From a virus, in the IMG/VR virus record IMGVR_UViG_3300036770_002726, positions 1-64,000 of that record: DNA of 64,000 nt. One strand, given 5' to 3'. The number at the start of each line of letters is the position of its first letter. Within the stretch, counting starts at the first letter, position 1. Positions 1 to 64,000 of the stretch are shown in pieces. The position numbers and the translations under genes are program-made. The notes under the pieces were generated by a model that had not been told where the DNA came from, made no database searches, and saw nothing but the letters and a program-made list of their open reading frames with translations.

Positions 1-1
1 T

Positions 2-253
2 TTACCAGAAAAGATTAAACTGAATGGTTATGGAGAAATGATTGAATTTTCTTTGACCGACAAACGAGAAATAAAATATTACGGAAAAACAAAAACATCA
101 AATGAAAGTTTATGGAGAACTGATAAGTTAAAAGATAATGAAGTATTTTATCAAACTGAATGGGGTTGGGGTGTTTTTGTTGATATGTATAAAATGGAAA
201 CCATTTCTTATGATGGAACAGATTGGGGAGGTCAAAAAATAATAAACTCATAA
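2..253 (+). CDS. Hypothetical protein, 5' end cut by window edge
   Basis: The reading frame is open from base 2 to a TAA at 251-253, so the beginning of the gene lies outside the window. The internal ATG at 38 would give 71 residues, but the codons before it are also open. The protein is rich in Trp, Tyr and acidic residues (for example EWGWGVF). I recognise no family. Its AT-rich, Lys/Asn-rich composition matches the neighbouring phage genes. Confidence 0.55.
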   Translation, partial: LPEKIKLNGYGEMIEFSLTDKREIKYYGKTKTSNESLWRTDKLKDNEVFYQTEWGWGVFVDMYKMETISYDGTDWGGQKIINS

Positions 254-333
254 AATTTTTGATATTGAATATAACTATAATATATCAACACCTATTTTAA
301 AACCTCAAATAATCAATGATTTAAGAGGTAAAA

Positions 334-369
334 ATGGGAAACTATTACGAAATTCAAAACAAAAACTGA
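334..369 (+). other. Short ORF resembling the 5' end of the window's dnaJ gene
   Basis: An 11-codon ORF (MGNYYEIQNKN) ends one base before the phosphoesterase start. Its first 23 bases match the first 23 bases of dnaJ at 28017 with one mismatch, and then the two diverge. It could be a leader peptide, a remnant of a J-domain gene, or a recombination scar. I cannot tell which. Confidence 0.3.
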
Positions 370-370
370 A

Positions 371-1147
371 ATGATAAAAACAATCTGTCACTTCTCAGAT
401 TTACATTTGAGATTAATAAAAGACCACGATTTATACAAATCAATATTGATTGATATGTTTAATCAATTTAAAGAGATTAAACCTAATAGAATTGTCTTCA
501 GTGGAGATTTAGTCCATAGTAAAAACCAAGTCAGTCCAGAACTTATTGAAATGGTTAGATGGACATTAGATGAATGTTCCAAGATAGCAAAAACAATCAT
601 CATTGTTGGAAATCACGATATGCTTGAAAATAATTTATCAAGATTGGATACATTAACCCCCATCATTGAATCAATGAATAATGATAACATTGTCTATTAC
701 AAAGATAGAGGTGTATATGTTGATGAGAATATTGATTGGGTTGTATATTCTTTATTTGAACACAATATTCCCCCAACAATTGAGAAATCTAATAACATTA
801 AAATTGGATTGTTTCACGGACCTATTATAGGTTTATATACAGACATTGGATATAAGTTTGAAACAGGATATGAGGTGAGTAAATTTGAGGGATGTGATAT
901 CGTTCTATGCGGAGATATACACAAGCGTCAAATTATTTATTTGGACAAAACTCCAATAATTCAAGTAGGTTCAACTATCCAACAGAACTATGGGGAGTCA
1001 ATTAAGAAACACGGATTTGGAATTTATGATGTTGTTAAGGATGAATATTCATTTGTTGATTTGGATAATCCAAAACCTTTTCTTAAATTTGCAATAAATT
1101 CATTTGAAGATATAATTGATGGAAAAGAAAAACTCACTAACGCTTAA
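371..1147 (+). CDS. sbcD: SbcD/Mre11-like nuclease (T4 gp47 type)
   Basis: This is a calcineurin-like metallophosphoesterase of 258 residues. The metal-binding motifs appear in the usual order: FSDLHL (Asp10, His12), FSGDLVHS (Asp46), VGNHDM near residue 80, FHGP in the middle, and CGDIHKRQ near residue 180. The spacing fits the Mre11/SbcD/gp47 nuclease subunit, which works with a Rad50-type ATPase in DNA end processing and phage recombination. The likely partner is the gp46/SbcC-like gene at 14031, nearly 13 kb downstream rather than adjacent. The protein is shorter than bacterial SbcD and has little sequence after the catalytic domain. Its 3' end overlaps the next gene. Confidence 0.9.
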   Translation: MIKTICHFSDLHLRLIKDHDLYKSILIDMFNQFKEIKPNRIVFSGDLVHSKNQVSPELIEMVRWTLDECSKIAKTIIIVGNHDMLENNLSRLDTLTPIIESMNNDNIVYYKDRGVYVDENIDWVVYSLFEHNIPPTIEKSNNIKIGLFHGPIIGLYTDIGYKFETGYEVSKFEGCDIVLCGDIHKRQIIYLDKTPIIQVGSTIQQNYGESIKKHGFGIYDVVKDEYSFVDLDNPKPFLKFAINSFEDIIDGKEKLTNA

Positions 1148-1700
1148 CAAACAAAATCAAAAAGATTTAACTGATTATTGTAAGTTAAACAATATTGAAG
1201 ATGTTGAGATGTTTTTTCAACAATGTTTCAAACAAGGATTTGATATAAAAAAATATGGATTAATAGGAGAAAATAATGAGAGAGTTATCGAATACATTGA
1301 AAAGGAAGTTCCGATTGAGGTTATCAAATATGTTGAGAAGGAGATTATTAAGGAAGTCCCCATCGAGATTATTAAAGAGGTTGAAAAGGAAGTCATTGTT
1401 GAGGTAATAAAAGAAGTCCCAATTGAGTCGAAAATTTTTGTACCAAATGAGGTTATAGTAGAAAAAATTGTGCAAGTTCCAATTGAAGTTGAGAAGATAG
1501 TGGAAAAAATTGTGCAAGTTGAGAAACCAAATGATAAGATGGGAATGTTGCAAGAGACATTGATGAAACTAAGAAAAGAGATTGGGGAGAAAGATAAAAC
1601 AATAACTGAATTAAATAACAAGATTGAACAACTTGAAAAATTGGTATCCAATACTGGTGCTGTGTTTATGAAGGGTTCAAATTTATTAAATAACTTATGA
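1119..1700 (+). CDS. Coiled-coil protein with degenerate VPIE/VEKE repeats
   Basis: This 193-residue protein starts inside the end of the phosphoesterase gene. Residues about 50-140 are a degenerate repeat built from units such as KEVPIEVIKYVEKEI, KEVPIEIIKEVEKEV and VQVPIEVEKIVEKIV. After that comes a short coiled coil (KTITELNNKIEQLEKLV). The N-terminal 45 residues look globular. I know no enzyme with this layout. The position next to the nuclease subunit could mean a structural or recombination accessory role, but that is a guess. I use ATG 1119 rather than the TTG at 1116. Confidence 0.75.
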   Translation: MEKKNSLTLNKQNQKDLTDYCKLNNIEDVEMFFQQCFKQGFDIKKYGLIGENNERVIEYIEKEVPIEVIKYVEKEIIKEVPIEIIKEVEKEVIVEVIKEVPIESKIFVPNEVIVEKIVQVPIEVEKIVEKIVQVEKPNDKMGMLQETLMKLRKEIGEKDKTITELNNKIEQLEKLVSNTGAVFMKGSNLLNNL

Positions 1701-1906
1701 CAGCAGTAGAATTTTTAATTAAGCAGATATTTAGCGAAGAAGATAAATCATTTTTAGAGTTTTACAATGGTGAAATTCAACGAGCTAATAAACTTTTTGA
1801 ACAACAAATTAATGATGCTTTTAATGCAGGAGTAAATAGTGAAGATTATTATTATCCTAATTCAATGTTTACAGAAAGTGAAACCTATAAAGAAGATAAC
1901 TTATAA
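1697..1906 (+). CDS. Small acidic hypothetical protein
   Basis: A 69-residue protein whose ATG overlaps the upstream stop codon as ATGA, which implies translational coupling with the repeat protein. It is acidic and rich in Phe, Tyr and Glu, with no motif I recognise. The TATTTAT promoter of the next gene starts immediately after its stop. Confidence 0.6.
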   Translation: MTAVEFLIKQIFSEEDKSFLEFYNGEIQRANKLFEQQINDAFNAGVNSEDYYYPNSMFTESETYKEDNL

Positions 1907-1914
1907 TATTTATT
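1905..1914 (+). promoter_or_regulatory. TATTTAT late-type promoter motif
   Basis: AATATTTATT with the core TATTTAT at 1907-1913, 14 nt before the ATG at 1928. The same core at similar spacing precedes most genes carrying the (I/L/V)xE N-terminal tag. Calling it a promoter is inference from this recurrence. Confidence 0.55.
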
Positions 1915-1927
1915 AAAAAAAAATATT

Positions 1928-2431
1928 ATGAAAAAAATTGTAAGATTAACTGAATCAAATTTAATTAGATTGATAAAAAGAGTAGTTAATGAAAACGAAG
2001 AAAGTTTAAGAACTAAAATAGGTAAAGAGAGGCAAGGAATTGGTAATTTTGATAAAACTAAGGACTATAAAATTAAAGTTCTAAAAAGATTTCCTAAATA
2101 TTTGATTGATATTCATGATACTGCAGTTAATTATTGGGAAGATACTTTAGAATATTTTCCATACACAAAAGAAGAATTAGATAAAGATAAACAGATTTAC
2201 TCAACTCAAGAATATGTATCTAAATCTTTTATAGATAGCATTACAGACGAAATATATGAAGAATCTGATATAATATTATCTGAAGATAAACAAGGTAGAC
2301 TTTGGTTATTAGATGGACACCATAGATTAGTTTACGATAGAATAAATAATCGAAATTCTAAAGTTTATATTATACCTTTTGAAGATGTTGCTGAAATACA
2401 AGACATTTTCTATTCTGGAGGAGATGATTAA
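1928..2431 (+). CDS. Tagged protein with ParB-like DGHHRL motif
   Basis: This 167-residue protein has the N-terminal tag MKKIVRLTESNLIRLIKRVV followed by NE, nearly the same as the tag at 35835 although the bodies are unrelated. Around residues 130-140 it has LWLLDGHHRL, typical of ParB/sulfiredoxin-fold domains that bind nucleotide or DNA. The region before it contains acidic helices. If the tag is a capsid-targeting peptide, the mature protein would start after the VNE near residue 23 and be delivered with the DNA. The ParB-like assignment rests on one motif, and the packaging is inference. A TATTTAT motif lies 14 nt upstream. Confidence 0.7.
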   Translation: MKKIVRLTESNLIRLIKRVVNENEESLRTKIGKERQGIGNFDKTKDYKIKVLKRFPKYLIDIHDTAVNYWEDTLEYFPYTKEELDKDKQIYSTQEYVSKSFIDSITDEIYEESDIILSEDKQGRLWLLDGHHRLVYDRINNRNSKVYIIPFEDVAEIQDIFYSGGDD

Positions 2432-2452
2432 AAAACAATAAAAATTAATAAT

Positions 2453-2671
2453 ATGGCAGATAGAAGAAGTACAGAAATATTTGAAAGAATATTCGAAGTG
2501 TTGGCAAACAATCCAGTTCAAGAAAACATTGATATTGCCAATGAACTGTGGTCAATGATTGGTGATTATGATATTCCACTCAGTCATTTGGAAGATGAAA
2601 ATCTAATAACACTTGGGTTGGCGAGTGTTGATGAAGATGGTGAAATAAATTATAAAGAAGTTTCATATTAA
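2453..2671 (+). CDS. Small acidic hypothetical protein
   Basis: A 72-residue acidic protein (MADRRSTEIFERIFEVLANN) that follows the ParB-like gene by 21 nt, probably in the same transcript. It is predicted helical in its first half. I recognise no family. Confidence 0.65.
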   Translation: MADRRSTEIFERIFEVLANNPVQENIDIANELWSMIGDYDIPLSHLEDENLITLGLASVDEDGEINYKEVSY

Positions 2672-2681
2672 CATATTTATA
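2672..2681 (+). promoter_or_regulatory. TATTTAT late-type promoter motif
   Basis: ACATATTTAT A, with the core TATTTAT at 2674-2680, 12 nt before the ATG at 2693. It begins right after the previous stop codon. Confidence 0.5.
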
Positions 2682-2692
2682 GTTAAAAACAT

Positions 2693-3103
2693 ATGGAAAA
2701 GTTAATAAGAAGAATCTTAAAAGAAATTAGAGAAGAAAATCCTTATCATCAACTTAAAAAGTTTTTGGAAGATAGGATTAGTTTTGAGGGTTATAATTTG
2801 GATAAAAATCCACATAACAAAATTAGTCAATTATATGATGTTTTTGAGGATGAATATGGTTGGCACATTCAACAAGGGTTAAGTAGAAATCCTAGTCCTG
2901 AAAAATTACATTTAAAGACCAAAAAATCTTTAATTGAATGGTTACAAGGATTACCAAGTACAATTGATATTCCTTATTATTACAATGAAATGAGTAATTT
3001 ATTATATGCTTTAGGTTTTGATGAGGTCAAAGAAATGGAAGATGATGAAGTTAGTGACTTTTATTATGATTTAATCGCTGAAACTATTCTAGAAAATAAG
3101 TAA
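2693..3103 (+). CDS. Tagged hypothetical virion-candidate protein
   Basis: This 136-residue protein starts MEKLIRRILKEIREENPYHQ, a basic amphipathic helix ending in I-R-E, like the other tagged genes. The body is acidic and helical with several Trp and Tyr residues, and I recognise no known domain. It has its own TATTTAT motif and is followed by a strong hairpin at 3125, so it may be a single-gene transcription unit. Confidence 0.7.
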   Translation: MEKLIRRILKEIREENPYHQLKKFLEDRISFEGYNLDKNPHNKISQLYDVFEDEYGWHIQQGLSRNPSPEKLHLKTKKSLIEWLQGLPSTIDIPYYYNEMSNLLYALGFDEVKEMEDDEVSDFYYDLIAETILENK

Positions 3104-3124
3104 ATTAATTAACATTTAACTTTT

Positions 3125-3169
3125 ACAAAGTCCCACTATCTTTTTTAGTTAAAAATAGTGGGACTTTGT
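3125..3169 (+). terminator. Long hairpin, probable terminator
   Basis: A perfect 15-bp inverted repeat, ACAAAGTCCCACTAT (3125-3139) and its complement (3155-3169), surrounds a 15-nt T/A-rich loop. The trailing T run is weak (TTTACTTTG). It sits after the tagged gene and at the very start of a truncated T5orf172-type reading frame, so it may also mark the boundary of an insertion or deletion. Confidence 0.6.
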
Positions 3170-3449
3170 TTACTTTGTCAAAGACAATTCTGACCAAGTT
3201 AAAATAGGGTACACAAAAAGAGATGTACAAAAGAGGGTTAAAGAGTTGAATTCACCAAATTTAAGTGTTATTCTTGAATTTGAGTCAAAGTACCCCACCC
3301 AACTAGAAAAAGCCTTACATTTTAGATTCAAACAACATAATATTGAGAGGGAGTGGTTTAATTTAACTGACTTCACTATTGATGATTTGAAAAAAATTTG
3401 TCATATTTTGGAGGAGGGTATAAACTCAATAAAAGAAAATAAATTTTAA
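3159..3449 (+). pseudogene. T5orf172/GIY-YIG-like domain gene lacking a start codon
   Basis: The frame is open from 3159 to TAA 3447-3449 and encodes YFVKDNSDQVKIGYTKRD, then KALHFRFKQHNIEREWFNL. This is the T5orf172/MUG113-type domain, a GIY-YIG-related fold found in phage and toxin proteins. The first ATG is at 3246, well inside the domain, and would remove the core YFVK...KIGYT segment. Upstream the frame runs into the 3' arm of the hairpin and a stop at 3156. The gene therefore looks 5'-truncated, unless an unusual start codon is used. It is followed after one base by the membrane protein gene. Confidence 0.65.
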
Positions 3450-3450
3450 T

Positions 3451-3804
3451 ATGATTACAATTCAAATTTTAACTTGGTTCATTTTATCCTATGGACTTAT
3501 GAACATTATGGTTTATGGAAGTATATTCCAAGGACTAAGAGATTTCTTCAAAAATATGGGTGATAATCCACATACCCCACTTAGATTTTTATTTGAGTTT
3601 ATTAGTGGGGTATTATCCTGTCCGATGTGTTTCAGTACTTGGAGTGGGTTCTTTTTAGGTTTGGTAGTGTTTTCTCCAATACATACACTATTTGGAATAC
3701 CTATATGGGGTTCTTGGTTCTTTGATGGTATTTTATCATCAGGAGCAGTATGGGCGATTAATGCAATTGTTGAATATTATGAAGAAAATAGACCATCTAA
3801 ATGA
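3451..3804 (+). CDS. DUF1360-like membrane protein
   Basis: A 117-residue integral membrane protein with about three hydrophobic segments (residues 5-28, 48-75, 80-105). The central motif SCPMCFSTWSGFFLG resembles the CPxC..FW signature of DUF1360, a small family common in phages and spore-formers with no known function. It overlaps the methyltransferase-like gene by ATGA. The family assignment is from the Cys motif and topology only. Confidence 0.7.
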   Translation: MITIQILTWFILSYGLMNIMVYGSIFQGLRDFFKNMGDNPHTPLRFLFEFISGVLSCPMCFSTWSGFFLGLVVFSPIHTLFGIPIWGSWFFDGILSSGAVWAINAIVEYYEENRPSK

Positions 3805-4436
3805 AAAAAGTTTTAGAGTTATTTGCTGGTAGTCGTTCTATTGGTAAAGCCGCAGAATCACTTGGAATGGAAGTATTTTCAGTTGATTGGGAACAATATG
3901 AGGGGATAAATTTATCAAAAGATATTGGTGAATTAACAATGGAAGATGTTCCATTCACCCCTGATATTGTTTGGGCTTCACCAGATTGTACAACATATAC
4001 AATTGCGGCAATATCACATCACAGAAACGGAACTGAACCCAAAAGTGAATATGCAAAAAAATGTGATATGGTTAATCAACATTTTATTTCATTGATAAAA
4101 CAATGGTTAACCATTAATCCAAATATGGTATTCTTTATTGAAAATCCAAGGGGTATGTTAAGAAAGATGCCTTGGATGTTAGAATTCACAAGACATACAA
4201 TATGGTATTGCAAATATGGTGATGAAAGAGCCAAACCAACTGATATATGGACAAATAGTACAACTTGGATACCAAGACCTGTTTGCAAGAATGGTAATAC
4301 TGAATGTCATCACCAACCAGCACCAAGGGGAAGTAAAACTGGAACTCAAGGTAGAAAAGGAAGTTATGAAAGAAGTAAAATACCTGAAAAACTTTGTATG
4401 GAAATATTAACGTCCGATGATAAACAATCGTTTTAA
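3801..4436 (+). CDS. DNA cytosine methyltransferase-like protein
   Basis: This 211-residue class I SAM-dependent fold starts with VLELFAGSRSIGKAAESLGM (motif I). It then has VWASPDCTTYT at the place of the catalytic Pro-Cys loop and FFIENPRGMLRKM at the place of the ENV motif. C5-cytosine methyltransferases normally read SPPCQ, and here the loop is SPDC, so the Cys is present but the second Pro is Asp. A His/Cys-containing segment (CKNGNTECHHQPAPRG) in the C-terminal third could bind metal. It lacks a clear target-recognition domain. The base and carbon modified are uncertain. Its start overlaps the membrane gene. Confidence 0.75.
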   Translation: MKKVLELFAGSRSIGKAAESLGMEVFSVDWEQYEGINLSKDIGELTMEDVPFTPDIVWASPDCTTYTIAAISHHRNGTEPKSEYAKKCDMVNQHFISLIKQWLTINPNMVFFIENPRGMLRKMPWMLEFTRHTIWYCKYGDERAKPTDIWTNSTTWIPRPVCKNGNTECHHQPAPRGSKTGTQGRKGSYERSKIPEKLCMEILTSDDKQSF

Positions 4437-4457
4437 TGTTGTTTATCATTTCTTAGG

Positions 4458-4484
4458 TTTTGTCATTAATTTGTTTTACCTTTG
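4458..4484 (+). promoter_or_regulatory. Host-type (Bacteroidota) promoter
   Basis: TTTTG at 4458-4462 and TACCTTTG at 4477-4484, matching TAnnTTTG for the -7 element. The spacing of 14 nt is shorter than usual, so the -33 half is less certain. It lies directly before the small Cys-rich gene. Confidence 0.45.
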
Positions 4485-4498
4485 TAAAAAATATAAAT

Positions 4499-4717
4499 AT
4501 GGAAAGTAAAGGACATTTTTGTTATGGATGTAATGAGTATTTTCATGGCTCACGATTTGGTATTACAACACACAAAGGTTGTAAGGGTAAAAAGAGTTTA
4601 GGTATTTGTGTGGATAGTAAAGAATGGGGTGAATACCATCCATATAATTTAGAAGAAAAAAGTAAATGGGAGTTGATTCAAATTATACAAAAACTCTCAA
4701 AACAAATTAATGATTGA
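4499..4717 (+). CDS. Small Cys/His-rich zinc-finger-like protein
   Basis: This 72-residue protein starts MESKGHFCYGCNEYFHGSRF, with CxxC followed by His and Cys residues (THKGCKGKK), a likely small zinc-binding module. The C-terminal part is a helix (WELIQIIQKLSKQI). I choose ATG 4499 over an upstream in-frame start at 4460 because the host-type promoter covers that region. Function unknown. Confidence 0.65.
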   Translation: MESKGHFCYGCNEYFHGSRFGITTHKGCKGKKSLGICVDSKEWGEYHPYNLEEKSKWELIQIIQKLSKQIND

Positions 4718-4729
4718 ACCTAATGGTAC

Positions 4730-4799
4730 TTGTGTATATGCCGTGCAAGTACAAAGATTTATTAACGGCTATAATTTTCAAAGCATGGCATATACACAA
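4730..4799. repeat. 17-bp inverted repeat with 36-nt spacer
   Basis: TTGTGTATATGCCGTGC at 4730-4746 pairs with 4783-4799 with a single G-T mismatch. The spacer holds a TATAATTTT stretch. It sits just before the GTTATGCA boundary described at 4801. It may be a transcription terminator without a T run, or a mobile-module end. Confidence 0.55.
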
Positions 4800-4800
4800 T

Positions 4801-5035
4801 GTTATGCAGCGAAGCGAACAGTTTAAAATTTTTATTATGGAAAGTTACTCAGAACGAATAGACAGAGAAATTGCGGAAACCGAAAAAATGTTTCCTGATG
4901 TTAAAAAAATAGTGGATGAAATTTCAAGGATTAAAAATATGTCGAATATGGAATTTGACTATGACAGCGAAAGGAAACATTTGATGTACGAAGCTGTTAA
5001 GAAAATTTTAAATTGTGCATAACTAGAATATATAC
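4801..5035. repeat. Candidate cassette-like module bounded by GTTATGCA / TGCATAAC
   Basis: GTTATGCA at 4801-4808 and TGCATAAC at 5016-5023 form an inverted pair around a small gene, and the right end continues into TAGAATATATAC (5024-5035). The same right-end sequence follows CTAAC or CATAAC at 13386 and 13963. This arrangement resembles exchangeable gene cassettes, but no integrase is visible here, so the interpretation is tentative. Confidence 0.35.
4837..5022 (+). CDS. Small helical hypothetical protein
   Basis: A 61-residue acidic/basic helical protein (MESYSERIDREIAETEKMF). I choose ATG 4837. An upstream in-frame start at 4714 would run through the inverted repeat and gives a different, Met/Ile-rich composition. 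The gene lies inside the module bounded by GTTATGCA/TGCATAAC. No family recognised. Confidence 0.55.
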   Translation: MESYSERIDREIAETEKMFPDVKKIVDEISRIKNMSNMEFDYDSERKHLMYEAVKKILNCA

Positions 5036-5111
5036 GTAAGTCGCCATAACCGATTAGTACTCAATCACTTAAAAGACCCAACTATAAGGATTCACAAACA
5101 AAAACTGAATT

Positions 5112-5744
5112 ATGAAAGTATTGAATTTATATGCTGGTATTGGTGGGAATAGAAAATATTGGGAAGATGTTGAAGTAACAGCGGTTGAATATAATGAAGA
5201 AATCGCAAATGTATATCAACATTTTTTCCCCAATGATAATGTTATTGTTGATGATGCCCACGAATATCTTGCAAAGAATTGGAGAAACTTTGATTTTATA
5301 TGGAGCAGTCCCCCTTGTCAAAGTCATAGCAAAGTTAGGATGATGGCAAGCAAGGGTGGAAGTTATGATTCAGTAATGCCAGATATGAAATTATGGGCGG
5401 AGATAATCTTCTTACAAAACTTCACAAAGAATACCAATATAAAGTTTGTTGTTGAGAATGTTAAACCCTATTATGAACCATTTGTTAAACCATCATTGAA
5501 ATTGGGGAGACATTTATTTTGGACAAACTTTGATATTCCAATTATTGATATTAAGGATGGTTTGACCCATAATGAGAGGGGAAGTTCAGAGAAGGGTTAT
5601 TTTGATTTGAGGGTGTTTAAATTAAAACATAGGAAAGACCAAATTATTAGAAATTGTGTTGATCCCAATGTTGGAAAATATATATTTGACATTGTTAAAA
5701 AAAATAATTATAATGGAGAAAAAATTGGTGAGATTTCCCAATGA
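5112..5744 (+). CDS. C5-cytosine DNA methyltransferase, small
   Basis: The 210-residue protein has LNLYAGIGGNRKYW (SAM-binding motif I), VEYNEE (motif II), FIWSSPPCQSHS (catalytic Pro-Cys motif IV) and FVVENVKPYYEP (ENV motif VI). It is much shorter than Dcm-type enzymes and has almost no target-recognition domain. The last part still carries a motif-like RHLFWTNFDI. It is one of three C5-type genes in the window, with no restriction partner next to it, so self-protection of phage DNA is the likely role. The 3' end overlaps the next small gene. Confidence 0.85.
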   Translation: MKVLNLYAGIGGNRKYWEDVEVTAVEYNEEIANVYQHFFPNDNVIVDDAHEYLAKNWRNFDFIWSSPPCQSHSKVRMMASKGGSYDSVMPDMKLWAEIIFLQNFTKNTNIKFVVENVKPYYEPFVKPSLKLGRHLFWTNFDIPIIDIKDGLTHNERGSSEKGYFDLRVFKLKHRKDQIIRNCVDPNVGKYIFDIVKKNNYNGEKIGEISQ

Positions 5745-5856
5745 AAGTGAGTTCATTGAAATGGAAATCAATATGGATGAATTTGATAATGATAAAACAT
5801 TTGAACAAGAAATGTTTGGATGGTACAAAGGAATATACATTTCAATTAAATTATAA
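5713..5856 (+). CDS. Small hypothetical protein
   Basis: A 47-residue acidic protein (MEKKLVRFPNESEFIEMEIN) that begins inside the methyltransferase 3' end and shares its last base with the ATG of the thioesterase gene. I prefer ATG 5713 over 5656, which would overlap the methyltransferase by a further 57 nt. Function unknown. Confidence 0.5.
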   Translation: MEKKLVRFPNESEFIEMEINMDEFDNDKTFEQEMFGWYKGIYISIKL

Positions 5857-6287
5857 TGGAACTAATAACAACTTATATTTGTAAATTATCGGACACTGGT
5901 GTTCACGATAATATATTTGGTGGAACAATACTTGGTTTGATTGACCAAAGTGCTGGTGCTTATGCCGCTCAGATATGTGATACACCAAGAATGGTGACAG
6001 TTAAAATTGATGAATTGGTTTTTAAGAATCCAGTTAAAGCTGGAACAATTATAAAAATATATGGCAAAGTTTTGGAATTTGGTAATACTTCCATAACTTT
6101 ATATATTGAAGTTAGAAAACATAATGTTTATACTGGTAAACAAGAGGTTGTTGTTTCAACTAATATCAAGTTTGTTAGAATTGATGAAGAAGGTTATCCA
6201 ATTCCAATCTCGGAAAGAGTTAAGATTAGATACAATGAAAGAATTGAAAAATATGGTAAAGGATTATTAAACCCAGGTGAAAAATAA
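5856..6287 (+). CDS. Hot-dog fold acyl-CoA thioesterase
   Basis: The 143-residue protein matches the YciA/acyl-CoA hydrolase pattern: HDNIFGGTILGLIDQSAGA (the GG..l..iDq active-site helix), then MVTVKIDELVFKNPVKAGTI (substrate-facing strand), then GNTSITLYIEV. These enzymes hydrolyse acyl-CoA thioesters in the cytoplasm. It is a metabolic enzyme that is rare in phages, in tight arrangement with phage genes. It could adjust host lipid or acyl-CoA pools during infection (inference). The reaction class is well supported and the substrate is unknown. Confidence 0.85.
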   Translation: MELITTYICKLSDTGVHDNIFGGTILGLIDQSAGAYAAQICDTPRMVTVKIDELVFKNPVKAGTIIKIYGKVLEFGNTSITLYIEVRKHNVYTGKQEVVVSTNIKFVRIDEEGYPIPISERVKIRYNERIEKYGKGLLNPGEK

Positions 6288-6288
6288 T

Positions 6289-6747
6289 ATGGAAGATTTT
6301 GATTCATTAAATGAGAAACAATTGGAATCCCTTGAAAGGGGGCTCTCCGATTTAAAAAATAATAGAGTTATGACAAGTGATGAATTTTGGAAGGAATTGT
6401 TATCAAAAAAAGAACAACAAGAATTATTGGATGAGGTTTATGAGAATTATTGTAAGTCATTTGAAAATCAAACACTAATTGAAGAATACTCTTTTGATAC
6501 AGACCCAATGACTCAATTTATGTTCATCAACAAATGTAAAAACGACAAAGGATTCTCTGAAAAGTGGGGATTGAAAATTGAGGAACGAGAGTTGAGTGAA
6601 CTAGAGAGAATGAATATAGGTAAGAGTAAAGGAATGTGGAAAGAGTTTCAATTTGGCAATGTTCACGAACCATGTAATGAAAGAGGAATACCCACCAAAC
6701 TAATCACAATAAAATACAACGATAAAACAATAGAAAGTTATGAATAA
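6289..6747 (+). CDS. EQQELLDE / ERELS paralog family member 1
   Basis: A 152-residue protein with an N-terminal unique part, the family block EQQELLDEVYENYCKSF, a middle block FINKCKNDKGFSEKWGLKIE, and the C-terminal block ERELSELERM...GIPTKLITIKYNDKTIESYE. The last block is shared with the next family members and, strikingly, with an insertion in the thymidylate synthase at 9441. The C-terminal codons overlap the next ATG. Function unknown. I use ATG 6289, not the GTG at 6277. Confidence 0.75.
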   Translation: MEDFDSLNEKQLESLERGLSDLKNNRVMTSDEFWKELLSKKEQQELLDEVYENYCKSFENQTLIEEYSFDTDPMTQFMFINKCKNDKGFSEKWGLKIEERELSELERMNIGKSKGMWKEFQFGNVHEPCNERGIPTKLITIKYNDKTIESYE

Positions 6748-7123
6748 CGAACAACAAGAATTATTGGATGAGGTTTATGAGAATTATAAAAAGGAAATCC
6801 TTCGGCAAAGGAAAATTCAGAGAGAAAAAGTTCAAAAATTGAGAAGTCAAGGTAAACGATTAAAGGTTTCTTTGATTGAGTTATTAACAAAAGAAGACTT
6901 CATCGACAAATGTAAAACCGATTCTAAGTTCTCTGAAAAGTGGGGATTAACCATTGAAGAACGAGAGTTGAGTTTGGAAGAGAGAGCAAAATTATACGAA
7001 CAGAAAACAAATGTAGACACTAATTTCTTTCCTGTTCTTAGAGAAACATTAAATTTTCACAATATCCCAACCCGACTAATCACAATAACATATCACGATA
7101 AAACAATAAAAAGTTATGAATAA
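6740..7123 (+). CDS. EQQELLDE / ERELS paralog family member 2
   Basis: This 127-residue protein starts MNNEQQELLDEVYENYKKEI, with a basic coiled segment, then FIDKCKTDSKFSEKWGLTIE and ERELSLEERAKLYEQ, ending NIPTRLITITYHDKTIKSYE. It is a direct paralog of its neighbours at 6289 and 7359. It overlaps both adjacent genes by 8 nt. No catalytic motif can be identified. Confidence 0.75.
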   Translation: MNNEQQELLDEVYENYKKEILRQRKIQREKVQKLRSQGKRLKVSLIELLTKEDFIDKCKTDSKFSEKWGLTIEERELSLEERAKLYEQKTNVDTNFFPVLRETLNFHNIPTRLITITYHDKTIKSYE

Positions 7124-7352
7124 AGAAATTCCTGTAAAATACAATGGTGAGATTGTTGGATACACAACAGATGAAGGAAAGACCATTCAATTTAATGATA
7201 GTGATGCCTCAAAAAAGGTAAACGAAATGCTTAATCAAAAACAAACGGTGTGGGTTTCATCAAGAGCAATTGGTGAAATTAAAAGTGACAACACTGTTGA
7301 ATTAAATGAAATTAAATCATACGATATATCACACTTTGGAAACAAACAATAG
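7116..7352 (+). CDS. Small hypothetical protein in shuffled gene cluster
   Basis: A 78-residue protein (MNKEIPVKYNGEIVGYTTDE), mainly beta-strand in appearance, unlike the EQQELLDE paralogs. Its end, AAACAATAG, is the same DNA junction that encodes TIESYE in the paralogs but read in another frame. This suggests that it was placed between paralogs by recombination at that junction. Confidence 0.65.
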   Translation: MNKEIPVKYNGEIVGYTTDEGKTIQFNDSDASKKVNEMLNQKQTVWVSSRAIGEIKSDNTVELNEIKSYDISHFGNKQ

Positions 7353-7358
7353 AAAGTT

Positions 7359-7835
7359 ATGAATAAAGAACAACAAGAATTATTGGATGCAGCATACGAG
7401 AATTACACGAAAACTTTGGTAGGTTCTATTACTTTCTCGGAAAGAGAAAAAAATTTCAAATCAAATGGGATTGAATTTAACTCAGGTTATCCAAATTATA
7501 CCCACTATACACAAGAAGAATTCATCAATAAATGTAAAACTGAGGATGCACTATCCTTAAAGTGGAGAGAAGAATATAGAAACCTCCAATATGGCTCCAA
7601 AGAAGAAATAGAACACTTAAGTAAACATTATACATCCAATACAGAGTTCTCTAAAAAGTGGAGATTAAAGATTGAAGAACGAGAGTTGAGTTTGGAAGAG
7701 AGAGCAACAATTTGGGATAATACACATAATCCAGCAGGTAACATATTCACACATAACCAATATGACGAGAATAATATACCTAAACGAGCAATCTCATTAA
7801 GATACAACCATAAAACAATAACGAGTTATGAATGA
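7359..7835 (+). CDS. EQQELLDE / ERELS paralog family member 3
   Basis: The 158-residue protein starts MNKEQQELLDAAYENYTKTL. It has two partial copies of the middle block (FINKCKTEDALSLKW and SNTEFSKKWRLKIE), then ERELSLEERATIWDN and NIPKRAISLRYNHKTITSYE. The end block NIPKRAISL is almost the same as NIPIRAISL in the thymidylate synthase insertion. The duplication of the middle block looks like an internal tandem copy. Confidence 0.75.
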   Translation: MNKEQQELLDAAYENYTKTLVGSITFSEREKNFKSNGIEFNSGYPNYTHYTQEEFINKCKTEDALSLKWREEYRNLQYGSKEEIEHLSKHYTSNTEFSKKWRLKIEERELSLEERATIWDNTHNPAGNIFTHNQYDENNIPKRAISLRYNHKTITSYE

Positions 7836-8067
7836 AGAATTTTCACCAAAAAGAAGCCTGTCTGACCGATATTCAATTGAAAGTATGGCTAAGTCCCAGG
7901 GACTTTCAGTAGAAGAATTTCAAACCAGCATTAAAGAAGAATTTAAAATAAAGAACGACTTAATTCAAAAGTACTTAGATAAAGGTTATACTCAAGAGCA
8001 AGCCGAAACCACTGCACTCAGAATACTGTATATTCCATCGTTCGGAGGAGGAACCTTTAAAGATTAA
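7828..8067 (+). CDS. Small hypothetical protein
   Basis: A 79-residue helical protein (MNEEFSPKRSLSDRYSIESM) with GYTQEQAETTALRIL near the end. It overlaps the paralog upstream by 8 nt. The body shares a feature with the 8572 product: both have a helix around SVEEFQTSIKEEFK or TLDEMVEIIKNELK. Function unknown. Confidence 0.6.
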   Translation: MNEEFSPKRSLSDRYSIESMAKSQGLSVEEFQTSIKEEFKIKNDLIQKYLDKGYTQEQAETTALRILYIPSFGGGTFKD

Positions 8068-8080
8068 ACAATAGAAAGTT

Positions 8081-8551
8081 ATGAATAAAGAAAAATACAT
8101 AGGTCTCATCTTAGATGAAAGAAATGACCATTATACTATTGGTTATAGAGAAACCACCGATTTTGAAACTTTAAAAAAGTGGAAGGAAGAAATGTTAGAA
8201 TGTTCTAACGTTGAAGATTGTAAAATACTAAAAGTTGAAGAGATAGAAAGAGAGAAACTTGACATAGAACATAATGTTGTTAATAAACAATCACTCTACT
8301 CAGAAATTGAAACACTTATTATTAAGTGGAATATTGATGGAACTAAAACAGCAGGTTCTCTCACTAGAGATATAATGAAATTACTAAATGTCACATTAAA
8401 AAATAAAGCAAAAGAATCAGCAGAATATAAAAAAATCTTCAAGGAAATCAAACCAAATAGGCTGATAAGTACTGAATACGGTTCAGGAATAATTGATTCT
8501 CAAACAGGTGAAGTTACAATTACACCATATCCAACAATAAAAGACTTATAA
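8081..8551 (+). CDS. Hypothetical protein in shuffled gene cluster
   Basis: A 156-residue protein starting MNKEKYIGLILDERNDHYTI after another copy of the ACAATAGAAAGTTATGAATA junction. It has a mixed alpha/beta start and a helical middle, and ends with TVTITPYPTI-like strands. No family recognised. Confidence 0.65.
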   Translation: MNKEKYIGLILDERNDHYTIGYRETTDFETLKKWKEEMLECSNVEDCKILKVEEIEREKLDIEHNVVNKQSLYSEIETLIIKWNIDGTKTAGSLTRDIMKLLNVTLKNKAKESAEYKKIFKEIKPNRLISTEYGSGIIDSQTGEVTITPYPTIKDL

Positions 8552-8571
8552 AGAATTAAATACAATGAACC

Positions 8572-8760
8572 ATGAATAACGAACAAAAAACACTTCTATC
8601 TAAGTTGCTAAAAGCATCTCAAGAAATTGATAGAACACCTAAAGCTAATTACGTACATCTTTCAGAAGAGTTCATCCAAAAACAAGCGGATGAAAAAGGT
8701 ATTACCTTGGATGAGATGGTAGAAATAATCAAAAACGAATTAAAACCAAACAATAACTAA
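8572..8760 (+). CDS. Small helical hypothetical protein
   Basis: A 62-residue protein (MNNEQKTLLSKLLKASQEID) whose start resembles the MNNEQQELL start of the paralogs and whose end (LDEMVEIIKNELKPNN) resembles the 7828 product. It looks like a chimera of neighbouring modules. Function unknown. Confidence 0.6.
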   Translation: MNNEQKTLLSKLLKASQEIDRTPKANYVHLSEEFIQKQADEKGITLDEMVEIIKNELKPNNN

Positions 8761-8763
8761 GTT

Positions 8764-8916
8764 ATGAAAATAAATAAAGAAGAACTATATAAACTCTATA
8801 TGGAGTGGATAGATAAAGTTACCAAAGAATGTGATTGGAAAACTTCATTTACACCAGAAGAAATAGTTGGAGCAATTGCTACCATTTTAGAAAATAATCC
8901 AAATTTATATGAGTAA
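8764..8916 (+). CDS. Small hypothetical protein
   Basis: A 50-residue ORF (MKINKEELYKLYMEWIDKVT) that starts 3 nt after the previous stop and overlaps the next ORF by 8 nt. The good packing and coding-like composition support it. Function unknown. Confidence 0.5.
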   Translation: MKINKEELYKLYMEWIDKVTKECDWKTSFTPEEIVGAIATILENNPNLYE

Positions 8917-9070
8917 AGAAGATACATATTCAATACCTATTTACGAAAACGGAGTGAAGACAGAATGGAGTGTTGATGGAATAATTGGTGATGAGAAATA
9001 CTTTAAATTATTAGAGTTGGGTAATGGGAAAGATTTACCTGATATGATTAACATAACAACGAAACAATAG
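8909..9070 (+). CDS. Small hypothetical protein
   Basis: A 53-residue ORF (MSKEDTYSIPIYENGVKTEW) overlapping the gene before it and ending in AAACAATAG, the same junction seen at 7343-7352. Function unknown. Confidence 0.5.
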   Translation: MSKEDTYSIPIYENGVKTEWSVDGIIGDEKYFKLLELGNGKDLPDMINITTKQ

Positions 9071-9076
9071 ATTAGT

Positions 9077-9193
9077 ATGAATAAACTAGATAAACTAATA
9101 GAATGGGTTAGTTGGGAAACATCCACACACTACTGCATTTCTCAATGGGATGTAGCCTCACCAATTAAAAGCAAATGGATTAAAAAAAAATGA
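9077..9193 (+). CDS. Very small hypothetical protein
   Basis: A 38-residue ORF (MNKLDKLIEWVSWETSTHYC) whose stop overlaps the next ATG as ATGA. Its first codons resemble the start of thymidylate synthase (MNKLDKDYQ), consistent with start-region duplication. Function unknown. Confidence 0.4.
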   Translation: MNKLDKLIEWVSWETSTHYCISQWDVASPIKSKWIKKK

Positions 9194-9444
9194 GCAGTCA
9201 ATACCGAAAAATAAAATATGAATCAGAGGGACCATATGGTTCAGTTGAAGAAAAATACTTATACATTCATTCACATAGTACGGTAGATGTGTATAACATT
9301 TATGATAATAATGGTGAACATCTATTTTCTTTTTCAGAAACTGGATTTGATATGGGTAGTGCCTTAGCTGTTGCCTTTACAAATTGGCAAGACCCAAGAA
9401 TGGAAATAGTTTCTCATAACGAATGGAAAAATAAAATAAAATGA
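9190..9444 (+). CDS. Hypothetical protein coupled to thymidylate synthase
   Basis: An 84-residue protein (MSSQYRKIKYESEGPYGSVE), mostly beta in appearance with many Tyr, Ser and His residues. It overlaps the thymidylate synthase gene by ATGA, so the two are likely co-translated. No family recognised. Confidence 0.65.
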   Translation: MSSQYRKIKYESEGPYGSVEEKYLYIHSHSTVDVYNIYDNNGEHLFSFSETGFDMGSALAVAFTNWQDPRMEIVSHNEWKNKIK

Positions 9445-10523
9445 ACAAACTAGATAAAGATTACCAAGCACTCCTACAAGACATACTTGATAATGGAGTA
9501 ACAAAAGAAACAAGAAATGGAGGAACTATCTCAGTATTCGGTAGACAAATTCGTCATCGAATGAGTGATGGATTTCCATTATTAACTACCAAAAAAATGT
9601 ATTTTAAAGGTATTGTAACCGAACTCCTTTGGTTTTTAAGGGGTGATACAAATATCAAATACCTTGTTGATAATGGCTGTCATATTTGGGATGGGGATGC
9701 GTTTAAATCATTTAAAAGTAAACAATACCCTCATTCATCTGGATTGAATGAGTTTGAAATGGAAGACTTTATCATTGCTATAAAAAATGGACATTATAAA
9801 GAGTATAATCTCGGTGAATTAGGTCCCATCTATGGTAAGCAATGGAGAAGTTGGAATAAAAAGAAAATGTATCTATCGACAGATGGTTCATACGAAAACA
9901 TTTATGATGAGGCTGACCAAACAGTTATAGACCAAATCGCAAACCTAATCAACGACCTTAAAACAAATCCTGATTCAAGACGTAATAAAGTTTCAGCTTG
10001 GAATGTTGGAGAACTTGAAGAAATGACACTTCCACCATGTCATACAGATTTTCAAGTTTATACAAGAGAGTTGAGTTTGGAAGAGAGGAGAAAATTAGCA
10101 AATCACGATTCAGAATTTATTTCACCAATCACAGTAGAATCTTGGGATAGAGCTAATATCCCAATACGAGCAATCTCTTTAATGTGGAACCAACGTTCAG
10201 TAGATACACCACTTGGATTACCATTCAACATAGCCTCTTACGGACTACTATTAACAATAATTGGTAAGATGGTTAATATGGTTCCAGATGAACTTATATG
10301 GAATTTGGGAGATACACATATCTACTTAAATCAAGTTGATGGTGTTAAAGAACAATTAACAAGAGAACCATATCCCCTACCAACATTAAAGATTAATTCA
10401 GGTAATGAGAATTGGCATTTGTTAGAGTTAGATGAAGTATTGAATACATTAGACCCAGACATTACATTCAAGGTTGAAAACTATCAATCACACCCTAAAA
10501 TATATTTTCCATTGTCAAATTAA
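9441..10523 (+). CDS. thyA: Thymidylate synthase (ThyA type) with in-frame insertions
   Basis: Converts dUMP to dTMP using methylene-tetrahydrofolate. Hallmarks are LLTTKKMYFKGIVTELLWFLRG, LGPIYGKQWRSW, DPDSRR-like NPDSRRNKVSAWN, the catalytic LPPCHTDFQVYT (Cys200), NQRSVDTPLGLPFNIASYG and GDTHIYLNQVD. At 360 residues it is about 95 longer than E. coli ThyA. Extra segments lie around residues 95-120, around 140-160, and at 209-245. The last insertion follows the active-site Cys strand and reads RELSLEERRKL...NIPIRAISL, which matches the C-terminal block of the small paralogs at 6289-7835. Residues around the insertion keep the normal enzyme pattern, so activity is likely. Confidence 0.95.
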   Translation: MNKLDKDYQALLQDILDNGVTKETRNGGTISVFGRQIRHRMSDGFPLLTTKKMYFKGIVTELLWFLRGDTNIKYLVDNGCHIWDGDAFKSFKSKQYPHSSGLNEFEMEDFIIAIKNGHYKEYNLGELGPIYGKQWRSWNKKKMYLSTDGSYENIYDEADQTVIDQIANLINDLKTNPDSRRNKVSAWNVGELEEMTLPPCHTDFQVYTRELSLEERRKLANHDSEFISPITVESWDRANIPIRAISLMWNQRSVDTPLGLPFNIASYGLLLTIIGKMVNMVPDELIWNLGDTHIYLNQVDGVKEQLTREPYPLPTLKINSGNENWHLLELDEVLNTLDPDITFKVENYQSHPKIYFPLSN

Positions 10524-10525
10524 TC

Positions 10526-10535
10526 AATATTTATT
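10526..10535 (+). promoter_or_regulatory. TATTTAT late-type promoter motif
   Basis: CAATATTTATT with the core TATTTAT at 10528-10534, 15 nt before the ATG at 10550. It begins 5 nt after the thymidylate synthase stop. Confidence 0.55.
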
Positions 10536-10549
10536 TGATAAAAATCACA

Positions 10550-10969
10550 ATGAGAAATATTATAAAAAAAATATTGAGAGAAGAATCTGAACTAAACGAA
10601 TTAAAACGTTTAGTTAATTCATATCAACCAAATAATGTACAATTAGCTTTAATAATGTCAGAAGGATTTGGACTTAAAAAAGAAGTTTTAGAACTTATTT
10701 TTAATAGAATTTTAAAAGAACTGAAATTAATAGTGGGAAAAGAACCACGTTTTGGTTTTTTTGGTCTTTTTAATGAAGAAGTTGCTAAATTAATTAGGGA
10801 TGTTGATAAAATAAAAATTAATAAAATAGCTAATAATTTAGTTTCTGTTAATGTTTATGGTTCAGTTGTTGGGGATGAATATGTTTTATTTCCATTGTTT
10901 GGGGAAATAGAAGAAGAATATAAAAAATTAGTTGGAGAGTTTATTAATATAATAGTAGACACAAATTAA
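10550..10969 (+). CDS. Tagged hypothetical protein
   Basis: The 139-residue protein starts MRNIIKKILREESELNELKR, a basic helix ending L-R-E like the other tagged proteins. The body is alternating helix and strand with a hydrophobic core (GFFGLFNEEVAKLI, EYVLFPLFGEIEEEY). I choose ATG 10550 over the TTG at 10535 because the TATTTAT motif overlaps the latter. Function unknown, and a virion-packaged protein is inferred from the tag. Confidence 0.65.
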   Translation: MRNIIKKILREESELNELKRLVNSYQPNNVQLALIMSEGFGLKKEVLELIFNRILKELKLIVGKEPRFGFFGLFNEEVAKLIRDVDKIKINKIANNLVSVNVYGSVVGDEYVLFPLFGEIEEEYKKLVGEFINIIVDTN

Positions 10970-10973
10970 AATT

Positions 10974-11096
10974 ATGAATACATTTGTAGTTGTCAAAGAA
11001 TTGGAAAATGGTTATATTATAATGGCACCAGATGGTGAAACTGGTTATATAACAGAAGATACTTATCAAAAATTGAAAATTCAAAATAAGATTTAG
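10974..11096 (+). CDS. Small hypothetical protein
   Basis: A 40-residue ORF (MNTFVVVKELENGYIIMAPD) four nt after the previous stop and four nt before the transporter start. It reads as a small beta-rich domain. Function unknown. Confidence 0.5.
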   Translation: MNTFVVVKELENGYIIMAPDGETGYITEDTYQKLKIQNKI

Positions 11097-11100
11097 ATTA

Positions 11101-11937
11101 ATGAAATACATTTATGGGATAATAAAGGAATATAAGTTTTCTTTATTAATGATATACTTTTATATATTCATAGCTCAACTATTGTTTTTAGTTGAGCCTT
11201 TTATTCTAGGAAAAGCAATTGATGGATTGTTGAATAAAAACTATGTTTGGTTATTTGTATTCTTGATTATAGAATTATTACATAATTTTTTTATGTATAG
11301 AAGAATGGTATTTGACACCAAGATATATACCAAAATTTATAATGATTTAATTTTTAAATTCTTAAAGAATAATAAAGATGCTGACACCTCAGTTAAAGTT
11401 GCAAGAACCGATTTATCCAACTATGTTATAAATTTCTTGGAACATGGACTTTATTATTTCTTATGGTCATTTATGAGTTTATTTGGTAGTTTATTTTTTA
11501 TATTCTATCAGAGTTGGATTACAGGTTTAATTGCAATGTGTTGTATCTTACCAATCATAATAATTGTTTATATTTTTTATAGTAAGATTGACCAGGTTAC
11601 AAAAGTTGAACATACCCACTACGAACAAAAAACTCGTGCAATGGAATCAAATGACGATGAAGTAATTGAGACATTTTATAAACGTAGAGCAAGAGTAATA
11701 ATATTACAATCAACATTACAAGGTAGAAATTGGGCATCATTGAATATAACCAAAAGTATATTCTTGGTGGGATCTTTAATAATATTTACAAACTTCAATT
11801 TCCAAATGACTCAAGGTCAGGCAATATCAATGTATGCTTATATCAGCCAATTCTTAAATTCATTGATGTCATTTCCTATTGGTATGGAAGTATTCTCAAG
11901 AATGAAAGATATTATTAAAAGAGTAAAAACAGAATGA
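11101..11937 (+). CDS. ABC-exporter transmembrane domain without ATPase domain
   Basis: The 278-residue membrane protein has hydrophobic segments near residues 13-35, 48-65, 115-140, 140-165 and 225-245. It also has long loops typical of type I ABC exporters, with VEPFILGKAIDGLL at the position of the usual iP.l.g.iid pattern and a QAISMYAYISQFLNSLMSFP block near the end. Normal half-transporters continue with a nucleotide-binding domain of about 250 residues. Here the gene stops at the TM domain and overlaps the next gene by ATGA. No Walker A or LSGGQ sequence follows. It might partner with a host ATPase, interfere with a host exporter, or have a new role. Confidence 0.75.
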   Translation: MKYIYGIIKEYKFSLLMIYFYIFIAQLLFLVEPFILGKAIDGLLNKNYVWLFVFLIIELLHNFFMYRRMVFDTKIYTKIYNDLIFKFLKNNKDADTSVKVARTDLSNYVINFLEHGLYYFLWSFMSLFGSLFFIFYQSWITGLIAMCCILPIIIIVYIFYSKIDQVTKVEHTHYEQKTRAMESNDDEVIETFYKRRARVIILQSTLQGRNWASLNITKSIFLVGSLIIFTNFNFQMTQGQAISMYAYISQFLNSLMSFPIGMEVFSRMKDIIKRVKTE

Positions 11938-12170
11938 AAACCTACATTCACGTTAATCAACATCACATCCGTTCAAATAAAACAAAAGGAACGGATTTAC
12001 CTGTTATAACAATCAAACAAGGTAAAAAGAACACCTATTGTAATGAGGTTGAAATATTGGGACCTAGTAAGATTATATATGGTGGTGAGGGATGTGATGC
12101 AAAACCAATCTTATCTTGTGGTGCAAGGGTGGTTATTGTAACTGAAGCTGAGATTAATATTATTAAATGA
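11934..12170 (+). CDS. Conserved phage hypothetical protein (YIHVNQHHIRSN type)
   Basis: A 78-residue basic, beta-rich protein starting MKTYIHVNQHHIRSNKTKGT. It then has KKNTYCNEVEILGPSKIIYG and ends LSCGARVVIVTEAEINI. From memory, similar proteins are scattered through phage and bacterial genomes without a known function. It is coupled by ATGA to the transporter-like gene. Confidence 0.7.
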   Translation: MKTYIHVNQHHIRSNKTKGTDLPVITIKQGKKNTYCNEVEILGPSKIIYGGEGCDAKPILSCGARVVIVTEAEINIIK

Positions 12171-12235
12171 GATTTGACAATCCAAGTTTGATTTTCTATA
12201 TTATCTTAACTTAACAATTTAAAATTTACAAGACA

Positions 12236-12496
12236 ATGATAGTTTATGAATACACAATGAAGGGTAATGATAAACCCATCCATTATTTAACTCCATTTGA
12301 AAATATGGCCGAAACTGATTGTGATGATTGGATAATAATATGGGAAGCTGAAGTTGCCCCTATTGAATTCCAAAATGATGAATCAAAGGAAAAAACAAAA
12401 GAATGTAAAGATGCTGGATATTCTTATTGTCAAGGTATTGGGTGGGTTAAACTTATTAATGAAATAAAAAAAGTTAATTTAAAGAAGGGACTATGA
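12236..12496 (+). CDS. Hypothetical protein
   Basis: An 86-residue protein (MIVYEYTMKGNDKPIHYLTP) with a Trp-rich middle and a Cys pair (CKDAGYSYCQGIGW). It follows a 65-nt intergenic region with TTTG and a weak TATCTTAA. Its 3' end overlaps the next ATG. Function unknown. Confidence 0.65.
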   Translation: MIVYEYTMKGNDKPIHYLTPFENMAETDCDDWIIIWEAEVAPIEFQNDESKEKTKECKDAGYSYCQGIGWVKLINEIKKVNLKKGL

Positions 12497-12711
12497 TGAC
12501 ACTTTTAAAACTCACAATCAATGATGAACCGATTTATATAAATCCAGGAATGATATTGTCATTAAGTCCAAGAGAAAATGGAACTGAAATAACAACGATG
12601 AATCCTAATGAATTCTATCACGTTGACCAAAATATTGAAACAATAATTCAACATTTAAAAGCATATTCAATAACTAAACAAATAATTAATATTACAGATG
12701 GGAAAGGCTAA
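12493..12711 (+). CDS. Hypothetical protein
   Basis: A 72-residue beta-rich protein (MMTLLKLTINDEPIYINPGM). It overlaps both neighbours by a few bases, indicating an operon of 12236-13121. Function unknown. Confidence 0.65.
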   Translation: MMTLLKLTINDEPIYINPGMILSLSPRENGTEITTMNPNEFYHVDQNIETIIQHLKAYSITKQIINITDGKG

Positions 12712-12958
12712 AAAAGAACACAGGAAAAAAGTCGCAAAAAGAAATGAAAAAATTGCTGCAGAAAAGAAAAAATTCCAAAAACAATACACACAATTGTTGG
12801 AACAAAAATTAAAAGAATATCAAGCAAAATTAACTGAAAACGAACAATTGGAAAACGAATTGAAAGTTACCCTAGGTGGACAAGAACTTGGATTTTCAGT
12901 TGTTGACCCAAGTGAATTGGAAACCAATACTGAACCTGAATCACAAAATGAAAATTGA
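12698..12958 (+). CDS. Basic coiled-coil protein with acidic tail
   Basis: An 86-residue protein with a strongly basic start (MGKAKKEHRKKVAKRNEKIA), a coiled coil to about residue 55, and an acidic, Ser/Glu-rich tail. It could bind nucleic acid or act in assembly, but nothing shows which. It overlaps its neighbours. Confidence 0.65.
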   Translation: MGKAKKEHRKKVAKRNEKIAAEKKKFQKQYTQLLEQKLKEYQAKLTENEQLENELKVTLGGQELGFSVVDPSELETNTEPESQNEN

Positions 12959-13121
12959 ATTTGATAATTGTCCAAAATGTGGGTCTGAAATAAAACGAGA
13001 GGACAATTCTCTTCACGTATGGGAAATGGAGTATCAATGTGGACTTACAATGGTGGGTGCTATTGATACTCAAACCCACGGAGATGAAATTGAAATAATT
13101 TCTGAGTGTTCTAAAAATTAA
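12948..13121 (+). CDS. Small zinc-ribbon-like protein
   Basis: A 57-residue protein with CPKCGSEI near residue 8 and two further Cys residues (YQCGL, SECSKN), a likely zinc ribbon. I take ATG 12948. An upstream in-frame ATG at 12876 lies deep inside the previous gene. Function unknown. Confidence 0.6.
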   Translation: MKIEFDNCPKCGSEIKREDNSLHVWEMEYQCGLTMVGAIDTQTHGDEIEIISECSKN

Positions 13122-13126
13122 AACAA

Positions 13127-13390
13127 ATGGTAAATAGAAAACTGAACGCCTTTTTTGCCTATGTGTTGTTAGCAGTAGTGTTTTCTTCTTGTGATGTAGA
13201 AACTAAATTCCCTAATAGCCAATCAAAATTTGTAGTAAAAAGAATTCAAACTAACAAAACAAAAGGAACTAGTCTTTACTTAGTCGAGCCTATTGATAAA
13301 ATGGATTTGAATATGAAAGGAACTTGGTTTGTGGATAGCGTTGGTAGGTTCAATGCTGGCGATACGCTGTCTTTTCAACATTACCGCTAA
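13127..13390 (+). CDS. Small lipoprotein
   Basis: An 87-residue protein with a signal peptide (KLNAFFAYVLLAVVFSSC) and a lipobox Cys at about residue 22, followed by a short domain with GTSLYLVEP and WFVDSVGRFNAGDTLSF, a Bacteroidota-like small-ligand pattern. It would be anchored in the cell envelope. Such phage lipoproteins often block superinfection, but no specific evidence exists here. Its 3' end falls in the repeated CTAACTAGAATATATAC element. Confidence 0.7.
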   Translation: MVNRKLNAFFAYVLLAVVFSSCDVETKFPNSQSKFVVKRIQTNKTKGTSLYLVEPIDKMDLNMKGTWFVDSVGRFNAGDTLSFQHYR

Positions 13391-13404
13391 CTAGAATATA
13401 TACA
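13168..13404. repeat. GTTAGC / GCTAAC pair ending in TAGAATATATAC
   Basis: GTTAGC at 13168-13173 lies inside the lipoprotein signal region. Its complement GCTAAC at 13386-13391 is followed by TAGAATATATACACACCTC. The same right-end element occurs at 5016-5035 and 13963-13990. The left half is short and could be chance. Confidence 0.3.
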
Positions 13405-13438
13405 CACCTCAATACAACTCACCCGCAAAAAATATAAT

Positions 13439-13633
13439 ATGAAAAAAGATAATGTTTATTTTGAAAAACAAGAAAAGAAAAATTCATTATTAAATAATGA
13501 GTTTAAATTTAGACATATAAATAATATGCTTGGTGAAGATGATTTCTTAAAGACCTATTTTTCTTTTCAGATAAAATTGAAAAAAGAATTATATGCTGAT
13601 TATAAAAGAAATTCAAAATCAAAAATAAATTAA
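13439..13633 (+). CDS. Small basic hypothetical protein
   Basis: A 64-residue Lys-rich protein (MKKDNVYFEKQEKKNSLLNN) after an A-rich leader. No family recognised. Confidence 0.5.
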   Translation: MKKDNVYFEKQEKKNSLLNNEFKFRHINNMLGEDDFLKTYFSFQIKLKKELYADYKRNSKSKIN

Positions 13634-13679
13634 TTATAATGGTTGCAAATAAACACAGTATTAAATTAATTTTAAAAAT

Positions 13680-13907
13680 ATGAAAACAGTAGAATTTAGA
13701 CAAGAAGATTTAGTTAATGTGAATGAATTAACTGAACAAAGAAACGACAAAATTGAACATTTAGTTGAAGTTTTAAAAGTAAATGATAGTATAACAGAAA
13801 AGAAATCTTCTGAATTGCTACAAGATATTTTTAAAATTAATTCACAACTTAAATTAGAAGAAGATAAACTAATTGTTAAAACACTAACTGACAACGGAGC
13901 AATGTAA
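13680..13907 (+). CDS. Small helical hypothetical protein
   Basis: A 75-residue acidic helical protein (MKTVEFRQEDLVNVNELTEQ), probably a coiled coil between residues 15 and 60. Function unknown. Confidence 0.6.
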   Translation: MKTVEFRQEDLVNVNELTEQRNDKIEHLVEVLKVNDSITEKKSSELLQDIFKINSQLKLEEDKLIVKTLTDNGAM

Positions 13908-13924
13908 TATTGTGTTTATTTGTT

Positions 13925-13990
13925 GTTATGTTTAACGAAGTGTAGTTGTGAGGAACGAACAATTAAACATAACTAAAATATATACACACC
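13925..13990. repeat. 11-bp inverted repeat followed by TAAAATATATACACACCTC
   Basis: GTTATGTTTAA (13925-13935) and TTAAACATAAC (13963-13973) are perfect complements around 27 nt with no gene. The right end runs into TAAAATATATACACACCTCAA, close to the element after 13391. It looks like an empty version of the 4801-5035 module. It lies in the leader of the Rad50-like gene and might instead act as a regulatory hairpin. Confidence 0.45.
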
Positions 13991-14030
13991 TCAAAACAAC
14001 TCACCCCCAAAATCAATTAAAAAATTCACA

Positions 14031-16400
14031 ATGGATTTATTCAATCCACCAATAGAATACAATTACAATTATATGATTAAAGATATAGATTTTACCAAGT
14101 TTGATAATCCATACATCCAGGTAATATGGGAAGATTATGCTGAAAACTTTACACAAGAAAAAATAAAGAGCATCAAACATTACTTCCAAAAAAAATACAA
14201 TTCAACCAATGTTAATGTAATTACCAAAACAAAAATATCAGAAACAACCAATCACTCGGTTGATGTTTCCTTTAATATCTTGGATAAAAATTATCAATAT
14301 GAATTGGTAAAATCATATCTCGATTCCAAAAATCAAAATCAATTATCGGATGAAATCTTTAATCTAGATAGAATTGTTGATAATAGATTATTGACAGATG
14401 AAGATATTACCCCATTCAAAAAATGGTATATCAAAAATATTGAATTCTCCAATTTCTTATCTTATGGACAAAATCAAAAAATAGATTTTGAAAAATGTAA
14501 TGGAATATCGGTTGTTGAATCAGACCCACCAAATTTTGGTGGAAAGACAGTTTTAACCGTTGACCTATTGTTATTCCTATTCTTCAATGAAACCACCAAG
14601 ACAACAAAAGCTGAAGAAATCTTTAATAGATTCTCAACTCAAGATAAAGTCCACGTAAAAGGTGAAATTATCATTGATGGGGATGAATATGTTATCATTA
14701 GAAACATTGAAAGAAAGAAGAAGAAAGATGATACCTGGAATGTAAAAACCGAATTGGATTTTTATAAGAAATTATCCGATGGGTCATTACAAAACTTCAC
14801 TGGTGAACAAAGGAGAGAAACAGAGAATTTCATCAAAACATCAATTGGAACAAAAGATGATTTCTTGATGACAATCTTAACAACAGCAACAAATCTTGAA
14901 GATTTGATTGACTCCAAACCAACAGCAAGAGGTCAAGTATTATCAAAATTTATGGGGTTGGACTTTCTCAAAAAGAAAGAAGAACTTGCAAAAGAAATAT
15001 ATTCTGACTTCTCAAAATCAATGTTGTCAAATGTATATTCTAGTGAGAAATTGAAATCAGATAATGATGGTTATAATTCAAGAATCCAAGAATTAACCAC
15101 AGATAATATAACCCAACAAAACAATCTTATTGATGTTCAAAACAGAATAATCAAAGGACAAGAATATAGAGATGGATTATTAAAATCCAAACACACGGAT
15201 ATTGATGTTGAAATCTCAAATATTGTTCCTGAACGTGTTGAAAGTGAAATCATCGGAATAAAAACCCAAAAACAAAGTGTTGAAAGACAATTAAAAGAAC
15301 TTAAAGTAGTTGAACCTACAGAGTTTTACTCGGAACAAGAACACGATTGGATAAAAGATGAACACAAACTATACTACAAAAAGATTGTTCAAGTTGAACA
15401 AACAATCAATTCGATTGAAGAACTAAAGTCTTCAGTTGATGGGGGAATTAAATGTGAACATTGTGGAATTGAATTAATAACCGCATCAATAACTCAAAAC
15501 AAGATAGCAGAACTTGACTATTATAATAGTCAAAAAGTCGAATTTGAGGGGTTAATGTCTAATATAATAGACAGAGAAGCTAAGTATGTTCTATTGAAAA
15601 AAGAATTTGATGAGTATGAGAAAAACAAACTTATCAAAGAAAAATATGAGCTTACAATTGAGGGTTATGAGATGAAAATCAAAGGGTTGGAAGATAAGTT
15701 GGAAAAATTCAATTTGTTACAGGATAAAATATCCACCAATAACAAAATTGAAACCCAACTTATCAAAGCCAATCTGAGAATTGATGAATTGGATAGGGAA
15801 AAAGTATCTGTACAAAGAATCATTGATTCTAACAATTATCAAATTGAAAGTCTGAAAGATAAGATTAAAGATAATCTTCAAAAGATTGAAAAAATTAAGG
15901 AAGAATCTGAAAAAGAAAAAATATATAAGTTATATTTGGAAATCTTTGGAAAGAATGGAATATCTAAGACAATAATGAAAACAATGATTCCAATGTTGAA
16001 TTCTGAGTTACAGAGGTTGTTGGAAGATAGTTGTCATTTTAGATTGGAGATTAATATTAATGATAAGAATGAGGTTGAATTTTTAATGATTGATAATAAT
16101 ACCCAAGTTGAGAAACTTATGTCATCAGGATCGGGTTATGAGAGAACCATAGCATCATTAGCATTGAGAGCGGTGTTGAGTAAGATTAGTTCATTACCAA
16201 AACCTAATATCATAGTGTTTGACGAGGTGTTTGGAAAGATATCAAATGAGAATTTGGATATGGTTGGTGAATTTTTTATTAAAATCAAGAACTATTTTGA
16301 AAAGATATTCGTTATTACCCATAATCCACTTGTAAGTAATTGGGCGGACAATGTGGTTAAAATATCTAAAGAAAACAATATTAGTAACGTAAAACAATAA
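14031..16400 (+). CDS. sbcC: SbcC/Rad50-like ATPase (T4 gp46 type)
   Basis: The 789-residue SMC-like protein starts with a specific N-terminal region of about 140 residues, then WYIKNIEFSNFLSYGQNQKI (the typical Rad50 entry strand). Next come a P-loop at about residues 165-173 and two coiled-coil arms around the zinc hook CEHCG near residue 474. The signature region is SSGSGYERTIASLALR, followed by Walker B IIVFDEVFG and the His switch VITHN. It should work with the SbcD/gp47-like nuclease at 371. The P-loop is PPNFGGKT, so its first Gly is replaced by Pro, and the signature reads SGSGYE instead of SGGE. The extended N-terminus is also unusual. Confidence 0.9.
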   Translation: MDLFNPPIEYNYNYMIKDIDFTKFDNPYIQVIWEDYAENFTQEKIKSIKHYFQKKYNSTNVNVITKTKISETTNHSVDVSFNILDKNYQYELVKSYLDSKNQNQLSDEIFNLDRIVDNRLLTDEDITPFKKWYIKNIEFSNFLSYGQNQKIDFEKCNGISVVESDPPNFGGKTVLTVDLLLFLFFNETTKTTKAEEIFNRFSTQDKVHVKGEIIIDGDEYVIIRNIERKKKKDDTWNVKTELDFYKKLSDGSLQNFTGEQRRETENFIKTSIGTKDDFLMTILTTATNLEDLIDSKPTARGQVLSKFMGLDFLKKKEELAKEIYSDFSKSMLSNVYSSEKLKSDNDGYNSRIQELTTDNITQQNNLIDVQNRIIKGQEYRDGLLKSKHTDIDVEISNIVPERVESEIIGIKTQKQSVERQLKELKVVEPTEFYSEQEHDWIKDEHKLYYKKIVQVEQTINSIEELKSSVDGGIKCEHCGIELITASITQNKIAELDYYNSQKVEFEGLMSNIIDREAKYVLLKKEFDEYEKNKLIKEKYELTIEGYEMKIKGLEDKLEKFNLLQDKISTNNKIETQLIKANLRIDELDREKVSVQRIIDSNNYQIESLKDKIKDNLQKIEKIKEESEKEKIYKLYLEIFGKNGISKTIMKTMIPMLNSELQRLLEDSCHFRLEININDKNEVEFLMIDNNTQVEKLMSSGSGYERTIASLALRAVLSKISSLPKPNIIVFDEVFGKISNENLDMVGEFFIKIKNYFEKIFVITHNPLVSNWADNVVKISKENNISNVKQ

Positions 16401-16407
16401 AAAAATT

Positions 16408-18843
16408 ATGAGAAATTTAACAGGTCAAACCATAACACAACTAACATTATCAAAAGATGAAATGGATGTTAATAGTAGTTACAGACAATTCATTTCAACA
16501 AAAATACCTGATATGGTATTTACATCACCATTCAAATGTGATGGTTATGGTGTTTCACAAAAATACGGTATTAAATTATTGTGTGAATTCAAAAAAGATG
16601 TTGATTTAAGAGATAAATCTAATCAAGTTGATGTATTAATACAAGCAATCTATTATGTTAAAAAATTTGAACTTAATGGATTGATGTTACCAAATGTTTT
16701 ACTATTGGCAGATAAAAACGAGTGGTTTTTAATCCATACAAATACAATATTTGAATACCTTTCTTTGGATATTAATTGGGAACTTGCGGCATCTTCAGCT
16801 TATAAACAAGTTGAGTTACACAATATGTTAATGCAAAATGATAAAATAGCTCCTTTTATTTATTCTATTGACCAAATAGATTCAGTTGTTGAAAAAATAA
16901 AAGATTTAGCTAAAAATGTAACAAGATTAATACCAATAACACCATATAATATAACTGGGGTATTCAATTATTTCGAACAAAATGTATTAGGCAAACATAT
17001 CTTGAATACAAATCAATTGGCTAATTTATTCGTACAATTGTTAATTAATCCTGATGAAAATTACTTACATCCTGTTGTTAAAAGAAAAACAATAGTTACT
17101 AAATCTTTTAACGAAATTAGTGTTAAATCTAAGGAAGCTTTTACATCTTTTTTTAGTCACTTTTCTCATAATTATACACCAACACAAAAAGAGGAATTAA
17201 CTGCAGTTGTTGATAGATTAATTCAAGACATTACTAGAAGAAAACAAGGTGAGTTTTTTACACCTGAGTCTTGGGTAAAAAAAGCATATGAATACATTGC
17301 ATCGGTATTTGGTGAGGATTGGAAAGAAAAGTATGTTGTTTGGGATCCAGCTTGGGGTACAGGTAATTTAACTAGGGGAATTAAATTTAAAGAACTATAT
17401 GTCTCAACTTTAAATTACTCAGATATACAAACTGCTGAACAAATGGGTTACAATCCTGAAGCTGTCAAGTTTCAATTTGATTTTTTGAATGATGAATATG
17501 ATTTGTTACCGAAAGGTTTGAAAGATGCTATTGAAAGTGGAAAGAAAATTATTATTTTGATAAATCCACCATATGCTAGTTCAGCCAATTTTGGTGAAAC
17601 TGATAAAAAAGACACATCTAAAACTAAACAAAATGAATTAATGTTACTTGAAGGGTGGGGTAAGTCTGCTCAAAATTTATATGCACAATTCATTTTTGGT
17701 ATTTGTAAATTGAAAGAAATAAACAATAACATAAATCTTTGTTTATTTTCACCTTCTCTTTTTTTAACTGGAACTTCTTTTAAAGAGTTTAGAAATAAAT
17801 TTTTTAATTATTTTAATTACGAAAAAGGTTTTTTATTTAAAGCAAGTCATTTTTCTGATGTTGCTAGTGATTGGGGGATTAATTTCTTATGTTTTAGTAG
17901 TCAAAAAAATTACAACGAAATACTTTTAGATTTATTAGATAGTAATGACGATTTTCAAATTGAAAAATTTGGTACAAAAGAATTGTATAATTTAGATAAC
18001 CATAAACCTGCTTCATCTTGGGTAAGAGAGGAAATAAAAAAATTAAAAACCAATTCTGAACTACCACAAATGAAAAATAGTACTGAAGTTTATAGTGGTG
18101 AAAAACCAAATGGTTCGTATTTAGATAACTCATTGGGTTATTTTTTGAATGGTGCTAATTGTATTGATAAAAACTCACAACAAGTAGCACTTTGGGGTGT
18201 CGGATTTTACAATGGGCATGGTTTATCTATATTACATAATAATTTCAATAAATGTTGTAATTTGTTTACCGCCAGAAAAATTATTAATAAAACTTGGATA
18301 AACTCAAAAGATGAATATCTTTCACCTAACGAAGAACATCCAAAATATAATCAATTTAGTTACGATAGTATAGTTGTATCATTATTTCATATCCATTCCT
18401 ACCAATCTAGTTTAAGACAGGTAATATACAAAGAAAAGTTATGGGATATTAAGAATGAATTCTTTTGGATGTCAAAACAAAGAATGTTAAATTTAGCAAA
18501 TGACAATCACTACACAGAGTTATACAATGATGCAAGAACTAGTAACAATAGATATGTTTATGAATTACTATTCGGTGAACAAGACATTTACAACAAACTT
18601 AGTCCTGATGCAAAACTTGTATTAGATAAAGCAATTGAATTAGTTGAAAAATCTATGAAACAAAGACATCTTATGGCTGATGATACTAACCATTTGAATA
18701 GTTGGGATGCTGGATATGCACAACTTAAATTAGTTTGGAAAGAATATTTCCCAGATGAATTCAAAGAGTTTAGACAATTATACAAAAACTTGGAAGATAG
18801 AATGAGACCACTTGTTTATGAACTTGGATTTTTATTGAAATAA
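16408..18843 (+). CDS. Adenine-specific DNA methyltransferase with possible nuclease domain (type IIG-like)
   Basis: This 811-residue protein has N6-adenine methyltransferase motifs in the middle: RRKQGEFFTPESWVKKAYEY, VVWDPAWGTGNLTRG (motif I, about residue 313) and IILINPPYASS (motif IV, about residue 385). The N-terminal 150 residues contain D...GIKLLCEFKKDVD near residue 60, which resembles a PD-(D/E)xK nuclease core. The C-terminal 350 residues would be the target-recognition region. This resembles single-chain type IIG restriction-modification enzymes. No separate specificity or nuclease gene is adjacent. The nuclease reading is inference from one motif, and an orphan methyltransferase is the alternative. 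Confidence 0.85.
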   Translation: MRNLTGQTITQLTLSKDEMDVNSSYRQFISTKIPDMVFTSPFKCDGYGVSQKYGIKLLCEFKKDVDLRDKSNQVDVLIQAIYYVKKFELNGLMLPNVLLLADKNEWFLIHTNTIFEYLSLDINWELAASSAYKQVELHNMLMQNDKIAPFIYSIDQIDSVVEKIKDLAKNVTRLIPITPYNITGVFNYFEQNVLGKHILNTNQLANLFVQLLINPDENYLHPVVKRKTIVTKSFNEISVKSKEAFTSFFSHFSHNYTPTQKEELTAVVDRLIQDITRRKQGEFFTPESWVKKAYEYIASVFGEDWKEKYVVWDPAWGTGNLTRGIKFKELYVSTLNYSDIQTAEQMGYNPEAVKFQFDFLNDEYDLLPKGLKDAIESGKKIIILINPPYASSANFGETDKKDTSKTKQNELMLLEGWGKSAQNLYAQFIFGICKLKEINNNINLCLFSPSLFLTGTSFKEFRNKFFNYFNYEKGFLFKASHFSDVASDWGINFLCFSSQKNYNEILLDLLDSNDDFQIEKFGTKELYNLDNHKPASSWVREEIKKLKTNSELPQMKNSTEVYSGEKPNGSYLDNSLGYFLNGANCIDKNSQQVALWGVGFYNGHGLSILHNNFNKCCNLFTARKIINKTWINSKDEYLSPNEEHPKYNQFSYDSIVVSLFHIHSYQSSLRQVIYKEKLWDIKNEFFWMSKQRMLNLANDNHYTELYNDARTSNNRYVYELLFGEQDIYNKLSPDAKLVLDKAIELVEKSMKQRHLMADDTNHLNSWDAGYAQLKLVWKEYFPDEFKEFRQLYKNLEDRMRPLVYELGFLLK

Positions 18844-18844
18844 A

Positions 18845-18876
18845 TTTTGAAAATTCATAGTTATAAATTATCTTTG
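18845..18876 (+). promoter_or_regulatory. Host-type (Bacteroidota) promoter
   Basis: TTTTG at 18845-18849, 19 nt, then TATCTTTG at 18869-18876. This fits the TTTG / TAnnTTTG consensus of Bacteroidota primary sigma factor and drives the operon with the DUF6576-type genes and the sigma factor. Confidence 0.7.
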
Positions 18877-18899
18877 ACCCACACAAAAACAACAACAAT

Positions 18900-19115
18900 A
18901 TGAGAGAACCAGATGAAGAACCAAGAAGACCAAAAATAGATTGGAGACCAGGTTATAGTAGAAAAGATTTTAAACTCAGACGTTTGCTAGGTAACCAATA
19001 TAGAGAAAAAATTCCCACACTAAATGAACTTTTGGACAAGATAATTGGTTATGGTTTAAAGTCATTGACTAATAAAGAAACAGAATTGTTAAACAAATAT
19101 TCAAAACAACTATGA
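18900..19115 (+). CDS. Small protein with DUF6576-like C-terminus
   Basis: A 71-residue protein with a basic start and the C-terminal motif IPTLNELLDKIIGYGLKSLT followed by N-K-E-x-x-L-L-x-x-YSK. This resembles DUF6576, a short domain at the C-terminus of some Bacteroidota membrane proteins. The same motif ends the next gene. It overlaps that gene by ATGA. Function unknown. Confidence 0.7.
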   Translation: MREPDEEPRRPKIDWRPGYSRKDFKLRRLLGNQYREKIPTLNELLDKIIGYGLKSLTNKETELLNKYSKQL

Positions 19116-19651
19116 AGTACCTATTAAATGTTTTTATCCAACACGACAAACAAGAATTGTTCACACAAAGTCTTGCAACCGAAATTAGAGATTCAATACC
19201 TGTGGGTAACTCAATCAAATATTTTTATGGTGAACAAACAATTTTGATTACCTTTGAAACCAAGTTGGGTTTTGACAAGGTTAAAAATTTGTTTGATGCA
19301 ATCTTGGCTGATTTATCCATAACTTTTATACTCACCCCAATAAAACCTGACAAAATGTCATATTGGTTTCCAAAAGAGTATGAACAACATCTATTTGGTA
19401 CGGATTTGTGTAAGACAAATGATGAGTACACAGATGAAGAACAAAAAATGGTTCAAGATGCTATGTATATGAGTATGGATGAACCCATTGATGATTTAAA
19501 AATGGAAAGAATATCAATTGACATTAAGAAAAAATTATTCGGTGAACCTAAAGTACCAACTTTGGATGAACTTTTGGATAAGATTAATGTTAGTGGTATG
19601 GGTTCACTTACAGCTGATGAAAAAAATTTGTTAACACAATATTCAAAATAA
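19112..19651 (+). CDS. Protein with DUF6576-like C-terminus
   Basis: The 179-residue protein has an alpha/beta domain (residues 1-100) and an acidic linker. It ends VPTLDELLDKINVSGMGSLT plus LLxxYSK, matching the end of its upstream neighbour and the DUF6576 pattern. The first 15 residues contain FIQHDKQELF. It ends one base before the sigma factor ATG, so it is probably co-transcribed with it. Role unknown. Confidence 0.75.
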   Translation: MKYLLNVFIQHDKQELFTQSLATEIRDSIPVGNSIKYFYGEQTILITFETKLGFDKVKNLFDAILADLSITFILTPIKPDKMSYWFPKEYEQHLFGTDLCKTNDEYTDEEQKMVQDAMYMSMDEPIDDLKMERISIDIKKKLFGEPKVPTLDELLDKINVSGMGSLTADEKNLLTQYSK

Positions 19652-19652
19652 A

Positions 19653-20453
19653 ATGAAAGAAAAAAATTCAGGTATTCCAATCAATCAAGAAGAAATCCAA
19701 TCTTATCTTAAAGACATAAGAAAGAAAAAGGTAATGACCCCAGAGAGGGAGAAAGAACTTGCAGAACTTATGAAGTCTGACACCTTGACTCTTGAAGAAA
19801 GAGAAAAAGTCAATAAAGAATTGTTGGAGGGTAATCTACGTTTTGTGATTACCGTGGCCAAACAATATCAAAATCAAGGATTGGATTTACCCGACCTTAT
19901 TGCCGAAGGTAATCTTGGTCTTATGAAAGCCATCAAAAACTTTGATTGGAACAAAGATTTACGTTTCATATCTTATGCTGTATGGTGGATTAAACAATCA
20001 ATTCTACAATCTCTTAATGAGAATGCAAGAACAATTCGTCTCCCAACAAATGTTGTTCAAGATTTACATAGAGCCAAGAAAGAGGTTGATAAAAGAGGTG
20101 GTGAACTGGATGAAAGATTTGTGGGGTTACCATCAATGATTGACCTTGATATGGATATCAATGAAGAAGGTGATACACTATTTGATGTGTTGAAGAATGA
20201 TGAAGCAGATATGCCTGATGAAGCATTTAATACCAAAGACATTCTTAAAACCAAACTACTTGGATTGTTGACCTGTTTGGATGAACGTGAAAAAACCATT
20301 ATTGAAGATTATTTCGGTCTTACAGGTTCACCAAGAACATTGGAAGATATTGGTGGGGATTTCAATCTTACGAAAGAAAGAGTACGTCAAATAAAAGAAA
20401 AATCATTGAGAAAGTTGAGAAACTTATCTAGTGACTTGTTTGAGTGGATGTAA
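19653..20453 (+). CDS. Phage-encoded sigma-70 family RNA polymerase sigma factor
   Basis: This 266-residue sigma factor resembles the compact Bacteroidota primary type. Residues 14-35 correspond to region 1.2 (EIQSYLKDIRKKKVMTPERE). Residues 62-130 contain region 2 (NLRFVITVAKQYQNQGLDLP, DLIAEGNLGLMKAI, RFISYAVWWIKQSI). Region 4 ends TLEDIGGDFNLTKERVRQIK plus EKSLRKLR, a helix-turn-helix for the -35 side. The central part between NVVQDLHRAK and LKTKLLGLL is short and acidic, so region 3 looks reduced. It is the best candidate in this window to read the TATTTAT promoters of the tagged genes, though that link is inference. Confidence 0.92.
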   Translation: MKEKNSGIPINQEEIQSYLKDIRKKKVMTPEREKELAELMKSDTLTLEEREKVNKELLEGNLRFVITVAKQYQNQGLDLPDLIAEGNLGLMKAIKNFDWNKDLRFISYAVWWIKQSILQSLNENARTIRLPTNVVQDLHRAKKEVDKRGGELDERFVGLPSMIDLDMDINEEGDTLFDVLKNDEADMPDEAFNTKDILKTKLLGLLTCLDEREKTIIEDYFGLTGSPRTLEDIGGDFNLTKERVRQIKEKSLRKLRNLSSDLFEWM

Positions 20454-20475
20454 TGTTAACAATAAAAAATAAACT

Positions 20476-20485
20476 AATATTTATA
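20476..20485 (+). promoter_or_regulatory. TATTTAT late-type promoter motif
   Basis: TAATATTTATA with the core at 20478-20484, 13 nt before the ATG at 20498. This promoter would start the lysis/structural cluster. Confidence 0.55.
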
Positions 20486-20497
20486 ACATAAAGAAAT

Positions 20498-20791
20498 ATG
20501 AAAAAAGTAATAGATTTTATTGAAAAATATGGATTAATAATTTTGGTTGTCTTAATCGTAACCAGCACTTGTTCTAGTGGTATGAGTAAAAGAAGAAGTG
20601 AGAAAAAAATAAGTGACCAATTTGATAGTTTGAAAACTGAAATCAAAACATTGAAGAATGAGTTAAAAAAAGAAATAAAAGTTGAAGGATTGAAATCTGA
20701 AAAAAGAATGATTCAATCAACAGACAGAAAGATTATGGACTTGCAAAGACAAATTGAAATTGATAAAGAACTGAAGGTTTTGGACAAATGA
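20498..20791 (+). CDS. Membrane-anchored coiled-coil protein
   Basis: A 97-residue protein with one N-terminal transmembrane segment (YGLIILVVLIVTSTCSSG, residues 11-28) and a C-terminal coiled coil (residues 40-95). The layout would fit a small holin or spanin-like factor or a membrane scaffold, and the gene sits upstream of the amidase. No specific family is recognised. The TATTTAT promoter supports late expression. Confidence 0.6.
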   Translation: MKKVIDFIEKYGLIILVVLIVTSTCSSGMSKRRSEKKISDQFDSLKTEIKTLKNELKKEIKVEGLKSEKRMIQSTDRKIMDLQRQIEIDKELKVLDK

Positions 20792-21267
20792 GAATAATAA
20801 TCACTGAAAGACAACTAGAAGAAATTAACAGATTTCAACTTAGAGAAGACAACCCTGAATATGGGGGTTGTCTAGTGTCTGACAAAATCAGAATGGAGTT
20901 AATTAAAGACTTTCTACAAAAACTTAAAAAGAATCCTAAATATAATACAGAAGAACCTGATTATGATATGTTATTGGATGATTGGGATGGTTATGATGAC
21001 CAAGTTTATATTCAAAATAAAGGTAAATCAATTGTATTTTGGGAAGGTTGGGTGAGTAGTTGTTGGGAAGCAGCATTCCAAAAACCACAATATAAGGGAT
21101 TAAAAAAATCTAAAGTTATAGATAAAATAATTGAGGAGAGATTTCCTAGAATTGCCGAAAAATGTGGAATGGAAATAATTGACTCTGGTTATATTGATGA
21201 TGATGGATATATTATGTATATTGAAATGAAAAAACAAAATAATGAAGAACTTACTAACTTGGATTAA
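20788..21267 (+). CDS. Tagged hypothetical protein
   Basis: The 159-residue protein starts MRIIITERQLEEINRFQLRE, matching the tag pattern (ends L-R-E), and shares the IIITE start with the kinase-like protein at 55287. The body has many acidic and aromatic residues (DWDGYDDQVYIQNKGKSIVF) and two conserved-looking Cys residues. ATGA overlap with the coiled-coil gene. Function unknown. Confidence 0.65.
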   Translation: MRIIITERQLEEINRFQLREDNPEYGGCLVSDKIRMELIKDFLQKLKKNPKYNTEEPDYDMLLDDWDGYDDQVYIQNKGKSIVFWEGWVSSCWEAAFQKPQYKGLKKSKVIDKIIEERFPRIAEKCGMEIIDSGYIDDDGYIMYIEMKKQNNEELTNLD

Positions 21268-22066
21268 AGAAAACCCCATTCGTTCAATGTTCCTTGTACC
21301 CATCTTTTTGGTTGCAGGAATATCAATATCTCACGTTGTTGCGTGGTATGATATAACAAACCCATTCAGTTGGGCGATTTATCTATCAGTAGCAATTGAG
21401 ATTGGTGCCATAACAGCACTGATTGCCGCCACACAGAAGATTAAAGGTGGGGTGTGGTTCATGTTCGGATTGGTAACATTCGTTCAAATGATAGGGAATA
21501 TTTTCTATTCATATAAAGAGATTGACCCAACTGGAGATTTATTTAAAGCCTGGGTTGAACTTACATCACCAATATTTGAAGTGTTTGGAACAGAACCAAC
21601 AGATATAATCGCTCACAAAAGATGGTTGGCAATATTGGGTGGTGGATTACTTCCAATTATATCTTTAACTTCATTACACTTCTTTGTGAAATATGAGAAA
21701 CCTAAAGAAGAGATTATTGAAAACGATAGAGATTTGGAAATTGTTTCACTGATGGATTTGGAGACTTTGGAAAAAGAAGAAGAGAAACCAAAAACAAAAC
21801 GAGGTAGAAAGAAAAAAGAAGTCGTTGAAGAACCTCAATTGTTAAATGAAGAAAAAGAAGTTAAAATGATTGAGGATTGGTTAGACCAATATGGTGACCC
21901 AACAATTACTGAGAAAGTATTAAATGAGTTGGAAAAAATTGAAAATGAAAAAGTTGAAGATAAGATAGTCCCAATACCTCTTGAACCAAAAGTAGAACAA
22001 CCAAAACCTATACGTCCATCAAAACTGACATACACCAAACCAAATGTATCTATAGATAGAATGTAA
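21242..22066 (+). CDS. Four-helix membrane protein with charged cytoplasmic tail
   Basis: A 274-residue protein with about four transmembrane segments in its first 150 residues (FLVPIFLVAGISISHVVAWY and three later ones) and a long, charged tail. The tail has a KTKRGRKKKEVVE stretch, like an AT-hook, and Pro/Lys-rich sequence (PKVEQPKPIRPSK) at the end. Its start overlaps the tagged gene upstream. It abuts the amidase gene, so a lysis or envelope function is possible, but no motif proves it. Confidence 0.7.
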   Translation: MKNLLTWIKENPIRSMFLVPIFLVAGISISHVVAWYDITNPFSWAIYLSVAIEIGAITALIAATQKIKGGVWFMFGLVTFVQMIGNIFYSYKEIDPTGDLFKAWVELTSPIFEVFGTEPTDIIAHKRWLAILGGGLLPIISLTSLHFFVKYEKPKEEIIENDRDLEIVSLMDLETLEKEEEKPKTKRGRKKKEVVEEPQLLNEEKEVKMIEDWLDQYGDPTITEKVLNELEKIENEKVEDKIVPIPLEPKVEQPKPIRPSKLTYTKPNVSIDRM

Positions 22067-22659
22067 TGGATATAATAAAATATGGTGATTTTAAGCCATT
22101 GGGGAAACAAAAGAAGAAACACCAAATAATTCTCACACACACAAGTAGAAATGTGGAGAATTATTTGGCTTCTTTACGTTATAGACATAATGGAAAATTT
22201 GATAGGATTCCAAATTATGTGATTAAAAAAAATGGGGTAGTTTTACAATTATTAAATGATATTGAACATACCAATTATTTAAAGGAAATAAGTATGAATC
22301 GTAATTCAATTGCTATTTGTTTGGAAAATTTTGGTTGGTTAGAAAAACAACCATTAGAAAATCAGTATGTTAATTGGATTGGTGATATTTATAAAGGTAA
22401 ACCATATGAAAGACATTGGAGGGACTATTATTTTTGGGAACCATATACAGAAGAACAAGTTAATAGTTTATCTAACTTATGTAAAATAATAATTATAGAA
22501 AATAAGATTAACAAAGATTTAATAGGGCATAATACGAAGGTCAAAAATATTAGTATATTTGAAGGAATTGCAACAAGAAGTAATTTTGATTCAAATTATA
22601 CAGATATAAGTCCAGCTTTTGATTTTGATAAATTTAGAAACAAATTAGAATATGAATAA
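22066..22659 (+). CDS. N-acetylmuramoyl-L-alanine amidase (endolysin)
   Basis: A 197-residue amidase_2-like protein. It has KKHQIILTHTSRNVENYLAS at the start with the first zinc-ligand His, IPNYVIKKNGVVLQLLND, MNRNSIAICLENFGWL, and a later DLIGHNTKVKN with a second His. The last part, PAFDFDKFR, fits the DPGPxFDW end. It cleaves the amide bond between MurNAc and the stem peptide. As a whole-gene product in a phage cluster it is most likely the lysis enzyme. No signal peptide is visible, so release would need a holin. Confidence 0.85.
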   Translation: MDIIKYGDFKPLGKQKKKHQIILTHTSRNVENYLASLRYRHNGKFDRIPNYVIKKNGVVLQLLNDIEHTNYLKEISMNRNSIAICLENFGWLEKQPLENQYVNWIGDIYKGKPYERHWRDYYFWEPYTEEQVNSLSNLCKIIIIENKINKDLIGHNTKVKNISIFEGIATRSNFDSNYTDISPAFDFDKFRNKLEYE

Positions 22660-23329
22660 CAGATACGATGAAATTAGAAAATTATTAAAAACCTCAAAAG
22701 AGTTACTTTCAAAAAAAAGTTCAATTAATGAACTAAATGAAATAAGAAGTAAATATGGAATTTTAAATGAAGATGATTCAGTTACAAAAAAAATAAATGT
22801 AACGAAATCAATTGAACAAGGAATGACAGATGACGATGAGGACATAAAAAATGAAGATGAAAAAACTCAAGGTTATAGAATTTTAAATGGTTTGATGTAT
22901 GTGGTTGGAAAAACTGATGCGGAATTAATACTAACTGAGGATGAAAAAACTGCATTTAAAGAAACTATGGATGAGTTCTTTAATGAAGTATCTGATGCTG
23001 TTGATTTTGATGAATTAATATTATATCCAAAAAAAGTTGAGTGGTCTGGATATTTAAATACTTTAGGTGTTAAATTTAAATTTATTACAAATGATAGTGC
23101 CTATTTTTTATTTGAGTCTGAAGAAGATGATGAGGTTCAAATAACACCAATGTTAAAATTAGATGAAAACTTTAAAGAAATCACAGATAAAGTTATGGTT
23201 TATTTTGGAAAATTTGAATCCAAATGGAATCAAATTATCTCTGAAAGAAAGAAAACAAAAATTCCAATTGAAAGAAAACCTTTAGGAGGAAAAAATATTG
23301 AAGGTGGATACGAAACATTTAAAGCATAA
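22652..23329 (+). CDS. Putative tagged virion or core protein
   Basis: The 225-residue acidic protein starts with a helical, Lys/Ser-rich part (DEIRKLLKTSKELLSKKSSI) that ends GILNED, which fits the (I/L)-x-E cleavage pattern at about residue 39. A very acidic stretch follows (MTDDDEDIKNEDEKTQGYRI). The later part is beta-rich. It overlaps the amidase gene and the next gene follows immediately. I infer a virion component. Confidence 0.65.
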   Translation: MNNRYDEIRKLLKTSKELLSKKSSINELNEIRSKYGILNEDDSVTKKINVTKSIEQGMTDDDEDIKNEDEKTQGYRILNGLMYVVGKTDAELILTEDEKTAFKETMDEFFNEVSDAVDFDELILYPKKVEWSGYLNTLGVKFKFITNDSAYFLFESEEDDEVQITPMLKLDENFKEITDKVMVYFGKFESKWNQIISERKKTKIPIERKPLGGKNIEGGYETFKA

Positions 23330-24123
23330 TGGATACTATATCAAAAAATTTAAAAAATTCTTTGGATAAAGAATTCAGTAATTTACTAGGTCAATTCCCA
23401 GAAAGCGGAGGTGATGTTATGACGAATTATCAGAATATAAAAAAAGAACTCCCAGAAATGAAAAAAACATTTAAAAAATCGGAGATTACAGATTTAATAG
23501 GTAAAAAAAGTATGAATTTACCAATAGGTAAATTATATTCAATTGGTAAAACACCAAAAACCGAGAATAATAAATCATCAAATGTGATGACTAAAAAAGA
23601 TATGATGGAAAAATGGAGTCAAAAATATAAAGATTCTATTGATTGTAACAATCCAAAAGGTTTTAGTCAAAAAGCTCATTGTCAAGGTAAAAAGAAAAAA
23701 GAAACAAAAGAAGCAACTGCATCAGGTGCTGGTGGAGGTTTTATAGGTAAAGTAGCATTTGACCGTAATAGTGAATTTGTTAAAAGAAGTTTTGTTGAAA
23801 CACCAAGCAAAGGAGAATTTAAAGAAGGGGCATCTTCAGCATCGTCTGGTTCTTATGTCACACCTGCGGCTTGGGCTAAATCAACAAGTAAAAAGGATTG
23901 GAGAGGTAAAAGTAAAACACAAATACCTGGTGGACAATTCGTTCAGGTTAAGAAAAAATGTAAAAAATTTCCATATTGTAATCAAGGTGATATTAAGTCT
24001 TTAAATTTTACAAATGAAAGTAAACTTAATAAAATAATATCTGAACTAAGTCAAAAATATAACATAAGTAAAAATACAATTAAAAATATGGTTATCAAGG
24101 AGTATGTTAATAACACTAAATGA
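23329..24123 (+). CDS. Putative virion protein with CNNPKGFSQKAHC motif
   Basis: The 264-residue basic protein has DCNNPKGFSQKAHCQGKKK near residue 105. To my knowledge, similar CxNPKGFSQKAHC motifs occur in structural proteins of T4-like marine phages. It also has TPAAWAKSTSKKDWRGKSK and KKCKKFPYCNQGD, giving several Cys residues that could bind zinc. A Ser/Gly/Ala-rich segment lies between. There is no N-terminal tag. A late C-terminal FTNESKLNKIISELS resembles the tag of other genes. Confidence 0.65.
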   Translation: MDTISKNLKNSLDKEFSNLLGQFPESGGDVMTNYQNIKKELPEMKKTFKKSEITDLIGKKSMNLPIGKLYSIGKTPKTENNKSSNVMTKKDMMEKWSQKYKDSIDCNNPKGFSQKAHCQGKKKKETKEATASGAGGGFIGKVAFDRNSEFVKRSFVETPSKGEFKEGASSASSGSYVTPAAWAKSTSKKDWRGKSKTQIPGGQFVQVKKKCKKFPYCNQGDIKSLNFTNESKLNKIISELSQKYNISKNTIKNMVIKEYVNNTK

Positions 24124-24131
24124 TATTTATT
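24122..24131 (+). promoter_or_regulatory. TATTTAT late-type promoter motif
   Basis: TGATATTTATT, overlapping the previous stop, with the core at 24124-24130, 13 nt before ATG 24144. This supports the 24144 start. Confidence 0.5.
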
Positions 24132-24143
24132 AAAAAAAAAACA

Positions 24144-25682
24144 ATGAAAGACATAAAAAAACAATTAAGATATTTTTTATCTATTAATGAAACTTTGGAA
24201 AATAAAGCTGACCACCTTATAAATAAAATAAAGGAAATGGAAATGGGTGAAGCTTACGTTGATGATAATAGAACTCCGGGTGGTGATAATACACCTAATT
24301 TTGACTTTAAAAAATATAAAAGATTCTTATCCCAAAAACATAATAAGGGGGATATGGTAACATCTAAAAAAGAATTGAGAAAATATTTCCCATCTAAAGA
24401 CATAGAAGATGAAGATGAAGAAGGATTACAATTTATTGGCGAAGGTGAAATGTGTGAATGTGGTGGTATGATGAGAGAAGGTGAGTGTATGGAATGTGGA
24501 ATGATGAAAGAAGGTATTTACGATGTAGCTGGTAAATTTCCTAAAAAACAATCATTTGATTATATTGAAGAAGAGAAGGAAAAAAAAATAACTCCTTTTG
24601 AAGAAGCAAATTTGATAGAAGGATGTATAGAATCAACGAAACTTGCTGATAAATCTGGAGATAAAGCGTCAAGAATACACGCTGAAAATGAATGTAAATT
24701 AGCTATGGATGCTTTAGAAGAAAAAAATGATACTAAAAAAATTGAGGAGTTAAAAAGTTTTTTAAATGAAAGTAAAAATTTGGTTGGAAAACAATATAAA
24801 TTAGATAAAAACAAAAACAAAAGAGTTGACTCTGAAGATTTAAGACTTTTACGTAAAAGTAAAAAACGTAAATTTGAAGTTGATGAGGAAGAAATGGAAG
24901 AAGGTAACGAATTTTCTGGGGAATTAGAGAAAGCTAGAAAGGCTGGAAAAAAAACATTTAAAGTTGATGGAAAGACATATCCAGTAAAAGAATCTATTGA
25001 ATATCATATTGTAGATAGTGTAGGTGACATAATTAAACTAAATGAGAATGAGGTTATTGATTTGATTGAAAATATCGTTAATGAAGAAAAATTAAAATCA
25101 ATGGGTAAACATAAAGGATTAGCAACATATGACAAAGCTCACAAGGATTCTGGAAAAGAAAATGACGATTATATCAAATCAGTCACTAAAAAGATGAAAG
25201 ATTACTTAAAAGATGGGTCTAAAGGTGGTTATGATATGAATCCAAAAATGTTCCCACAGGGTAATGGTGAATTAGGAAAAATGAGTAAAAAAGCTTTCCA
25301 AATGACTGATGATTTAGAAGACTTTAATTATGAAATAGGAGGTCAACAATTTCCAATTCCTGATGAAATAGGTTATGATGAAAAAAGAATGGAGAAATAT
25401 TTTAAAGGAGATTCAACAACAGGTAATGCACCTGGTGGGAATGCTTTAGATTCAAAAGCTAATGAAAGATTTAATAAAATGAGAAAGAAAAATACTCTTA
25501 AAAAGATTAAAGACCAATCATATAAAAGGGTAAGTCAACCAGTTTTCAATGAAACATCAACAGATGAAGATGGTAAATTAAATCTTAAATTTGAAGCTAT
25601 AAATGAAAAAAAAATAAATCAGTTGAATGAAGAATTTGATAGAATGAGAGAATTATTAGGTTATAATAGAAAAACTCAGTAG
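24144..25682 (+). CDS. Large acidic tagged protein with Cys-rich motif
   Basis: A 512-residue protein. The N-terminus MKDIKKQLRYFLSINETLEN is basic and ends in I-N-E. Residues about 90-125 have an acidic run and then GEMCECGGMMREGECMECG, a four-Cys element that could bind zinc. Later parts contain YPVKESIEYHIVDSVGDI and the C-terminus FDRMRELLGYNRKTQ. It is strongly charged. The gene is part of the structural cluster. I prefer ATG 24144 because of the promoter position, although an in-frame ATG at 24120 exists. Confidence 0.7.
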   Translation: MKDIKKQLRYFLSINETLENKADHLINKIKEMEMGEAYVDDNRTPGGDNTPNFDFKKYKRFLSQKHNKGDMVTSKKELRKYFPSKDIEDEDEEGLQFIGEGEMCECGGMMREGECMECGMMKEGIYDVAGKFPKKQSFDYIEEEKEKKITPFEEANLIEGCIESTKLADKSGDKASRIHAENECKLAMDALEEKNDTKKIEELKSFLNESKNLVGKQYKLDKNKNKRVDSEDLRLLRKSKKRKFEVDEEEMEEGNEFSGELEKARKAGKKTFKVDGKTYPVKESIEYHIVDSVGDIIKLNENEVIDLIENIVNEEKLKSMGKHKGLATYDKAHKDSGKENDDYIKSVTKKMKDYLKDGSKGGYDMNPKMFPQGNGELGKMSKKAFQMTDDLEDFNYEIGGQQFPIPDEIGYDEKRMEKYFKGDSTTGNAPGGNALDSKANERFNKMRKKNTLKKIKDQSYKRVSQPVFNETSTDEDGKLNLKFEAINEKKINQLNEEFDRMRELLGYNRKTQ

Positions 25683-25706
25683 TTACAATTTTCATATTAT
25701 TATTAT

Positions 25707-25744
25707 ATTCTCCGTAAGAATTATTTCTTATGGAGAATTTTTTT
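25707..25744 (+). terminator. Terminator-like hairpin overlapping the next start codon
   Basis: ATTCTCCGTAAGAA (25707-25720) pairs with 25725-25738 around a 4-nt TTAT loop, with one G-T pair, followed by a T run. The 3' arm contains the ATG of the next gene at 25730. It may be a terminator, a translation-blocking hairpin, or both. Confidence 0.65.
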
Positions 25745-26209
25745 AATTATTTATCAAAACCAATACCTGAAGAAGAGGTTATAGTATGGTTTAAAATCAA
25801 TAACATTATTCCAGAAAAGTTGGAATTATTTTATGATTTTAGTCAATCCTTAAATACATTGATTAATGAGACGTATTTAGGCCGATTTGATAAGATTCAA
25901 GAAACAAATATTATTTTAACTGAAGAGGATAAAATAAAACACTTTACTTGGTGTTTTAATAAAATAATTTCAAATTATGAAAAAGAAGGAATTATTTTTA
26001 ATCAACAAGGAAAACATTTTGATTACTTTAAGACATTTTTTCTTGATATATTTTATAATCAAAAAGAAGAAAAAGTTAGAACATCAGTTAAAGATTTTTT
26101 TAATATATTATTTGAGTTAAATAAACAATTTACTAAATCAGATTTGGATATGGTGAGTGTGATTTATAAAGTATTAAATGAAAATATGACAATACAAAAT
26201 GTTTACTAA
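25730..26209 (+). CDS. Hypothetical protein with start codon in a hairpin
   Basis: The 159-residue acidic, Phe-rich helical protein starts MENFFNYLSKPIPEEEVIVW. No other ATG is usable for 140 residues, so the start within the hairpin is probably real. It contains helices around NIIPEKLELFYDFSQSL and KDFFNILFELNKQF. No family recognised. The following region has an AT-rich leader. Confidence 0.6.
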   Translation: MENFFNYLSKPIPEEEVIVWFKINNIIPEKLELFYDFSQSLNTLINETYLGRFDKIQETNIILTEEDKIKHFTWCFNKIISNYEKEGIIFNQQGKHFDYFKTFFLDIFYNQKEEKVRTSVKDFFNILFELNKQFTKSDLDMVSVIYKVLNENMTIQNVY

Positions 26210-26245
26210 AATATAAATAAACGTATTTTTATAAAAATTAAAATT

Positions 26246-26440
26246 ATGGAAACATTAGAACAAATTAAAACATTAACGGAAGAATTATCACAAAACACAA
26301 CAAAATTTTTCAAAGGAAACAATAGTGCTGGTATAAGAGCTAGAAAAAACGCACAAGATTTAAAAGCACTTTTACAGACATTAAGAAATGAAATTTTGGA
26401 TGAAAGAAAAAAAGAAAATGGGACTGAATCAATTGGATAG
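26246..26440 (+). CDS. Histone H1-like (Hc1) DNA-binding protein
   Basis: The 64-residue basic protein has METLEQIKTLTEELSQNTTK, then FFKGNNSAGIRARKNAQDLK. The latter matches the pattern KG.K.AGtRARK.l.eLk of Bacteroidota and chlamydial Hc1-like proteins. They bind and compact DNA. In a phage it could help to organise DNA in the virion or in the infected cell. The leader contains TATTTTTAT, a variant of the late motif. Confidence 0.75.
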   Translation: METLEQIKTLTEELSQNTTKFFKGNNSAGIRARKNAQDLKALLQTLRNEILDERKKENGTESIG

Positions 26441-26612
26441 TTTATTTTTTTTCTTATTTTTATTCTCAATACTATATGTATCAAGAATAGTTTTTAGGTT
26501 TATGAGTGCCCTATTACAAAATCCACCAAAAAAGTTGATTCTTAGTGATAGGGAACTCTTTTTAATCAACATAACAATATCATACATTATAACATATATT
26601 TTTAAATTATGA
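26418..26612 (+). CDS. Small membrane protein
   Basis: The 64-residue protein has two hydrophobic segments (SLFFFLFLFSILYVSRIVF and INITISYIITYIFKL). It begins inside the end of the H1-like gene and ends with ATGA overlap into the next. ATG 26418 chosen over 26388, which would add a charged piece. A holin-like role is possible but not supported by a motif. Confidence 0.55.
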   Translation: MGLNQLDSLFFFLFLFSILYVSRIVFRFMSALLQNPPKKLILSDRELFLINITISYIITYIFKL

Positions 26613-27052
26613 GTTTATATCAAGAATTTTCATCATTATTACCATATCTACAATCAGTAAGAAAACTACAAAACTATTTATCATTTGATGTTAGTTTTCC
26701 CAATACTTGGAAAATTCCAAAAAAATTTGCTGAGGAAGACAAAATTATGGAACAACAAAGTAATTCGGCAAATCAGAGATTATTTTCTTATGTGACTGAA
26801 ATAAGTGAAACTGGAGTACAAAAAGTACATTACAATATAAAAAATATAATCAAATACAATCTAGAAAAAGAAGAAAAAGATAGGTTGTTTGAAACAAAAG
26901 TTGAAGAACTTAAAAAATTATTTGAAAAACAAAATTTAGAAAAATTAAAAGGTTTATATTTTGACATAAGTGAACCTATAATGAAAAAACCAACTTTAGA
27001 AGATGATGAAGAACAAATCGGAACAGATAAAATGGTTAATGAAGGAAGTTAA
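26609..27052 (+). CDS. Hypothetical protein
   Basis: The 147-residue protein has a helical start (MSLYQEFSSLLPYLQSVRKL), a Trp/Pro-rich piece (FPNTWKIPKKFAEED) and a Lys/Glu-rich C-terminal part. No family is recognised. It overlaps both neighbours, which indicates a shared transcript. Confidence 0.65.
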   Translation: MSLYQEFSSLLPYLQSVRKLQNYLSFDVSFPNTWKIPKKFAEEDKIMEQQSNSANQRLFSYVTEISETGVQKVHYNIKNIIKYNLEKEEKDRLFETKVEELKKLFEKQNLEKLKGLYFDISEPIMKKPTLEDDEEQIGTDKMVNEGS

Positions 27053-27188
27053 CAAAGACAATATTGAACTTGAAAATGAGAAGAAAAAATTCCTTGATGA
27101 AATAAAGAAATTTAAAAAGGAAGAAATGTTCCCCAAACCTAAAAAACTAACATTATGGCAAAGAATAAAGAAAGTGTTAATGAATTAA
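27039..27188 (+). CDS. Small basic hypothetical protein
   Basis: A 49-residue Lys-rich protein (MKEVNKDNIELENEKKKFLD) ending in an amphipathic basic helix (LTLWQRIKKVLMN). The start at 27039 is preferred to the in-frame ATG at 27003, which overlaps more of the previous gene. Function unknown. Confidence 0.5.
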   Translation: MKEVNKDNIELENEKKKFLDEIKKFKKEEMFPKPKKLTLWQRIKKVLMN

Positions 27189-27403
27189 TATATAAATTGG
27201 CAAACATTGCTGATGATTTAGTTAAAATATATCCAAGTGGAAAATCTGTTGTGGTATTTTCATTATCTAATGATGATTTTAAAAATACAAAATTACAAGT
27301 TAATGATTTTTCAAGTACAGAACAATTCAAAATAGATATTTCTGGTACAGAATTTATTTTTTTGATGGATGAGCGGTTAAAGGACGTTGTAAATAATTCT
27401 TAG
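27155..27403 (+). CDS. Small hypothetical protein
   Basis: An 82-residue alpha/beta protein (MAKNKESVNELIYKLANIAD) with a strand VVFSLSNDDF. Its 3' end overlaps the convergent minus-strand gene by 50 nt. Function unknown. Confidence 0.6.
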   Translation: MAKNKESVNELIYKLANIADDLVKIYPSGKSVVVFSLSNDDFKNTKLQVNDFSSTEQFKIDISGTEFIFLMDERLKDVVNNS

Positions 27404-27980
27404 AAAATCCTTTTTGTTCTAAAATTTCGTATAAATATTTTCTATGAATTGTATTATAATCTTTAACATACATACAATCTTTTCTATTTAATTTTTGTAA
27501 AGTGTCAATGAATCTAGCCGATTCATCAATTGTCTTGAAAGTGAACAAAAATGTTAAATCATCGTTTTGTAACACAATTTTATTATTTAATTTAGACAAT
27601 AATTTAAAACCTGGTTTATCCAAATATTTCTTTATAAATTGTTGGGTTGGTATTTTTTGTTTATTTTGATAATCCACAAACAATTCTTCAATTTTAAAGT
27701 CATTTATTTTAATGATATTAAAACCATCTTCAATTTCTATTTTTATATTTCTACCTAAACTATCCTTCACATAGGTATTATCTTTTTTCTTATCATTTAT
27801 TTCCACCAAAGCTAATTCAAAATCACAGATAACCCCATTTTCTGTCATTTTAGGAAATAACACTTGTTCACTAGATTTTATTTTATTATTATAGTAATCT
27901 AGTGCTTTTTTATAAGTTTTAAACTTATTGATTATTTTTCTTTTTTCTTTATTTTTGAAAAGAACAACTAAATAATTCAT
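27354..27980 (-). CDS. Hypothetical protein on minus strand
   Basis: A 208-residue Lys/Asn-rich protein (MNYLVVLFKNKEKRKIINKF) with alternating strand and helix. The C-terminal part ERKYLYEILEQKGFSKNY-like sequence (RKYLYEILEQKGFSKNY) is helical. No family is recognised. It is divergent from dnaJ, and TTATTTATG lies within its short leader on the minus strand. It overlaps the convergent small gene at 27155. Confidence 0.7.
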   Translation of the reverse strand: MNYLVVLFKNKEKRKIINKFKTYKKALDYYNNKIKSSEQVLFPKMTENGVICDFELALVEINDKKKDNTYVKDSLGRNIKIEIEDGFNIIKINDFKIEELFVDYQNKQKIPTQQFIKKYLDKPGFKLLSKLNNKIVLQNDDLTFLFTFKTIDESARFIDTLQKLNRKDCMYVKDYNTIHRKYLYEILEQKGFSKNYLQRPLTAHPSKK

Positions 27981-28016
27981 AATATAATCATAAATAAATT
28001 CTCAATAATATAAATA

Positions 28017-28949
28017 ATGGAAAACTATTACGAAATTCTAGGTGTAGATGAAAATACACCAATTGATGAAATTAAAAAAACGTATAGAAAATTAGCAATG
28101 GAACATCACCCAGATAAAGGTGGGGATGAAGAAAAATTTAAAAAAATATCTCAGGCTTACGAGATATTGGGTGACGAAAATAGACGTGCCAATTATGACA
28201 ATCAAAGAAAGAATCCTTTTGCTAATATGGGTGGAGGATTTAATCCATTTGAAGATATGTTCAATGAGTTTACAAATAGAGCTCACACTAGACAAACAGT
28301 ACCTGATAAAATAATTGATATCAATATTGGGGTTTTGGAAACATATAACTCAATGGAAAAAGAATTTGAATATGAACGAAATCATAATTGTGATTCTTGT
28401 AATGGATCTGGTGGAGAAAAAATTATTTGTAAACATTGTAATGGTTATGGTTTTATTGAAGGTAGAATCAGAACTGGTTTTTTTACTCAAATTGTCAGAC
28501 AAGGTTGCGATAAATGTAATGGTATTGGTCAGGTTTTTATATCAAAATGTAAAAAATGTAACACTAGTGGAGTACAATCAGTAAAAGAAAAAGTTAGAAT
28601 AAAAATTCCTCACAATATAAATGATGGACAATTTTTCAAAATGAGAGGAAAAGGTGATTATCACCAAGGAATCTTTGGTAATTTAATTTTGAGGGTTTTT
28701 GTAAAACCTCAAGACAACTTTGATAAAATTGGTAACGATTTAATATATGATGCTTTCTTCAATCTGGAAGACTTAAATAAAGAAACTTATGAAATTCCAC
28801 ACCCAAATGGTAAATTGTCAATTAAGTTACCAAACGAATTTGACACAACAAAACCCCTAAGAGTTCAATCCAAGGGGTTTAGAGATGATAACAATAACTT
28901 AAAGGGTGATTTGATAATAAATTTAAATGTTAGATTTACTAAAACATAG
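28017..28949 (+). CDS. dnaJ: DnaJ (Hsp40) co-chaperone
   Basis: This 310-residue full type I J-protein has a J domain at residues 1-70 with the HPD motif (MEHHPDKGGDEEKFKKISQA), and a Gly/Phe region around GGGFNPF. Four CxxCxxxG-type zinc repeats follow near residues 123-190 (CDSCNGSGG, CKHCNGYG, CDKCNGIGQ, CKKCNTSG). The last of these keeps CxxC but has lost the usual second Gly. The C-terminal substrate-binding domains end at the stop. It stimulates a DnaK ATPase, here presumably that of the host. It is shorter than E. coli DnaJ (376), and the C-terminal dimerisation part seems missing. Its 3' end overlaps a convergent small gene. Confidence 0.93.
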   Translation: MENYYEILGVDENTPIDEIKKTYRKLAMEHHPDKGGDEEKFKKISQAYEILGDENRRANYDNQRKNPFANMGGGFNPFEDMFNEFTNRAHTRQTVPDKIIDINIGVLETYNSMEKEFEYERNHNCDSCNGSGGEKIICKHCNGYGFIEGRIRTGFFTQIVRQGCDKCNGIGQVFISKCKKCNTSGVQSVKEKVRIKIPHNINDGQFFKMRGKGDYHQGIFGNLILRVFVKPQDNFDKIGNDLIYDAFFNLEDLNKETYEIPHPNGKLSIKLPNEFDTTKPLRVQSKGFRDDNNNLKGDLIINLNVRFTKT

Positions 28950-29079
28950 AATATAAATCACTTATTAATTTGATTGTACCATAAATTGCTGCGAAAAGTA
29001 TATACGCAGAAAATACAAACATCGTCCATTGTGGTATACTTAAACCATTACCACATTTTGAACACTTTTTTTCTTCCAT
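28939..29079 (-). CDS. Small membrane protein with CxxC
   Basis: A 46-residue minus-strand protein that reads MEEKKCSKCGNGLSIPQWTM, then a single transmembrane helix (FVFSAYILFAAIYGTIKLI). The CxxC at the start may bind zinc. It overlaps the dnaJ stop by 11 nt in convergent orientation. Good composition but short. Confidence 0.55.
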   Translation of the reverse strand: MEEKKCSKCGNGLSIPQWTMFVFSAYILFAAIYGTIKLISDLYSMF

Positions 29080-29158
29080 ATTGATTTTTAATCAAAATAT
29101 AAAAAAAAGTTGATAATATCAAATATAATTTAAAAAATTAATAATTTCAGAATTTTGT

Positions 29159-29168
29159 AATATTTATA
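29159..29168 (+). promoter_or_regulatory. TATTTAT late-type promoter motif
   Basis: TAATATTTATAG with the core at 29161-29167, 11 nt before the ATG at 29179, a very short leader. Confidence 0.55.
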
Positions 29169-29178
29169 GTAAAAAAAA

Positions 29179-30906
29179 ATGAAGTTTAGATACATTTTAA
29201 AAAAGTTAATACAAGAAGATAAACGTCTTGATTTCATACTTGACAATGCGATGATTAATGTTAGTGGGAAACCATCAACTGGAAAACAAGTAAACATTAG
29301 TTTAGATTATTTAAAACAAATAATGAAAACAGACCCAACTACTGTTGCACCAGCAGGTTTTGATTGGAATAATGCTGGTATGACAAAAAATAAAGATGGT
29401 AAACGTGTCCCAAAAGATACTGATAAAATAAAGGAAGATTTTAATGATGTAATTACTGGACAATATGTTAATTGGTTGTTAAGAACATTTTTGAAACCCA
29501 GTACTAATGACTTTGTGAGTGATTACGAAAAAGGTACTCCCGAATATGATGAACAATTTAAACATTTTCAAAATGAAATCTTTGAAGATGAAGATTTTAT
29601 TAAAGGGTTACTAAGTAAATTTCATAGATTCCAAAAAAGAGTAGCCGAAGATAAAAGAAATATAATGAATATCAAAGGTAAAGAGGAATTAATGAATTTA
29701 CCTGTTAGAGCAACGGCTGGTGGTGAAACTGTTCCATTGAGAGAATTTGAAGGTAGATTATCAAGTAAAGTTTTTGATAAAGAAGAGAGTGATTCGCCCG
29801 ATTCACCAAGAATTAGATTCTCTTATCCTGGTTCTGAGATATTAAAAGTTGGTAGTAATTATACATTGGTTAGAATTCCTGCTGGGGGTGAATTGGGTCA
29901 AAAAGCGGCATCACATTTTGGCGGATATCATTTGGGGGCATCTAACCCTAGTTCAAATGAAACGAATTGGTGTACTTCACCAGAAAACTCACATAACTTT
30001 AGAAATTACATCCAACAAGCTCCTCTTTATATTATATTGGCCAATGATGATAAAGGACAAGTTGGTACAAAAAGTAAGTTACCTAAAGAACGTTATCAAA
30101 TACATTTTGGTTCTTATAGACAATATAAAGACAGATTAAATGGTAATATACCAAACTTTGTTGAGGAGTTGGCCAATGGTAAGTTTTCTGAGTTTAAAGA
30201 ATATTTTAAAGATGAATTCAAAAAAGGTGTTGGGTCATCTAGTTTTAGTAGTAGTAGTGGTAATTTACCTGGTGAAACTATTATAAAATTAAATAATCCA
30301 AATCCTGGTGCAACAAGTGAATATGTTAAAGTCTACGGTAGAGGAGATTTAGAAGAAGAGAATCCAACTGAAAAACTTAAAGAACAAATACAAAAAGTTC
30401 CAAAAGATTGTTCAGCTTTAACAATTAAAAACGATACTAGAGAAAATTTATTTATTGATATTCCTAATGAGATATTGAATTTAACAAATTTAAAGACTAT
30501 CAATATTACAAACATAGCTAAATCTTTACCAAATGATATTTCACCTCTTAAAAACCTTAGATTTGTTTCAATTGTTGATAATCCAGAATTAACAAAGTTA
30601 CCTGATGGTTTTGACCAATGTCCTAATCTTGTATTCATTAATCTTAAAGGTACTTTGGTTGATTTGGGACAAGAATTGACTGAAATGATTGATAAGACTA
30701 AAAAAGAGTTAGAATTTGAAAGACAATACAATCGAACTGAAAGTATAGCTAAATTAGAAAATGAGTTAAATAAATTGAATAAAATGTATGATGCTAAGTA
30801 TGGTAGTGGAGCTCCAATGTGGCTTCGTGCATTCTTAGAACATTTTGAACAGGATAAAGATGAAGATGGAAGAATAGAAGAACCTTATTTTTGGACACCA
30901 AAATAA
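29179..30906 (+). CDS. Tagged large protein with WCTS/RYQIHF module and leucine-rich repeats
   Basis: The 575-residue protein starts MKFRYILKKLIQEDKRLDF, a basic tag ending in I-Q-E. Residues about 255-325 contain ETNWCTSPENSHNFRNYIQQ, then APLYIILAND and KERYQIHFGSYRQYKDRLNG. The layout recalls the PcfJ-like domain, with a Cys near its start, a strand, and then basic-aromatic strands. Residues about 400-500 look like a short leucine-rich repeat unit (LTNLKTINITNIAKSLPNDI, then LKNLRFVSIVDN). An acidic C-terminus closes the protein. Function unknown, and it would be a candidate virion-delivered effector. Confidence 0.7.
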   Translation: MKFRYILKKLIQEDKRLDFILDNAMINVSGKPSTGKQVNISLDYLKQIMKTDPTTVAPAGFDWNNAGMTKNKDGKRVPKDTDKIKEDFNDVITGQYVNWLLRTFLKPSTNDFVSDYEKGTPEYDEQFKHFQNEIFEDEDFIKGLLSKFHRFQKRVAEDKRNIMNIKGKEELMNLPVRATAGGETVPLREFEGRLSSKVFDKEESDSPDSPRIRFSYPGSEILKVGSNYTLVRIPAGGELGQKAASHFGGYHLGASNPSSNETNWCTSPENSHNFRNYIQQAPLYIILANDDKGQVGTKSKLPKERYQIHFGSYRQYKDRLNGNIPNFVEELANGKFSEFKEYFKDEFKKGVGSSSFSSSSGNLPGETIIKLNNPNPGATSEYVKVYGRGDLEEENPTEKLKEQIQKVPKDCSALTIKNDTRENLFIDIPNEILNLTNLKTINITNIAKSLPNDISPLKNLRFVSIVDNPELTKLPDGFDQCPNLVFINLKGTLVDLGQELTEMIDKTKKELEFERQYNRTESIAKLENELNKLNKMYDAKYGSGAPMWLRAFLEHFEQDKDEDGRIEEPYFWTPK

Positions 30907-30913
30907 TATAATT

Positions 30914-31192
30914 ATGAACATCGATGTTGAAATATACATTAAGAATTTTATAAACTTCTTTGAGAATAATCCAAATGAACTGCTTGAGTTAATTGGTGAC
31001 ACACTCAAAGAAGTTTTTTATGAGAAGGTAAAAGAACAATGTTATAAGAACCACGATAATGGTGAAGAAATAACATTGACACAAAAACAACTGATTGACA
31101 TTGTCGTTAAGCTCAAAAAAGGTGATGTCAAAATTGCTTTAACCAATGGGGTATTCCAACAAACAAATTTTGGATTAATTTCTTTGAATTAA
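30914..31192 (+). CDS. Hypothetical protein
   Basis: A 92-residue helical protein (MNIDVEIYIKNFINFFENNP). It follows the large gene after 8 nt, and its stop is followed by the repeated TTTGGAAATTAG promoter. Function unknown. Confidence 0.6.
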   Translation: MNIDVEIYIKNFINFFENNPNELLELIGDTLKEVFYEKVKEQCYKNHDNGEEITLTQKQLIDIVVKLKKGDVKIALTNGVFQQTNFGLISLN

Positions 31193-31225
31193 ATTTGGAA
31201 ATTAGAAAATGAGTTTGTAATTTTG
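31193..31225 (+). promoter_or_regulatory. Host-type promoter, repeat 1
   Basis: ATTTGGAAATTAG with the -33 TTTG ending at 31197, then TAATTTTG at 31218-31225, 20 nt apart. The same sequence, with GACCCATC following, is found at 31765 and in near form at 32282. Confidence 0.7.
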
Positions 31226-31255
31226 ACCCATCGTTAACCAATAAAAATATATGTT

Positions 31256-31471
31256 ATGACAAAAGGACAAAAATTTGAAGCGGTAAGAGATACTGATTTT
31301 TTGTATACTCGTAAATTAGGTGGAGGTCTTTTGGGTAGAAAAGTCAAAAAAGGTGATGTAGTTACTTTCTTGACTGAAGAAATTAGTTTTAGTACCCGTA
31401 TGGTTAGTTGTTATGAATTACTATTATGTATGACCAAAAATGAGTTCCTAAGTAATTTTAAGGCTCTTTAA
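31256..31471 (+). CDS. Small hypothetical protein
   Basis: A 71-residue basic protein (MTKGQKFEAVRDTDFLYTRK) with a Gly-rich beta segment, like a small SH3-type barrel. It has its own promoter (31193) and a further promoter-like repeat right after it. Function unknown. Confidence 0.6.
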   Translation: MTKGQKFEAVRDTDFLYTRKLGGGLLGRKVKKGDVVTFLTEEISFSTRMVSCYELLLCMTKNEFLSNFKAL

Positions 31472-31482
31472 AAAAAATCCAG

Positions 31483-31526
31483 TCATCTTGGAACTAATGG
31501 TGGGGTGATATGGTTTATATAATTGA
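31483..31526 (+). promoter_or_regulatory. Second repeated leader element (CTTGGAACTAATGG)
   Basis: TCATCTTGGAACTAATGG, then GGGTGATATGG and TTTATATAATTGA. It repeats at 31969-32012 with few changes and, more weakly, at 47151-47196. The end TATAATTG resembles a Bacteroidota -7 element. It may be a promoter with an operator or an RNA element. Confidence 0.5.
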
Positions 31527-31561
31527 TGATTGATTAAATAATCTAATAAAATATTCAAAGT

Positions 31562-31747
31562 ATGGAAAGAACATTCAATAGAAAAGAAGTTGAGGAAATG
31601 TGTAAAAGAGCATACCTTAGAGGTATGAGCATTCAATATGATGGAATGACAAAAAATAAAATGAAACCACCAAAAGTTTTTGTTGAATGGTTAAAGGAAC
31701 TTATTGATGAATGTCCAGATGAATGTCCAATTGATAAATTCAAATAA
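31562..31747 (+). CDS. Small hypothetical protein
   Basis: A 61-residue protein (MERTFNRKEVEEMCKRAYLR) with a helix followed by ECPDECPIDKFK, giving three Cys residues. Function unknown. Confidence 0.6.
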   Translation: MERTFNRKEVEEMCKRAYLRGMSIQYDGMTKNKMKPPKVFVEWLKELIDECPDECPIDKFK

Positions 31748-31764
31748 AAAAATCTCAACCAAAG

Positions 31765-31796
31765 TTTGGAAATTAGATAAGTAGTTTGTAATTTTG
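31765..31796 (+). promoter_or_regulatory. Host-type promoter, repeat 2
   Basis: TTTGGAAATTAG with TTTG at 31765-31768, and TAATTTTG at 31789-31796, 20 nt apart, followed by GACCCATC. Confidence 0.7.
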
Positions 31797-31833
31797 ACCC
31801 ATCACTCACTCACCACTAAAAAGATACAAGATT

Positions 31834-31968
31834 ATGAAAATGTTTAATTTGGTATATCAAAATGTTAAATTGAATAGAAAGCAATTGACTGAAAAGGAGG
31901 TTGATATAGAAATTTCATCCATAATTATGAATTATGGCTATAGACCCACCAAAGTTGAAATTTTTTAA
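31834..31968 (+). CDS. Small hypothetical protein
   Basis: A 44-residue ORF (MKMFNLVYQNVKLNRKQLTE) placed correctly after a host-type promoter and before a second repeat. Function unknown. Confidence 0.45.
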   Translation: MKMFNLVYQNVKLNRKQLTEKEVDIEISSIIMNYGYRPTKVEIF

Positions 31969-32012
31969 TCATCTTGGAACTAATGGTTGGGTGATGTGGT
32001 TTATATAATTGA
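31969..32012 (+). promoter_or_regulatory. Second repeated leader element, copy 2
   Basis: TCATCTTGGAACTAATGG, then GGTGATGTGG and TTTATATAATTGA, nearly identical to 31483-31526. It starts right after the stop codon at 31966-31968. Confidence 0.5.
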
Positions 32013-32048
32013 ATAATTAATTGACTAATTTAATAAATTTAGAAGAAT

Positions 32049-32243
32049 ATGGAACACAAATATGTGAAATGCTTTGATAAGTTTGATAGGGAATTAAAAG
32101 AAGGAGATATTGTAGATGTTCAAAGGGATGGTGAACACGAAATTTATAAGAAGGAAGATGGTCAACTCTACTTCAAACCTTATGGAAAAGAAGACAGAGT
32201 AAGTGCTTATTTCTCGAATGATATGATTAAAGTAGAACGATAG
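32049..32243 (+). CDS. Small hypothetical protein
   Basis: A 64-residue beta-rich protein (MEHKYVKCFDKFDRELKEGD) with a KOW/SH3-like look (GDIVDVQRDGEHEIYK). Function unknown. Confidence 0.6.
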   Translation: MEHKYVKCFDKFDRELKEGDIVDVQRDGEHEIYKKEDGQLYFKPYGKEDRVSAYFSNDMIKVER

Positions 32244-32281
32244 TAAATTTAATTACCTCTAAAAAAAAATCTCATCCAAAG

Positions 32282-32313
32282 TTTGGAAATTAGAAACCTA
32301 ATCCGTAATTTTG
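32282..32313 (+). promoter_or_regulatory. Host-type promoter, repeat 3
   Basis: TTTGGAAATTAG with TTTG at 32282-32285, and TAATTTTG at 32306-32313, 20 nt apart. It reads into the DUF932 gene. Confidence 0.7.
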
Positions 32314-32348
32314 CCCTATCAATTATTCACCAATAAAAATATAATAAT

Positions 32349-33098
32349 ATGACAATCCAAGAAATTAAGTCTATCGCCCCAGCAGTATTCACAACTTCAG
32401 CTGACCCTAAGATGTCTAAAAGATATTCATTCGTACCAACGATTGATATTATGGAGAAATTCACCAACGAGGGTTGGGAGCTTAAATCCGTAAAACAAAA
32501 TGGTACTGGTCTTTATGGTGTGCACGAATTGAGATTTAGAAATGGTGAACTACCTGCGGTTGGAGACACCTTGGTTGAAGCCATTGTTAGAAACTCACAT
32601 AATGGTATGACCACTCTATCTGTAAGTGCTGGACTATACCGATTAGTTTGCTCTAATGGTTTAACTGTCCCCACTTCCACAGCTGAGCAATTCAATGTGA
32701 GACATATGGGATTTGACTCAGAAGAAGTCAAAAGATTGACTGAGAGTTTTGCAACGAAACTCCCCATCATACAAAACTCAGTTGATAAGATGATGGATAG
32801 AATGTTGACCGAAGGCGAGAAAATCGACTTTGCAAAAAGTGCCTCAATCATCAAGTGGGGAATGGGTTCAGTACCATACCTTGATTATGAGGAATTGATT
32901 ACTCCTCAAAGACTTGGAGACAACAACGATGACCTTTGGACAACATTCAATATCCTTCAGGAGAGATTTGTTAGAGGTGGTCTTGAGTACAGAAGTCAAA
33001 CTGGTCGTAAGACATCCCTAAAAGGTTTGAAAAACATTATGGCAACAAACCAAATGAACACCAAACTTTGGGAATTGGCCGAAACATTTGTCTATTAA
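32349..33098 (+). CDS. DUF932 family protein
   Basis: The 249-residue protein shows the DUF932 (phage/plasmid TIGR03299-like) pattern: RYSFVPTIDIMEKFTNEGWE, then HELRFRN, VEAIVRNSHNGMTTLSVSAG and LYRLVCSNGLTV. The C-terminal half is helical. The family is common on phages and plasmids, and its function is not established. It is expressed from a strong host-type promoter and followed by a clear terminator, and its codons are less AT-rich than its neighbours. Both point to high early expression. Confidence 0.85.
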   Translation: MTIQEIKSIAPAVFTTSADPKMSKRYSFVPTIDIMEKFTNEGWELKSVKQNGTGLYGVHELRFRNGELPAVGDTLVEAIVRNSHNGMTTLSVSAGLYRLVCSNGLTVPTSTAEQFNVRHMGFDSEEVKRLTESFATKLPIIQNSVDKMMDRMLTEGEKIDFAKSASIIKWGMGSVPYLDYEELITPQRLGDNNDDLWTTFNILQERFVRGGLEYRSQTGRKTSLKGLKNIMATNQMNTKLWELAETFVY

Positions 33099-33107
33099 AA
33101 TTAAGAT

Positions 33108-33135
33108 TGGGGAGTTTACACTCCCCATTTTTTTT
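33108..33135 (+). terminator. Rho-independent terminator
   Basis: TGGGGAGT (33108-33115), loop TTAC, ACTCCCCA (33120-33127) followed by eight T residues. Confidence 0.9.
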
Positions 33136-33157
33136 ATTATAGTTAGGAAAAAAATAT

Positions 33158-34888
33158 ATGGAAACTTTATTTGATTTTATAAAGATAAACAAAGGTGTTG
33201 TAATACACAAAGATGTATGTGAGTTAAGTGAAGAAGAAATTCTAGGTAATCATAAAACAGATGATTCTGAATTGGGTTTCTATCTATATAAAAACCGAAA
33301 TTTTTTTAGACATGAATATGATGTCTCAAGTAGAAGTTTTGGTGATGAAACTTATAGTGAAAACAAAAAAAATATTTTAGCTAGAGTTAGTTTTGATAAA
33401 ATACGTTTGATGGTCACAAAAACTGATGAAAAAGTTTCATTGAAATATTTTACATATAACTTAAATAAAAATGTTGGGGTTAAGTTTTTCACAAAAAACA
33501 CAACCTGTCAATTCATTACGTTTAATTTTAAAACCAACACAAAATATACTGGTACTATTGTAAATCATCATAAGAAAAGATGTGGAAAAAGTTTCTCAAA
33601 AAACAAATGGAATCATAAAAGTTTAAAACTTTTATCAACTGTTATCAGTTCAGCATTAAAACATTTTAAGTCGGATAATTTTAATGAATTATATGAGTCA
33701 CAACTTGATGTTAATAGAGCTTTTGAAATATTCTTTAACAATATACCAGGATTGGATAATTCCATCAAAGACCCAGACGATAGATTATATAAAAAATATT
33801 TGGATGGACATAATATTAAAACACCAAACAATTGGATGTGTTTTGAGAGAACTTATCCCCAGATTACATTAAAGGACTTTAGAAAGCACAAAAACAAGTT
33901 TGTGGACACTTTTATGTCATTCAATGAACTAAGTGGTGACAAGATAAAAAGAGTTCTCCATATGGTCAATTCAACGTCAGGAGTACTTATGCTTAGATTT
34001 GTTTTAAGATTATTTGGGAATGATTTTATTTTATCCCAAAATGATGAAATCATTAAAAAAACTATTGAATCAAATTTCAATTTTAATTTTCAAGGGTGGA
34101 ATATACATTTACATCTTAATAATTTTACCAAGAGAGAAATCAAAAATTGTTTTGAGGTTTTTAAAATGGTTATGATTGGTGAAATAAATTTTAACACATT
34201 TATGGATCACGTAATGACCAAGAATAGATTGCATAATTTAGAACCAGTAAGTTGGCAATCTAGTACTTATGAAAAATTTATGGAGGAACATTTTGAATGG
34301 TCAGAGAAATTTGGTTCATATCAAACCGCAACATATAATAGATATTACAACGAAGAATTCAAAAAAATTATAGAAGAACCAATATTAGGATATCACCCAG
34401 TCATATTAGTTAATAATAAAGAATATAACGTTGAAAGTTTTACCCAATCAAATTGTGTTAGAACTTATGCAAGTAGACCAGAATCAATTATAATATCAAT
34501 AATAAGAATGGAAGATAAAGAACGAGCATCAGTTGAATATAGAATAATTGGGGACAATGATGATATTAATTTAATCAGAGTTCAATCACTAGGTAGATTC
34601 AATAAAGTTTTGGATGTTAGTTGGGATGAAATATTAAAAGTATTGGATAATAGAGTTGAATATTGTTTAATAAATGGTATTTTTAAATTACCCACCTTTG
34701 AAGTTAGTTTCGGTAAAAAAACATTGTATAGTGAATTGGAGTTTAGAGATAGTCTTGAATATGCAATGAGACCAGGACAGAGGGGAATAAAAACAATTAA
34801 TAAAGCTTTATATTTCTCTAATAGAGAAATTTATGATATTAAAGGAACAAAATTACCAACATTAGAAATTGATGAAACACCATTCTAA
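33158..34888 (+). CDS. PcfJ-like domain protein
   Basis: The 576-residue protein has a large basic N-terminal region. Near residues 425-500 it carries VESFTQSNCVRTYASRPESI, IISIIRMEDKERASVEYRII and LIRVQSLGRFNKVLDVSWDE. This pattern (C-V...Y, then isxR, then a strand and iRQ.lG..N) is that of PcfJ-type proteins, known from conjugative plasmids and phages with unknown activity. The N-terminal region has KKRCGKSFSKNKWNH. It lacks the N-terminal tag of the other PcfJ-like proteins and has no TATTTAT motif, so it may be expressed at another time. Confidence 0.7.
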   Translation: METLFDFIKINKGVVIHKDVCELSEEEILGNHKTDDSELGFYLYKNRNFFRHEYDVSSRSFGDETYSENKKNILARVSFDKIRLMVTKTDEKVSLKYFTYNLNKNVGVKFFTKNTTCQFITFNFKTNTKYTGTIVNHHKKRCGKSFSKNKWNHKSLKLLSTVISSALKHFKSDNFNELYESQLDVNRAFEIFFNNIPGLDNSIKDPDDRLYKKYLDGHNIKTPNNWMCFERTYPQITLKDFRKHKNKFVDTFMSFNELSGDKIKRVLHMVNSTSGVLMLRFVLRLFGNDFILSQNDEIIKKTIESNFNFNFQGWNIHLHLNNFTKREIKNCFEVFKMVMIGEINFNTFMDHVMTKNRLHNLEPVSWQSSTYEKFMEEHFEWSEKFGSYQTATYNRYYNEEFKKIIEEPILGYHPVILVNNKEYNVESFTQSNCVRTYASRPESIIISIIRMEDKERASVEYRIIGDNDDINLIRVQSLGRFNKVLDVSWDEILKVLDNRVEYCLINGIFKLPTFEVSFGKKTLYSELEFRDSLEYAMRPGQRGIKTINKALYFSNREIYDIKGTKLPTLEIDETPF

Positions 34889-35183
34889 AATACAAGATAT
34901 TTTTAAAGAAAGATACAAACAAATACCATCTTCTTTATATATAAAAAATGAAAAAATATCCAAAGAAAATTTGGATAAATTTTTAAGTAAATCTCATTTA
35001 ATATTTACCAATAAGAAAGTTATTGATAACAAAATAGTTGAATTTGAAAAATTGGTTGAATATGACCCAAGTGGAATTCTTATTTACATAGAAGAAGGTA
35101 TTGATATATTTATTTTTACCACAACAGATAGATTGAATGTTGCGGAGTTTACATTACATAATTTAATAAAACTTAACAAATAA
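34872..35183 (+). CDS. Hypothetical protein
   Basis: A 103-residue protein (MKHHSKIQDIFKERYKQIPS), mixed helix and strand, overlapping the PcfJ-like gene by 17 nt and ending just before thioredoxin. I take ATG 34872 over the TTG at 34869. Function unknown. Confidence 0.6.
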   Translation: MKHHSKIQDIFKERYKQIPSSLYIKNEKISKENLDKFLSKSHLIFTNKKVIDNKIVEFEKLVEYDPSGILIYIEEGIDIFIFTTTDRLNVAEFTLHNLIKLNK

Positions 35184-35184
35184 A

Positions 35185-35493
35185 ATGGAAATTACAGGAG
35201 AAGAATTAAAATCAAAAATTGAAGGTGGGGAGACAGTTATGGTAGCCTGGACGGCCAAATGGTGCGGACCCTGCAAGATATATAAACCCACTTTTGGGAA
35301 AGTATCTGAGTCAGCTAGTATACCTATGTATATAATGGATGTTGAAGAAGATGGTGAATATGCTGTTCAATTGGGTATTAGAGCTGTACCAACAACTAAA
35401 CTATTTAGTAATGGTGTTGAGATGTTTTCAAAACCTGGTATGTTATCAGAGGGTGAATTAAAATCAATAATAAATAATGTAATCAATGGATAA
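35185..35493 (+). CDS. Thioredoxin
   Basis: A 102-residue thioredoxin with the active site TAKWCGPCKIYKPTF (residues 24-38) and the cis-Pro segment GIRAVPTTKLFSNG. It reduces disulfides, and in phages can supply electrons to ribonucleotide reductase or act as a polymerase processivity factor. Neither partner lies in this window. It overlaps the glutaredoxin gene by 8 nt. Confidence 0.93.
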   Translation: MEITGEELKSKIEGGETVMVAWTAKWCGPCKIYKPTFGKVSESASIPMYIMDVEEDGEYAVQLGIRAVPTTKLFSNGVEMFSKPGMLSEGELKSIINNVING

Positions 35494-35773
35494 TAAGTTA
35501 GTCATATTATATACGATGAAGGGATGTCCCCATTGTACAGACTTCAAAGATATGTTAAAAGAAAATGACATTGAATTCTATGATAGGGATATAAATGAAT
35601 ACTCGGATGAATTTGACATGTTTGTTGAAATAACAGGAAAAGATTATGTTCCATCATTTATGTTGGTGGATGAGAGTGAAAGTGATGAACCAATACCAAT
35701 GTTATTTGCACCAGAAGTTGATTTCAATGAATTGAATGAAGGATTGGAAATAATTAAAAAATTTATTTTGTAA
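35486..35773 (+). CDS. Glutaredoxin-like protein
   Basis: The 95-residue protein has VILYTMKGCPHCTDFKDMLK at residues 5-24 (CPHC active site) and DYVPSFMLVDE with the cis-Pro. It is coupled to thioredoxin and may serve the same redox supply. The extension DESESDEPIPMLFAPEVDF between the cis-Pro strand and the last helix is longer than in minimal glutaredoxins. Confidence 0.9.
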   Translation: MDNKLVILYTMKGCPHCTDFKDMLKENDIEFYDRDINEYSDEFDMFVEITGKDYVPSFMLVDESESDEPIPMLFAPEVDFNELNEGLEIIKKFIL

Positions 35774-35794
35774 AAGTGTTTTTTTTTTTTGATA

Positions 35795-35804
35795 GATATT
35801 TATA
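35795..35804 (+). promoter_or_regulatory. TATTTAT late-type promoter motif
   Basis: AGATATTTATAT with the core at 35797-35803. The 31-nt leader to ATG 35835 is longer than at other sites. Confidence 0.5.
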
Positions 35805-35834
35805 TGGAAATAAATTAATTAAAAAAAAAATACA

Positions 35835-36122
35835 ATGAAAAAAATAGTAAGATTAACTGAAAGTGATTTAACTAGATTGGTTAAAAGAGTTATTGAAGAA
35901 CAAGAAGATTTTGGATTCTCAATTGGGAAAGAACGAACTACTGAAGATTTTTTAGAAAAAATAAAAAATATCGGTGGAGGTCAATCGGGCATGAAAAAAT
36001 TAGTTGATTTACAAACTCTAATTGATATTGCGACACTTGACCCAGCTAAAAAAAGAAAAATTATGAGAGCAATTGATAAACAATTAGAAGTAATAAACTC
36101 ACAAGATTGGAGTAAATATTAA
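35835..36122 (+). CDS. Tagged small protein
   Basis: The 95-residue protein starts MKKIVRLTESDLTRLVKRVI followed by EEQEDF. The tag is nearly the same as at 1928 and similar to 46315, but the body (FLEKIKNIGGGQSGMKKLVD and a final helix KRKIMRAIDKQLEV) is different. Removal after I-E-E at about residue 22 would leave a small helical protein. Function unknown. Confidence 0.7.
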   Translation: MKKIVRLTESDLTRLVKRVIEEQEDFGFSIGKERTTEDFLEKIKNIGGGQSGMKKLVDLQTLIDIATLDPAKKRKIMRAIDKQLEVINSQDWSKY

Positions 36123-36130
36123 TAAAAACA

Positions 36131-36159
36131 AAACCCCACCTTAGAGATGGGGTTTTTTT
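36131..36159. terminator. Bidirectional terminator
   Basis: AAACCCCA (36131-36138) and TGGGGTTT (36148-36155) form a hairpin followed by T residues on the + strand and preceded by A residues, so it can end transcription from both sides. Confidence 0.85.
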
Positions 36160-36161
36160 AT

Positions 36162-36986
36162 TTAAAATAATATCAAATCTTTTATTCTATCTTTAACCAA
36201 CCAAGGCTTTGAATCTAGTTGGTTTTTTATATCACTATCAATATTAAATTCATTTAAGTATTCGTTTGAGAATTTATTTAAATTAAAATCGAATACATCC
36301 AACACCAACGATTTAATATCTTTATTTGAATAAATTGAATCGCAAATAATATCAATATTTAAATCATCTTCAACCACATCGGTTGTGTATTTGAATAATA
36401 TCTCATCTGTGACCAAAATATCAAAAAGATGATTACAGACATACTCACCATAATAAAACTCTCTCCTACCAAGATTTAGACTATAACCATAAGGGAATGA
36501 TGAAGAGACAGACATAAAGTTTGTCGAATTAAAGATATTCAACTTGTCAGGTAAGAATGGAGAATAGAATTCAAGTTCAAGTTTGTTAGTATAATTGATG
36601 TTATTTAAAAATTCTTTGTTATATTCACTTGTTTGTCTATTAACTTCTTTAATGACTTCTTTGTGATATATTGGTCTATCACTTTTATAATATGTGAAAT
36701 AATATTGATTTGGACTAATTGGTTCTCGATAATCAATTAAGTCAATGATACTAAGAGTTTTTAGATTTAGAAAATCAAATAGTTTTTTGTTTTCTTCAAT
36801 GAATTCATCTCTGAGTTTATTTAAGTCTATAACAACATCGGATGATGTTGCGCCATAAACAACCAAAAAGGATTTAAAATCAATAACTTGGAAACGTGAT
36901 TTATGGATTGGATTAATGTTTTTTATTATATAATCCGCAAAGAGATTAACCAATCCTTCTTTTGATAATGTGTTAATGTATTTCAT
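36162..36986 (-). CDS. Hypothetical protein on minus strand
   Basis: A 274-residue protein (MKYINTLSKEGLVNLFADYI) with SSFPYGYSLNLGRREFYYGE in the middle, Tyr/Phe-rich strands, and an acidic helical C-terminus. I recognise no family. It is separated from the + strand units by a bidirectional terminator. Confidence 0.7.
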   Translation of the reverse strand: MKYINTLSKEGLVNLFADYIIKNINPIHKSRFQVIDFKSFLVVYGATSSDVVIDLNKLRDEFIEENKKLFDFLNLKTLSIIDLIDYREPISPNQYYFTYYKSDRPIYHKEVIKEVNRQTSEYNKEFLNNINYTNKLELEFYSPFLPDKLNIFNSTNFMSVSSSFPYGYSLNLGRREFYYGEYVCNHLFDILVTDEILFKYTTDVVEDDLNIDIICDSIYSNKDIKSLVLDVFDFNLNKFSNEYLNEFNIDSDIKNQLDSKPWLVKDRIKDLILF

Positions 36987-37040
36987 AATTTTTTATTCAA
37001 TTTATATGTAAAAAAAATCATACATTAAATAGTTAAATGA

Positions 37041-37061
37041 AAAAAGGGACATATTGTCCCC
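37041..37061 (-). terminator. Minus-strand terminator
   Basis: GGGACA (37046-37051), loop of 3 nt, TGTCCC (37055-37060). On the minus strand this is followed by a T run, after the small gene at 37091. Confidence 0.75.
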
Positions 37062-37090
37062 TTCTAAATTAAATCTCCCCAAATAAAATC

Positions 37091-37237
37091 TTACTTTTTT
37101 GTGTAGTATTTTTCTACAACTTTTTTGATAGACTCCTGAATACTGTTGTTAGTTTGATTAGTAGTCTGTGTTACAGGAGTTGAAGTTGAAGGGGTCGATT
37201 GTTGAGGTTGTTTGTTTTTACATCCGCATCCAGCCAT
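37091..37237 (-). CDS. Small Cys-start protein with Thr/Gln/Pro linker
   Basis: A 48-residue minus-strand protein, MAGCGCKNKQPQQSTPSTST, then a Thr/Asn-rich linker and a C-terminal basic helix (IQESIKKVVEKYYTKK). The CGC at residues 4-6 and low-complexity linker are unusual for so short a protein. It is followed by a clear terminator. Function unknown. Confidence 0.6.
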   Translation of the reverse strand: MAGCGCKNKQPQQSTPSTSTPVTQTTNQTNNSIQESIKKVVEKYYTKK

Positions 37238-37254
37238 AATTGTTTTGTTTTTTT

Positions 37255-37842
37255 TCAGTTTATTATTTTAAAAAAGTGTTTGTAACAAGTTTTTCTAATA
37301 GTTCCTTTACCTCCATTATCTAATTTTCTACCTCTCAGACAATTTGATATCATCATCCTGACATTTCTTGATTTACCTTTTGCAAATCCATTATTAATTA
37401 AGTAATTAGCCCCATCAATTAAACTCTCAAATATAAATATCTCGTTACTTTCAATATTTGTTAATGAATACTTGGAAAAATTATTATTTTTTTGTTGATT
37501 GATTTTAGATAATTTAAGTTTTACCGCATCACTTATTATATTTCTTCTAGAATCACTAACTAAAGCTAAATTATAACCAAAATTCATTTCATTTGCTTTA
37601 TAATTATTAATATAATAGTTTTCTTTTAAAATTAAATCTTTTTCTTCACACAATTCTAATATTTCAAACACAAAGTTTTCAATTCCGTGTTTATTGAATG
37701 ATTTTTGTAAATAAACATTATCGTGAATACCTTTTTTTAACATCCAAAAGTGTTTATATTCTCTACTTGGTAAATCAATTGAACTACCCACATAAACTTT
37801 ATTATTTTGTTTGTTTAATATTTTGTAAATACCACAATTCAT
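37255..37842 (-). CDS. GIY-YIG endonuclease (probable homing type)
   Basis: The 195-residue protein starts with CGIYKILNKQNNKVYVGSSI (GIY...YVG pattern), then SREYKHFWMLKKGIHDN with the Arg, and FEILELCEEKDLILKENYYI with the catalytic Glu. The C-terminal region (SLIDGANYLINNGFAKGKSR, NVRMMISNCLRGR) looks like a DNA-binding NUMOD-type segment. It is a free-standing homing-type endonuclease rather than one in an intron. Its leader has ATAAATA at 37857-37863, the late motif on the minus strand, 14 nt before the start. Confidence 0.88.
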   Translation of the reverse strand: MNCGIYKILNKQNNKVYVGSSIDLPSREYKHFWMLKKGIHDNVYLQKSFNKHGIENFVFEILELCEEKDLILKENYYINNYKANEMNFGYNLALVSDSRRNIISDAVKLKLSKINQQKNNNFSKYSLTNIESNEIFIFESLIDGANYLINNGFAKGKSRNVRMMISNCLRGRKLDNGGKGTIRKTCYKHFFKIIN

Positions 37843-37855
37843 ATTTATTTATTAT

Positions 37856-37864
37856 TATAAATAT
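37856..37864 (-). promoter_or_regulatory. TATTTAT late-type promoter motif, minus strand
   Basis: TATTTAT on the minus strand (37863-37857), 14 nt before the GIY-YIG start at 37842, the same spacing as on the + strand. Confidence 0.5.
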
Positions 37865-37887
37865 CAAAACTCATAACAATATTTAAT

Positions 37888-37896
37888 ATATTTATA
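37888..37896 (+). promoter_or_regulatory. TATTTAT late-type promoter motif
   Basis: ATATATTTATATAAT with the core at 37889-37895, 22 nt before ATG 37918. Confidence 0.5.
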
Positions 37897-37917
37897 TAAT
37901 AATTAATAAAAAAAATC

Positions 37918-39321
37918 ATGCGAAAAATTATATTAAATCAAGGTCAGTTTAAACACTTGATTAAAGTTATAAAAGAACAAGAAGAGGAATATTATAAAAT
38001 AAGTCCACAAGAATTATTGAATATGTTGGAATTGGGTTCTTATTCAAGTGCAGTTCTAAAACCAAAATTCTTTGAGGGTAAAAAATTATATGTGACTGGT
38101 AATTTGGATTTAAGTGATAAACCAATTAAAACATTGGGTAATATTGCTTATATAGATGGGAATTTGAGTATAAACAATACAAATATTTCTAGTGTTGAGG
38201 GAGTTCAAGTTAAGGGACACATTTGGGATTCTGGTTCACCTGTTGAAGCTAAAAGAATTAGACAAGAAGAATTAAAGAAATTAGCTGAAGCTGAATCAAG
38301 AAGAGAAGATGGTGATTGGGATTTGACCAATCCAAACATTGATGAAGAAGGATTGGCAGCAAATGCTTTATTCAACCATTTAGTTAATGAGGGTAAACTA
38401 GATGAAATGGATGATGAAACCAAAGAATTAATAAATAATAAATTAGAAAGAATAGAAGAGCTTACTCAACAAGGAGTAGGATTAGAATCAGATTCTGAAG
38501 AAAGAGATGAATTGTATGAAGAAATAGATAGAATAGAAGATGAAATAGAAGAACTAAAAGAAAAATATGGTGATGTATATTATATAATTCCAACAAATTA
38601 TAAACCTTATGGAACATTATATAGTTTTGAGGTTACTGGATTGAGAAATCAAGAATATATGGTTGGAACTTATGATGATATGTATGAAGCAGCAATTGAA
38701 AATACAGAACAATTATTGGATGATGTTGGATTGGATGGTATACACCAATATATAATAGAGAGCAATCTTGATCAAAATAGTATTAGGGAATATATTGAGG
38801 AGTTCTATGATAACGATATAAGAGAAAGTCCAGAAAGTTATTTTAGACAAGATGATTATGAATTAACTGATGAACAAGAAGAAAGAAAAGAAGAGTTGGA
38901 ACGTTATATCAATGAAATGGAAGACCTCAAAACTGAAAAAGAAGAAGAATTGGAAGATACCGAAGATGAGGATGAAAAAAGTAAATTAGAAAAAGAAATT
39001 GAACAAATTGAAGAGAATATTGAAAAGGCTCAAGATGAATTTGATAGTATTGAACCTGATGATGAACCAACAGAAGAAATGATTGAAGAAAAAGTAAGTT
39101 ATTATGTTAGAAGAGCTATGGATAACCCAGTTCGTTGGTTAAGAGGTATGGGTGAGGATGATAGAATCCAATATCATGTTAATTTTAGAGGAGTCGCTGA
39201 AGATATTGTAGAACATGATGGTATTGGTACATTATCAAGTTGGGATGGAAGTTATGATGATGTTTATATAACAGGACCTGATGGTATTAGATACAATTTT
39301 GTTGTTATAAGAAACAATTAA
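37918..39321 (+). CDS. Tagged protein with beta-repeat domain and acidic coiled coil
   Basis: The 467-residue protein starts MRKIILNQGQFKHLIKVIKE, the tag ending I-K-E. Residues 50-105 contain GNLDLSDKPIKTLGNIAYID, then GNLSINNTNISSVEGV, a two-turn repeat resembling a small right-handed helix or LRR-like domain. Long acidic coiled coils follow (residues 160-220 and 320-385), with YYIIPTNYKPYGTLYSFEVT between. A C-terminal beta domain has WLRGMGEDDRIQYHV and GPDGIRYNFVVIRNN. Function unknown, candidate virion component. Confidence 0.7.
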   Translation: MRKIILNQGQFKHLIKVIKEQEEEYYKISPQELLNMLELGSYSSAVLKPKFFEGKKLYVTGNLDLSDKPIKTLGNIAYIDGNLSINNTNISSVEGVQVKGHIWDSGSPVEAKRIRQEELKKLAEAESRREDGDWDLTNPNIDEEGLAANALFNHLVNEGKLDEMDDETKELINNKLERIEELTQQGVGLESDSEERDELYEEIDRIEDEIEELKEKYGDVYYIIPTNYKPYGTLYSFEVTGLRNQEYMVGTYDDMYEAAIENTEQLLDDVGLDGIHQYIIESNLDQNSIREYIEEFYDNDIRESPESYFRQDDYELTDEQEERKEELERYINEMEDLKTEKEEELEDTEDEDEKSKLEKEIEQIEENIEKAQDEFDSIEPDDEPTEEMIEEKVSYYVRRAMDNPVRWLRGMGEDDRIQYHVNFRGVAEDIVEHDGIGTLSSWDGSYDDVYITGPDGIRYNFVVIRNN

Positions 39322-39356
39322 TTTATTTTTTAAAAAACTTTAATTATATTTTTGAT

Positions 39357-40058
39357 ATGAGAAAAAATAAATTAAAGTTTGTGATGGACACAGATTGGAT
39401 ATTTGATGGAGTCATAGACGCAGAACAGAAACAATATGTATTATTAGGTTATTTCCAAAAATTGAATAAACAATTGGAAGAGATGAAAGTCTATCCTATG
39501 TTTACTGAAATAACACTACATCTTGCAAATGTCCAAAACATCATCAAAAATAATAAAATATTATATACAGATAAGAAACTCACCAATTATGATGATGAGT
39601 TAACTTTTATTGATTTAAAAACAAAAGATTTACCCCCACTCAAAGTTACTGAATTAAACGAACTCAAAACTATATTACAATATAGTTTATCCAAACTCCA
39701 AGATTATTTTGATATTATCAAATCATTATGGACAGTTGTATATGATTCAATTGAAATTGTATCAATTCATAATGAAGATAATATTGGTTCTAAGAAAGGT
39801 TATTTCACTACCAAATCTAGTCAAAAAATTAAGATTTGGGAGTACAATATTAGAAAGTACAAGGGTTATGACAAGTTCAATATTGAGGAAAAACTTGAGG
39901 ATAATTTGTTAAAACATATTCATTCACCAGATAATACACTACCAGCATTTTATCTTCATTGTGAAAAAGACATACCGATGGAAGAAACTCTAATACCATT
40001 ATTCAAAAGAAAGGTTATGTCATATGTATTACAAACAAAAAATTTAGCGATAAGATAA
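39357..40058 (+). CDS. Hypothetical protein
   Basis: The 233-residue protein has KFVMDTDWIFDGVIDAEQKQ at the start and a Lys/Leu-rich helical body with LPPLKVTELNELKTILQYSL. It is preceded by TATTTTTG ending only 2 nt before the ATG. I remember similar proteins in large phages but know no function. Confidence 0.7.
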   Translation: MRKNKLKFVMDTDWIFDGVIDAEQKQYVLLGYFQKLNKQLEEMKVYPMFTEITLHLANVQNIIKNNKILYTDKKLTNYDDELTFIDLKTKDLPPLKVTELNELKTILQYSLSKLQDYFDIIKSLWTVVYDSIEIVSIHNEDNIGSKKGYFTTKSSQKIKIWEYNIRKYKGYDKFNIEEKLEDNLLKHIHSPDNTLPAFYLHCEKDIPMEETLIPLFKRKVMSYVLQTKNLAIR

Positions 40059-40100
40059 TTTGATTAGTAAAAATAAATTTTATATATTTTTTTTAAAAAA

Positions 40101-40307
40101 ATGGAAAACCTTAAACTTAGAATGACTCTAACCGATGGAAAAGGTTGGAAAGAAACAAAAATTATTCAATTATCACATTATCTTTTAGAAAAAGAAAAGG
40201 GAAATAGTTTACTTGATGAAACCTTGGAAAAATTAATTGATAGTCAAAAAATTATTGAAAATAGTAGAGAAGAAAATAAAATAAATTATCAAAATTGGAG
40301 ACCTTAA
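40101..40307 (+). CDS. Small hypothetical protein
   Basis: A 68-residue protein (MENLKLRMTLTDGKGWKETK) with a helical C-terminal half. Its stop overlaps the next start in TAATGA. Function unknown. Confidence 0.6.
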   Translation: MENLKLRMTLTDGKGWKETKIIQLSHYLLEKEKGNSLLDETLEKLIDSQKIIENSREENKINYQNWRP

Positions 40308-40540
40308 TGAAAACTTGGGAAAATAAAGAAATGGTTAATCACCCTAGTCACTATGGGGGAGCTGATAATGTTTACGAAGCGATAAAAGTGATTGATGCTT
40401 GGCAACTCGGATTTGCTTTAGGGAACACTGTGAAATACATTAGTAGAGCGGGGAAAAAAGACCCCAATAAAGAATTGGAAGATTTAAAGAAAGCAATGTT
40501 TTATCTTCAACATCATATAAATAAGTTAGAAAATAAATGA
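40307..40540 (+). CDS. DUF3310 phage protein
   Basis: The 77-residue protein has VNHPSHYGGADNVYEAIKVI, then LGNTVKYISRAGKKD and LEDLKKAMFYLQHHI, the DUF3310 pattern. The family is common in phages and sometimes called a nucleotide kinase, without strong support. ATG 40307 used. It overlaps the Dam-like gene by 4 nt. Confidence 0.9.
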   Translation: MKTWENKEMVNHPSHYGGADNVYEAIKVIDAWQLGFALGNTVKYISRAGKKDPNKELEDLKKAMFYLQHHINKLENK

Positions 40541-41331
40541 ACGCACCGATAAGATACTTTGGCAGCAAAGGGGGATTTTACAACAAAATAATTGAACAAT
40601 TCCCCACCGAACCTTATGATATATATGTTGAACCATATGGGGGGACTTATATTGTTGGATTACAAAAACCTGAAGTTCCAGTAGAAATTTATAATGATTT
40701 GGAGCAAAATGTTTATTCATTGTATAAAGTTATTGGAGACAAAGAAATGTTTGAAGAGTTCAAACAGAAGTGTGATTTATCCTTATACTCCGAAGATTTA
40801 AGAAATGAATATAAATCTGAACTTAAAGAAGAATTATCATTGGTTGATAGAGCATTTTATTTCTTTTATGTTAATAGAACATCACATAACGGAATTGGTG
40901 GATTTTCAATGAACTCAAGTATTAGGAGAAAGATGTCAAAAGCAACATCAGATTATCTAAGTTGTATTGATAGATTACCTGAACTTCATCAAAGATTATC
41001 AAAGGTAATGATATCCAATATGGATGGTGTTAAACTTATTGAGAAATATAAGGATAAACCAAATTGTTTAATATATGCTGATCCGCCTTATCATCAATCA
41101 ACAAGAACTGGTGCAAGATATAAACAAGATATGGATGATAAACAACAAGAACAATTTGTTGAAAGTGTATTAAACTCTAAAGCAAAGATATTGATTAGTG
41201 GTTATGATTGTGAACTCTATAATAAATTAACTGAAAATGGGTTCACAAAAATTCAATTTGAAGTAAAAACAATTGATGGTAACTTCAACCCCAAAACTAA
41301 AACTGAAACCCTTTGGAAAAATTATGAATAA
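40537..41331 (+). CDS. Dam-like N6-adenine DNA methyltransferase (D12 class)
   Basis: The 264-residue protein shows APIRYFGSKGGFYNKIIEQF (motif X), YVEPYGGTYIVGLQ (motif I), IYNDLEQN (motif II) and LIYADPPYHQSTRTG (motif IV). This is the order of the alpha (D12/Dam) group. It would methylate adenine in a short site. It has no adjacent restriction gene. It forms a run with a HAD phosphatase and a C5 methyltransferase, each overlapping the next. Confidence 0.92.
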   Translation: MNAPIRYFGSKGGFYNKIIEQFPTEPYDIYVEPYGGTYIVGLQKPEVPVEIYNDLEQNVYSLYKVIGDKEMFEEFKQKCDLSLYSEDLRNEYKSELKEELSLVDRAFYFFYVNRTSHNGIGGFSMNSSIRRKMSKATSDYLSCIDRLPELHQRLSKVMISNMDGVKLIEKYKDKPNCLIYADPPYHQSTRTGARYKQDMDDKQQEQFVESVLNSKAKILISGYDCELYNKLTENGFTKIQFEVKTIDGNFNPKTKTETLWKNYE

Positions 41332-41686
41332 GATTTTTTTGATTGACATTGATGGGACAATATGTGAAGACATAAATAATGAAGATTCCCATTTATTTCC
41401 ATTTGCATTACACTTTGAAGAAAGTAGATTGATGTTAAATAAATGGTATGATGAAGGAAACATTATAACTTTTTTTACCGCAAGAGAGTCAAAAGATAGA
41501 CATATTACGGAAGATTGGTTAAGATTAAAAGGATTCAAATTCCACGGACTAATAATGGATAAACCAAGATGTAAGGATGGTCAAGAATATCATTGGATTG
41601 ATAATAGACCAGTTAAAGCAACAACATACAAAGGAACTTGGAGTGAATTAATAAAAACAGAAGCAAAAATAGAAGTGTTTAAATGA
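41324..41686 (+). CDS. HAD-like phosphatase
   Basis: The 120-residue protein starts MNKIFLIDIDGTICEDINNE (motif I DxDGT), has ITFFTARESKDR (motif II, Thr) and DKPRCKDGQEYHWIDNRPVK (motif III Lys and Asp). This small HAD fold resembles phage 3'-phosphatases and polynucleotide kinase phosphatase domains. Its place between two DNA methyltransferases suggests nucleic-acid or nucleotide work. Start at ATG 41324, overlapping the Dam-like gene by 8 nt. Confidence 0.85.
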   Translation: MNKIFLIDIDGTICEDINNEDSHLFPFALHFEESRLMLNKWYDEGNIITFFTARESKDRHITEDWLRLKGFKFHGLIMDKPRCKDGQEYHWIDNRPVKATTYKGTWSELIKTEAKIEVFK

Positions 41687-42504
41687 ATGTATTGAGTCTT
41701 TTCGATGGGATTAGTTGTGGTCAAATTGCCCTAAATAGAATTGGTATTAAGTATGAGAATTATTACTCCTCAGAAATTGATAAAAGTTCAATTAAGGTCA
41801 CACAACAAAATTATCCCAACACAATTCAATTGGGTGATATAACGGAAATTAAAGGAAGTGATTTACCACAAATTGATTTATTAATAGGTGGGTCACCTTG
41901 CCAAGGATTCTCAAAGGTAGGAAAACAATTGAATTTCAATGACCCAAGGAGTAAATTATTCTTTGAGTATGTTAGACTATTAAAAGAAACAAATCCAAAG
42001 TATTTTTTATTGGAGAATGTTGTAATGAGAGAAGAATGGCAAGATGTAATCACTGAACATCTCGGTGTGAAACCAATTAAGATTAATAGTAGATTAGTTT
42101 CAGCACAGAATAGACCAAGGCTGTATTGGACAAATATTCCAAATATAACACAACCAAAAGACTTGGGATTAAATATTTGTGATGTTATCACTCCAGACTT
42201 TAAGGACAAATATCCAAACTATTTGGATTTACCATTTTATGGTAGGGGAACAAGAAAGGATGTTGTTAAGTCATATAAAGATAAGGCATCTTGTTTAACA
42301 GCATCAATGTATAAAGGACAGGTTTCATCTTTTTGTAAAAATGAATTGGGTCAGATATACAAATATACACCACAAGATTGTGAACTATTACAAACAGTTC
42401 CATTAAATTATACAAGGGGAGTCTCAAACACAGAAAGATTTAAATTACTTGGTAATGGATGGACTATAGATGTCATAACACATATATTTAAAAATATCAA
42501 ATAA
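41683..42504 (+). CDS. C5-cytosine DNA methyltransferase (Dcm type)
   Basis: A 273-residue protein with NVLSLFDGISCGQIALNRIG (motif I), LLIGGSPCQGFSKVGKQ (catalytic Cys), YFLLENVVM (ENV), RLVSAQNRPRLYWTNI (RxR motif VIII) and a C-terminal LGNGWTIDVITHI (motif X). All main motifs are present, so it should be active. The target-recognition part is short. It resembles the DNMT3-like SAQNRxR group of phage enzymes. It ends in a strong terminator. Confidence 0.95.
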   Translation: MNVLSLFDGISCGQIALNRIGIKYENYYSSEIDKSSIKVTQQNYPNTIQLGDITEIKGSDLPQIDLLIGGSPCQGFSKVGKQLNFNDPRSKLFFEYVRLLKETNPKYFLLENVVMREEWQDVITEHLGVKPIKINSRLVSAQNRPRLYWTNIPNITQPKDLGLNICDVITPDFKDKYPNYLDLPFYGRGTRKDVVKSYKDKASCLTASMYKGQVSSFCKNELGQIYKYTPQDCELLQTVPLNYTRGVSNTERFKLLGNGWTIDVITHIFKNIK

Positions 42505-42527
42505 GGGTCAGTTATGACCCTTTTTTT
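42505..42527 (+). terminator. Rho-independent terminator
   Basis: GGGTCA (42505-42510), loop GTTA, TGACCC (42515-42520), and seven T residues. Confidence 0.9.
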
Positions 42528-42536
42528 ATTTTATTG

Positions 42537-42546
42537 GATATTTATT
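42537..42546 (+). promoter_or_regulatory. TATTTAT late-type promoter motif
   Basis: GGATATTTATTA with the core at 42539-42545, 15 nt before ATG 42561. Confidence 0.55.
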
Positions 42547-42560
42547 ATAAAAATTCCAAA

Positions 42561-43745
42561 ATGATTTTATTAGAGTCTGAAAAATATGAGTTAAGTTATT
42601 TGGTTAAAAACAAAAAGTTAACTTACAATCACGATATAACAAAAAAGTTGACAAAACTTTGGGAAGAAACAACAATTGAAGAAAGATTATTTTTAGTTGA
42701 ATTCCTATCCACAATTTATCCTAAAAAAGTTAAATTAATAAATGAGTCTAGATGGTATAACACATTAGCCGACATTATAGGTATTTTTGACCCAACTGGA
42801 GTTGTTGATATTTTGAATGGTATAAGTTATTGGAGACAAGGAGATAAGTTGTTTGCTATATTATCTTGGATTGGAGCTGTTCCTGGATTAGGTGATTTGA
42901 TAGCAAAACCAATAATTGGTGTTATGAAAATAGGTTCAACATCAACAAAAGCATTCAAAGCCGCAGTTGAGGCTGGTAATGCGGCTAAAATAGCTGAAAC
43001 AGCATCAAAAGCTGGTGGTAAAGTTTCTTCTTTTGTTAAAGGTGCTTACACTTGGGGTGATAATTTGGTTAGTGTATTAAGAAAAACTGTGGGAAGAGTT
43101 CCTATTGGGTTACCTTTTTTAGCAGGTGGGGCGACATTATCAGGTAAAGGATTCGTTAGAACTGTTGAGGAATGGGTTAATCTTTTTAAATCGGCATCGT
43201 CCCAAATGAAAGGAGCTGATGATGTTTATAAAGCCGTGTTACAAGGTTCTAAACCATTAACTGCAGTTGAAAAAGAATTATTGTTAAAACAATTAGAAAA
43301 ACAAAGTATTACAGCATTCAGAACATATAAAGGTACTGGACAAAACTTTACCGAAAAATATATTTCAGGTGGATTAGGAAGAATTTGGGGTAATCGAGCA
43401 ACAAGGTCTTTAATGACTAGAACAAAATCATATTTAGGTTTCTTGGATTATTTAGGTATTGGTAATTTTGATACCGATCCTGAAGATTTAATTAAAAAAA
43501 TACCAAATGTTGAACAAAAATTAGAAGAATATGGTAAAACACCTCAAGGAAAGAAAAATTTTGAAGATGATTTTGGTAGTGTAACAAATGTAATACCACC
43601 AGGATTAACTGCTGACGAATATGAAAAAATAAAGCATAAAATAGTAGCACCAAGTAGTGGAAAAGTTGGAGGATTTGATATATCGGATGCTTTAGGACAA
43701 AGTTCAAATCCTATAATTTCATTATTTGCAACAGTATTAAAATAA
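42561..43745 (+). CDS. Tagged protein with pre-toxin-like hydrophobic region
   Basis: The 394-residue protein has a longer N-terminal part ending in KLINESRWYN near residue 62, matching I-N-E. Then comes FDPTGVVDILNGISYWRQGD, KLFAILSWIGAVPGLGDLIA and KPIIGVMKIG, resembling the hydrophobic pre-toxin segment of bacterial polymorphic toxins, where a D..D...G.....PG.GD pattern precedes the toxin domain. A second hydrophobic segment (VPIGLPFLAGGATLSG) follows. The C-terminal 180 residues are basic and unrecognised. It could be a virion or membrane-active protein. Confidence 0.6.
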   Translation: MILLESEKYELSYLVKNKKLTYNHDITKKLTKLWEETTIEERLFLVEFLSTIYPKKVKLINESRWYNTLADIIGIFDPTGVVDILNGISYWRQGDKLFAILSWIGAVPGLGDLIAKPIIGVMKIGSTSTKAFKAAVEAGNAAKIAETASKAGGKVSSFVKGAYTWGDNLVSVLRKTVGRVPIGLPFLAGGATLSGKGFVRTVEEWVNLFKSASSQMKGADDVYKAVLQGSKPLTAVEKELLLKQLEKQSITAFRTYKGTGQNFTEKYISGGLGRIWGNRATRSLMTRTKSYLGFLDYLGIGNFDTDPEDLIKKIPNVEQKLEEYGKTPQGKKNFEDDFGSVTNVIPPGLTADEYEKIKHKIVAPSSGKVGGFDISDALGQSSNPIISLFATVLK

Positions 43746-43751
43746 AAAACA

Positions 43752-45416
43752 ATGATTAAAAAACGAAAAAACCTCTTAATTGAAAGTGGTATAAGGGACA
43801 TAAAAGATTTAGCTAATCGATATAGAGATGGTGGAGCAAAAATATATTTTCATCAAGATTTGGATGGTGTTACTACGGCTTTAGCTATGAAAAAGTATTT
43901 GGAAAGATATGGGATTGAAACAGTAGATGCTGAAGTTATACAATATGGAACATCAGAATTTGCGATTAAGAAACCAGATGCTAGTGGTAAAATTATGCCA
44001 GTATTGGTAGATTTTGCACATGGTAAACCTATGTTTTTAATTCATACGGATCACCACGATACACAAGCTGGGACTGAATTTACCAAATCAAAACAATTTT
44101 CACATTCAAGGTCAAATGTTAGAACAATATCTGATGTAATATCCCCAAACGATTTATTTTATGGAACGGATATTCAAGCAATATCAACAATTGATAGTGC
44201 GGATTTTATTAGATATAATATTACACCGCAGGATATTCTAAATTTTAATTTTAGAGATTCTAGTAATAAGAATAGATTTATGCTTATGTTTATTGTTAAT
44301 AAATGGTTATTGGCATACAAAAGTAAGAATAGATTTTTGGAAACATTAGTATTGGATTGTACCCCATCCGCAATAAATATTTATTTGAAAATAAAAGAAT
44401 TAGTTGGTGGTAGTTTTGATGAAAAATCTCAAGAATTATTAGAAAATCAAATTCATTATATTGAAAATAGAAAAACAGATAAAGACATTGATGTTGATGA
44501 TAAAATTATCTTCCAATATGGAATTGGGTATTCAAAACCGACTGGTTCTTATGACAGATATACCCCATTCATTAATAATCCAGATGGTGATTTCTTAATA
44601 ACAGCATTTCCGATGGGGATGGTTCAAGTATCTTGTAATCCATTTAAGACAGATAGAGCATTGAAAGGTATTAATTTAGGTAAAATTAAAGATGAAGTAT
44701 TGAGTGAATTTGAAACTGAACTTAAAAATATTAAAGTTAGTCTATCATCTTTAAAATGGATTTCGGAAAGTGACCCAGGGTTTACTGAAGAATCAGTTGG
44801 TTTCACATATAGAGATTTAAAAGCATTGTATGGTAACGATTATGTAATCCAAGATGTAAGTGAAGAGGAATTACAAAATATAATGAATCAACATTTTGAT
44901 AAATTATCAGAAGAAGAAAAAGAAATATTAGATGATATCTATATAACTGGTTGGGACATTGTACTTAGAAATAGTGGTGGACATAGATGTATAACCAATA
45001 TTTCAGGTTTAAATTATTTGGTTAGGTCTAAAAGACCACCAGAAAAGGAACAAAAAACATCTAAAAAAACTAATGATGAAGATAAGATTATTAAAGTTGA
45101 TATTAATGATTTAATTATTGAAAATATAGAACTTAATACATCGTTATTTAAAATGAAACGAGGGAAAAAACAACCTTTAGATAATGGTTCTTACTATATT
45201 GATACAATGAGAAGTGTTGTCAAAGTTAAAGATGGTGTTGTTGTTAAAATAACCAAATATAATCCATTTGGTGTTAAGAAAGATGAAACACCATATGTTG
45301 GATTTGTTAAACGAATTGCGGAATCATTTAAGGCTAGATTAATTCAAATGATACAAAGTGAAAATGTTAATGAAAACTATTTTAGGAATATAATTAAAAA
45401 AGTAATCAGAGGTTAA
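43752..45416 (+). CDS. DHH-family phosphoesterase (RecJ-like), tagged
   Basis: The 554-residue protein starts MIKKRKNLLIESGIRDIKDL, with L-I-E at residues 9-11. It has YFHQDLDGVTTALAMKKYLE (D-x-D-G motif near residue 35), VLVDFAHGK, IHTDHHDTQAG (the DHH motif near residue 98), and NSGGHRCITNISG (the DHHA1 GGH motif near residue 408). Such enzymes cleave single-stranded DNA, oligoribonucleotides or cyclic dinucleotides. A long linker and a C-terminal domain with SENVNENYFRNIIKKVIRG follow. If packaged, it could act on host DNA or on signalling nucleotides immediately after entry. That use is inference. Confidence 0.8.
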   Translation: MIKKRKNLLIESGIRDIKDLANRYRDGGAKIYFHQDLDGVTTALAMKKYLERYGIETVDAEVIQYGTSEFAIKKPDASGKIMPVLVDFAHGKPMFLIHTDHHDTQAGTEFTKSKQFSHSRSNVRTISDVISPNDLFYGTDIQAISTIDSADFIRYNITPQDILNFNFRDSSNKNRFMLMFIVNKWLLAYKSKNRFLETLVLDCTPSAINIYLKIKELVGGSFDEKSQELLENQIHYIENRKTDKDIDVDDKIIFQYGIGYSKPTGSYDRYTPFINNPDGDFLITAFPMGMVQVSCNPFKTDRALKGINLGKIKDEVLSEFETELKNIKVSLSSLKWISESDPGFTEESVGFTYRDLKALYGNDYVIQDVSEEELQNIMNQHFDKLSEEEKEILDDIYITGWDIVLRNSGGHRCITNISGLNYLVRSKRPPEKEQKTSKKTNDEDKIIKVDINDLIIENIELNTSLFKMKRGKKQPLDNGSYYIDTMRSVVKVKDGVVVKITKYNPFGVKKDETPYVGFVKRIAESFKARLIQMIQSENVNENYFRNIIKKVIRG

Positions 45417-45418
45417 GA

Positions 45419-45766
45419 TTAAAGGGGGAATAATACATTATCCCCCTTTTTTATTCCTAATTTTTTACAAGTCCCACCTCTAACTTCAAGTATAAAGTTT
45501 CCTTCACCACAATAATTTTTATGTGATTCATCAGTCATTGGTTGACAATTGTGATGTATTTTGGTGATTACATCATTATCAATAAAGATAATATCAAGAG
45601 GGATAATACAATTTTTCATCCAAAAACAATGTTCTTGGTTTCTCATAACAAATAACATTCCATTGAATGTTTTGTCGAAGGTTTTATTCATCATTCCTTC
45701 TTGAGTTTCTTTGGGTGATGTTTGAATTTTTACCTTGAAAATGTTGTCATTTATACTTAACTTCAT
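45419..45766 (-). CDS. DUF192 family protein
   Basis: The 115-residue protein has EGMMNKTFDKTFNGMLFVMR, then HCFWMKNCIIPLDIIFIDND and a C-terminal LEVRGGTCKKLGIKKGD, the DUF192 pattern. Function of the family is not known. It usually has a signal peptide in bacteria, absent here. The start is 4 nt from a TATTTAT on the minus strand, which is too close to be its promoter in the usual sense. Confidence 0.88.
   Translation of the reverse strand: MKLSINDNIFKVKIQTSPKETQEGMMNKTFDKTFNGMLFVMRNQEHCFWMKNCIIPLDIIFIDNDVITKIHHNCQPMTDESHKNYCGEGNFILEVRGGTCKKLGIKKGDNVLFPL
45421..45453. terminator. Bidirectional terminator overlapping DUF192 end
   Basis: AAAGGGGGAATAAT and ATTATCCCCCTTT form a hairpin with one bulged A and a loop of 3-4 nt, with a T run after it on the + strand and A residues before it. 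The minus-strand coding end lies inside it. Confidence 0.85.
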
Positions 45767-45792
45767 ATATATAAATATAATAAAAAATTATT

Positions 45793-46179
45793 ATGGGAAA
45801 TTGTGCAGGTATTTTATTAAAATATAAAAATCATTGTTTATTATGTAAACGGAGTCAGAAAGGGAGTTTACCTGGTATTTGGTCAGTTCCTGGAGGACAT
45901 TTGGAGAAAGGAGAGGATATTCAAGATGGTGCTGTAAGGGAGTTTAAGGAAGAGACTGGATATCAGATTGTTGATAACTTGGATTATGTAGCAACATTGA
46001 ATGGCGGGTCAAAAATGAAATTCTATTTGTTCTTATATGAGATTGATAAAAAGATAAATATTGATTTGGATGATGCTCAAGATGGGTATGAACACGAGGA
46101 ATGTGGGTGGTTTACCAAAAAAACTTTACCTAAAAAGGTAGAAAATCAACTTTTTTTTATAATAAATAAGATTTTTTGA
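45793..46179 (+). CDS. NUDIX hydrolase
   Basis: The 128-residue protein has the Nudix box GHLEKGEDIQDGAVREFKEE followed by TGY (residues 35-57), preceded by GSLPGIWSVPGG. Such enzymes hydrolyse nucleoside diphosphate derivatives such as oxidised dNTPs or dinucleotide polyphosphates. Substrate unknown. It is divergent from the DUF192 gene and followed by a terminator. Confidence 0.93.
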   Translation: MGNCAGILLKYKNHCLLCKRSQKGSLPGIWSVPGGHLEKGEDIQDGAVREFKEETGYQIVDNLDYVATLNGGSKMKFYLFLYEIDKKINIDLDDAQDGYEHEECGWFTKKTLPKKVENQLFFIINKIF

Positions 46180-46245
46180 AAAATTCAATATATTTATATT
46201 TCACAAATCCCCAACTTCCCTTTCTTATGTTGGTCAATATATAGA

Positions 46246-46280
46246 ACTCCGATAATTGTAAAAAATTATTGGAGTTTTTT
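46246..46280 (+). terminator. Rho-independent terminator
   Basis: ACTCCGATAATT (46246-46257) pairs with AATTATTGGAGT (46264-46275), with one G-T pair, followed by a T run. Confidence 0.85.
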
Positions 46281-46293
46281 GTTTTTTATTTAT

Positions 46294-46301
46294 ATATTTA
46301 T
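46294..46301 (+). promoter_or_regulatory. TATTTAT late-type promoter motif
   Basis: TATATATTTATCC with the core at 46295-46301, 13 nt before ATG 46315. Confidence 0.55.
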
Positions 46302-46314
46302 CCAAAACTGAATT

Positions 46315-46752
46315 ATGAAAAAAACTATCAGATTATCTGAAACAGATTTAAGTAGATTAGCTCAAATTATATCTGAAGAATATCCTGAAATAAATTATGG
46401 TGGTTGTGGTGTTTTCGCAAGAGCGTTTCACAATGTTACCAAATTACCATATGTTTTAATTATTGATGATGGATTACCAGATGAAGACCCACCAATACAC
46501 GTTATGATTAAATTACCTAATGGTAAATTATTTGATGGGGAAGGAATTAAAACAAAACAAGAAGTTAAAGAATATTACAAATATGATTTGGAAGGTAAAT
46601 TGATATTCCTTGAAGATGTTGATGGTTCAATTTTGGATAATTATTATGAAGAACTTGGAAGTGGATTATTTACACATTGCCATAAAGATGATTATGATGA
46701 TATTTTTAATATTATTAAAAGTGTGATGGAGGGAATCTCAAAATCTTCATAA
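46315..46752 (+). CDS. Tagged protein with papain-like catalytic pattern
   Basis: The 145-residue protein has MKKTIRLSETDLSRLAQIIS followed by EE, a tag of the same type as 1928 and 35835. The mature part starts NYGGCGVFARAFHNVTKLPY, and then has DPPIHVMIKLPNGKLFDGEG. The order Cys, His, Asp in GCGVFA, HVMI and LFDGEG resembles small papain-like cysteine peptidases. The fold assignment is by pattern only. A terminator follows the gene, so it is a single-gene unit with its own late promoter. Confidence 0.7.
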   Translation: MKKTIRLSETDLSRLAQIISEEYPEINYGGCGVFARAFHNVTKLPYVLIIDDGLPDEDPPIHVMIKLPNGKLFDGEGIKTKQEVKEYYKYDLEGKLIFLEDVDGSILDNYYEELGSGLFTHCHKDDYDDIFNIIKSVMEGISKSS

Positions 46753-46768
46753 TTTACAAAACAAAAAA

Positions 46769-46795
46769 ACTCCAATAATTTATTGGAGTTTTTTT
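46769..46795 (+). terminator. Rho-independent terminator
   Basis: ACTCCAAT and ATTGGAGT flank a 5-nt loop and are followed by T residues. It is nearly the same as the hairpin at 46246. Confidence 0.85.
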
Positions 46796-46867
46796 GTTTT
46801 TATTAAAAATCTTTTCTTATTATTGTGTAATAATTGAACCTAAAAAACATTTACACAAATTTTTATT

Positions 46868-47110
46868 ATGATATACGCAAAAGTAATATTTTGGTCAAAC
46901 GACATTAAGGATTTAGATATTGTATTACCATATCCACCAAGAATAGGTGAAAATCTTGAATTCCCAATTGGAACTATCAAATATAACAATGGAGTTGAAC
47001 TTGAAGATAGGTCATTCAAGATTTCTCATATTGATTGGGAGTTTACAGAAATTTTAATGAAACCCAAATATAAGTTTGATAAATTATCAATTTATGTTGA
47101 ATGTCCGTAG
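46868..47110 (+). CDS. Small hypothetical protein
   Basis: An 80-residue beta-rich protein (MIYAKVIFWSNDIKDLDIVL). No family recognised. It lies between a terminator and a region with a repeated leader element. Confidence 0.6.
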   Translation: MIYAKVIFWSNDIKDLDIVLPYPPRIGENLEFPIGTIKYNNGVELEDRSFKISHIDWEFTEILMKPKYKFDKLSIYVECP

Positions 47111-47150
47111 AATTAATCATAACCAAAATAAATCCCAATAAAAAAATAAT

Positions 47151-47196
47151 CAAACTTGGAACTTAATGGTTGTTTGATTGGTTATATTAGTATTGA
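47151..47196 (+). promoter_or_regulatory. Variant of the CTTGGAACTAATGG leader element
   Basis: AACTTGGAACTTAATGGTTG, then TTTGATTGG and TTATATTAGTATTG, partly matching the elements at 31483 and 31969. It supports the 47222 start. Confidence 0.4.
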
Positions 47197-47221
47197 ATCA
47201 CTTAATAAAAAACACAATCAT

Positions 47222-47458
47222 ATGACTACTGAAAAAACATTGGGACAGATTTTACTAAGTAAAAGCAATGGTTTATTTGTTAATGACAAAGGTGAATACA
47301 TCTATGTTGTTAGATACTACAATAACAACAAATTGAAGTATCAGGTTATCTTTTCTAAAAGTTTGACTGAGATGGCAAGAAAACCAGCATTGAACACCAT
47401 TGTTGAGAAGAAAGTGTTGAAATTAATTAACGATGAAAATTATCAATTGGTAAAATAA
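47222..47458 (+). CDS. Small hypothetical protein
   Basis: A 78-residue basic protein (MTTEKTLGQILLSKSNGLFV) with a strand YIYVVRYYNNNKLKYQVIF. I use ATG 47222. The longer frame from 47156 would include the repeated leader element. Function unknown. Confidence 0.6.
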   Translation: MTTEKTLGQILLSKSNGLFVNDKGEYIYVVRYYNNNKLKYQVIFSKSLTEMARKPALNTIVEKKVLKLINDENYQLVK

Positions 47459-47476
47459 TTAAAAAAAATTTAAAAT

Positions 47477-47701
47477 ATGAACTTATTAAAATTGTTTCTC
47501 CCTAAAGAGAAAATGCAAACCATTACAGAAGTTGAAAGTTGGACTGTAACTTGGTATGTAAAAACGGGATGGTCAGATGATACACGAAGACAAGCAAAGG
47601 TTTTCATTAAAAATGAAGATGCGAAAGAATTTGAAAAACAATTACTTGAACAAGCTAAATTCATAGGATGTTGGATAAAAACCAATTTAACTAAGAATTA
47701 A
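47477..47701 (+). CDS. Small hypothetical protein
   Basis: A 74-residue protein (MNLLKLFLPKEKMQTITEVE) with a beta part (SWTVTWYVKTGW) and a helix. It resembles 48349 in having a SWNC/SWTV strand. Function unknown. Confidence 0.6.
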   Translation: MNLLKLFLPKEKMQTITEVESWTVTWYVKTGWSDDTRRQAKVFIKNEDAKEFEKQLLEQAKFIGCWIKTNLTKN

Positions 47702-47715
47702 AAAATAAAATTATT

Positions 47716-47949
47716 ATGAAAGTAGAAGAAGCTGAAAACTGGAATAATGTTCACTATAGAATGAATCAAGAAGGATTCCACTATTGTTTCAAACATTACT
47801 CCTCTTTCAAAGAAATAGAGGATGAAAAATTCCACGAGTTAAGACAAAAATACTTGGAAGTCGCCAAAGAATTGGAGGAATATGTCAAAAACAAAGTCAA
47901 TGAAGCAAATTGGGAATTAGAATATGATGACGATGAAGACGAATATTGA
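47716..47949 (+). CDS. Small acidic hypothetical protein
   Basis: A 77-residue protein (MKVEEAENWNNVHYRMNQEG) with a helical middle and an acidic tail (ELEYDDDEDEY). It overlaps the SmpB gene by 26 nt. Function unknown. Confidence 0.6.
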   Translation: MKVEEAENWNNVHYRMNQEGFHYCFKHYSSFKEIEDEKFHELRQKYLEVAKELEEYVKNKVNEANWELEYDDDEDEY

Positions 47950-48355
47950 AAATAGAAAAACCAAATTTGAATATACATTCCTTGAAACTTATCAAGCAGG
48001 TATTGTATTGACAGGAATGGAAGTTAAATCAATCCGTAATGGAAATGCAAATTTAACTGACACATATTGTTATTTCAAAGACCAAGAATTGTTTGTTAAA
48101 AATATTTCAATATCTTTACCAAATGGGGAACCAAAAAGGGAAAGAAAGTTGTTATTAAAGAAATCTGAGCTTAATAAATTGAAATCAAAACTTATTAATG
48201 GTTTAACAATTGTCCCCACCAAAATTTATGTTAATGATAGAGGATTGGTTAAAGTTGAAATAGTTTTGGCACAAGGGAAGAAGATTCACGATAAGAGAGA
48301 AACAATTAAAGAAAGAGATATTCAAAGAGAACTTCAAAATAAATCAAAATGGTAA
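47924..48355 (+). CDS. smpB: SmpB-like tmRNA-binding protein
   Basis: The protein of up to 143 residues has NRKTKFEYTFLETYQAGIVL, TGMEVKSIRNGNANLTDTYC and LFVKNISISLPNGEPKRERK, then LLLKKSELNKLKSKLINGLT and KVEIVLAQGKKIHDKRETIK. This is the SmpB pattern of an OB-like barrel and a basic C-terminal tail (RETIKERDIQREL). SmpB brings tmRNA to stalled ribosomes. No tmRNA is visible nearby. Phage-encoded SmpB is uncommon. ATG 47933 gives a start closer to the family (MKTNIENRKT). Confidence 0.9.
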   Translation: MMTMKTNIENRKTKFEYTFLETYQAGIVLTGMEVKSIRNGNANLTDTYCYFKDQELFVKNISISLPNGEPKRERKLLLKKSELNKLKSKLINGLTIVPTKIYVNDRGLVKVEIVLAQGKKIHDKRETIKERDIQRELQNKSKW

Positions 48356-48621
48356 CTAAAAAAGTTATAAATAAAACCACATTCATTCAAAAAGTTGAAA
48401 ATCGTACATTGAGTTGGAATTGTAGAAAAAACAATTTTCACATACAAATTGAAAGATATGGTTTAAGTTGGTATATTTTAGCTCACAGAAAAAAAGATGA
48501 TGTTTATTGGAACTCTTTATGGACTGAAATGTGTTGGAATAATTTAGAAGATGCAATGGAATTCGCAAGTAAATTTAATTACAATAAAATAACTCAGACA
48601 AATGAACACAACAATGTATAA
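48349..48621 (+). CDS. Small hypothetical protein
   Basis: A 90-residue basic protein (MVTKKVINKTTFIQKVENRT) with Trp- and Cys-containing strands (SWNCRKNNFHIQIERYG, SLWTEMCWNN). It overlaps SmpB and the next gene. Function unknown. Confidence 0.6.
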   Translation: MVTKKVINKTTFIQKVENRTLSWNCRKNNFHIQIERYGLSWYILAHRKKDDVYWNSLWTEMCWNNLEDAMEFASKFNYNKITQTNEHNNV

Positions 48622-48877
48622 CATCAAGATTGTTAATGAAAAATTTGGAACAATCCTTAACGAGAATTTCATTAACGATGTTCAATTCAAGTTGTTTCTT
48701 AAAATGATACAAGGATCCTTGGAACTTAAAAATGCGTTAACATTTTTCAATGGAGTTGACTTTTTGGTACATATTCCTTATGATAAACTTGTTGATTCAA
48801 TAATTACAACAAATGTAAATACTTATGATATGACAGAGATTGTCAAATCAAAGATTGAAGCTCTAGTCACAAAATAA
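48602..48877 (+). CDS. Small hypothetical protein
   Basis: A 91-residue alpha/beta protein (MNTTMYNIKIVNEKFGTILN). It overlaps the previous gene by 20 nt. Function unknown. Confidence 0.6.
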   Translation: MNTTMYNIKIVNEKFGTILNENFINDVQFKLFLKMIQGSLELKNALTFFNGVDFLVHIPYDKLVDSIITTNVNTYDMTEIVKSKIEALVTK

Positions 48878-48895
48878 ACTTTAAATTACTTGGAT

Positions 48896-49027
48896 ATGAA
48901 ATTGTTTTTATTTGGTATGTTTGTGGTTCTTATGGTAGCTTGTTGTCCAGCAAAGAAAACTTGTTGCAAAAAAGTTGAGAAAACTTGTCACCAGGTTGAG
49001 AAAGATAGTTCTTGCCATAAGAAGTAG
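48896..49027 (+). CDS. Cys-rich mini lipoprotein
   Basis: A 43-residue protein with a signal peptide MKLFLFGMFVVLMVAC, with a lipobox-like MVAC, then CPAKKTCCKKVEKTCHQVEK with many Cys residues and a Lys-rich end. It would be a tiny lipid-anchored, Cys-rich surface protein. Function unknown. Confidence 0.6.
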   Translation: MKLFLFGMFVVLMVACCPAKKTCCKKVEKTCHQVEKDSSCHKK

Positions 49028-49082
49028 TTTCCTTATTTAGAAAAATGAGGTGGTGGAGTCCGATTCTATCGGTCCTATAAAA

Positions 49083-49107
49083 GGAGACGTTATTGTCTCC
49101 TTTTTTT
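49083..49107 (+). terminator. Rho-independent terminator
   Basis: GGAGAC (49083-49088), loop GTTATT, GTCTCC (49095-49100), then seven T residues. Confidence 0.88.
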
Positions 49108-49118
49108 ATTTTATTGTT

Positions 49119-49127
49119 ATATTTATT
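49119..49127 (+). promoter_or_regulatory. TATTTAT late-type promoter motif
   Basis: TTATATTTATTAAT with the core at 49120-49126, 12 nt before ATG 49139. Confidence 0.55.
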
Positions 49128-49138
49128 AATAAAAAAAT

Positions 49139-49579
49139 ATGGAAGATAAAATTAAAAAAACAGTAATGGAAGAAGCCAAGAAAAGAGGTTTAATCCTAGA
49201 ACAAGAATCAGATAAAGGTGATTTTGTTGAAATGATATCATTGTTATTTCATTCAAGAACTCAAGCACACACATTTCACCTTCAAACTGAATCATTTGCC
49301 GAACATAAGGCATTAGAAGGTTATTATGATGGAATTGTTGGTCTCATAGATAGTATTACAGAATCGTATCAAGGTAAATATGGTATTGTTAAAGGTTATA
49401 AAAACTATCCTTTAGTTGAATATAAAGGTAATGAATCAACTGTATCTTTCTTTCATAATGTTTGTGAAAAAGTAACCAAACTTAGAGATTGTTGTAAAGA
49501 TAGTTGGTTACAGAATGAAATTGATAATGTCTGCACACTTTTAAATCAAACAATATATAAACTAAAATACTTGAAATAA
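49139..49579 (+). CDS. Tagged ferritin/Dps-like protein (DUF5856-like)
   Basis: The 146-residue protein starts MEDKIKKTVMEEAKKRGLIL followed by EQESDKGDF, an (I/L)-x-E type tag end near residue 21. The rest is all helical: FVEMISLLFHSRTQAHTFHL, SFAEHKALEGYYDGIVGLID and LRDCCKDSWLQNEIDNVCTL. This has His, Glu and Asp at ferritin-like positions, matching phage proteins described as DUF5856. It may bind iron or protect DNA. It is a single-gene unit with its own late promoter and a terminator behind it. The ferritin-like reading is inference. Confidence 0.75.
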   Translation: MEDKIKKTVMEEAKKRGLILEQESDKGDFVEMISLLFHSRTQAHTFHLQTESFAEHKALEGYYDGIVGLIDSITESYQGKYGIVKGYKNYPLVEYKGNESTVSFFHNVCEKVTKLRDCCKDSWLQNEIDNVCTLLNQTIYKLKYLK

Positions 49580-49582
49580 AAA

Positions 49583-49611
49583 AAACCCTCTTAATTGAGG
49601 GTTTTTTTATT
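49583..49611. terminator. Bidirectional terminator
   Basis: AAACCCTC (49583-49590), loop TTAATT, GAGGGTTT (49597-49604), with T residues on the + side and A residues before it. Confidence 0.85.
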
Positions 49612-50104
49612 AGTTAATGTTTATTGTACTTACTGGTGCGGTTGATAAAGTATTTGTTTTTCTAAGAACTATAATTGTTCCACTTATACTTTTCACAAAT
49701 AGTTCATCAGGGTTTGAGTGAGATGAACGTATTTCAAATGTTCCATTGAATAAGTTATATAAACTAACATTATTATGATTTGCAATATAACAAGTTGATG
49801 TGGTGATGATTTCTAGTTTATTCTCATCATTAACATATTGTTTTGAACAAGTATTTTGACCCAATGTCATTTCAACAATACCATCATTGAATGTGAATTT
49901 TGGATATCTACTTGACCAAGATAATTCAACTGAGTTAGGGTCAGAGTCTATAGATAAAACTTCCCAAGTAGTTCTATTGAGAACATCATTAGTTAATGAT
50001 TTTTCAGTTCCAATAACTTCTGTTGGAAGAATTTCAGTTTTTTTGCATTGAACAAAAAGTAAAGATGTGATTAGTGCGATTGAGATAACGAATAAATTTT
50101 TCAT
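49610..50104 (-). CDS. Lipoprotein with META-like domain
   Basis: A 164-residue minus-strand protein with a signal peptide and lipobox (SIALITSLLFVQCKKTE). The mature part has NRTTWEVLSIDSDPNSVELS, KFTFNDGIVEMTLG and SCYIANHNN-like sequence, resembling a small beta-barrel lipid-anchored domain of the META or lipocalin type found in Bacteroidota. It would sit in the outer membrane or periplasm. Its upstream region contains AATATATACACATCAA, similar to the element near 13391. Confidence 0.75.
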   Translation of the reverse strand: MKNLFVISIALITSLLFVQCKKTEILPTEVIGTEKSLTNDVLNRTTWEVLSIDSDPNSVELSWSSRYPKFTFNDGIVEMTLGQNTCSKQYVNDENKLEIITTSTCYIANHNNVSLYNLFNGTFEIRSSHSNPDELFVKSISGTIIVLRKTNTLSTAPVSTININ

Positions 50105-50254
50105 AATTGTTTTTTTAAATTTGTTTTTTAATTATTTTCTATACCAATATATACACATCAATCCTCCAGAAAACAATGACCTTAAAAGGGGTGTTTTATG
50201 ACCTACATCAGTTTTGAATTATTTTTTAAATTTGAACATAAAGGTTGGATGTTT

Positions 50255-50264
50255 AATATTTATA
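50255..50264 (+). promoter_or_regulatory. TATTTAT late-type promoter motif
   Basis: TAATATTTATAG with the core at 50257-50263, 19 nt before ATG 50283. Confidence 0.55.
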
Positions 50265-50282
50265 GTTTATAGAAAAAATATT

Positions 50283-53200
50283 ATGTCATTAATTAATCAA
50301 AAGAAAATAATACAATTATTAAAGGAATATAATGATAATTTTGGATTGTTGAATGAATCCAAGAAGGAAATCCTAATGAACAAATTTGGATTAAAAGAGG
50401 ATGTTGCAAAAGTATTTGATGAAATAGGAAAAAAACTATCTATTTGGTTAGTTAGAGATGTTTACTTACGACATTACATTAATAAAGCTAAAACTTTAAC
50501 TAGAGAAAAAGTACCTGAAGAAGTTTTTGAAACTTGGGCTAAAACTCAATTAAATCAAGAACCAATTAATTCATTGACTCAAGTATTGTCAAGAATTATG
50601 GATTATATTATACGTGAGTTAGGTGGAAATAAATCTTCATTAGATAATTTAACACTTACTGAAATTATTGGTAAAGCCGATGAATGGCATAGAAGTTTAA
50701 ATATAGGTAGTGGAAAAATAAATTATATTGAAAAAAATCCAATCATAATTGATTTTAGAGATGAAGATGGTAATGGATATTATTGGGTTGATTTAAGAAC
50801 TAAAGACTCCAAAGAAGAATGTGAGAGAATGGGTCATTGTGGAAGAAGTAGTTTAGGTAGTTTATATTCATTAAGAAGTTATCAACAAAATGGAAAATAC
50901 AAGGTTAATAAAAGCCATTTAACCGCATCAATTGGTGATAATGGAAAATTATATCAATTAAAAGGTCCAAAAAATTCAAAACCAAGTGAAAAATATCATA
51001 GATATATTTTACCATTATTTGATGTTAAAGATGAGGATGATGAATATTTGATTCAAGGGTTTGGAACAGAATACGCAACACAAGAGGATTTCAAATTGGA
51101 AGATTTACCAATGGAGACACTCAAAGATTTATATAGGGTAAGACCTAAAATATTCAAATCAAGAACATTACAAAGTAAAATGGCTGAATTTGGAATTGAA
51201 ATAGAAGTTGACCCATTACCAACAGATTTTGATATATCTATTCCATATGGGGAGATAACCAAATATATTCAAGGCGATGAATCTGGGTTTGATGTTGTCC
51301 GTAATTATTGGACTAAAACTATTTATTTATCTGAGATTATTTTGTCTGGTGATTATGAATCATTGGAAAATTATATTGACATTCACGGCAATATTTACGC
51401 TGAGGATATTTTGGAAAAATATGTTAGTGAGGAACTCAAAGATTATATGAGACAAATTATTATGCTTGAAGTTCCAATTGACGAAAAATTAAAATTCGAT
51501 CAAGCATCATTACCAGTATTAATTGAACACACTGAAGCAGGTAGTGATATTAGTACTGAAATATTTACAATATATAGGGAAGTATTAATTGAACCATTAT
51601 ATGAGGATTATTATCCAAGGTTAATTCAAACTCTTGAACATTATGGTTCAATCATCAATGATACGCGACACGAAGAAATTAAAATAATGGGTGACCTTAG
51701 TCAAATAGTTGATATAAATAATCCTAATATTATTGAAATTTATAATAAAGTTGAAGAGGATTTTGATGAGTTTTATATGGATAGTGTTGTTGATATGATA
51801 GTGAAATCTGACCTACTTGAAAAACCTATTTGGGAAAAACCTAGTGTAAGTGAAATAGAAATTAATGTTGAAATATTCAACAAGAGACTATATAGACAAT
51901 TGAATAAATTGGAACAAATAATTAAAAAAGATTCAATGAATGAAATTTATCATCAAAACAAGATTATAAAACTATTAAAAGAATATAACTCCAAACATAG
52001 TGATATTCTTACTGAGGCCAAATCAAAATTAGAAATACTAATTAACAAAACTGGATTAAAACCTGAAACAGCTCAAATGTTTGATTCAATTGCTGGTGGG
52101 TTATCTACTTTTTTTGCTAATAAAGTGATTGATAGTTTTCAAAAACTTACTAGTATGCCCAAAGAACGTGTGGCAAAAGAATTAAATCCAACGTCACAAT
52201 TAAGACAGGATTTAAATTCCATTATGGATTATTTTATTAATGGATTAAATAGAAATAAATCATCTTTGGTTAATTTAACTTTTGAACAAATTAAAGAGAA
52301 ATCCAAAGAATGGCACGATAGTTTAAATATTGGTGATAGTAAGATAAATTATATTGAAAACAATCCAATCCTAATTGATTTTAGAAATGAGAATGGTATA
52401 GGGTATTACTGGGCAGACCTACAAACGAATAATTCTACCGAAGAGTGTGAAAGGATGGGACATTGTGGAAGAAGTTCTTCAGGTAAATTATATTCATTAA
52501 GAAGTTATAGATTTACACCAGATGGAAAGTATAAGGTTAATGATAGTCATTTAACAGCATCAATAAGTAATGATGGGATAATATACCAATTAAAAGGACC
52601 TAAGAACTCAAAACCAAAAGAAGAATATCATAAATTCATTTTACCTTTATTTGATTTACAAGATAAATATGATGATTATTTCATCAAAGGATTTGGAACT
52701 GAATATGCCTCACAACAAGATTTCAAATTAGAAGATTTACCAATACAGACTCTCAAAGATTTGTATGAAATTAGACCTGAAATATTCAAATCAAGAGGGT
52801 TAAAAAGTAAAATGGCTGAATTGGGAATTGAAATAGAAGTTGAACCACTACCAACAGATTTTGATGTAGAAATAGAGTTTGAATATATAAATCATTATAT
52901 AGATAACGATGAAGTAATCCACACACGAAAACAAAGAACTAATTATGGGTCAAATTATACCGTGAATACATACTTATCTGAGGCTCTTTTTAATCCCAAC
53001 AAAATAGATGAATTAGATGAATGGATTGAAAGAGAATATTCATTACCTAGTTATGAACAACCATCATTAGAAAAAGTTTTAAAAGAAAATGTTTATGCTG
53101 GATTAAGGTCACATATTATAAGATTATTAAAAATGATGAAACCAACTGAAGAACAATTAAAACAATTGGAAGAAGTTGAGAAGATTACAGAATGGAGTTT

Positions 53201-53648
53201 ACAAATATCTAGACTAGCTCATTTAATGAGACAAATTGATAATGAAAAAATAATGATTATAAATGACATTTACGATTGTTATGATATTAGTTATATGTAT
53301 AGTATAAAAGATTCGGCAATTAGTAAATTAAAAGAATCTTTAATAACTACACTTGAAGGTTATGGTGGGGCTAGTGCTAATAAATATGGAATTTCAATAG
53401 AAGGTGATATTGGAGAACTTGTTGATATTGATGACCCAGAAGTTATTGAAGTATATGATAAAACAGAAGGATCCTATGGTGAATTATATACCTCCGATGT
53501 ATTCAGAGAATTAGTTGAAACAGACATTATATCAAGACCTTGGTGGAGAAGACCTGATATAGATGAAGTTGATATTGATAATGACCGATTTAATGAAGAA
53601 CTAAATGACAGATTAAATTATATTGAAAGATACCAATTATGGAATTAA
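50283..53648 (+). CDS. Two-copy fused PcfJ-like tagged protein
   Basis: The 1121-residue protein is an internal duplication. Copy 1 (about 1-551) has the tag KKIIQLLKEYNDNFGLLNES. Its core carries ERMGHCGRSSLGSLYSLRSY and KSHLTASIGDNGKLYQLKGP, then NSKP. Copy 2 (about 552-1121) begins at an internal Met (ATG 51936) with EIYHQNKIIKLLKEYNSKHS, then DILTEAK, and repeats CERMGHCGRSSSGKLYSLRS. The internal copy thus keeps its own tag. The core resembles the PcfJ-like domain, with Cys, strand, then a basic-aromatic strand. This looks like a fusion after loss of a stop codon. The next gene is a third copy. Activity unknown. Confidence 0.75.
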   Translation: MSLINQKKIIQLLKEYNDNFGLLNESKKEILMNKFGLKEDVAKVFDEIGKKLSIWLVRDVYLRHYINKAKTLTREKVPEEVFETWAKTQLNQEPINSLTQVLSRIMDYIIRELGGNKSSLDNLTLTEIIGKADEWHRSLNIGSGKINYIEKNPIIIDFRDEDGNGYYWVDLRTKDSKEECERMGHCGRSSLGSLYSLRSYQQNGKYKVNKSHLTASIGDNGKLYQLKGPKNSKPSEKYHRYILPLFDVKDEDDEYLIQGFGTEYATQEDFKLEDLPMETLKDLYRVRPKIFKSRTLQSKMAEFGIEIEVDPLPTDFDISIPYGEITKYIQGDESGFDVVRNYWTKTIYLSEIILSGDYESLENYIDIHGNIYAEDILEKYVSEELKDYMRQIIMLEVPIDEKLKFDQASLPVLIEHTEAGSDISTEIFTIYREVLIEPLYEDYYPRLIQTLEHYGSIINDTRHEEIKIMGDLSQIVDINNPNIIEIYNKVEEDFDEFYMDSVVDMIVKSDLLEKPIWEKPSVSEIEINVEIFNKRLYRQLNKLEQIIKKDSMNEIYHQNKIIKLLKEYNSKHSDILTEAKSKLEILINKTGLKPETAQMFDSIAGGLSTFFANKVIDSFQKLTSMPKERVAKELNPTSQLRQDLNSIMDYFINGLNRNKSSLVNLTFEQIKEKSKEWHDSLNIGDSKINYIENNPILIDFRNENGIGYYWADLQTNNSTEECERMGHCGRSSSGKLYSLRSYRFTPDGKYKVNDSHLTASISNDGIIYQLKGPKNSKPKEEYHKFILPLFDLQDKYDDYFIKGFGTEYASQQDFKLEDLPIQTLKDLYEIRPEIFKSRGLKSKMAELGIEIEVEPLPTDFDVEIEFEYINHYIDNDEVIHTRKQRTNYGSNYTVNTYLSEALFNPNKIDELDEWIEREYSLPSYEQPSLEKVLKENVYAGLRSHIIRLLKMMKPTEEQLKQLEEVEKITEWSLQISRLAHLMRQIDNEKIMIINDIYDCYDISYMYSIKDSAISKLKESLITTLEGYGGASANKYGISIEGDIGELVDIDDPEVIEVYDKTEGSYGELYTSDVFRELVETDIISRPWWRRPDIDEVDIDNDRFNEELNDRLNYIERYQLWN

Positions 53649-55285
53649 AAGAAAAATATTACCACAAAAAAATCCTAAATTTATTAAAGGAATATAATGA
53701 TAATTTTGGATTGTTGAATGAATCCAAAAAAGAAATCATAATGGATAAGTTGGGGATAAAAGAATCGTTAGCTCAAGTGTTTGATGAAGTTGGAAGAAAA
53801 TTATCTGTATGGTTGGCCAATAAGTTTCTTAAATATTATTATGACTTGGGAGCGAGTATAGCAGAACCTGATGTACCTAAAAAAGATTTAATAGAATTTG
53901 CAAAGAACAGACTTAATCAAGAACATAGCCCACACACTACTAGAATGGTTTTATCATCAATTATGGATTATATAATAGTTGGTCTAAATGGTAATAGAAG
54001 TAGTTTAGAAGATTTACCTATGTTTGAAATTAAAAGAGGTGAACCGAACATTTACAAGAAAGCTAAAGAATGGCACGATAGTTTAAATATTGGTAATGGT
54101 GCAATAAATTATATTGAAAATGCTCCAATCCTAATTGATTTTAGAAATGAAGATGGTGAAGGATATTATTGGGCTGACCTTAATGTTAAAAGTTCAACTG
54201 AAGAATGTGAAAGAATGGGACATTGTGGAAGAAGTTCATATGGTTATCTATATTCATTAAGAAGTGATAGAGTTTTACCTGGTGGAAAATATAAGTTAAA
54301 TAGAAGTCATTTAACTGCTGCTATTGATACTGATGGAATATTATATCAATTAAAAGGACCTAAGAACTCAAAACCAAAAGAAGAATATCACCAATATATT
54401 GAACCTTTATTTTATTATGAAGATGATGGAGATTATCTAATTAAAGGATTTGGAAGTGAATATGCTTCTAACCAAGATTTCAAGTTATCTGATTTACCTG
54501 ATGCAACAATTAGAAAAATATATAACGATAGACCTGAATTATTTAATACAAGAGGTTTAAAAAGAAAGTTGGGTGAGATGGGTATTATTGATGTTGAACC
54601 TCCCCAAACAAAATTTGTTTTGGAACTATCACCAAATGAGCTTGGAACATATTTGCAAGATGATACTTATTCAACTCGTAGATATAAAAATAGAGAGGGT
54701 AAAGAGATAGTTAGAAGAGAAAGTTGGTATGAAAAAATAATGTCTGATGATATTTGGGAATCAGTTTGGGATACAGACTTTGGATATGATTGGAAGTCAA
54801 TATTTTATATTGTAAATCCTGAAAACGAAAAATTAATTGGGTCAATTATTGACGAATGGATTAGTAAGATTGGTGATGAAGTTGATGAAGATATGTCTTT
54901 GGAAGACAAAATAGAAGAATATGATAATAACTATGATATCCGTAATGCTATCACTAATGCAGCAAATGATGTTGGAATAAATGAATATATTGATTATTTA
55001 AGAGACACCTTAAAATCAGCTTTAGAAGAATATGGAAATGTTATTGAATTCAGTAATGAAACAATTAAAATACAAATTGATTTGAAAGATTATACTAGTA
55101 GGATGGATGAGGACACTCTTGATGAATATTATGAGAATTGTTATGATAATCCTAGTTGTGTATTTAATGAATTATTAAGCGAAGGAAATATTGATATACC
55201 AAAACCAAGATTCAGAGACTTTGATCCTGATATAAATAAAAATGATTATAATGAAAATTTAATGGGTAGATTAAACGAAATATAA
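53639..55285 (+). CDS. Third copy of the PcfJ-like tagged protein
   Basis: The 548-residue protein starts MELKEKYYHKKILNLLKEYN, then DNFGLLNESKKE. Its core has CERMGHCGRSSYGYLYSLRS and LTAAIDTDGILYQLKGPKNS, and an acidic C-terminus. It is a paralog of each half of the preceding gene and overlaps it by 10 nt. The DNA of the tag region is nearly the same as in copy 1 (AATATAATGATAATTTTGGA), which points to recent duplication. Confidence 0.75.
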   Translation: MELKEKYYHKKILNLLKEYNDNFGLLNESKKEIIMDKLGIKESLAQVFDEVGRKLSVWLANKFLKYYYDLGASIAEPDVPKKDLIEFAKNRLNQEHSPHTTRMVLSSIMDYIIVGLNGNRSSLEDLPMFEIKRGEPNIYKKAKEWHDSLNIGNGAINYIENAPILIDFRNEDGEGYYWADLNVKSSTEECERMGHCGRSSYGYLYSLRSDRVLPGGKYKLNRSHLTAAIDTDGILYQLKGPKNSKPKEEYHQYIEPLFYYEDDGDYLIKGFGSEYASNQDFKLSDLPDATIRKIYNDRPELFNTRGLKRKLGEMGIIDVEPPQTKFVLELSPNELGTYLQDDTYSTRRYKNREGKEIVRRESWYEKIMSDDIWESVWDTDFGYDWKSIFYIVNPENEKLIGSIIDEWISKIGDEVDEDMSLEDKIEEYDNNYDIRNAITNAANDVGINEYIDYLRDTLKSALEEYGNVIEFSNETIKIQIDLKDYTSRMDEDTLDEYYENCYDNPSCVFNELLSEGNIDIPKPRFRDFDPDINKNDYNENLMGRLNEI

Positions 55286-55286
55286 T

Positions 55287-56132
55287 ATGAAAATAATAAT
55301 AACAGAAAGTCAGTATAAAATACTTAATGAACAATTAGGTAATTTCGGTGATATAAGAAATGTAAAGAAATTACGAAAAGATTGGAAAACTGATGTTCTA
55401 TCAAATACAGAAAGAGGTATTAAAAAAATAAAACAAGGACTTGATGGAGCAGACATCAAAGATATTGTTAATGACTTATCAAAAAAATTTGGAATTAATA
55501 AAATTTCATATGCTGGTAGAGGATATTATGGTATTGCATTTGTAGCTGATGGTACAAAAATATTGAAACTCACCCAAGACGAAGATGAAATAAAAGGAAT
55601 TGAAAAAATAGTAGGAAAAGAAATACCTGGTATTGTAAATTATTATGATTATGAATATTATCCTGAATATAACATTTATGGTATTCTAATGGATAAAGCA
55701 AAACCAATTTCAAAAATAGAAAAAGACATTTACACAACAATGTTTTATATGGGTGCGAATTATTCTGACTCTGATTTTTGGGATGATTATGATGAAGAGT
55801 TTTTGGATAATTTGGTTGATAGATTGGAAAGTCCTGAACCTGAAGATGAAATCCCACCAATTGGTATTAGTGGTTATTATAGTAGTGATGAAGATGATGA
55901 GGAAGATGAAGAGTTTGATGATGAAGACGAGAGTAATTATTACATTCCAAAAAGGGAAAAACCAGTTTCGAGTGTAAATATTACCTATGATGAACTGATA
56001 GAGTATATAGAGAAATACAGAGAATTATTATTGAAGTTGGAAGCTAACGATATTGCAACAAAAGATTTACACGGAGAAAACATTGGACAAATAAATGGAG
56101 AACTAGTCCATTTTGATGTAATGGCATTTTAA
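55287..56132 (+). CDS. Kinase-like protein with tag and truncated C-lobe
   Basis: The 281-residue protein starts MKIIITESQYKILNEQLGNF, the tag ending L-N-E. A glycine loop AGRGYYGIAFVADGTKILKL lies at residues 76-95 with the Lys typical of VAIK. A middle part has a very acidic insertion (DEDDEEDEEFDDEDES). Near the end it reads IATKDLHGENIGQINGELVH with the HGxN catalytic-loop pattern (residues 258-275) and FDV at 276-278, where protein kinases have DFG. The chain ends only 3 residues later, so the usual rest of the C-lobe is missing. It could phosphorylate host proteins after injection, or act as a pseudokinase. Activity is inferred. Confidence 0.7.
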   Translation: MKIIITESQYKILNEQLGNFGDIRNVKKLRKDWKTDVLSNTERGIKKIKQGLDGADIKDIVNDLSKKFGINKISYAGRGYYGIAFVADGTKILKLTQDEDEIKGIEKIVGKEIPGIVNYYDYEYYPEYNIYGILMDKAKPISKIEKDIYTTMFYMGANYSDSDFWDDYDEEFLDNLVDRLESPEPEDEIPPIGISGYYSSDEDDEEDEEFDDEDESNYYIPKREKPVSSVNITYDELIEYIEKYRELLLKLEANDIATKDLHGENIGQINGELVHFDVMAF

Positions 56133-56183
56133 TAACTTAACAATAAGTTAATACAAAACATTTTACTATCTCAACTATTTTTC

Positions 56184-56191
56184 CTATTTAT
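56184..56191 (+). promoter_or_regulatory. TATTTAT motif before the TonB receptor gene
   Basis: CTATTTATG with the core at 56185-56191, 20 nt before ATG 56212. The flanking bases are less A/T-rich than in other copies. Confidence 0.4.
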
Positions 56192-56211
56192 GATTTGTCA
56201 AAACCATAAGT

Positions 56212-59040
56212 ATGAAAAATATCTTTCTAGTCCTATTACTCCTATTATCATTTAAATCCTTTTCACAATTTACAATCATTGGTAAAGTTGTTGATGAAAA
56301 CACAAAAGAACCATTAATTGGTGTTACAGTTATAATTAAAGAAACTTCAGTTGGAACAACAACAGACATTGAAGGTATATTCACAATAGACTCAGACAAA
56401 GACACTGTTACATTAGAGTTTTCATATGTCTCATATAAAAAAGAAATCCAAGAAGATATTGTATTGGTTGGTGAATTAACAACCATACCTGATATTTTAC
56501 TTAAAGAGGATGTATTAGAAATTGGTGAAGTTGTTATTACCGCAGACAGAATTGTTAAAAATGAAATTGGTTTGATTGATATGAAAATGAAATCAGTCAC
56601 AATGGTTGATGGTATTAGTTCTGAGAAAATGAAATCAACAGGTGATGGTAATGCTGTTGAAGCAAGTAAACGAGTCACAGGTGTATCAATAGATAATGGA
56701 AAATATGTATATGTTAGAGGATTGGGTGATAGATATTCAAAGACAATAATGAATGGAGTTGAAATACCAGGATTGGATCCTGATAGAAACTCACTCCAAA
56801 TGGATATATTCCCCACCAATTTATTAAATAATATTGTCGTATCAAAAAGTTTTACATCAGAATTACCAGCAGATTTTACTGGTGGATTAATTAATATTGA
56901 AACAAAAGATATACCTGAAACACCACAAGGTTCATTCTCACTAACAATTGGTTTCAATAATCAAACCCACTTCAATAATAATTTCTTTAGTGAGAAAGGA
57001 AGTATGACTGACATATTAGGATTTGATGGTGGAATAAGAAGATTACCAAATGAACTAAGAAGTATTTATATCCCAACCCCATTTAATAAACCATCAAGTA
57101 TAAGTTCAGCACAACATCAACAGAATATTGTTAATACATTAAGAAGTTTGAATCCTGAATTGGGTGGTGTAAATGGTATGCCATTCTTGGATTTTGGTGG
57201 TGGATTTTCTTATGGAAGAACAAATAAAAAGTTTGGTTATGTTGTATCATTAAATCAAAAAACAGATTATAGATTTTATACTGATGTAAAGTATGGTGAA
57301 TACCAAAGGGTAACTGATAACTCACAATATGATTTGATTTATGCAACAAAACAATCAGGTCAATTAACTGAAATTAATAATCTATTGGGTGGTTTAATTG
57401 GATTCAATTTTGTTAAAGGTAAGAGTAAATACAAATTAAATCTAATTCATTTACAGAGTGGTGAGAGTAGAGCTGGTAAGTTCAATATATCAAACAATTC
57501 ATCAGCGGTTGGACAATCAGGTTATGAAGCAACATCATATAATCTTGAATACAATCAAAGAGGATTAACCAATTTGTTATTAAATGGAAAACATAAAATA
57601 AATAAATGGAATATTGATTGGAAATTGTCCCCAACTTATTCATCATCAATTGACCCTGACATTAGAAAGACACCATTTAGTTATGATGGTTCATATTCAT
57701 TTTCATCTGGTGAAGCGGGAAATCCATCAAGGATATGGAGAAACTTGGGTGAATTTAATAACCAATCAAAGATTGATATAAATAAAGAATATGAAAACTT
57801 CAAATTAAACTTTGGGTTATCTCACGTATATAAATTGAGAAACTATGAAATCAAGTTATTTGAATTGATGTTTTCAAAACCACAATCTTGGGCATCACCA
57901 AACCCCAACCTTGTAATGAATACTGATAACTTATATCCATCTGATGTCAATGGAACTTATATTCAATCTGGTAATGTGAATCCAAATCCAAATCAATATT
58001 CATCAAATGTTAATAATCTTGGTGTATATGTTTCAGGTGATTATAACATTAAGAATAAGTTAAAGATTAATTTGGGTTTAAGAACTGAATACTTTATTCA
58101 AAGACATACAGGAAGAGATATAAGATATGCCAATGGTGATGTGAATGGAAACAATTTGGTTAATGATAAAGTTATGGAAACCATAAATCTATTCCCATCA
58201 ACAAATATCATATATTCAATAACACCAAAACAAAATCTAAGAACATCATATTCAAGAACCATTGCAAGACCATCATTCAAGGAACTATCTTATGCTCAAA
58301 TATTAGACCCAATCACAAATAGAATATTCAATGGCGGTTTATTCACTTATAATGGAACTTGGGGTGGAAATTTGAAATCAACAAATATTGATAACTTGGA
58401 TTTAAGATGGGAGTTATCAAATAAAAATGATTTCTATTCAATATCTGGGTTTTATAAACATTTCAATAATCCAATTGAACTTGTTAGAATACCTGAACAA
58501 CAAACATCAACTGAATATCAACCAAGAAATGTTGGTAATGGTGATGTGTATGGATTGGAATTTGAGTTAAGAAAATCGTTTCTAAAGAACTTTTATTTCA
58601 ATACCAATGTCACACTAGTTAAGTCACAAATAACGATGACAGAGACAGAATATCAAGCAAGAAAACAATATGAGAGATTGAATGAGAACATAGACAATAC
58701 AAGAGTTATGGCAGGACAATCACCATTTGTAATCAATACTGGATTATCTTATAAGAACGATAAAATTGGGTTGAATGTTGGGTTGTTTTATAATGTAAAA
58801 GGACAAACATTATCCATTGTTGGAACTGGTTTATCTCCTGATGTTTATGATGAATCATTCCATTCATTGAATCTTTCAGTGAGTCAAAAGATTAAGAATA
58901 CATCAATTGATTTTAGAGTTCAAAATATTCTTAATGATAGAGTTGAAAGTTTTTATCACTCCTATAAAGCTAAGAAACAAGTATTCAATAGTGTTAATCC
59001 TGGTGTGACTTTAACATTGGGTGTTAGTCATAAGTTCTAA
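56212..59040 (+). CDS. TonB-dependent outer-membrane receptor
   Basis: The 942-residue, apparently full-length protein has a signal peptide (MKNIFLVLLLLLSFKSFSQ). A carboxypeptidase-regulatory-like domain follows (residues 20-105; GKVVDENTKEPLIGVTVIIK), then a plug domain (about 115-230; VYVRGLGDRYSKTIMNGVEI, PGLDPDRNSLQMDIFPTNLL). A beta barrel runs to the C-terminus VNPGVTLTLGVSHKF with a terminal Phe. In Bacteroidota such receptors import bulky ligands. It is the outer-membrane-receptor class used by many phages to enter, so a phage copy could block or change receptors after infection, or be acquired host DNA. No SusD partner is nearby. Codon use looks like its phage neighbours. Confidence 0.92.
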   Translation: MKNIFLVLLLLLSFKSFSQFTIIGKVVDENTKEPLIGVTVIIKETSVGTTTDIEGIFTIDSDKDTVTLEFSYVSYKKEIQEDIVLVGELTTIPDILLKEDVLEIGEVVITADRIVKNEIGLIDMKMKSVTMVDGISSEKMKSTGDGNAVEASKRVTGVSIDNGKYVYVRGLGDRYSKTIMNGVEIPGLDPDRNSLQMDIFPTNLLNNIVVSKSFTSELPADFTGGLINIETKDIPETPQGSFSLTIGFNNQTHFNNNFFSEKGSMTDILGFDGGIRRLPNELRSIYIPTPFNKPSSISSAQHQQNIVNTLRSLNPELGGVNGMPFLDFGGGFSYGRTNKKFGYVVSLNQKTDYRFYTDVKYGEYQRVTDNSQYDLIYATKQSGQLTEINNLLGGLIGFNFVKGKSKYKLNLIHLQSGESRAGKFNISNNSSAVGQSGYEATSYNLEYNQRGLTNLLLNGKHKINKWNIDWKLSPTYSSSIDPDIRKTPFSYDGSYSFSSGEAGNPSRIWRNLGEFNNQSKIDINKEYENFKLNFGLSHVYKLRNYEIKLFELMFSKPQSWASPNPNLVMNTDNLYPSDVNGTYIQSGNVNPNPNQYSSNVNNLGVYVSGDYNIKNKLKINLGLRTEYFIQRHTGRDIRYANGDVNGNNLVNDKVMETINLFPSTNIIYSITPKQNLRTSYSRTIARPSFKELSYAQILDPITNRIFNGGLFTYNGTWGGNLKSTNIDNLDLRWELSNKNDFYSISGFYKHFNNPIELVRIPEQQTSTEYQPRNVGNGDVYGLEFELRKSFLKNFYFNTNVTLVKSQITMTETEYQARKQYERLNENIDNTRVMAGQSPFVINTGLSYKNDKIGLNVGLFYNVKGQTLSIVGTGLSPDVYDESFHSLNLSVSQKIKNTSIDFRVQNILNDRVESFYHSYKAKKQVFNSVNPGVTLTLGVSHKF

Positions 59041-59061
59041 TAAAATATTTTTTGATTATTG

Positions 59062-59093
59062 TTTGGAAATGTCAATTGGTGTGTCTATTTTTG
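59062..59093 (+). promoter_or_regulatory. Host-type (Bacteroidota) promoter
   Basis: TTTG at 59062-59065 (GTTTGGAAAT) and TATTTTTG at 59086-59093, 20 nt apart. Confidence 0.65.
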
Positions 59094-59110
59094 TAAAAAA
59101 TTAATAGAGT

Positions 59111-59665
59111 ATGAAACACAACATAATTAAAACAAACAACTATCTACTTGTTGTAGATGATAGTCAGATTAAAATAGGAGATATTGTATTAGAAAAATAC
59201 CTTGATGGTACAATAGGATTGGAACAGATTGATACTTTGAATGACATTCATAATGTACTACATAAAAAAATCATAGCCCATTTGCCTTTAAATGGGGCTT
59301 CCACTCTCAATGGTGTAGATTTATTACCACCAATTGAAGATGATGTTGAAAGGTTGGCAGAAGAGTATTCTAAAAATCATTCAATATATGAAACTGCACA
59401 AGACGATGTTTATCATGGATTTTTCCAAGGCTATAACAAAGCCAAAGCGAAGTATAAGTACACAGAGGAGGATATGAGAGAGGCCTTTAAAGCAGGACAA
59501 TTAGATAAAGGTAATAATTGGTATGGAGGGGATTTTATTGAATTTATCAAATCCCTCCAACAACCAAAGATGCCTATTGGGTTTGAGTTTGAAACTAAAG
59601 ATGAGTATTTAAAAAATGGAATTTTAATTAAAACTGAATGGGTGGGAAAATATATTTTTGATTAA
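59111..59665 (+). CDS. Conserved phage/Bacteroidota hypothetical protein
   Basis: The 184-residue protein has a beta-rich start (IIKTNNYLLVVDDSQIKIGD), then KIIAHLPLNGASTLNGVDLL, PPIEDDVERLAEEYSK, and a helical end with GFFQGYNKAKAKYKYTEEDM. The pattern KIIAHLPLNG...LPPI is one that I remember from Flavobacterium-type phages and genomes, with unknown role. It has a host-type promoter. Confidence 0.75.
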   Translation: MKHNIIKTNNYLLVVDDSQIKIGDIVLEKYLDGTIGLEQIDTLNDIHNVLHKKIIAHLPLNGASTLNGVDLLPPIEDDVERLAEEYSKNHSIYETAQDDVYHGFFQGYNKAKAKYKYTEEDMREAFKAGQLDKGNNWYGGDFIEFIKSLQQPKMPIGFEFETKDEYLKNGILIKTEWVGKYIFD

Positions 59666-59666
59666 A

Positions 59667-59698
59667 TTTTGAAATAAGAAAATCAAATTGTAATTTTG
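59667..59698 (+). promoter_or_regulatory. Host-type promoter for the tRNA-like pair
   Basis: TTTTG at 59667-59671, 19 nt, TAATTTTG at 59691-59698. The expected start point, a few bases on, lies just before the first tRNA-like gene. Confidence 0.7.
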
Positions 59699-59707
59699 TG
59701 ACACAAT

Positions 59708-59832
59708 AGTCCTGTGGCGGAATTGGTAGACGCAATAGTAGACGATTCTCAGTCCTAACTACAAAGAGTAGCTAACTTTGAAAGTGGGTGTCAGGTTAAT
59801 CTGAGATACAGGTTCGAATCCTGTCAGGACTA
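59708..59832 (+). tRNA. Leu-like tRNA with abnormal middle region
   Basis: The acceptor stem AGTCCTG (59708-59714) pairs with CAGGACT (59825-59831). The D arm GCGGAATTGGTAGACGC is of Leu/Ser class. The T arm ACAGGTTCGAATCCTGT is perfect. But the gene is 125 nt, some 40 nt more than normal. The region after the D arm does not give a clear 5-bp anticodon stem with a 7-nt loop, and it contains TCCTAACTACAAA, the same as the 3' end of the second tRNA-like gene. It may be intron-containing, a chimera, or decayed. No CCA is encoded. Confidence 0.5.
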
Positions 59833-59837
59833 CAAAA

Positions 59838-59947
59838 AGTTAGGTTGGAAGTTGGTAATCCGCCGGAGGAAAGGAGTTCGTTTGGAGGAGTAAAATCTGA
59901 GAACAAATGATTATCTGAGAATACAGGTTCGAATCCTGTCCTAACTA
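59838..59947 (+). tRNA. tRNA-like gene lacking a standard anticodon arm
   Basis: The acceptor stem AGTTAGG (59838-59844) pairs with CCTAACT (59940-59946), and the T arm ACAGGTTCGAATCCTGT is the same as in the first gene. A D-arm-like GGAAGTTGGTAATCC is present. The middle part (CCGGAGG...GGAGG) has no canonical anticodon arm, and about 110 nt is too long for class I. Both genes share ATCTGAGA before the T arm, which suggests duplication. Confidence 0.4.
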
Positions 59948-59962
59948 CAAAAAATTATAAAA

Positions 59963-60103
59963 ATGAAAACTGAAAAAGAAAAAATTGAATTAGAAATTAA
60001 AAAGTTAACTGATAAAAGGGATAATTCCTCCGATACCTTTACTAGAATTAAACTATTTCAACAAATAAAAAAACTTAAAGAAAAATTAGAAAAATTAATA
60101 TAA
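59963..60103 (+). CDS. Small coiled-coil protein
   Basis: A 46-residue Lys/Glu-rich helix (MKTEKEKIELEIKKLTDKRD) with heptad-like Leu/Ile spacing. The stop overlaps the next ATG (TAATG). Function unknown. Confidence 0.5.
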   Translation: MKTEKEKIELEIKKLTDKRDNSSDTFTRIKLFQQIKKLKEKLEKLI

Positions 60104-60354
60104 TGTACAGATTAACCAGAGAAAGAGACAATAAAACCATAATAGGTGAACAAGTGATATTCATTGAATGGGATGAAGATGGAAGATTTTCAAATAAACA
60201 CGATGAACCAGCTGAAGGTAGGTCAGTTATGATTGACCCCCATCATTTCAGTTATACTTGGTTAACCACAGAAATTACCTCATTCACCAAAGATGGAAAT
60301 AAATTAATATTTTCAACCAAAAACTCAAATTACATTTTGGAAATTGAGGATTAA
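60103..60354 (+). CDS. Small beta-rich hypothetical protein
   Basis: An 83-residue protein (MYRLTRERDNKTIIGEQVIF) with many strands and a histidine pair (DPHHFSYTWL). Function unknown. Confidence 0.6.
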   Translation: MYRLTRERDNKTIIGEQVIFIEWDEDGRFSNKHDEPAEGRSVMIDPHHFSYTWLTTEITSFTKDGNKLIFSTKNSNYILEIED

Positions 60355-60366
60355 ATCATATCTTTG
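60335..60366 (+). promoter_or_regulatory. Host-type (Bacteroidota) promoter
   Basis: TTTTG at 60335-60339 inside the end of the previous gene, 19 nt, and TATCTTTG at 60359-60366. It drives the five-paralog operon. Confidence 0.7.
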
Positions 60367-60387
60367 TCCTAACAAAAAAACACAATA

Positions 60388-60798
60388 ATGGAATTTATCA
60401 CACACACTCAAGCTTTAGAACTGAAACAACTGGGATTCGATGAACTTTGTTGGGCTTGGTACAATATACCTGATGAAGATGTCAGATATTGTTATTCAGA
60501 ACAAAGAAGTCCAATTACAAATAGTCATGAAGAATGGAGTGCCCAAATTTGGGGAAAGAAGGCTGAGAACATTGGATTGCCAACATCATCACAAGTCTTA
60601 AAATGGTTTCGTGAGAAATATGATTATCATTGTGAGATATTTGTAGATGATAATAAGACGTTTGGTTTTTTAATCAGTTATTTTATTGAAGATGGCTTCT
60701 TAAGAGCTGATAAACCTATACAAAGAGGATATAATTCTTATGAAGAAGCTGAAGATGCTTGTATATCCAAGTTAATTGAAGTAGTAAAACAAAAATAG
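60388..60798 (+). CDS. Tandem paralog 1 (ALELKQLGF...WFREKY family)
   Basis: The 136-residue protein contains THTQALELKQLGFDELCWAW at the start, SSQVLKWFREKYDYHCEIFV in the middle and YEEAEDACISKLIEVVKQK at the end. Four following genes have the same order of blocks. The middle resembles a short wHTH-like helix pair. Similar proteins occur widely in Bacteroidota phages and genomes. Function unknown. Confidence 0.75.
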   Translation: MEFITHTQALELKQLGFDELCWAWYNIPDEDVRYCYSEQRSPITNSHEEWSAQIWGKKAENIGLPTSSQVLKWFREKYDYHCEIFVDDNKTFGFLISYFIEDGFLRADKPIQRGYNSYEEAEDACISKLIEVVKQK

Positions 60799-60799
60799 T

Positions 60800-61192
60800 A
60801 TGGAAAACTTATTTGTATCTTACGAACACGCACTCCAACTTAAACAGTTGGGATTTAATGAACCTTGTTTAAAAGTTGGTAATCCAAACGGACATATTTT
60901 GTGGAAGTTTATGGATGTTCTTGATGTTGAAGGTGTTGATATTGGTGATATAATGAAAGAGAAGTTTGATGATAGGTTTGTTGAAATACCACTCAAACAA
61001 CAAGTTTATGTATGGTTTATAGAAAAACAAGGATTGAGTAGTTGGATACTGAGTATAAGTGACCCAAAAGAAACTGACACAAAATACTCATATAAAATTA
61101 AAAATTGTGATGACAAATTATTATTTGATAATTTAGAAGAAGCTGAAGATGCTTGTATTAATAAATTAATTGAAATTCTTAAACAAAAATAA
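60800..61192 (+). CDS. Tandem paralog 2
   Basis: A 130-residue protein with SYEHALQLKQLGFNEPCLKV, PLKQQVYVWFIEKQGLSSWI and LEEAEDACINKLIEILKQK. The middle motif has lost the R-E-K-Y residues (WFIEKQ). It starts one base after the previous stop. Family role unknown. Confidence 0.75.
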   Translation: MENLFVSYEHALQLKQLGFNEPCLKVGNPNGHILWKFMDVLDVEGVDIGDIMKEKFDDRFVEIPLKQQVYVWFIEKQGLSSWILSISDPKETDTKYSYKIKNCDDKLLFDNLEEAEDACINKLIEILKQK

Positions 61193-61193
61193 T

Positions 61194-61565
61194 ATGAAAG
61201 ATTTATTTTCATCTTATGAACAATCAATCCAACTTAAAGAAATTGGAATGGATTTAGGGTGGGATAACTATTTACAATTCTATGATTCCTCGACAAAAGA
61301 ATTTTGTGATGTAATGAAAGATGTTCCAGCACCGCTCAAAACCCAAGTCTTCAAATGGTTTCGTGAAAAATATAATATATTATATGATATTGTTTTTTTC
61401 AGAGAAGATAAAAGAACAAAAAAAGGTTATTGGTATAAAATAAATAAATGGAATACTGATATGGTAAAAAGAGAAATTATATCTAATAATTCTTATTTTT
61501 ATACCTACGAAGAAGCTGAAGATGCTTGTATAACCAAATTAATTGAAATAGTTAAACAAAACTAA
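61194..61565 (+). CDS. Tandem paralog 3
   Basis: The 123-residue protein has SYEQSIQLKEIGMDLGWDNY, PLKTQVFKWFREKYNILYDI and YEEAEDACITKLIEIVKQN. I use ATG 61194 (an in-frame ATG at 61170 lies in the preceding gene). It is the most divergent in the first block. Confidence 0.75.
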   Translation: MKDLFSSYEQSIQLKEIGMDLGWDNYLQFYDSSTKEFCDVMKDVPAPLKTQVFKWFREKYNILYDIVFFREDKRTKKGYWYKINKWNTDMVKREIISNNSYFYTYEEAEDACITKLIEIVKQN

Positions 61566-61566
61566 T

Positions 61567-61914
61567 ATGGAAAATCAATTCGTATCATACGAACAAGCAT
61601 TAGAACTTAAAGAACTAGGATTCAATGAACCTTGTTTTGGATGGTGGTTTGTAGATGAAAAAATGCTTTTTATTGAAAAATCTAAAAAATCAACATCAGA
61701 TAATATTTTACAAGCTCCACTCAAACAACAAGTTCTACGATGGTTCAGAGAGAAGTATGAATTGCATGGGTATATTGAAGGAATGTATCCTTGGTGTAGA
61801 TACTACATTAACTCAGAAGATGATAGGTGGGAGGGACATAAATACAATACGTATGAGGAATGCGAGAATTCCCTTACCAACAAATTAATTGAAATCGTTA
61901 AAAACAAACCATAA
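61567..61914 (+). CDS. Tandem paralog 4
   Basis: The 115-residue protein has SYEQALELKELGFNEPCFGW, PLKQQVLRWFREKYELHGYI and YEECENSLTNKLIEIVKNK. It is the shortest copy. Its stop overlaps the next ATG. Confidence 0.75.
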   Translation: MENQFVSYEQALELKELGFNEPCFGWWFVDEKMLFIEKSKKSTSDNILQAPLKQQVLRWFREKYELHGYIEGMYPWCRYYINSEDDRWEGHKYNTYEECENSLTNKLIEIVKNKP

Positions 61915-62300
61915 TGGAAAACTTATTTGTATCTTATGAACAAGCACTCCAACTTAAAGAAATTGGATTTAATGAACCTTGTTTTGGGTATTATTATACA
62001 TTAAATGGGAAAGATTGGAAATTTGTTGAAAAAACTGAATTTTATAGATTAGATGATGAAATAAATATTGGTTATAAATTTTCCTTATTAGCACCACTCA
62101 AACAACAAGTTCTACGATGGTTTCGTGAGAAATATAATATCATTGGACTCATTGAAGGGGGTTTTGATATGACAAACATATTCACATATTGTATATGGGA
62201 GGGATTCAAAGATAAAATTTATGATGATTATTATGGAACTTATGAGGAGGCTGAAGATGTTCTAATTAATATATTGATTGATAAAGTTAAAAACAAATAA
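61914..62300 (+). CDS. Tandem paralog 5
   Basis: The 128-residue protein has SYEQALQLKEIGFNEPCFGY, PLKQQVLRWFREKYNIIGLI and YEEAEDVLINILIDKVKNK. Copies 4 and 5 are the most alike, including DNA such as AACAACAAGTTCTACGATGG, which suggests a late duplication or gene conversion. Confidence 0.75.
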   Translation: MENLFVSYEQALQLKEIGFNEPCFGYYYTLNGKDWKFVEKTEFYRLDDEINIGYKFSLLAPLKQQVLRWFREKYNIIGLIEGGFDMTNIFTYCIWEGFKDKIYDDYYGTYEEAEDVLINILIDKVKNK

Positions 62301-62301
62301 T

Positions 62302-63054
62302 ATGAAAAACATATATGTATTACCAACAGATAAACCAAGTAGGTTAACATTACTCAATGGTGAAAGATTATTGTTTAGTAAAGAAGATTGTGAATTATCT
62401 AAACATAAAAGATGCGTCAATCAACACATATACATCACTTCTGATGAAGAGATTAAAGAAGGAATCAATCAATGGTATTTAGATAAGGTATTAAATAAAC
62501 CTTATAATTCAGGTGGGGCTCAATACTCTTCTAATCAAAATGTAATCATCCTAACAACAGATGGTGACTTAATCAAAGATGGTATTCAAGCTATTGATGA
62601 TGAGTTTTTAGAATGGTACGTTAAGAATCCAAGTTGTGAGTATATTGGGATTGATTTAATTCCTGTAAATGAGTTTGGTTCACACATTACAATTGACAGT
62701 TATGGTTTTGATAAGTTTATTTACAAAATCATCATTCCAAAAGAACTTCATATTTGTAAGTACTGTGGAGCTGAAACTATTCAATCTGATGATGAATGTT
62801 ATGCTAAACCTAAAAAAGAAACTCTTGAAGAAGCAGCTGAAAAATGGGTATTTGAAACAAATGGGCATAAATGGTCGAATAATGATGATACAGGTGGAGA
62901 TAATTATGGTTCTTTTATAGCAGGTGCTAAATGGCAAGCTGAACAAATTAAACATAAAATATCTGAAGCATATGAACGTGGATTAAATGCACTAATCCCA
63001 CTAATTGAAAACTTAAATAAAGAAATTACTGAATTAAAAAGAAAAGGGATATGA
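62302..63054 (+). CDS. Conserved hypothetical protein (MKNIYVLPTDKPSRL type)
   Basis: The 250-residue protein starts MKNIYVLPTDKPSRLTLLNG, has a middle with HICKYCGAETIQSDDECY (a CxxC and further Cys), and ends with ETLEEAAEKWVFETNGHKWS and GSFIAGAKWQAEQIK. I remember the start pattern from Bacteroidota phages and genomes. The function is not known. It follows directly after the five paralogs. ATG 62302 used. Confidence 0.75.
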   Translation: MKNIYVLPTDKPSRLTLLNGERLLFSKEDCELSKHKRCVNQHIYITSDEEIKEGINQWYLDKVLNKPYNSGGAQYSSNQNVIILTTDGDLIKDGIQAIDDEFLEWYVKNPSCEYIGIDLIPVNEFGSHITIDSYGFDKFIYKIIIPKELHICKYCGAETIQSDDECYAKPKKETLEEAAEKWVFETNGHKWSNNDDTGGDNYGSFIAGAKWQAEQIKHKISEAYERGLNALIPLIENLNKEITELKRKGI

Positions 63055-63473
63055 TACAACTAAAATGGCTTAAATCACAATTGGAATCCTATGGTACTCC
63101 AGACCAATGTGAAATTGATTGGAAAACATTAGATGAACTATTTGAACAAGCAAAACAAATGGACGAACTTAAAGGTAAAACATTTCAAATGACTGATGCT
63201 CACTTGAAACTATTGAGTAATCTTAATGTTGTATGGAGAACCTGTGAATACGGAGCACCAGCAATTGATTGTAAAAGGCCATACGGAAATAGTGATGTTG
63301 AAAGTGATATTGCTGAAATATTAGGTTGGGATGAACCATCAACAAACTCAGCAGAAAGAATACACAGAGAACTTGAAACAGCTCTCCAAATAGTCTTGGT
63401 TACTCAAAAGTTTGAACCAGGATTATACCACCTTAAAAATGAATATACAACAGACTGGATAAAAATTGGATAA
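63051..63473 (+). CDS. Hypothetical protein
   Basis: The 140-residue acidic, helical protein (MIQLKWLKSQLESYGTPDQC) overlaps the previous gene by ATGA. It has GKTFQMTDAHLKLLSNLNVV and NVVWRTCEYGAPAIDCKRPY. From its pattern it may match a phage protein family of unknown role. I cannot name it. Confidence 0.65.
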   Translation: MIQLKWLKSQLESYGTPDQCEIDWKTLDELFEQAKQMDELKGKTFQMTDAHLKLLSNLNVVWRTCEYGAPAIDCKRPYGNSDVESDIAEILGWDEPSTNSAERIHRELETALQIVLVTQKFEPGLYHLKNEYTTDWIKIG

Positions 63474-63474
63474 T

Positions 63475-63852
63475 ATGAGAATGGCCAAAGCCCCACAGAA
63501 ACACATTGATAAATTGAGAAACTTCTTACAATTCACAGAAGAATTATGTAGGATTGACCCAACCAATAGTAAAGAATGGGAAAAACTTAAAGAAGTTTGG
63601 GAAGACGATGAAGATTATACAGAAATAATCAAAGATTGTGAAGATAAAGATGGGTTTAATTACGAATTTTATTTTGATTATTTTCATTCCAATATATCTT
63701 ACATCTATGGAAGAATATTAATGGGATATGAAGTTTTAGTTGAAAATGCTTGTAATCCTAAACTTGACTATTTGGATTATAATGACGATATTAAAAAAGG
63801 ATTAGAATTATTAGAAAAAACAGAAGAAAATGAAAGACAGAATACAAATTGA
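63475..63852 (+). CDS. Hypothetical protein
   Basis: A 125-residue acidic helical protein (MRMAKAPQKHIDKLRNFLQF). ATG 63475 used, and the TTG at 63466 is less likely. It overlaps the next gene by 23 nt. Function unknown. Confidence 0.6.
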   Translation: MRMAKAPQKHIDKLRNFLQFTEELCRIDPTNSKEWEKLKEVWEDDEDYTEIIKDCEDKDGFNYEFYFDYFHSNISYIYGRILMGYEVLVENACNPKLDYLDYNDDIKKGLELLEKTEENERQNTN

Positions 63853-64000
63853 TGGTGTTTGGTATGTTAGAGAAACTGAACCACAACCTGAATTCCTTGA
63901 TGTAAAAATACATACATCATTAAGTGTTCATTGTGAAAATGATGACTATGTTTGGGAAGCCATAAGAACATACAAAGATGATAATGAAACTTTCTATGAA
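63830..64000 (+). CDS. Hypothetical protein, 3' end cut by window edge
   Basis: The frame starts at ATG 63830 (MKDRIQIDGVWYVRETEPQP) and stays open to the end of the window (57 codons). It looks like a small beta-rich protein. No family can be named from the fragment. Confidence 0.55.
   Translation, partial: MKDRIQIDGVWYVRETEPQPEFLDVKIHTSLSVHCENDDYVWEAIRTYKDDNETFYE

Follow-up and report, generated by a model that had tools for sequence, protein, structure and literature searches.

Why a phage should carry a full-length TonB-dependent receptor (TBDT) is the question raised by an open reading frame located at 56212..59040 (+ strand) of the stretch of DNA analysed here, a window of 64,000 nucleotides corresponding to positions 1-64,000 of the IMG/VR record IMGVR_UViG_3300036770_002726 (linear, 64,540 bp, fragment). 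An earlier note on this DNA had described the product as a complete 942-residue receptor equipped with a signal peptide, a regulatory domain, a plug, a barrel and a C-terminal Phe, a description which is borne out by the uninterrupted ORF of 942 aa and by Pfam. From the N-terminus onwards, the protein consists of a hydrophobic signal peptide, MKNIFLVLLLLLSFKSFSQ (56212..56268, +), recognized from the sequence itself, a CarboxypepD_reg-like domain (Pfam CarbopepD_reg_2, residues 23-109; 56278..56538, +), a plug domain (Pfam Plug, residues 127-221; 56590..56874, +) and a β-barrel region reaching the terminal Phe (57502..59037, +; Pfam TonB_dep_Rec, residues 431-906), all three Pfam matches being above cut-off. 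A putative TonB box, GEVVITA (residues 105-111; 56524..56544, +), assigned by its position and motif in the alignments, is common to the phage and the cellular receptors. The plug and barrel matches, which exceed the curated cut-offs, together with the signal peptide, the TonB-box-like motif and the terminal aromatic residue read in the sequence, identify the protein as a TBDT. In the alignment, the N-terminal start is kept in two loci of related phages (L002 and L006) and replaced by an equivalent one in a third (L003).

Structural prediction with AlphaFold gave a useless model from the single sequence (pLDDT 26.5) and a weak one from eight sequences (mean pLDDT 45.6), in which the domain of residues 23-109 is the best modelled part and long strands are predicted from about residue 240 on. 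Compared with the PDB, this weak eight-sequence model retrieved TBDTs or TBDT complexes, including the Llp-FhuA structure, for all 50 of the 50 top matches listed, with low TM-scores, and is accorded little weight. The nearest NCBIfam models, TIGR01782 and TIGR04056, are both generic and far below cut-off (65.7 bits for TIGR04056 vs a cut-off of 368), and no PHROGs family corresponds to the receptor.

Since the source record is a linear fragment, the gene might be a passenger or an artefact, i.e., a functionless and recent capture of a host gene, a piece of a host island or the product of a chimeric assembly, the last two being the reservations expressed in the earlier note. Six other IMG/VR records, belonging to three phage lineages, carry the same receptor gene in the same position, with 97, 90 and 79-80% identity; four of the six represent one phage (99.95-100% identity in the parts compared), and the seven syntenic records were drawn from several metagenomes. 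As the earlier note had it, the receptor sits among phage genes: its flanking genes are syntenic with those of the sister phages at ~66-97% nucleotide identity, and its GC content (29.8%) is close to that of the window (28.8%). Exactly one TBDT plug is found per sister record, vs 17-21 in two Crocinitomicaceae genomes. Towards three sisters, the dN/dS values of the receptor are 0.085, 0.196 and 0.173, with dS up to 0.77, near or under the medians of the other genes of the phage, and purifying selection acts on the gene. Because the same gene holds the same place in six more records and is selectively maintained, it is neither a chimera nor part of a host island, and a functionless passenger is extremely improbable for a monophyletic set of copies of this depth. 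The receptor belongs to a genuine phage genome.

The larger sister phage exceeds 120 kb across two overlapping contigs, and a sister phage contig encodes a T4/cyanophage-like head protein. The protein set of the window and the sister phages contains a DNA primase, a sigma factor, endolysins and other phage families, and a thymidylate synthase is encoded at 9441-10523 of the window. DnaJ is encoded at 28017-28949, and members of the Hsp70, SmpB, PAS-domain and M54 peptidase families, together with a SprB-repeat protein, also occur in the phage protein set. Ahead of the receptor, a domain of ~540 aa devoid of any Pfam match is repeated three times in tandem over two ORFs (window 50214-55285; motif ECERMGHCGRSS), its copy number and order varying among the sister phages. 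The gene standing just before the receptor (window 55287-56132) codes for a 281-aa protein whose catalytic motif, KDLHGENIG, is kinase-like and whose N-terminus bears a TESQYK segment of a type found in other proteins of the phage; in L003, its place is taken by another gene. The latter locus, from sister phage G004, also encodes, a few genes before the TBDT, a secreted protein of 566 aa (L003:3093-4793) which carries a T9SS type A sorting domain and is apparently routed via the type IX secretion system of the host.

With respect to its origin, the receptor has full-length cellular orthologues in the Flavobacteriales, at 38-55% identity; the nearest named relatives belong to the Crocinitomicaceae, other genomes of the order reaching up to 55%. 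In most genomes with a match, one locus only is found at E<=1e-80, and cells hold some 20 TBDTs. The phylogeny against host receptors proposed in the earlier note groups the phage copies in a single clade (100/100) that joins a cellular clade made up of ten Pho-linked TBDTs (100/99). A position of the phage clade strictly within this "near" cellular clade is insecure, a position at its base fitting equally well. Immediately upstream of the orthologue, a gene for a lipoprotein of ~400 aa is present in 20 out of 20 cellular loci, in the neighbourhood of which are encoded a PhoB-like response regulator (Trans_reg_C; 10 loci), a PhoR-like histidine kinase (7), a Na/Pi cotransporter (Na_Pi_cotrans+PhoU; 5) and a phosphate-selective porin (Porin_O_P; 3). 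In locus L080, the gene order lipoprotein-TBDT-PhoR-PhoB-OprP is that of Fjoh_0542-0546, the PUSIV/PhoBR operon of Flavobacterium johnsoniae, where Pi depletion raises the TBDT by 8.0 and the lipoprotein by 9.9 log2 (PMC8115612); the Fjoh lipoprotein has been related in the same work to ElpS, a Pi-starvation lipoprotein of Caulobacter (PMC2996285). The family is of the PUSIV type on the basis of its gene order and domains, not of the Fjoh sequences. The phage receptor, which groups with the TBDTs of PhoBR-linked operons, qualifies as an orthologue of this Pi-starvation (PUSIV/PhoBR-operon) TBDT family of the Flavobacteriales.

A second link to the Pho regulon lies in front of the gene. A Pho-box-like tandem 11-bp repeat, AACTTAACAAT AAGTTAATACA (56134..56155, +), occurs 78 nt before the receptor ATG, just beyond the stop of the upstream gene. 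It was recognized with a motif derived from cellular promoters only, a tied 11-bp tandem repeat trained solely on 20 cellular lipoprotein promoters, which replaced an earlier untied Gibbs motif of 22 nt. The learned half-site, approximately [CG]TTAA[CT]AT[AT] and also given as CTTAACAnn, conforms to the consensus published for the Pho box, PyTTAAPyPyT/A (PMC10976474). Among 127,958 window positions the site ranks second, it comes first in four out of four re-trainings, and among the top 14 sites listed it alone stands before a gene. None of 40 control motifs built from other promoters matched this rank, the best of them placing the site 11th. When each cellular locus was left out in turn, its site ranked 1-6 in all 20, with a small leak because positions were not re-learned. 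Promoters on which the model had not been trained were marked for Na/Pi cotransporters (5/5) and for PhoB (7/12, some of the PhoB promoters sharing an intergenic region with the lipoprotein), vs 9% of other genes. The box is identical in the two nearest sister phages, and the 79%-identical sister phage has a weaker one, 76 nt upstream (rank 62 of 196,712). Cellular TBDTs mostly have no box of their own, being the second gene of an operon, and the lone phage gene has one. The TATTTAT motif reported in the earlier note 20 nt before the ATG was found at 56185-56191, as the beginning of a probable -7/-10 promoter element, TATTTATGATTTG (56185..56197, +), a conserved counterpart of which, TATTTATGATTCG, is present in the 79%-identical sister, equally distant from the Pho box. 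The site at 56134 may be regarded as a candidate box read by the PhoB of the host.

The absence of a SusD partner, pointed out in the earlier note, holds true for the records, since a SusD family match is missing from the window record and the sister records alike, but the true partner of the family is another lipoprotein, which sister phages do encode. This FII-like lipoprotein of 420 aa (G004 13767-15029; G003 23878-25140), ~60% identical to the cellular forms, lies ~16-25 kb away from the TBDT in the sister phages and is present in 35 IMG/VR loci altogether; it is without match in Pfam, NCBIfam and PDB sequence searches. In all members of the phage clade scanned, a box of the AACTTA[AG]CAAT type (AACTTA[AG]CAAT AAGGTAATATT) is located 88-89 nt upstream of the lipoprotein gene; as it shares sequence with the 3' end of the ORF before it, its conservation may be partly coding. 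The lipoprotein was not found in the window, where the receptor stands without the adjacent partner of PUSIV-type TBDTs. Synteny with the sister phages places the missing gene at 40059..40100 (+), next to a decayed Pho-box remnant, AATTTAGCGAT AAGATAATTTG (40041..40062, +), of the lost promoter, as judged against the intact box of the phages that keep the lipoprotein. On this comparison, the lineages of the window and of L006 have lost the lipoprotein at the syntenic site and their box has decayed. An apparent absence of the TBDT from lipoprotein contigs of 91 and 120 kb was dismissed, these contigs ending before the syntenic TBDT position. A grouping of the phage lipoprotein with the cellular lineage of the receptor is rejected (AU p = 0.003), so that both genes were probably acquired separately.

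These data bear on the nature of the substrate. Uptake of another nutrient, e.g., an iron-siderophore complex, a vitamin or a carbohydrate through a SusC-like receptor, is performed by other TBDT families, has been the annotation given to earlier phage TBDTs (PMC9723777), and accords with the generic character of the nearest NCBIfam models. It nevertheless appears unlikely, taking into account that SusD is lacking and that Pho loci equipped with Pho boxes, rather than loci for iron or polysaccharides, harbour the orthologues. The SusC/carbohydrate version was rejected owing to the absence of SusD, the missed cut-off of TIGR04056 and the Pho neighbourhood.

The receptor could also serve in superinfection exclusion or as a decoy, a receptor copy displacing the host receptor or titrating incoming or newly released phages. 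TBDTs are frequent phage receptors, and FhuA is blocked by small phage proteins, e.g., Cor (PMC11436027). Like Cor and Llp, which act on FhuA, the present protein is a phage product concerned with an outer-membrane TBDT, but known exclusion factors of this kind are small blockers, not receptor copies. Between L006 and the window, dS reaches 1.25 within residues 236-430 vs ~0.15-0.27 in the rest of the gene, and this segment is recombinant, its allele having been exchanged with that of a diverged phage lineage; such swapping between phage lineages could reflect a change of antigenic type. The TonB box, plug and transport core, however, are conserved, although a decoy has no need of them, and purifying selection acts on the gene; nor would one expect a decoy to possess a promoter of the Pho type or to be accompanied by a Pho lipoprotein, so that we consider a role in exclusion quite doubtful. 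Of the three roles envisaged in the earlier note, nutrient import is retained and narrowed to phosphorus by the orthology, the candidate Pho box and the lipoprotein of the sister phages, whereas displacement or blocking of host receptors and exclusion found no positive evidence.

The reading that we consider probable is that of a PhoB-driven, phosphorus-scavenging outer-membrane receptor acquired from a Flavobacteriales host, the acquisition being part of this same reading. In a phosphate-starved host, PhoR would phosphorylate PhoB, which would bind the tandem TTAACA-type box 78 nt upstream and cause the phage receptor to be transcribed during infection. The exported receptor would fold into the outer membrane, be powered through its TonB box by the TonB-ExbBD of the host, and import a phosphorus-containing compound, either an organic phosphate or a surface-bound P source. 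The inflow of phosphorus for phage DNA synthesis could be kept up in this way as host expression falls. In cells and most phages of the clade, the receptor would partner the FII-like surface lipoprotein, and the window phage presumably borrows that of its host after losing its own.

Other large phages show related arrangements. The TBDTs of the megaphages Mar_Mega_1 and LR745206 have already been reported and read as SusC-type carbohydrate uptake (PMC9723777), and they resemble the present receptor as TBDTs of large phages. The receptor of LR745206 is only ~26% identical and falls outside this TBDT clade, but a related lipoprotein is encoded directly upstream of it, the cassette (LR745206.1 77457-81261, i.e., L083:9833-12481 plus the lipoprotein ORF just upstream) being related to the Pho pair; a second plug match occurs in this genome at 138255-138581. 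In the phage-like record L125, a TBDT and a lipoprotein also lie side by side, with no clear box before the pair in a motif scan. The pairs of LR745206 and L125 indicate more than one origin of the lipoprotein-TBDT pair in phages. Two phage-like IMG/VR contigs, L121 and L124, carry the Pho lipoprotein with no TBDT on the contig and no recognisable box, so that the lipoprotein may act alone. A different TBDT (912 aa, 30% identical) is encoded at L091:8980-11718 (IMGVR_UViG_3300049893_000484), directly 3' of a DNA polymerase-like gene in a record that contains a T4-like replication module, and is preceded 135 nt upstream by a strong motif match (rank 5 of 41,214); this TBDT seems to have been acquired independently, perhaps from a different phylum. 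Evenly poised, in our estimation, is the broader proposal that large Bacteroidota phages have more than once put together, under the control of the host PhoB, a phosphorus-scavenging surface system of two parts (TBDT and Pho lipoprotein), which one clade drew from different bacterial lineages, and that the outer membrane of infected cells is thereby remade for mining environmental organic phosphorus to the benefit of the virus.

Bacteroidota are major degraders of organic matter, and phosphorus auxiliary genes are mainly a cyanophage matter, acting at or inside the inner membrane. Compared to the PUSIV/PhoBR-operon TBDT and its lipoprotein FII (Fjoh_0545/0546, PMC8115612), the phage receptor shares the CarboxypepD_reg-plug-barrel architecture, and its cellular orthologues the partner β-helix-like lipoprotein and the PhoB/PhoR/OprP neighbourhood; it differs in being phage-borne, away from the operon, under its own Pho box and, in the window, deprived of the lipoprotein. 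PhoBR-controlled phosphorus genes, e.g., pstS, are known from cyanophages (PMC10976474 and references therein), and the likeness extends to a phosphorus auxiliary gene in a T4-like phage with a Pho box for the host regulator. The cyanophage PstS is a periplasmic ABC binding protein, in contrast to the TonB-powered outer-membrane receptor of the present Bacteroidota phage, and PhoB binding was demonstrated by EMSA for several cyanophage promoters (PMC10976474), whereas for the receptor promoter we infer it. By analogy, the phage receptor is best explained as an outer-membrane counterpart of cyanophage pstS. The earlier note knew of no well-described phage system of this sort; this stands for phosphate-linked phage TBDTs, none of which appears in the literature searched, but not for the two megaphage TBDTs mentioned above. 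Within that literature, the association of a Pho-linked TBDT with a lipoprotein in Bacteroidota phages appears to be new. If the reading is correct, viruses beyond those of cyanobacteria would also read the phosphate sensor of their host and alter the cell surface for phosphorus, a specific reading would be available for the megaphage "SusC", and the substrate of the PUSIV receptor would become a testable question common to phage and cell.
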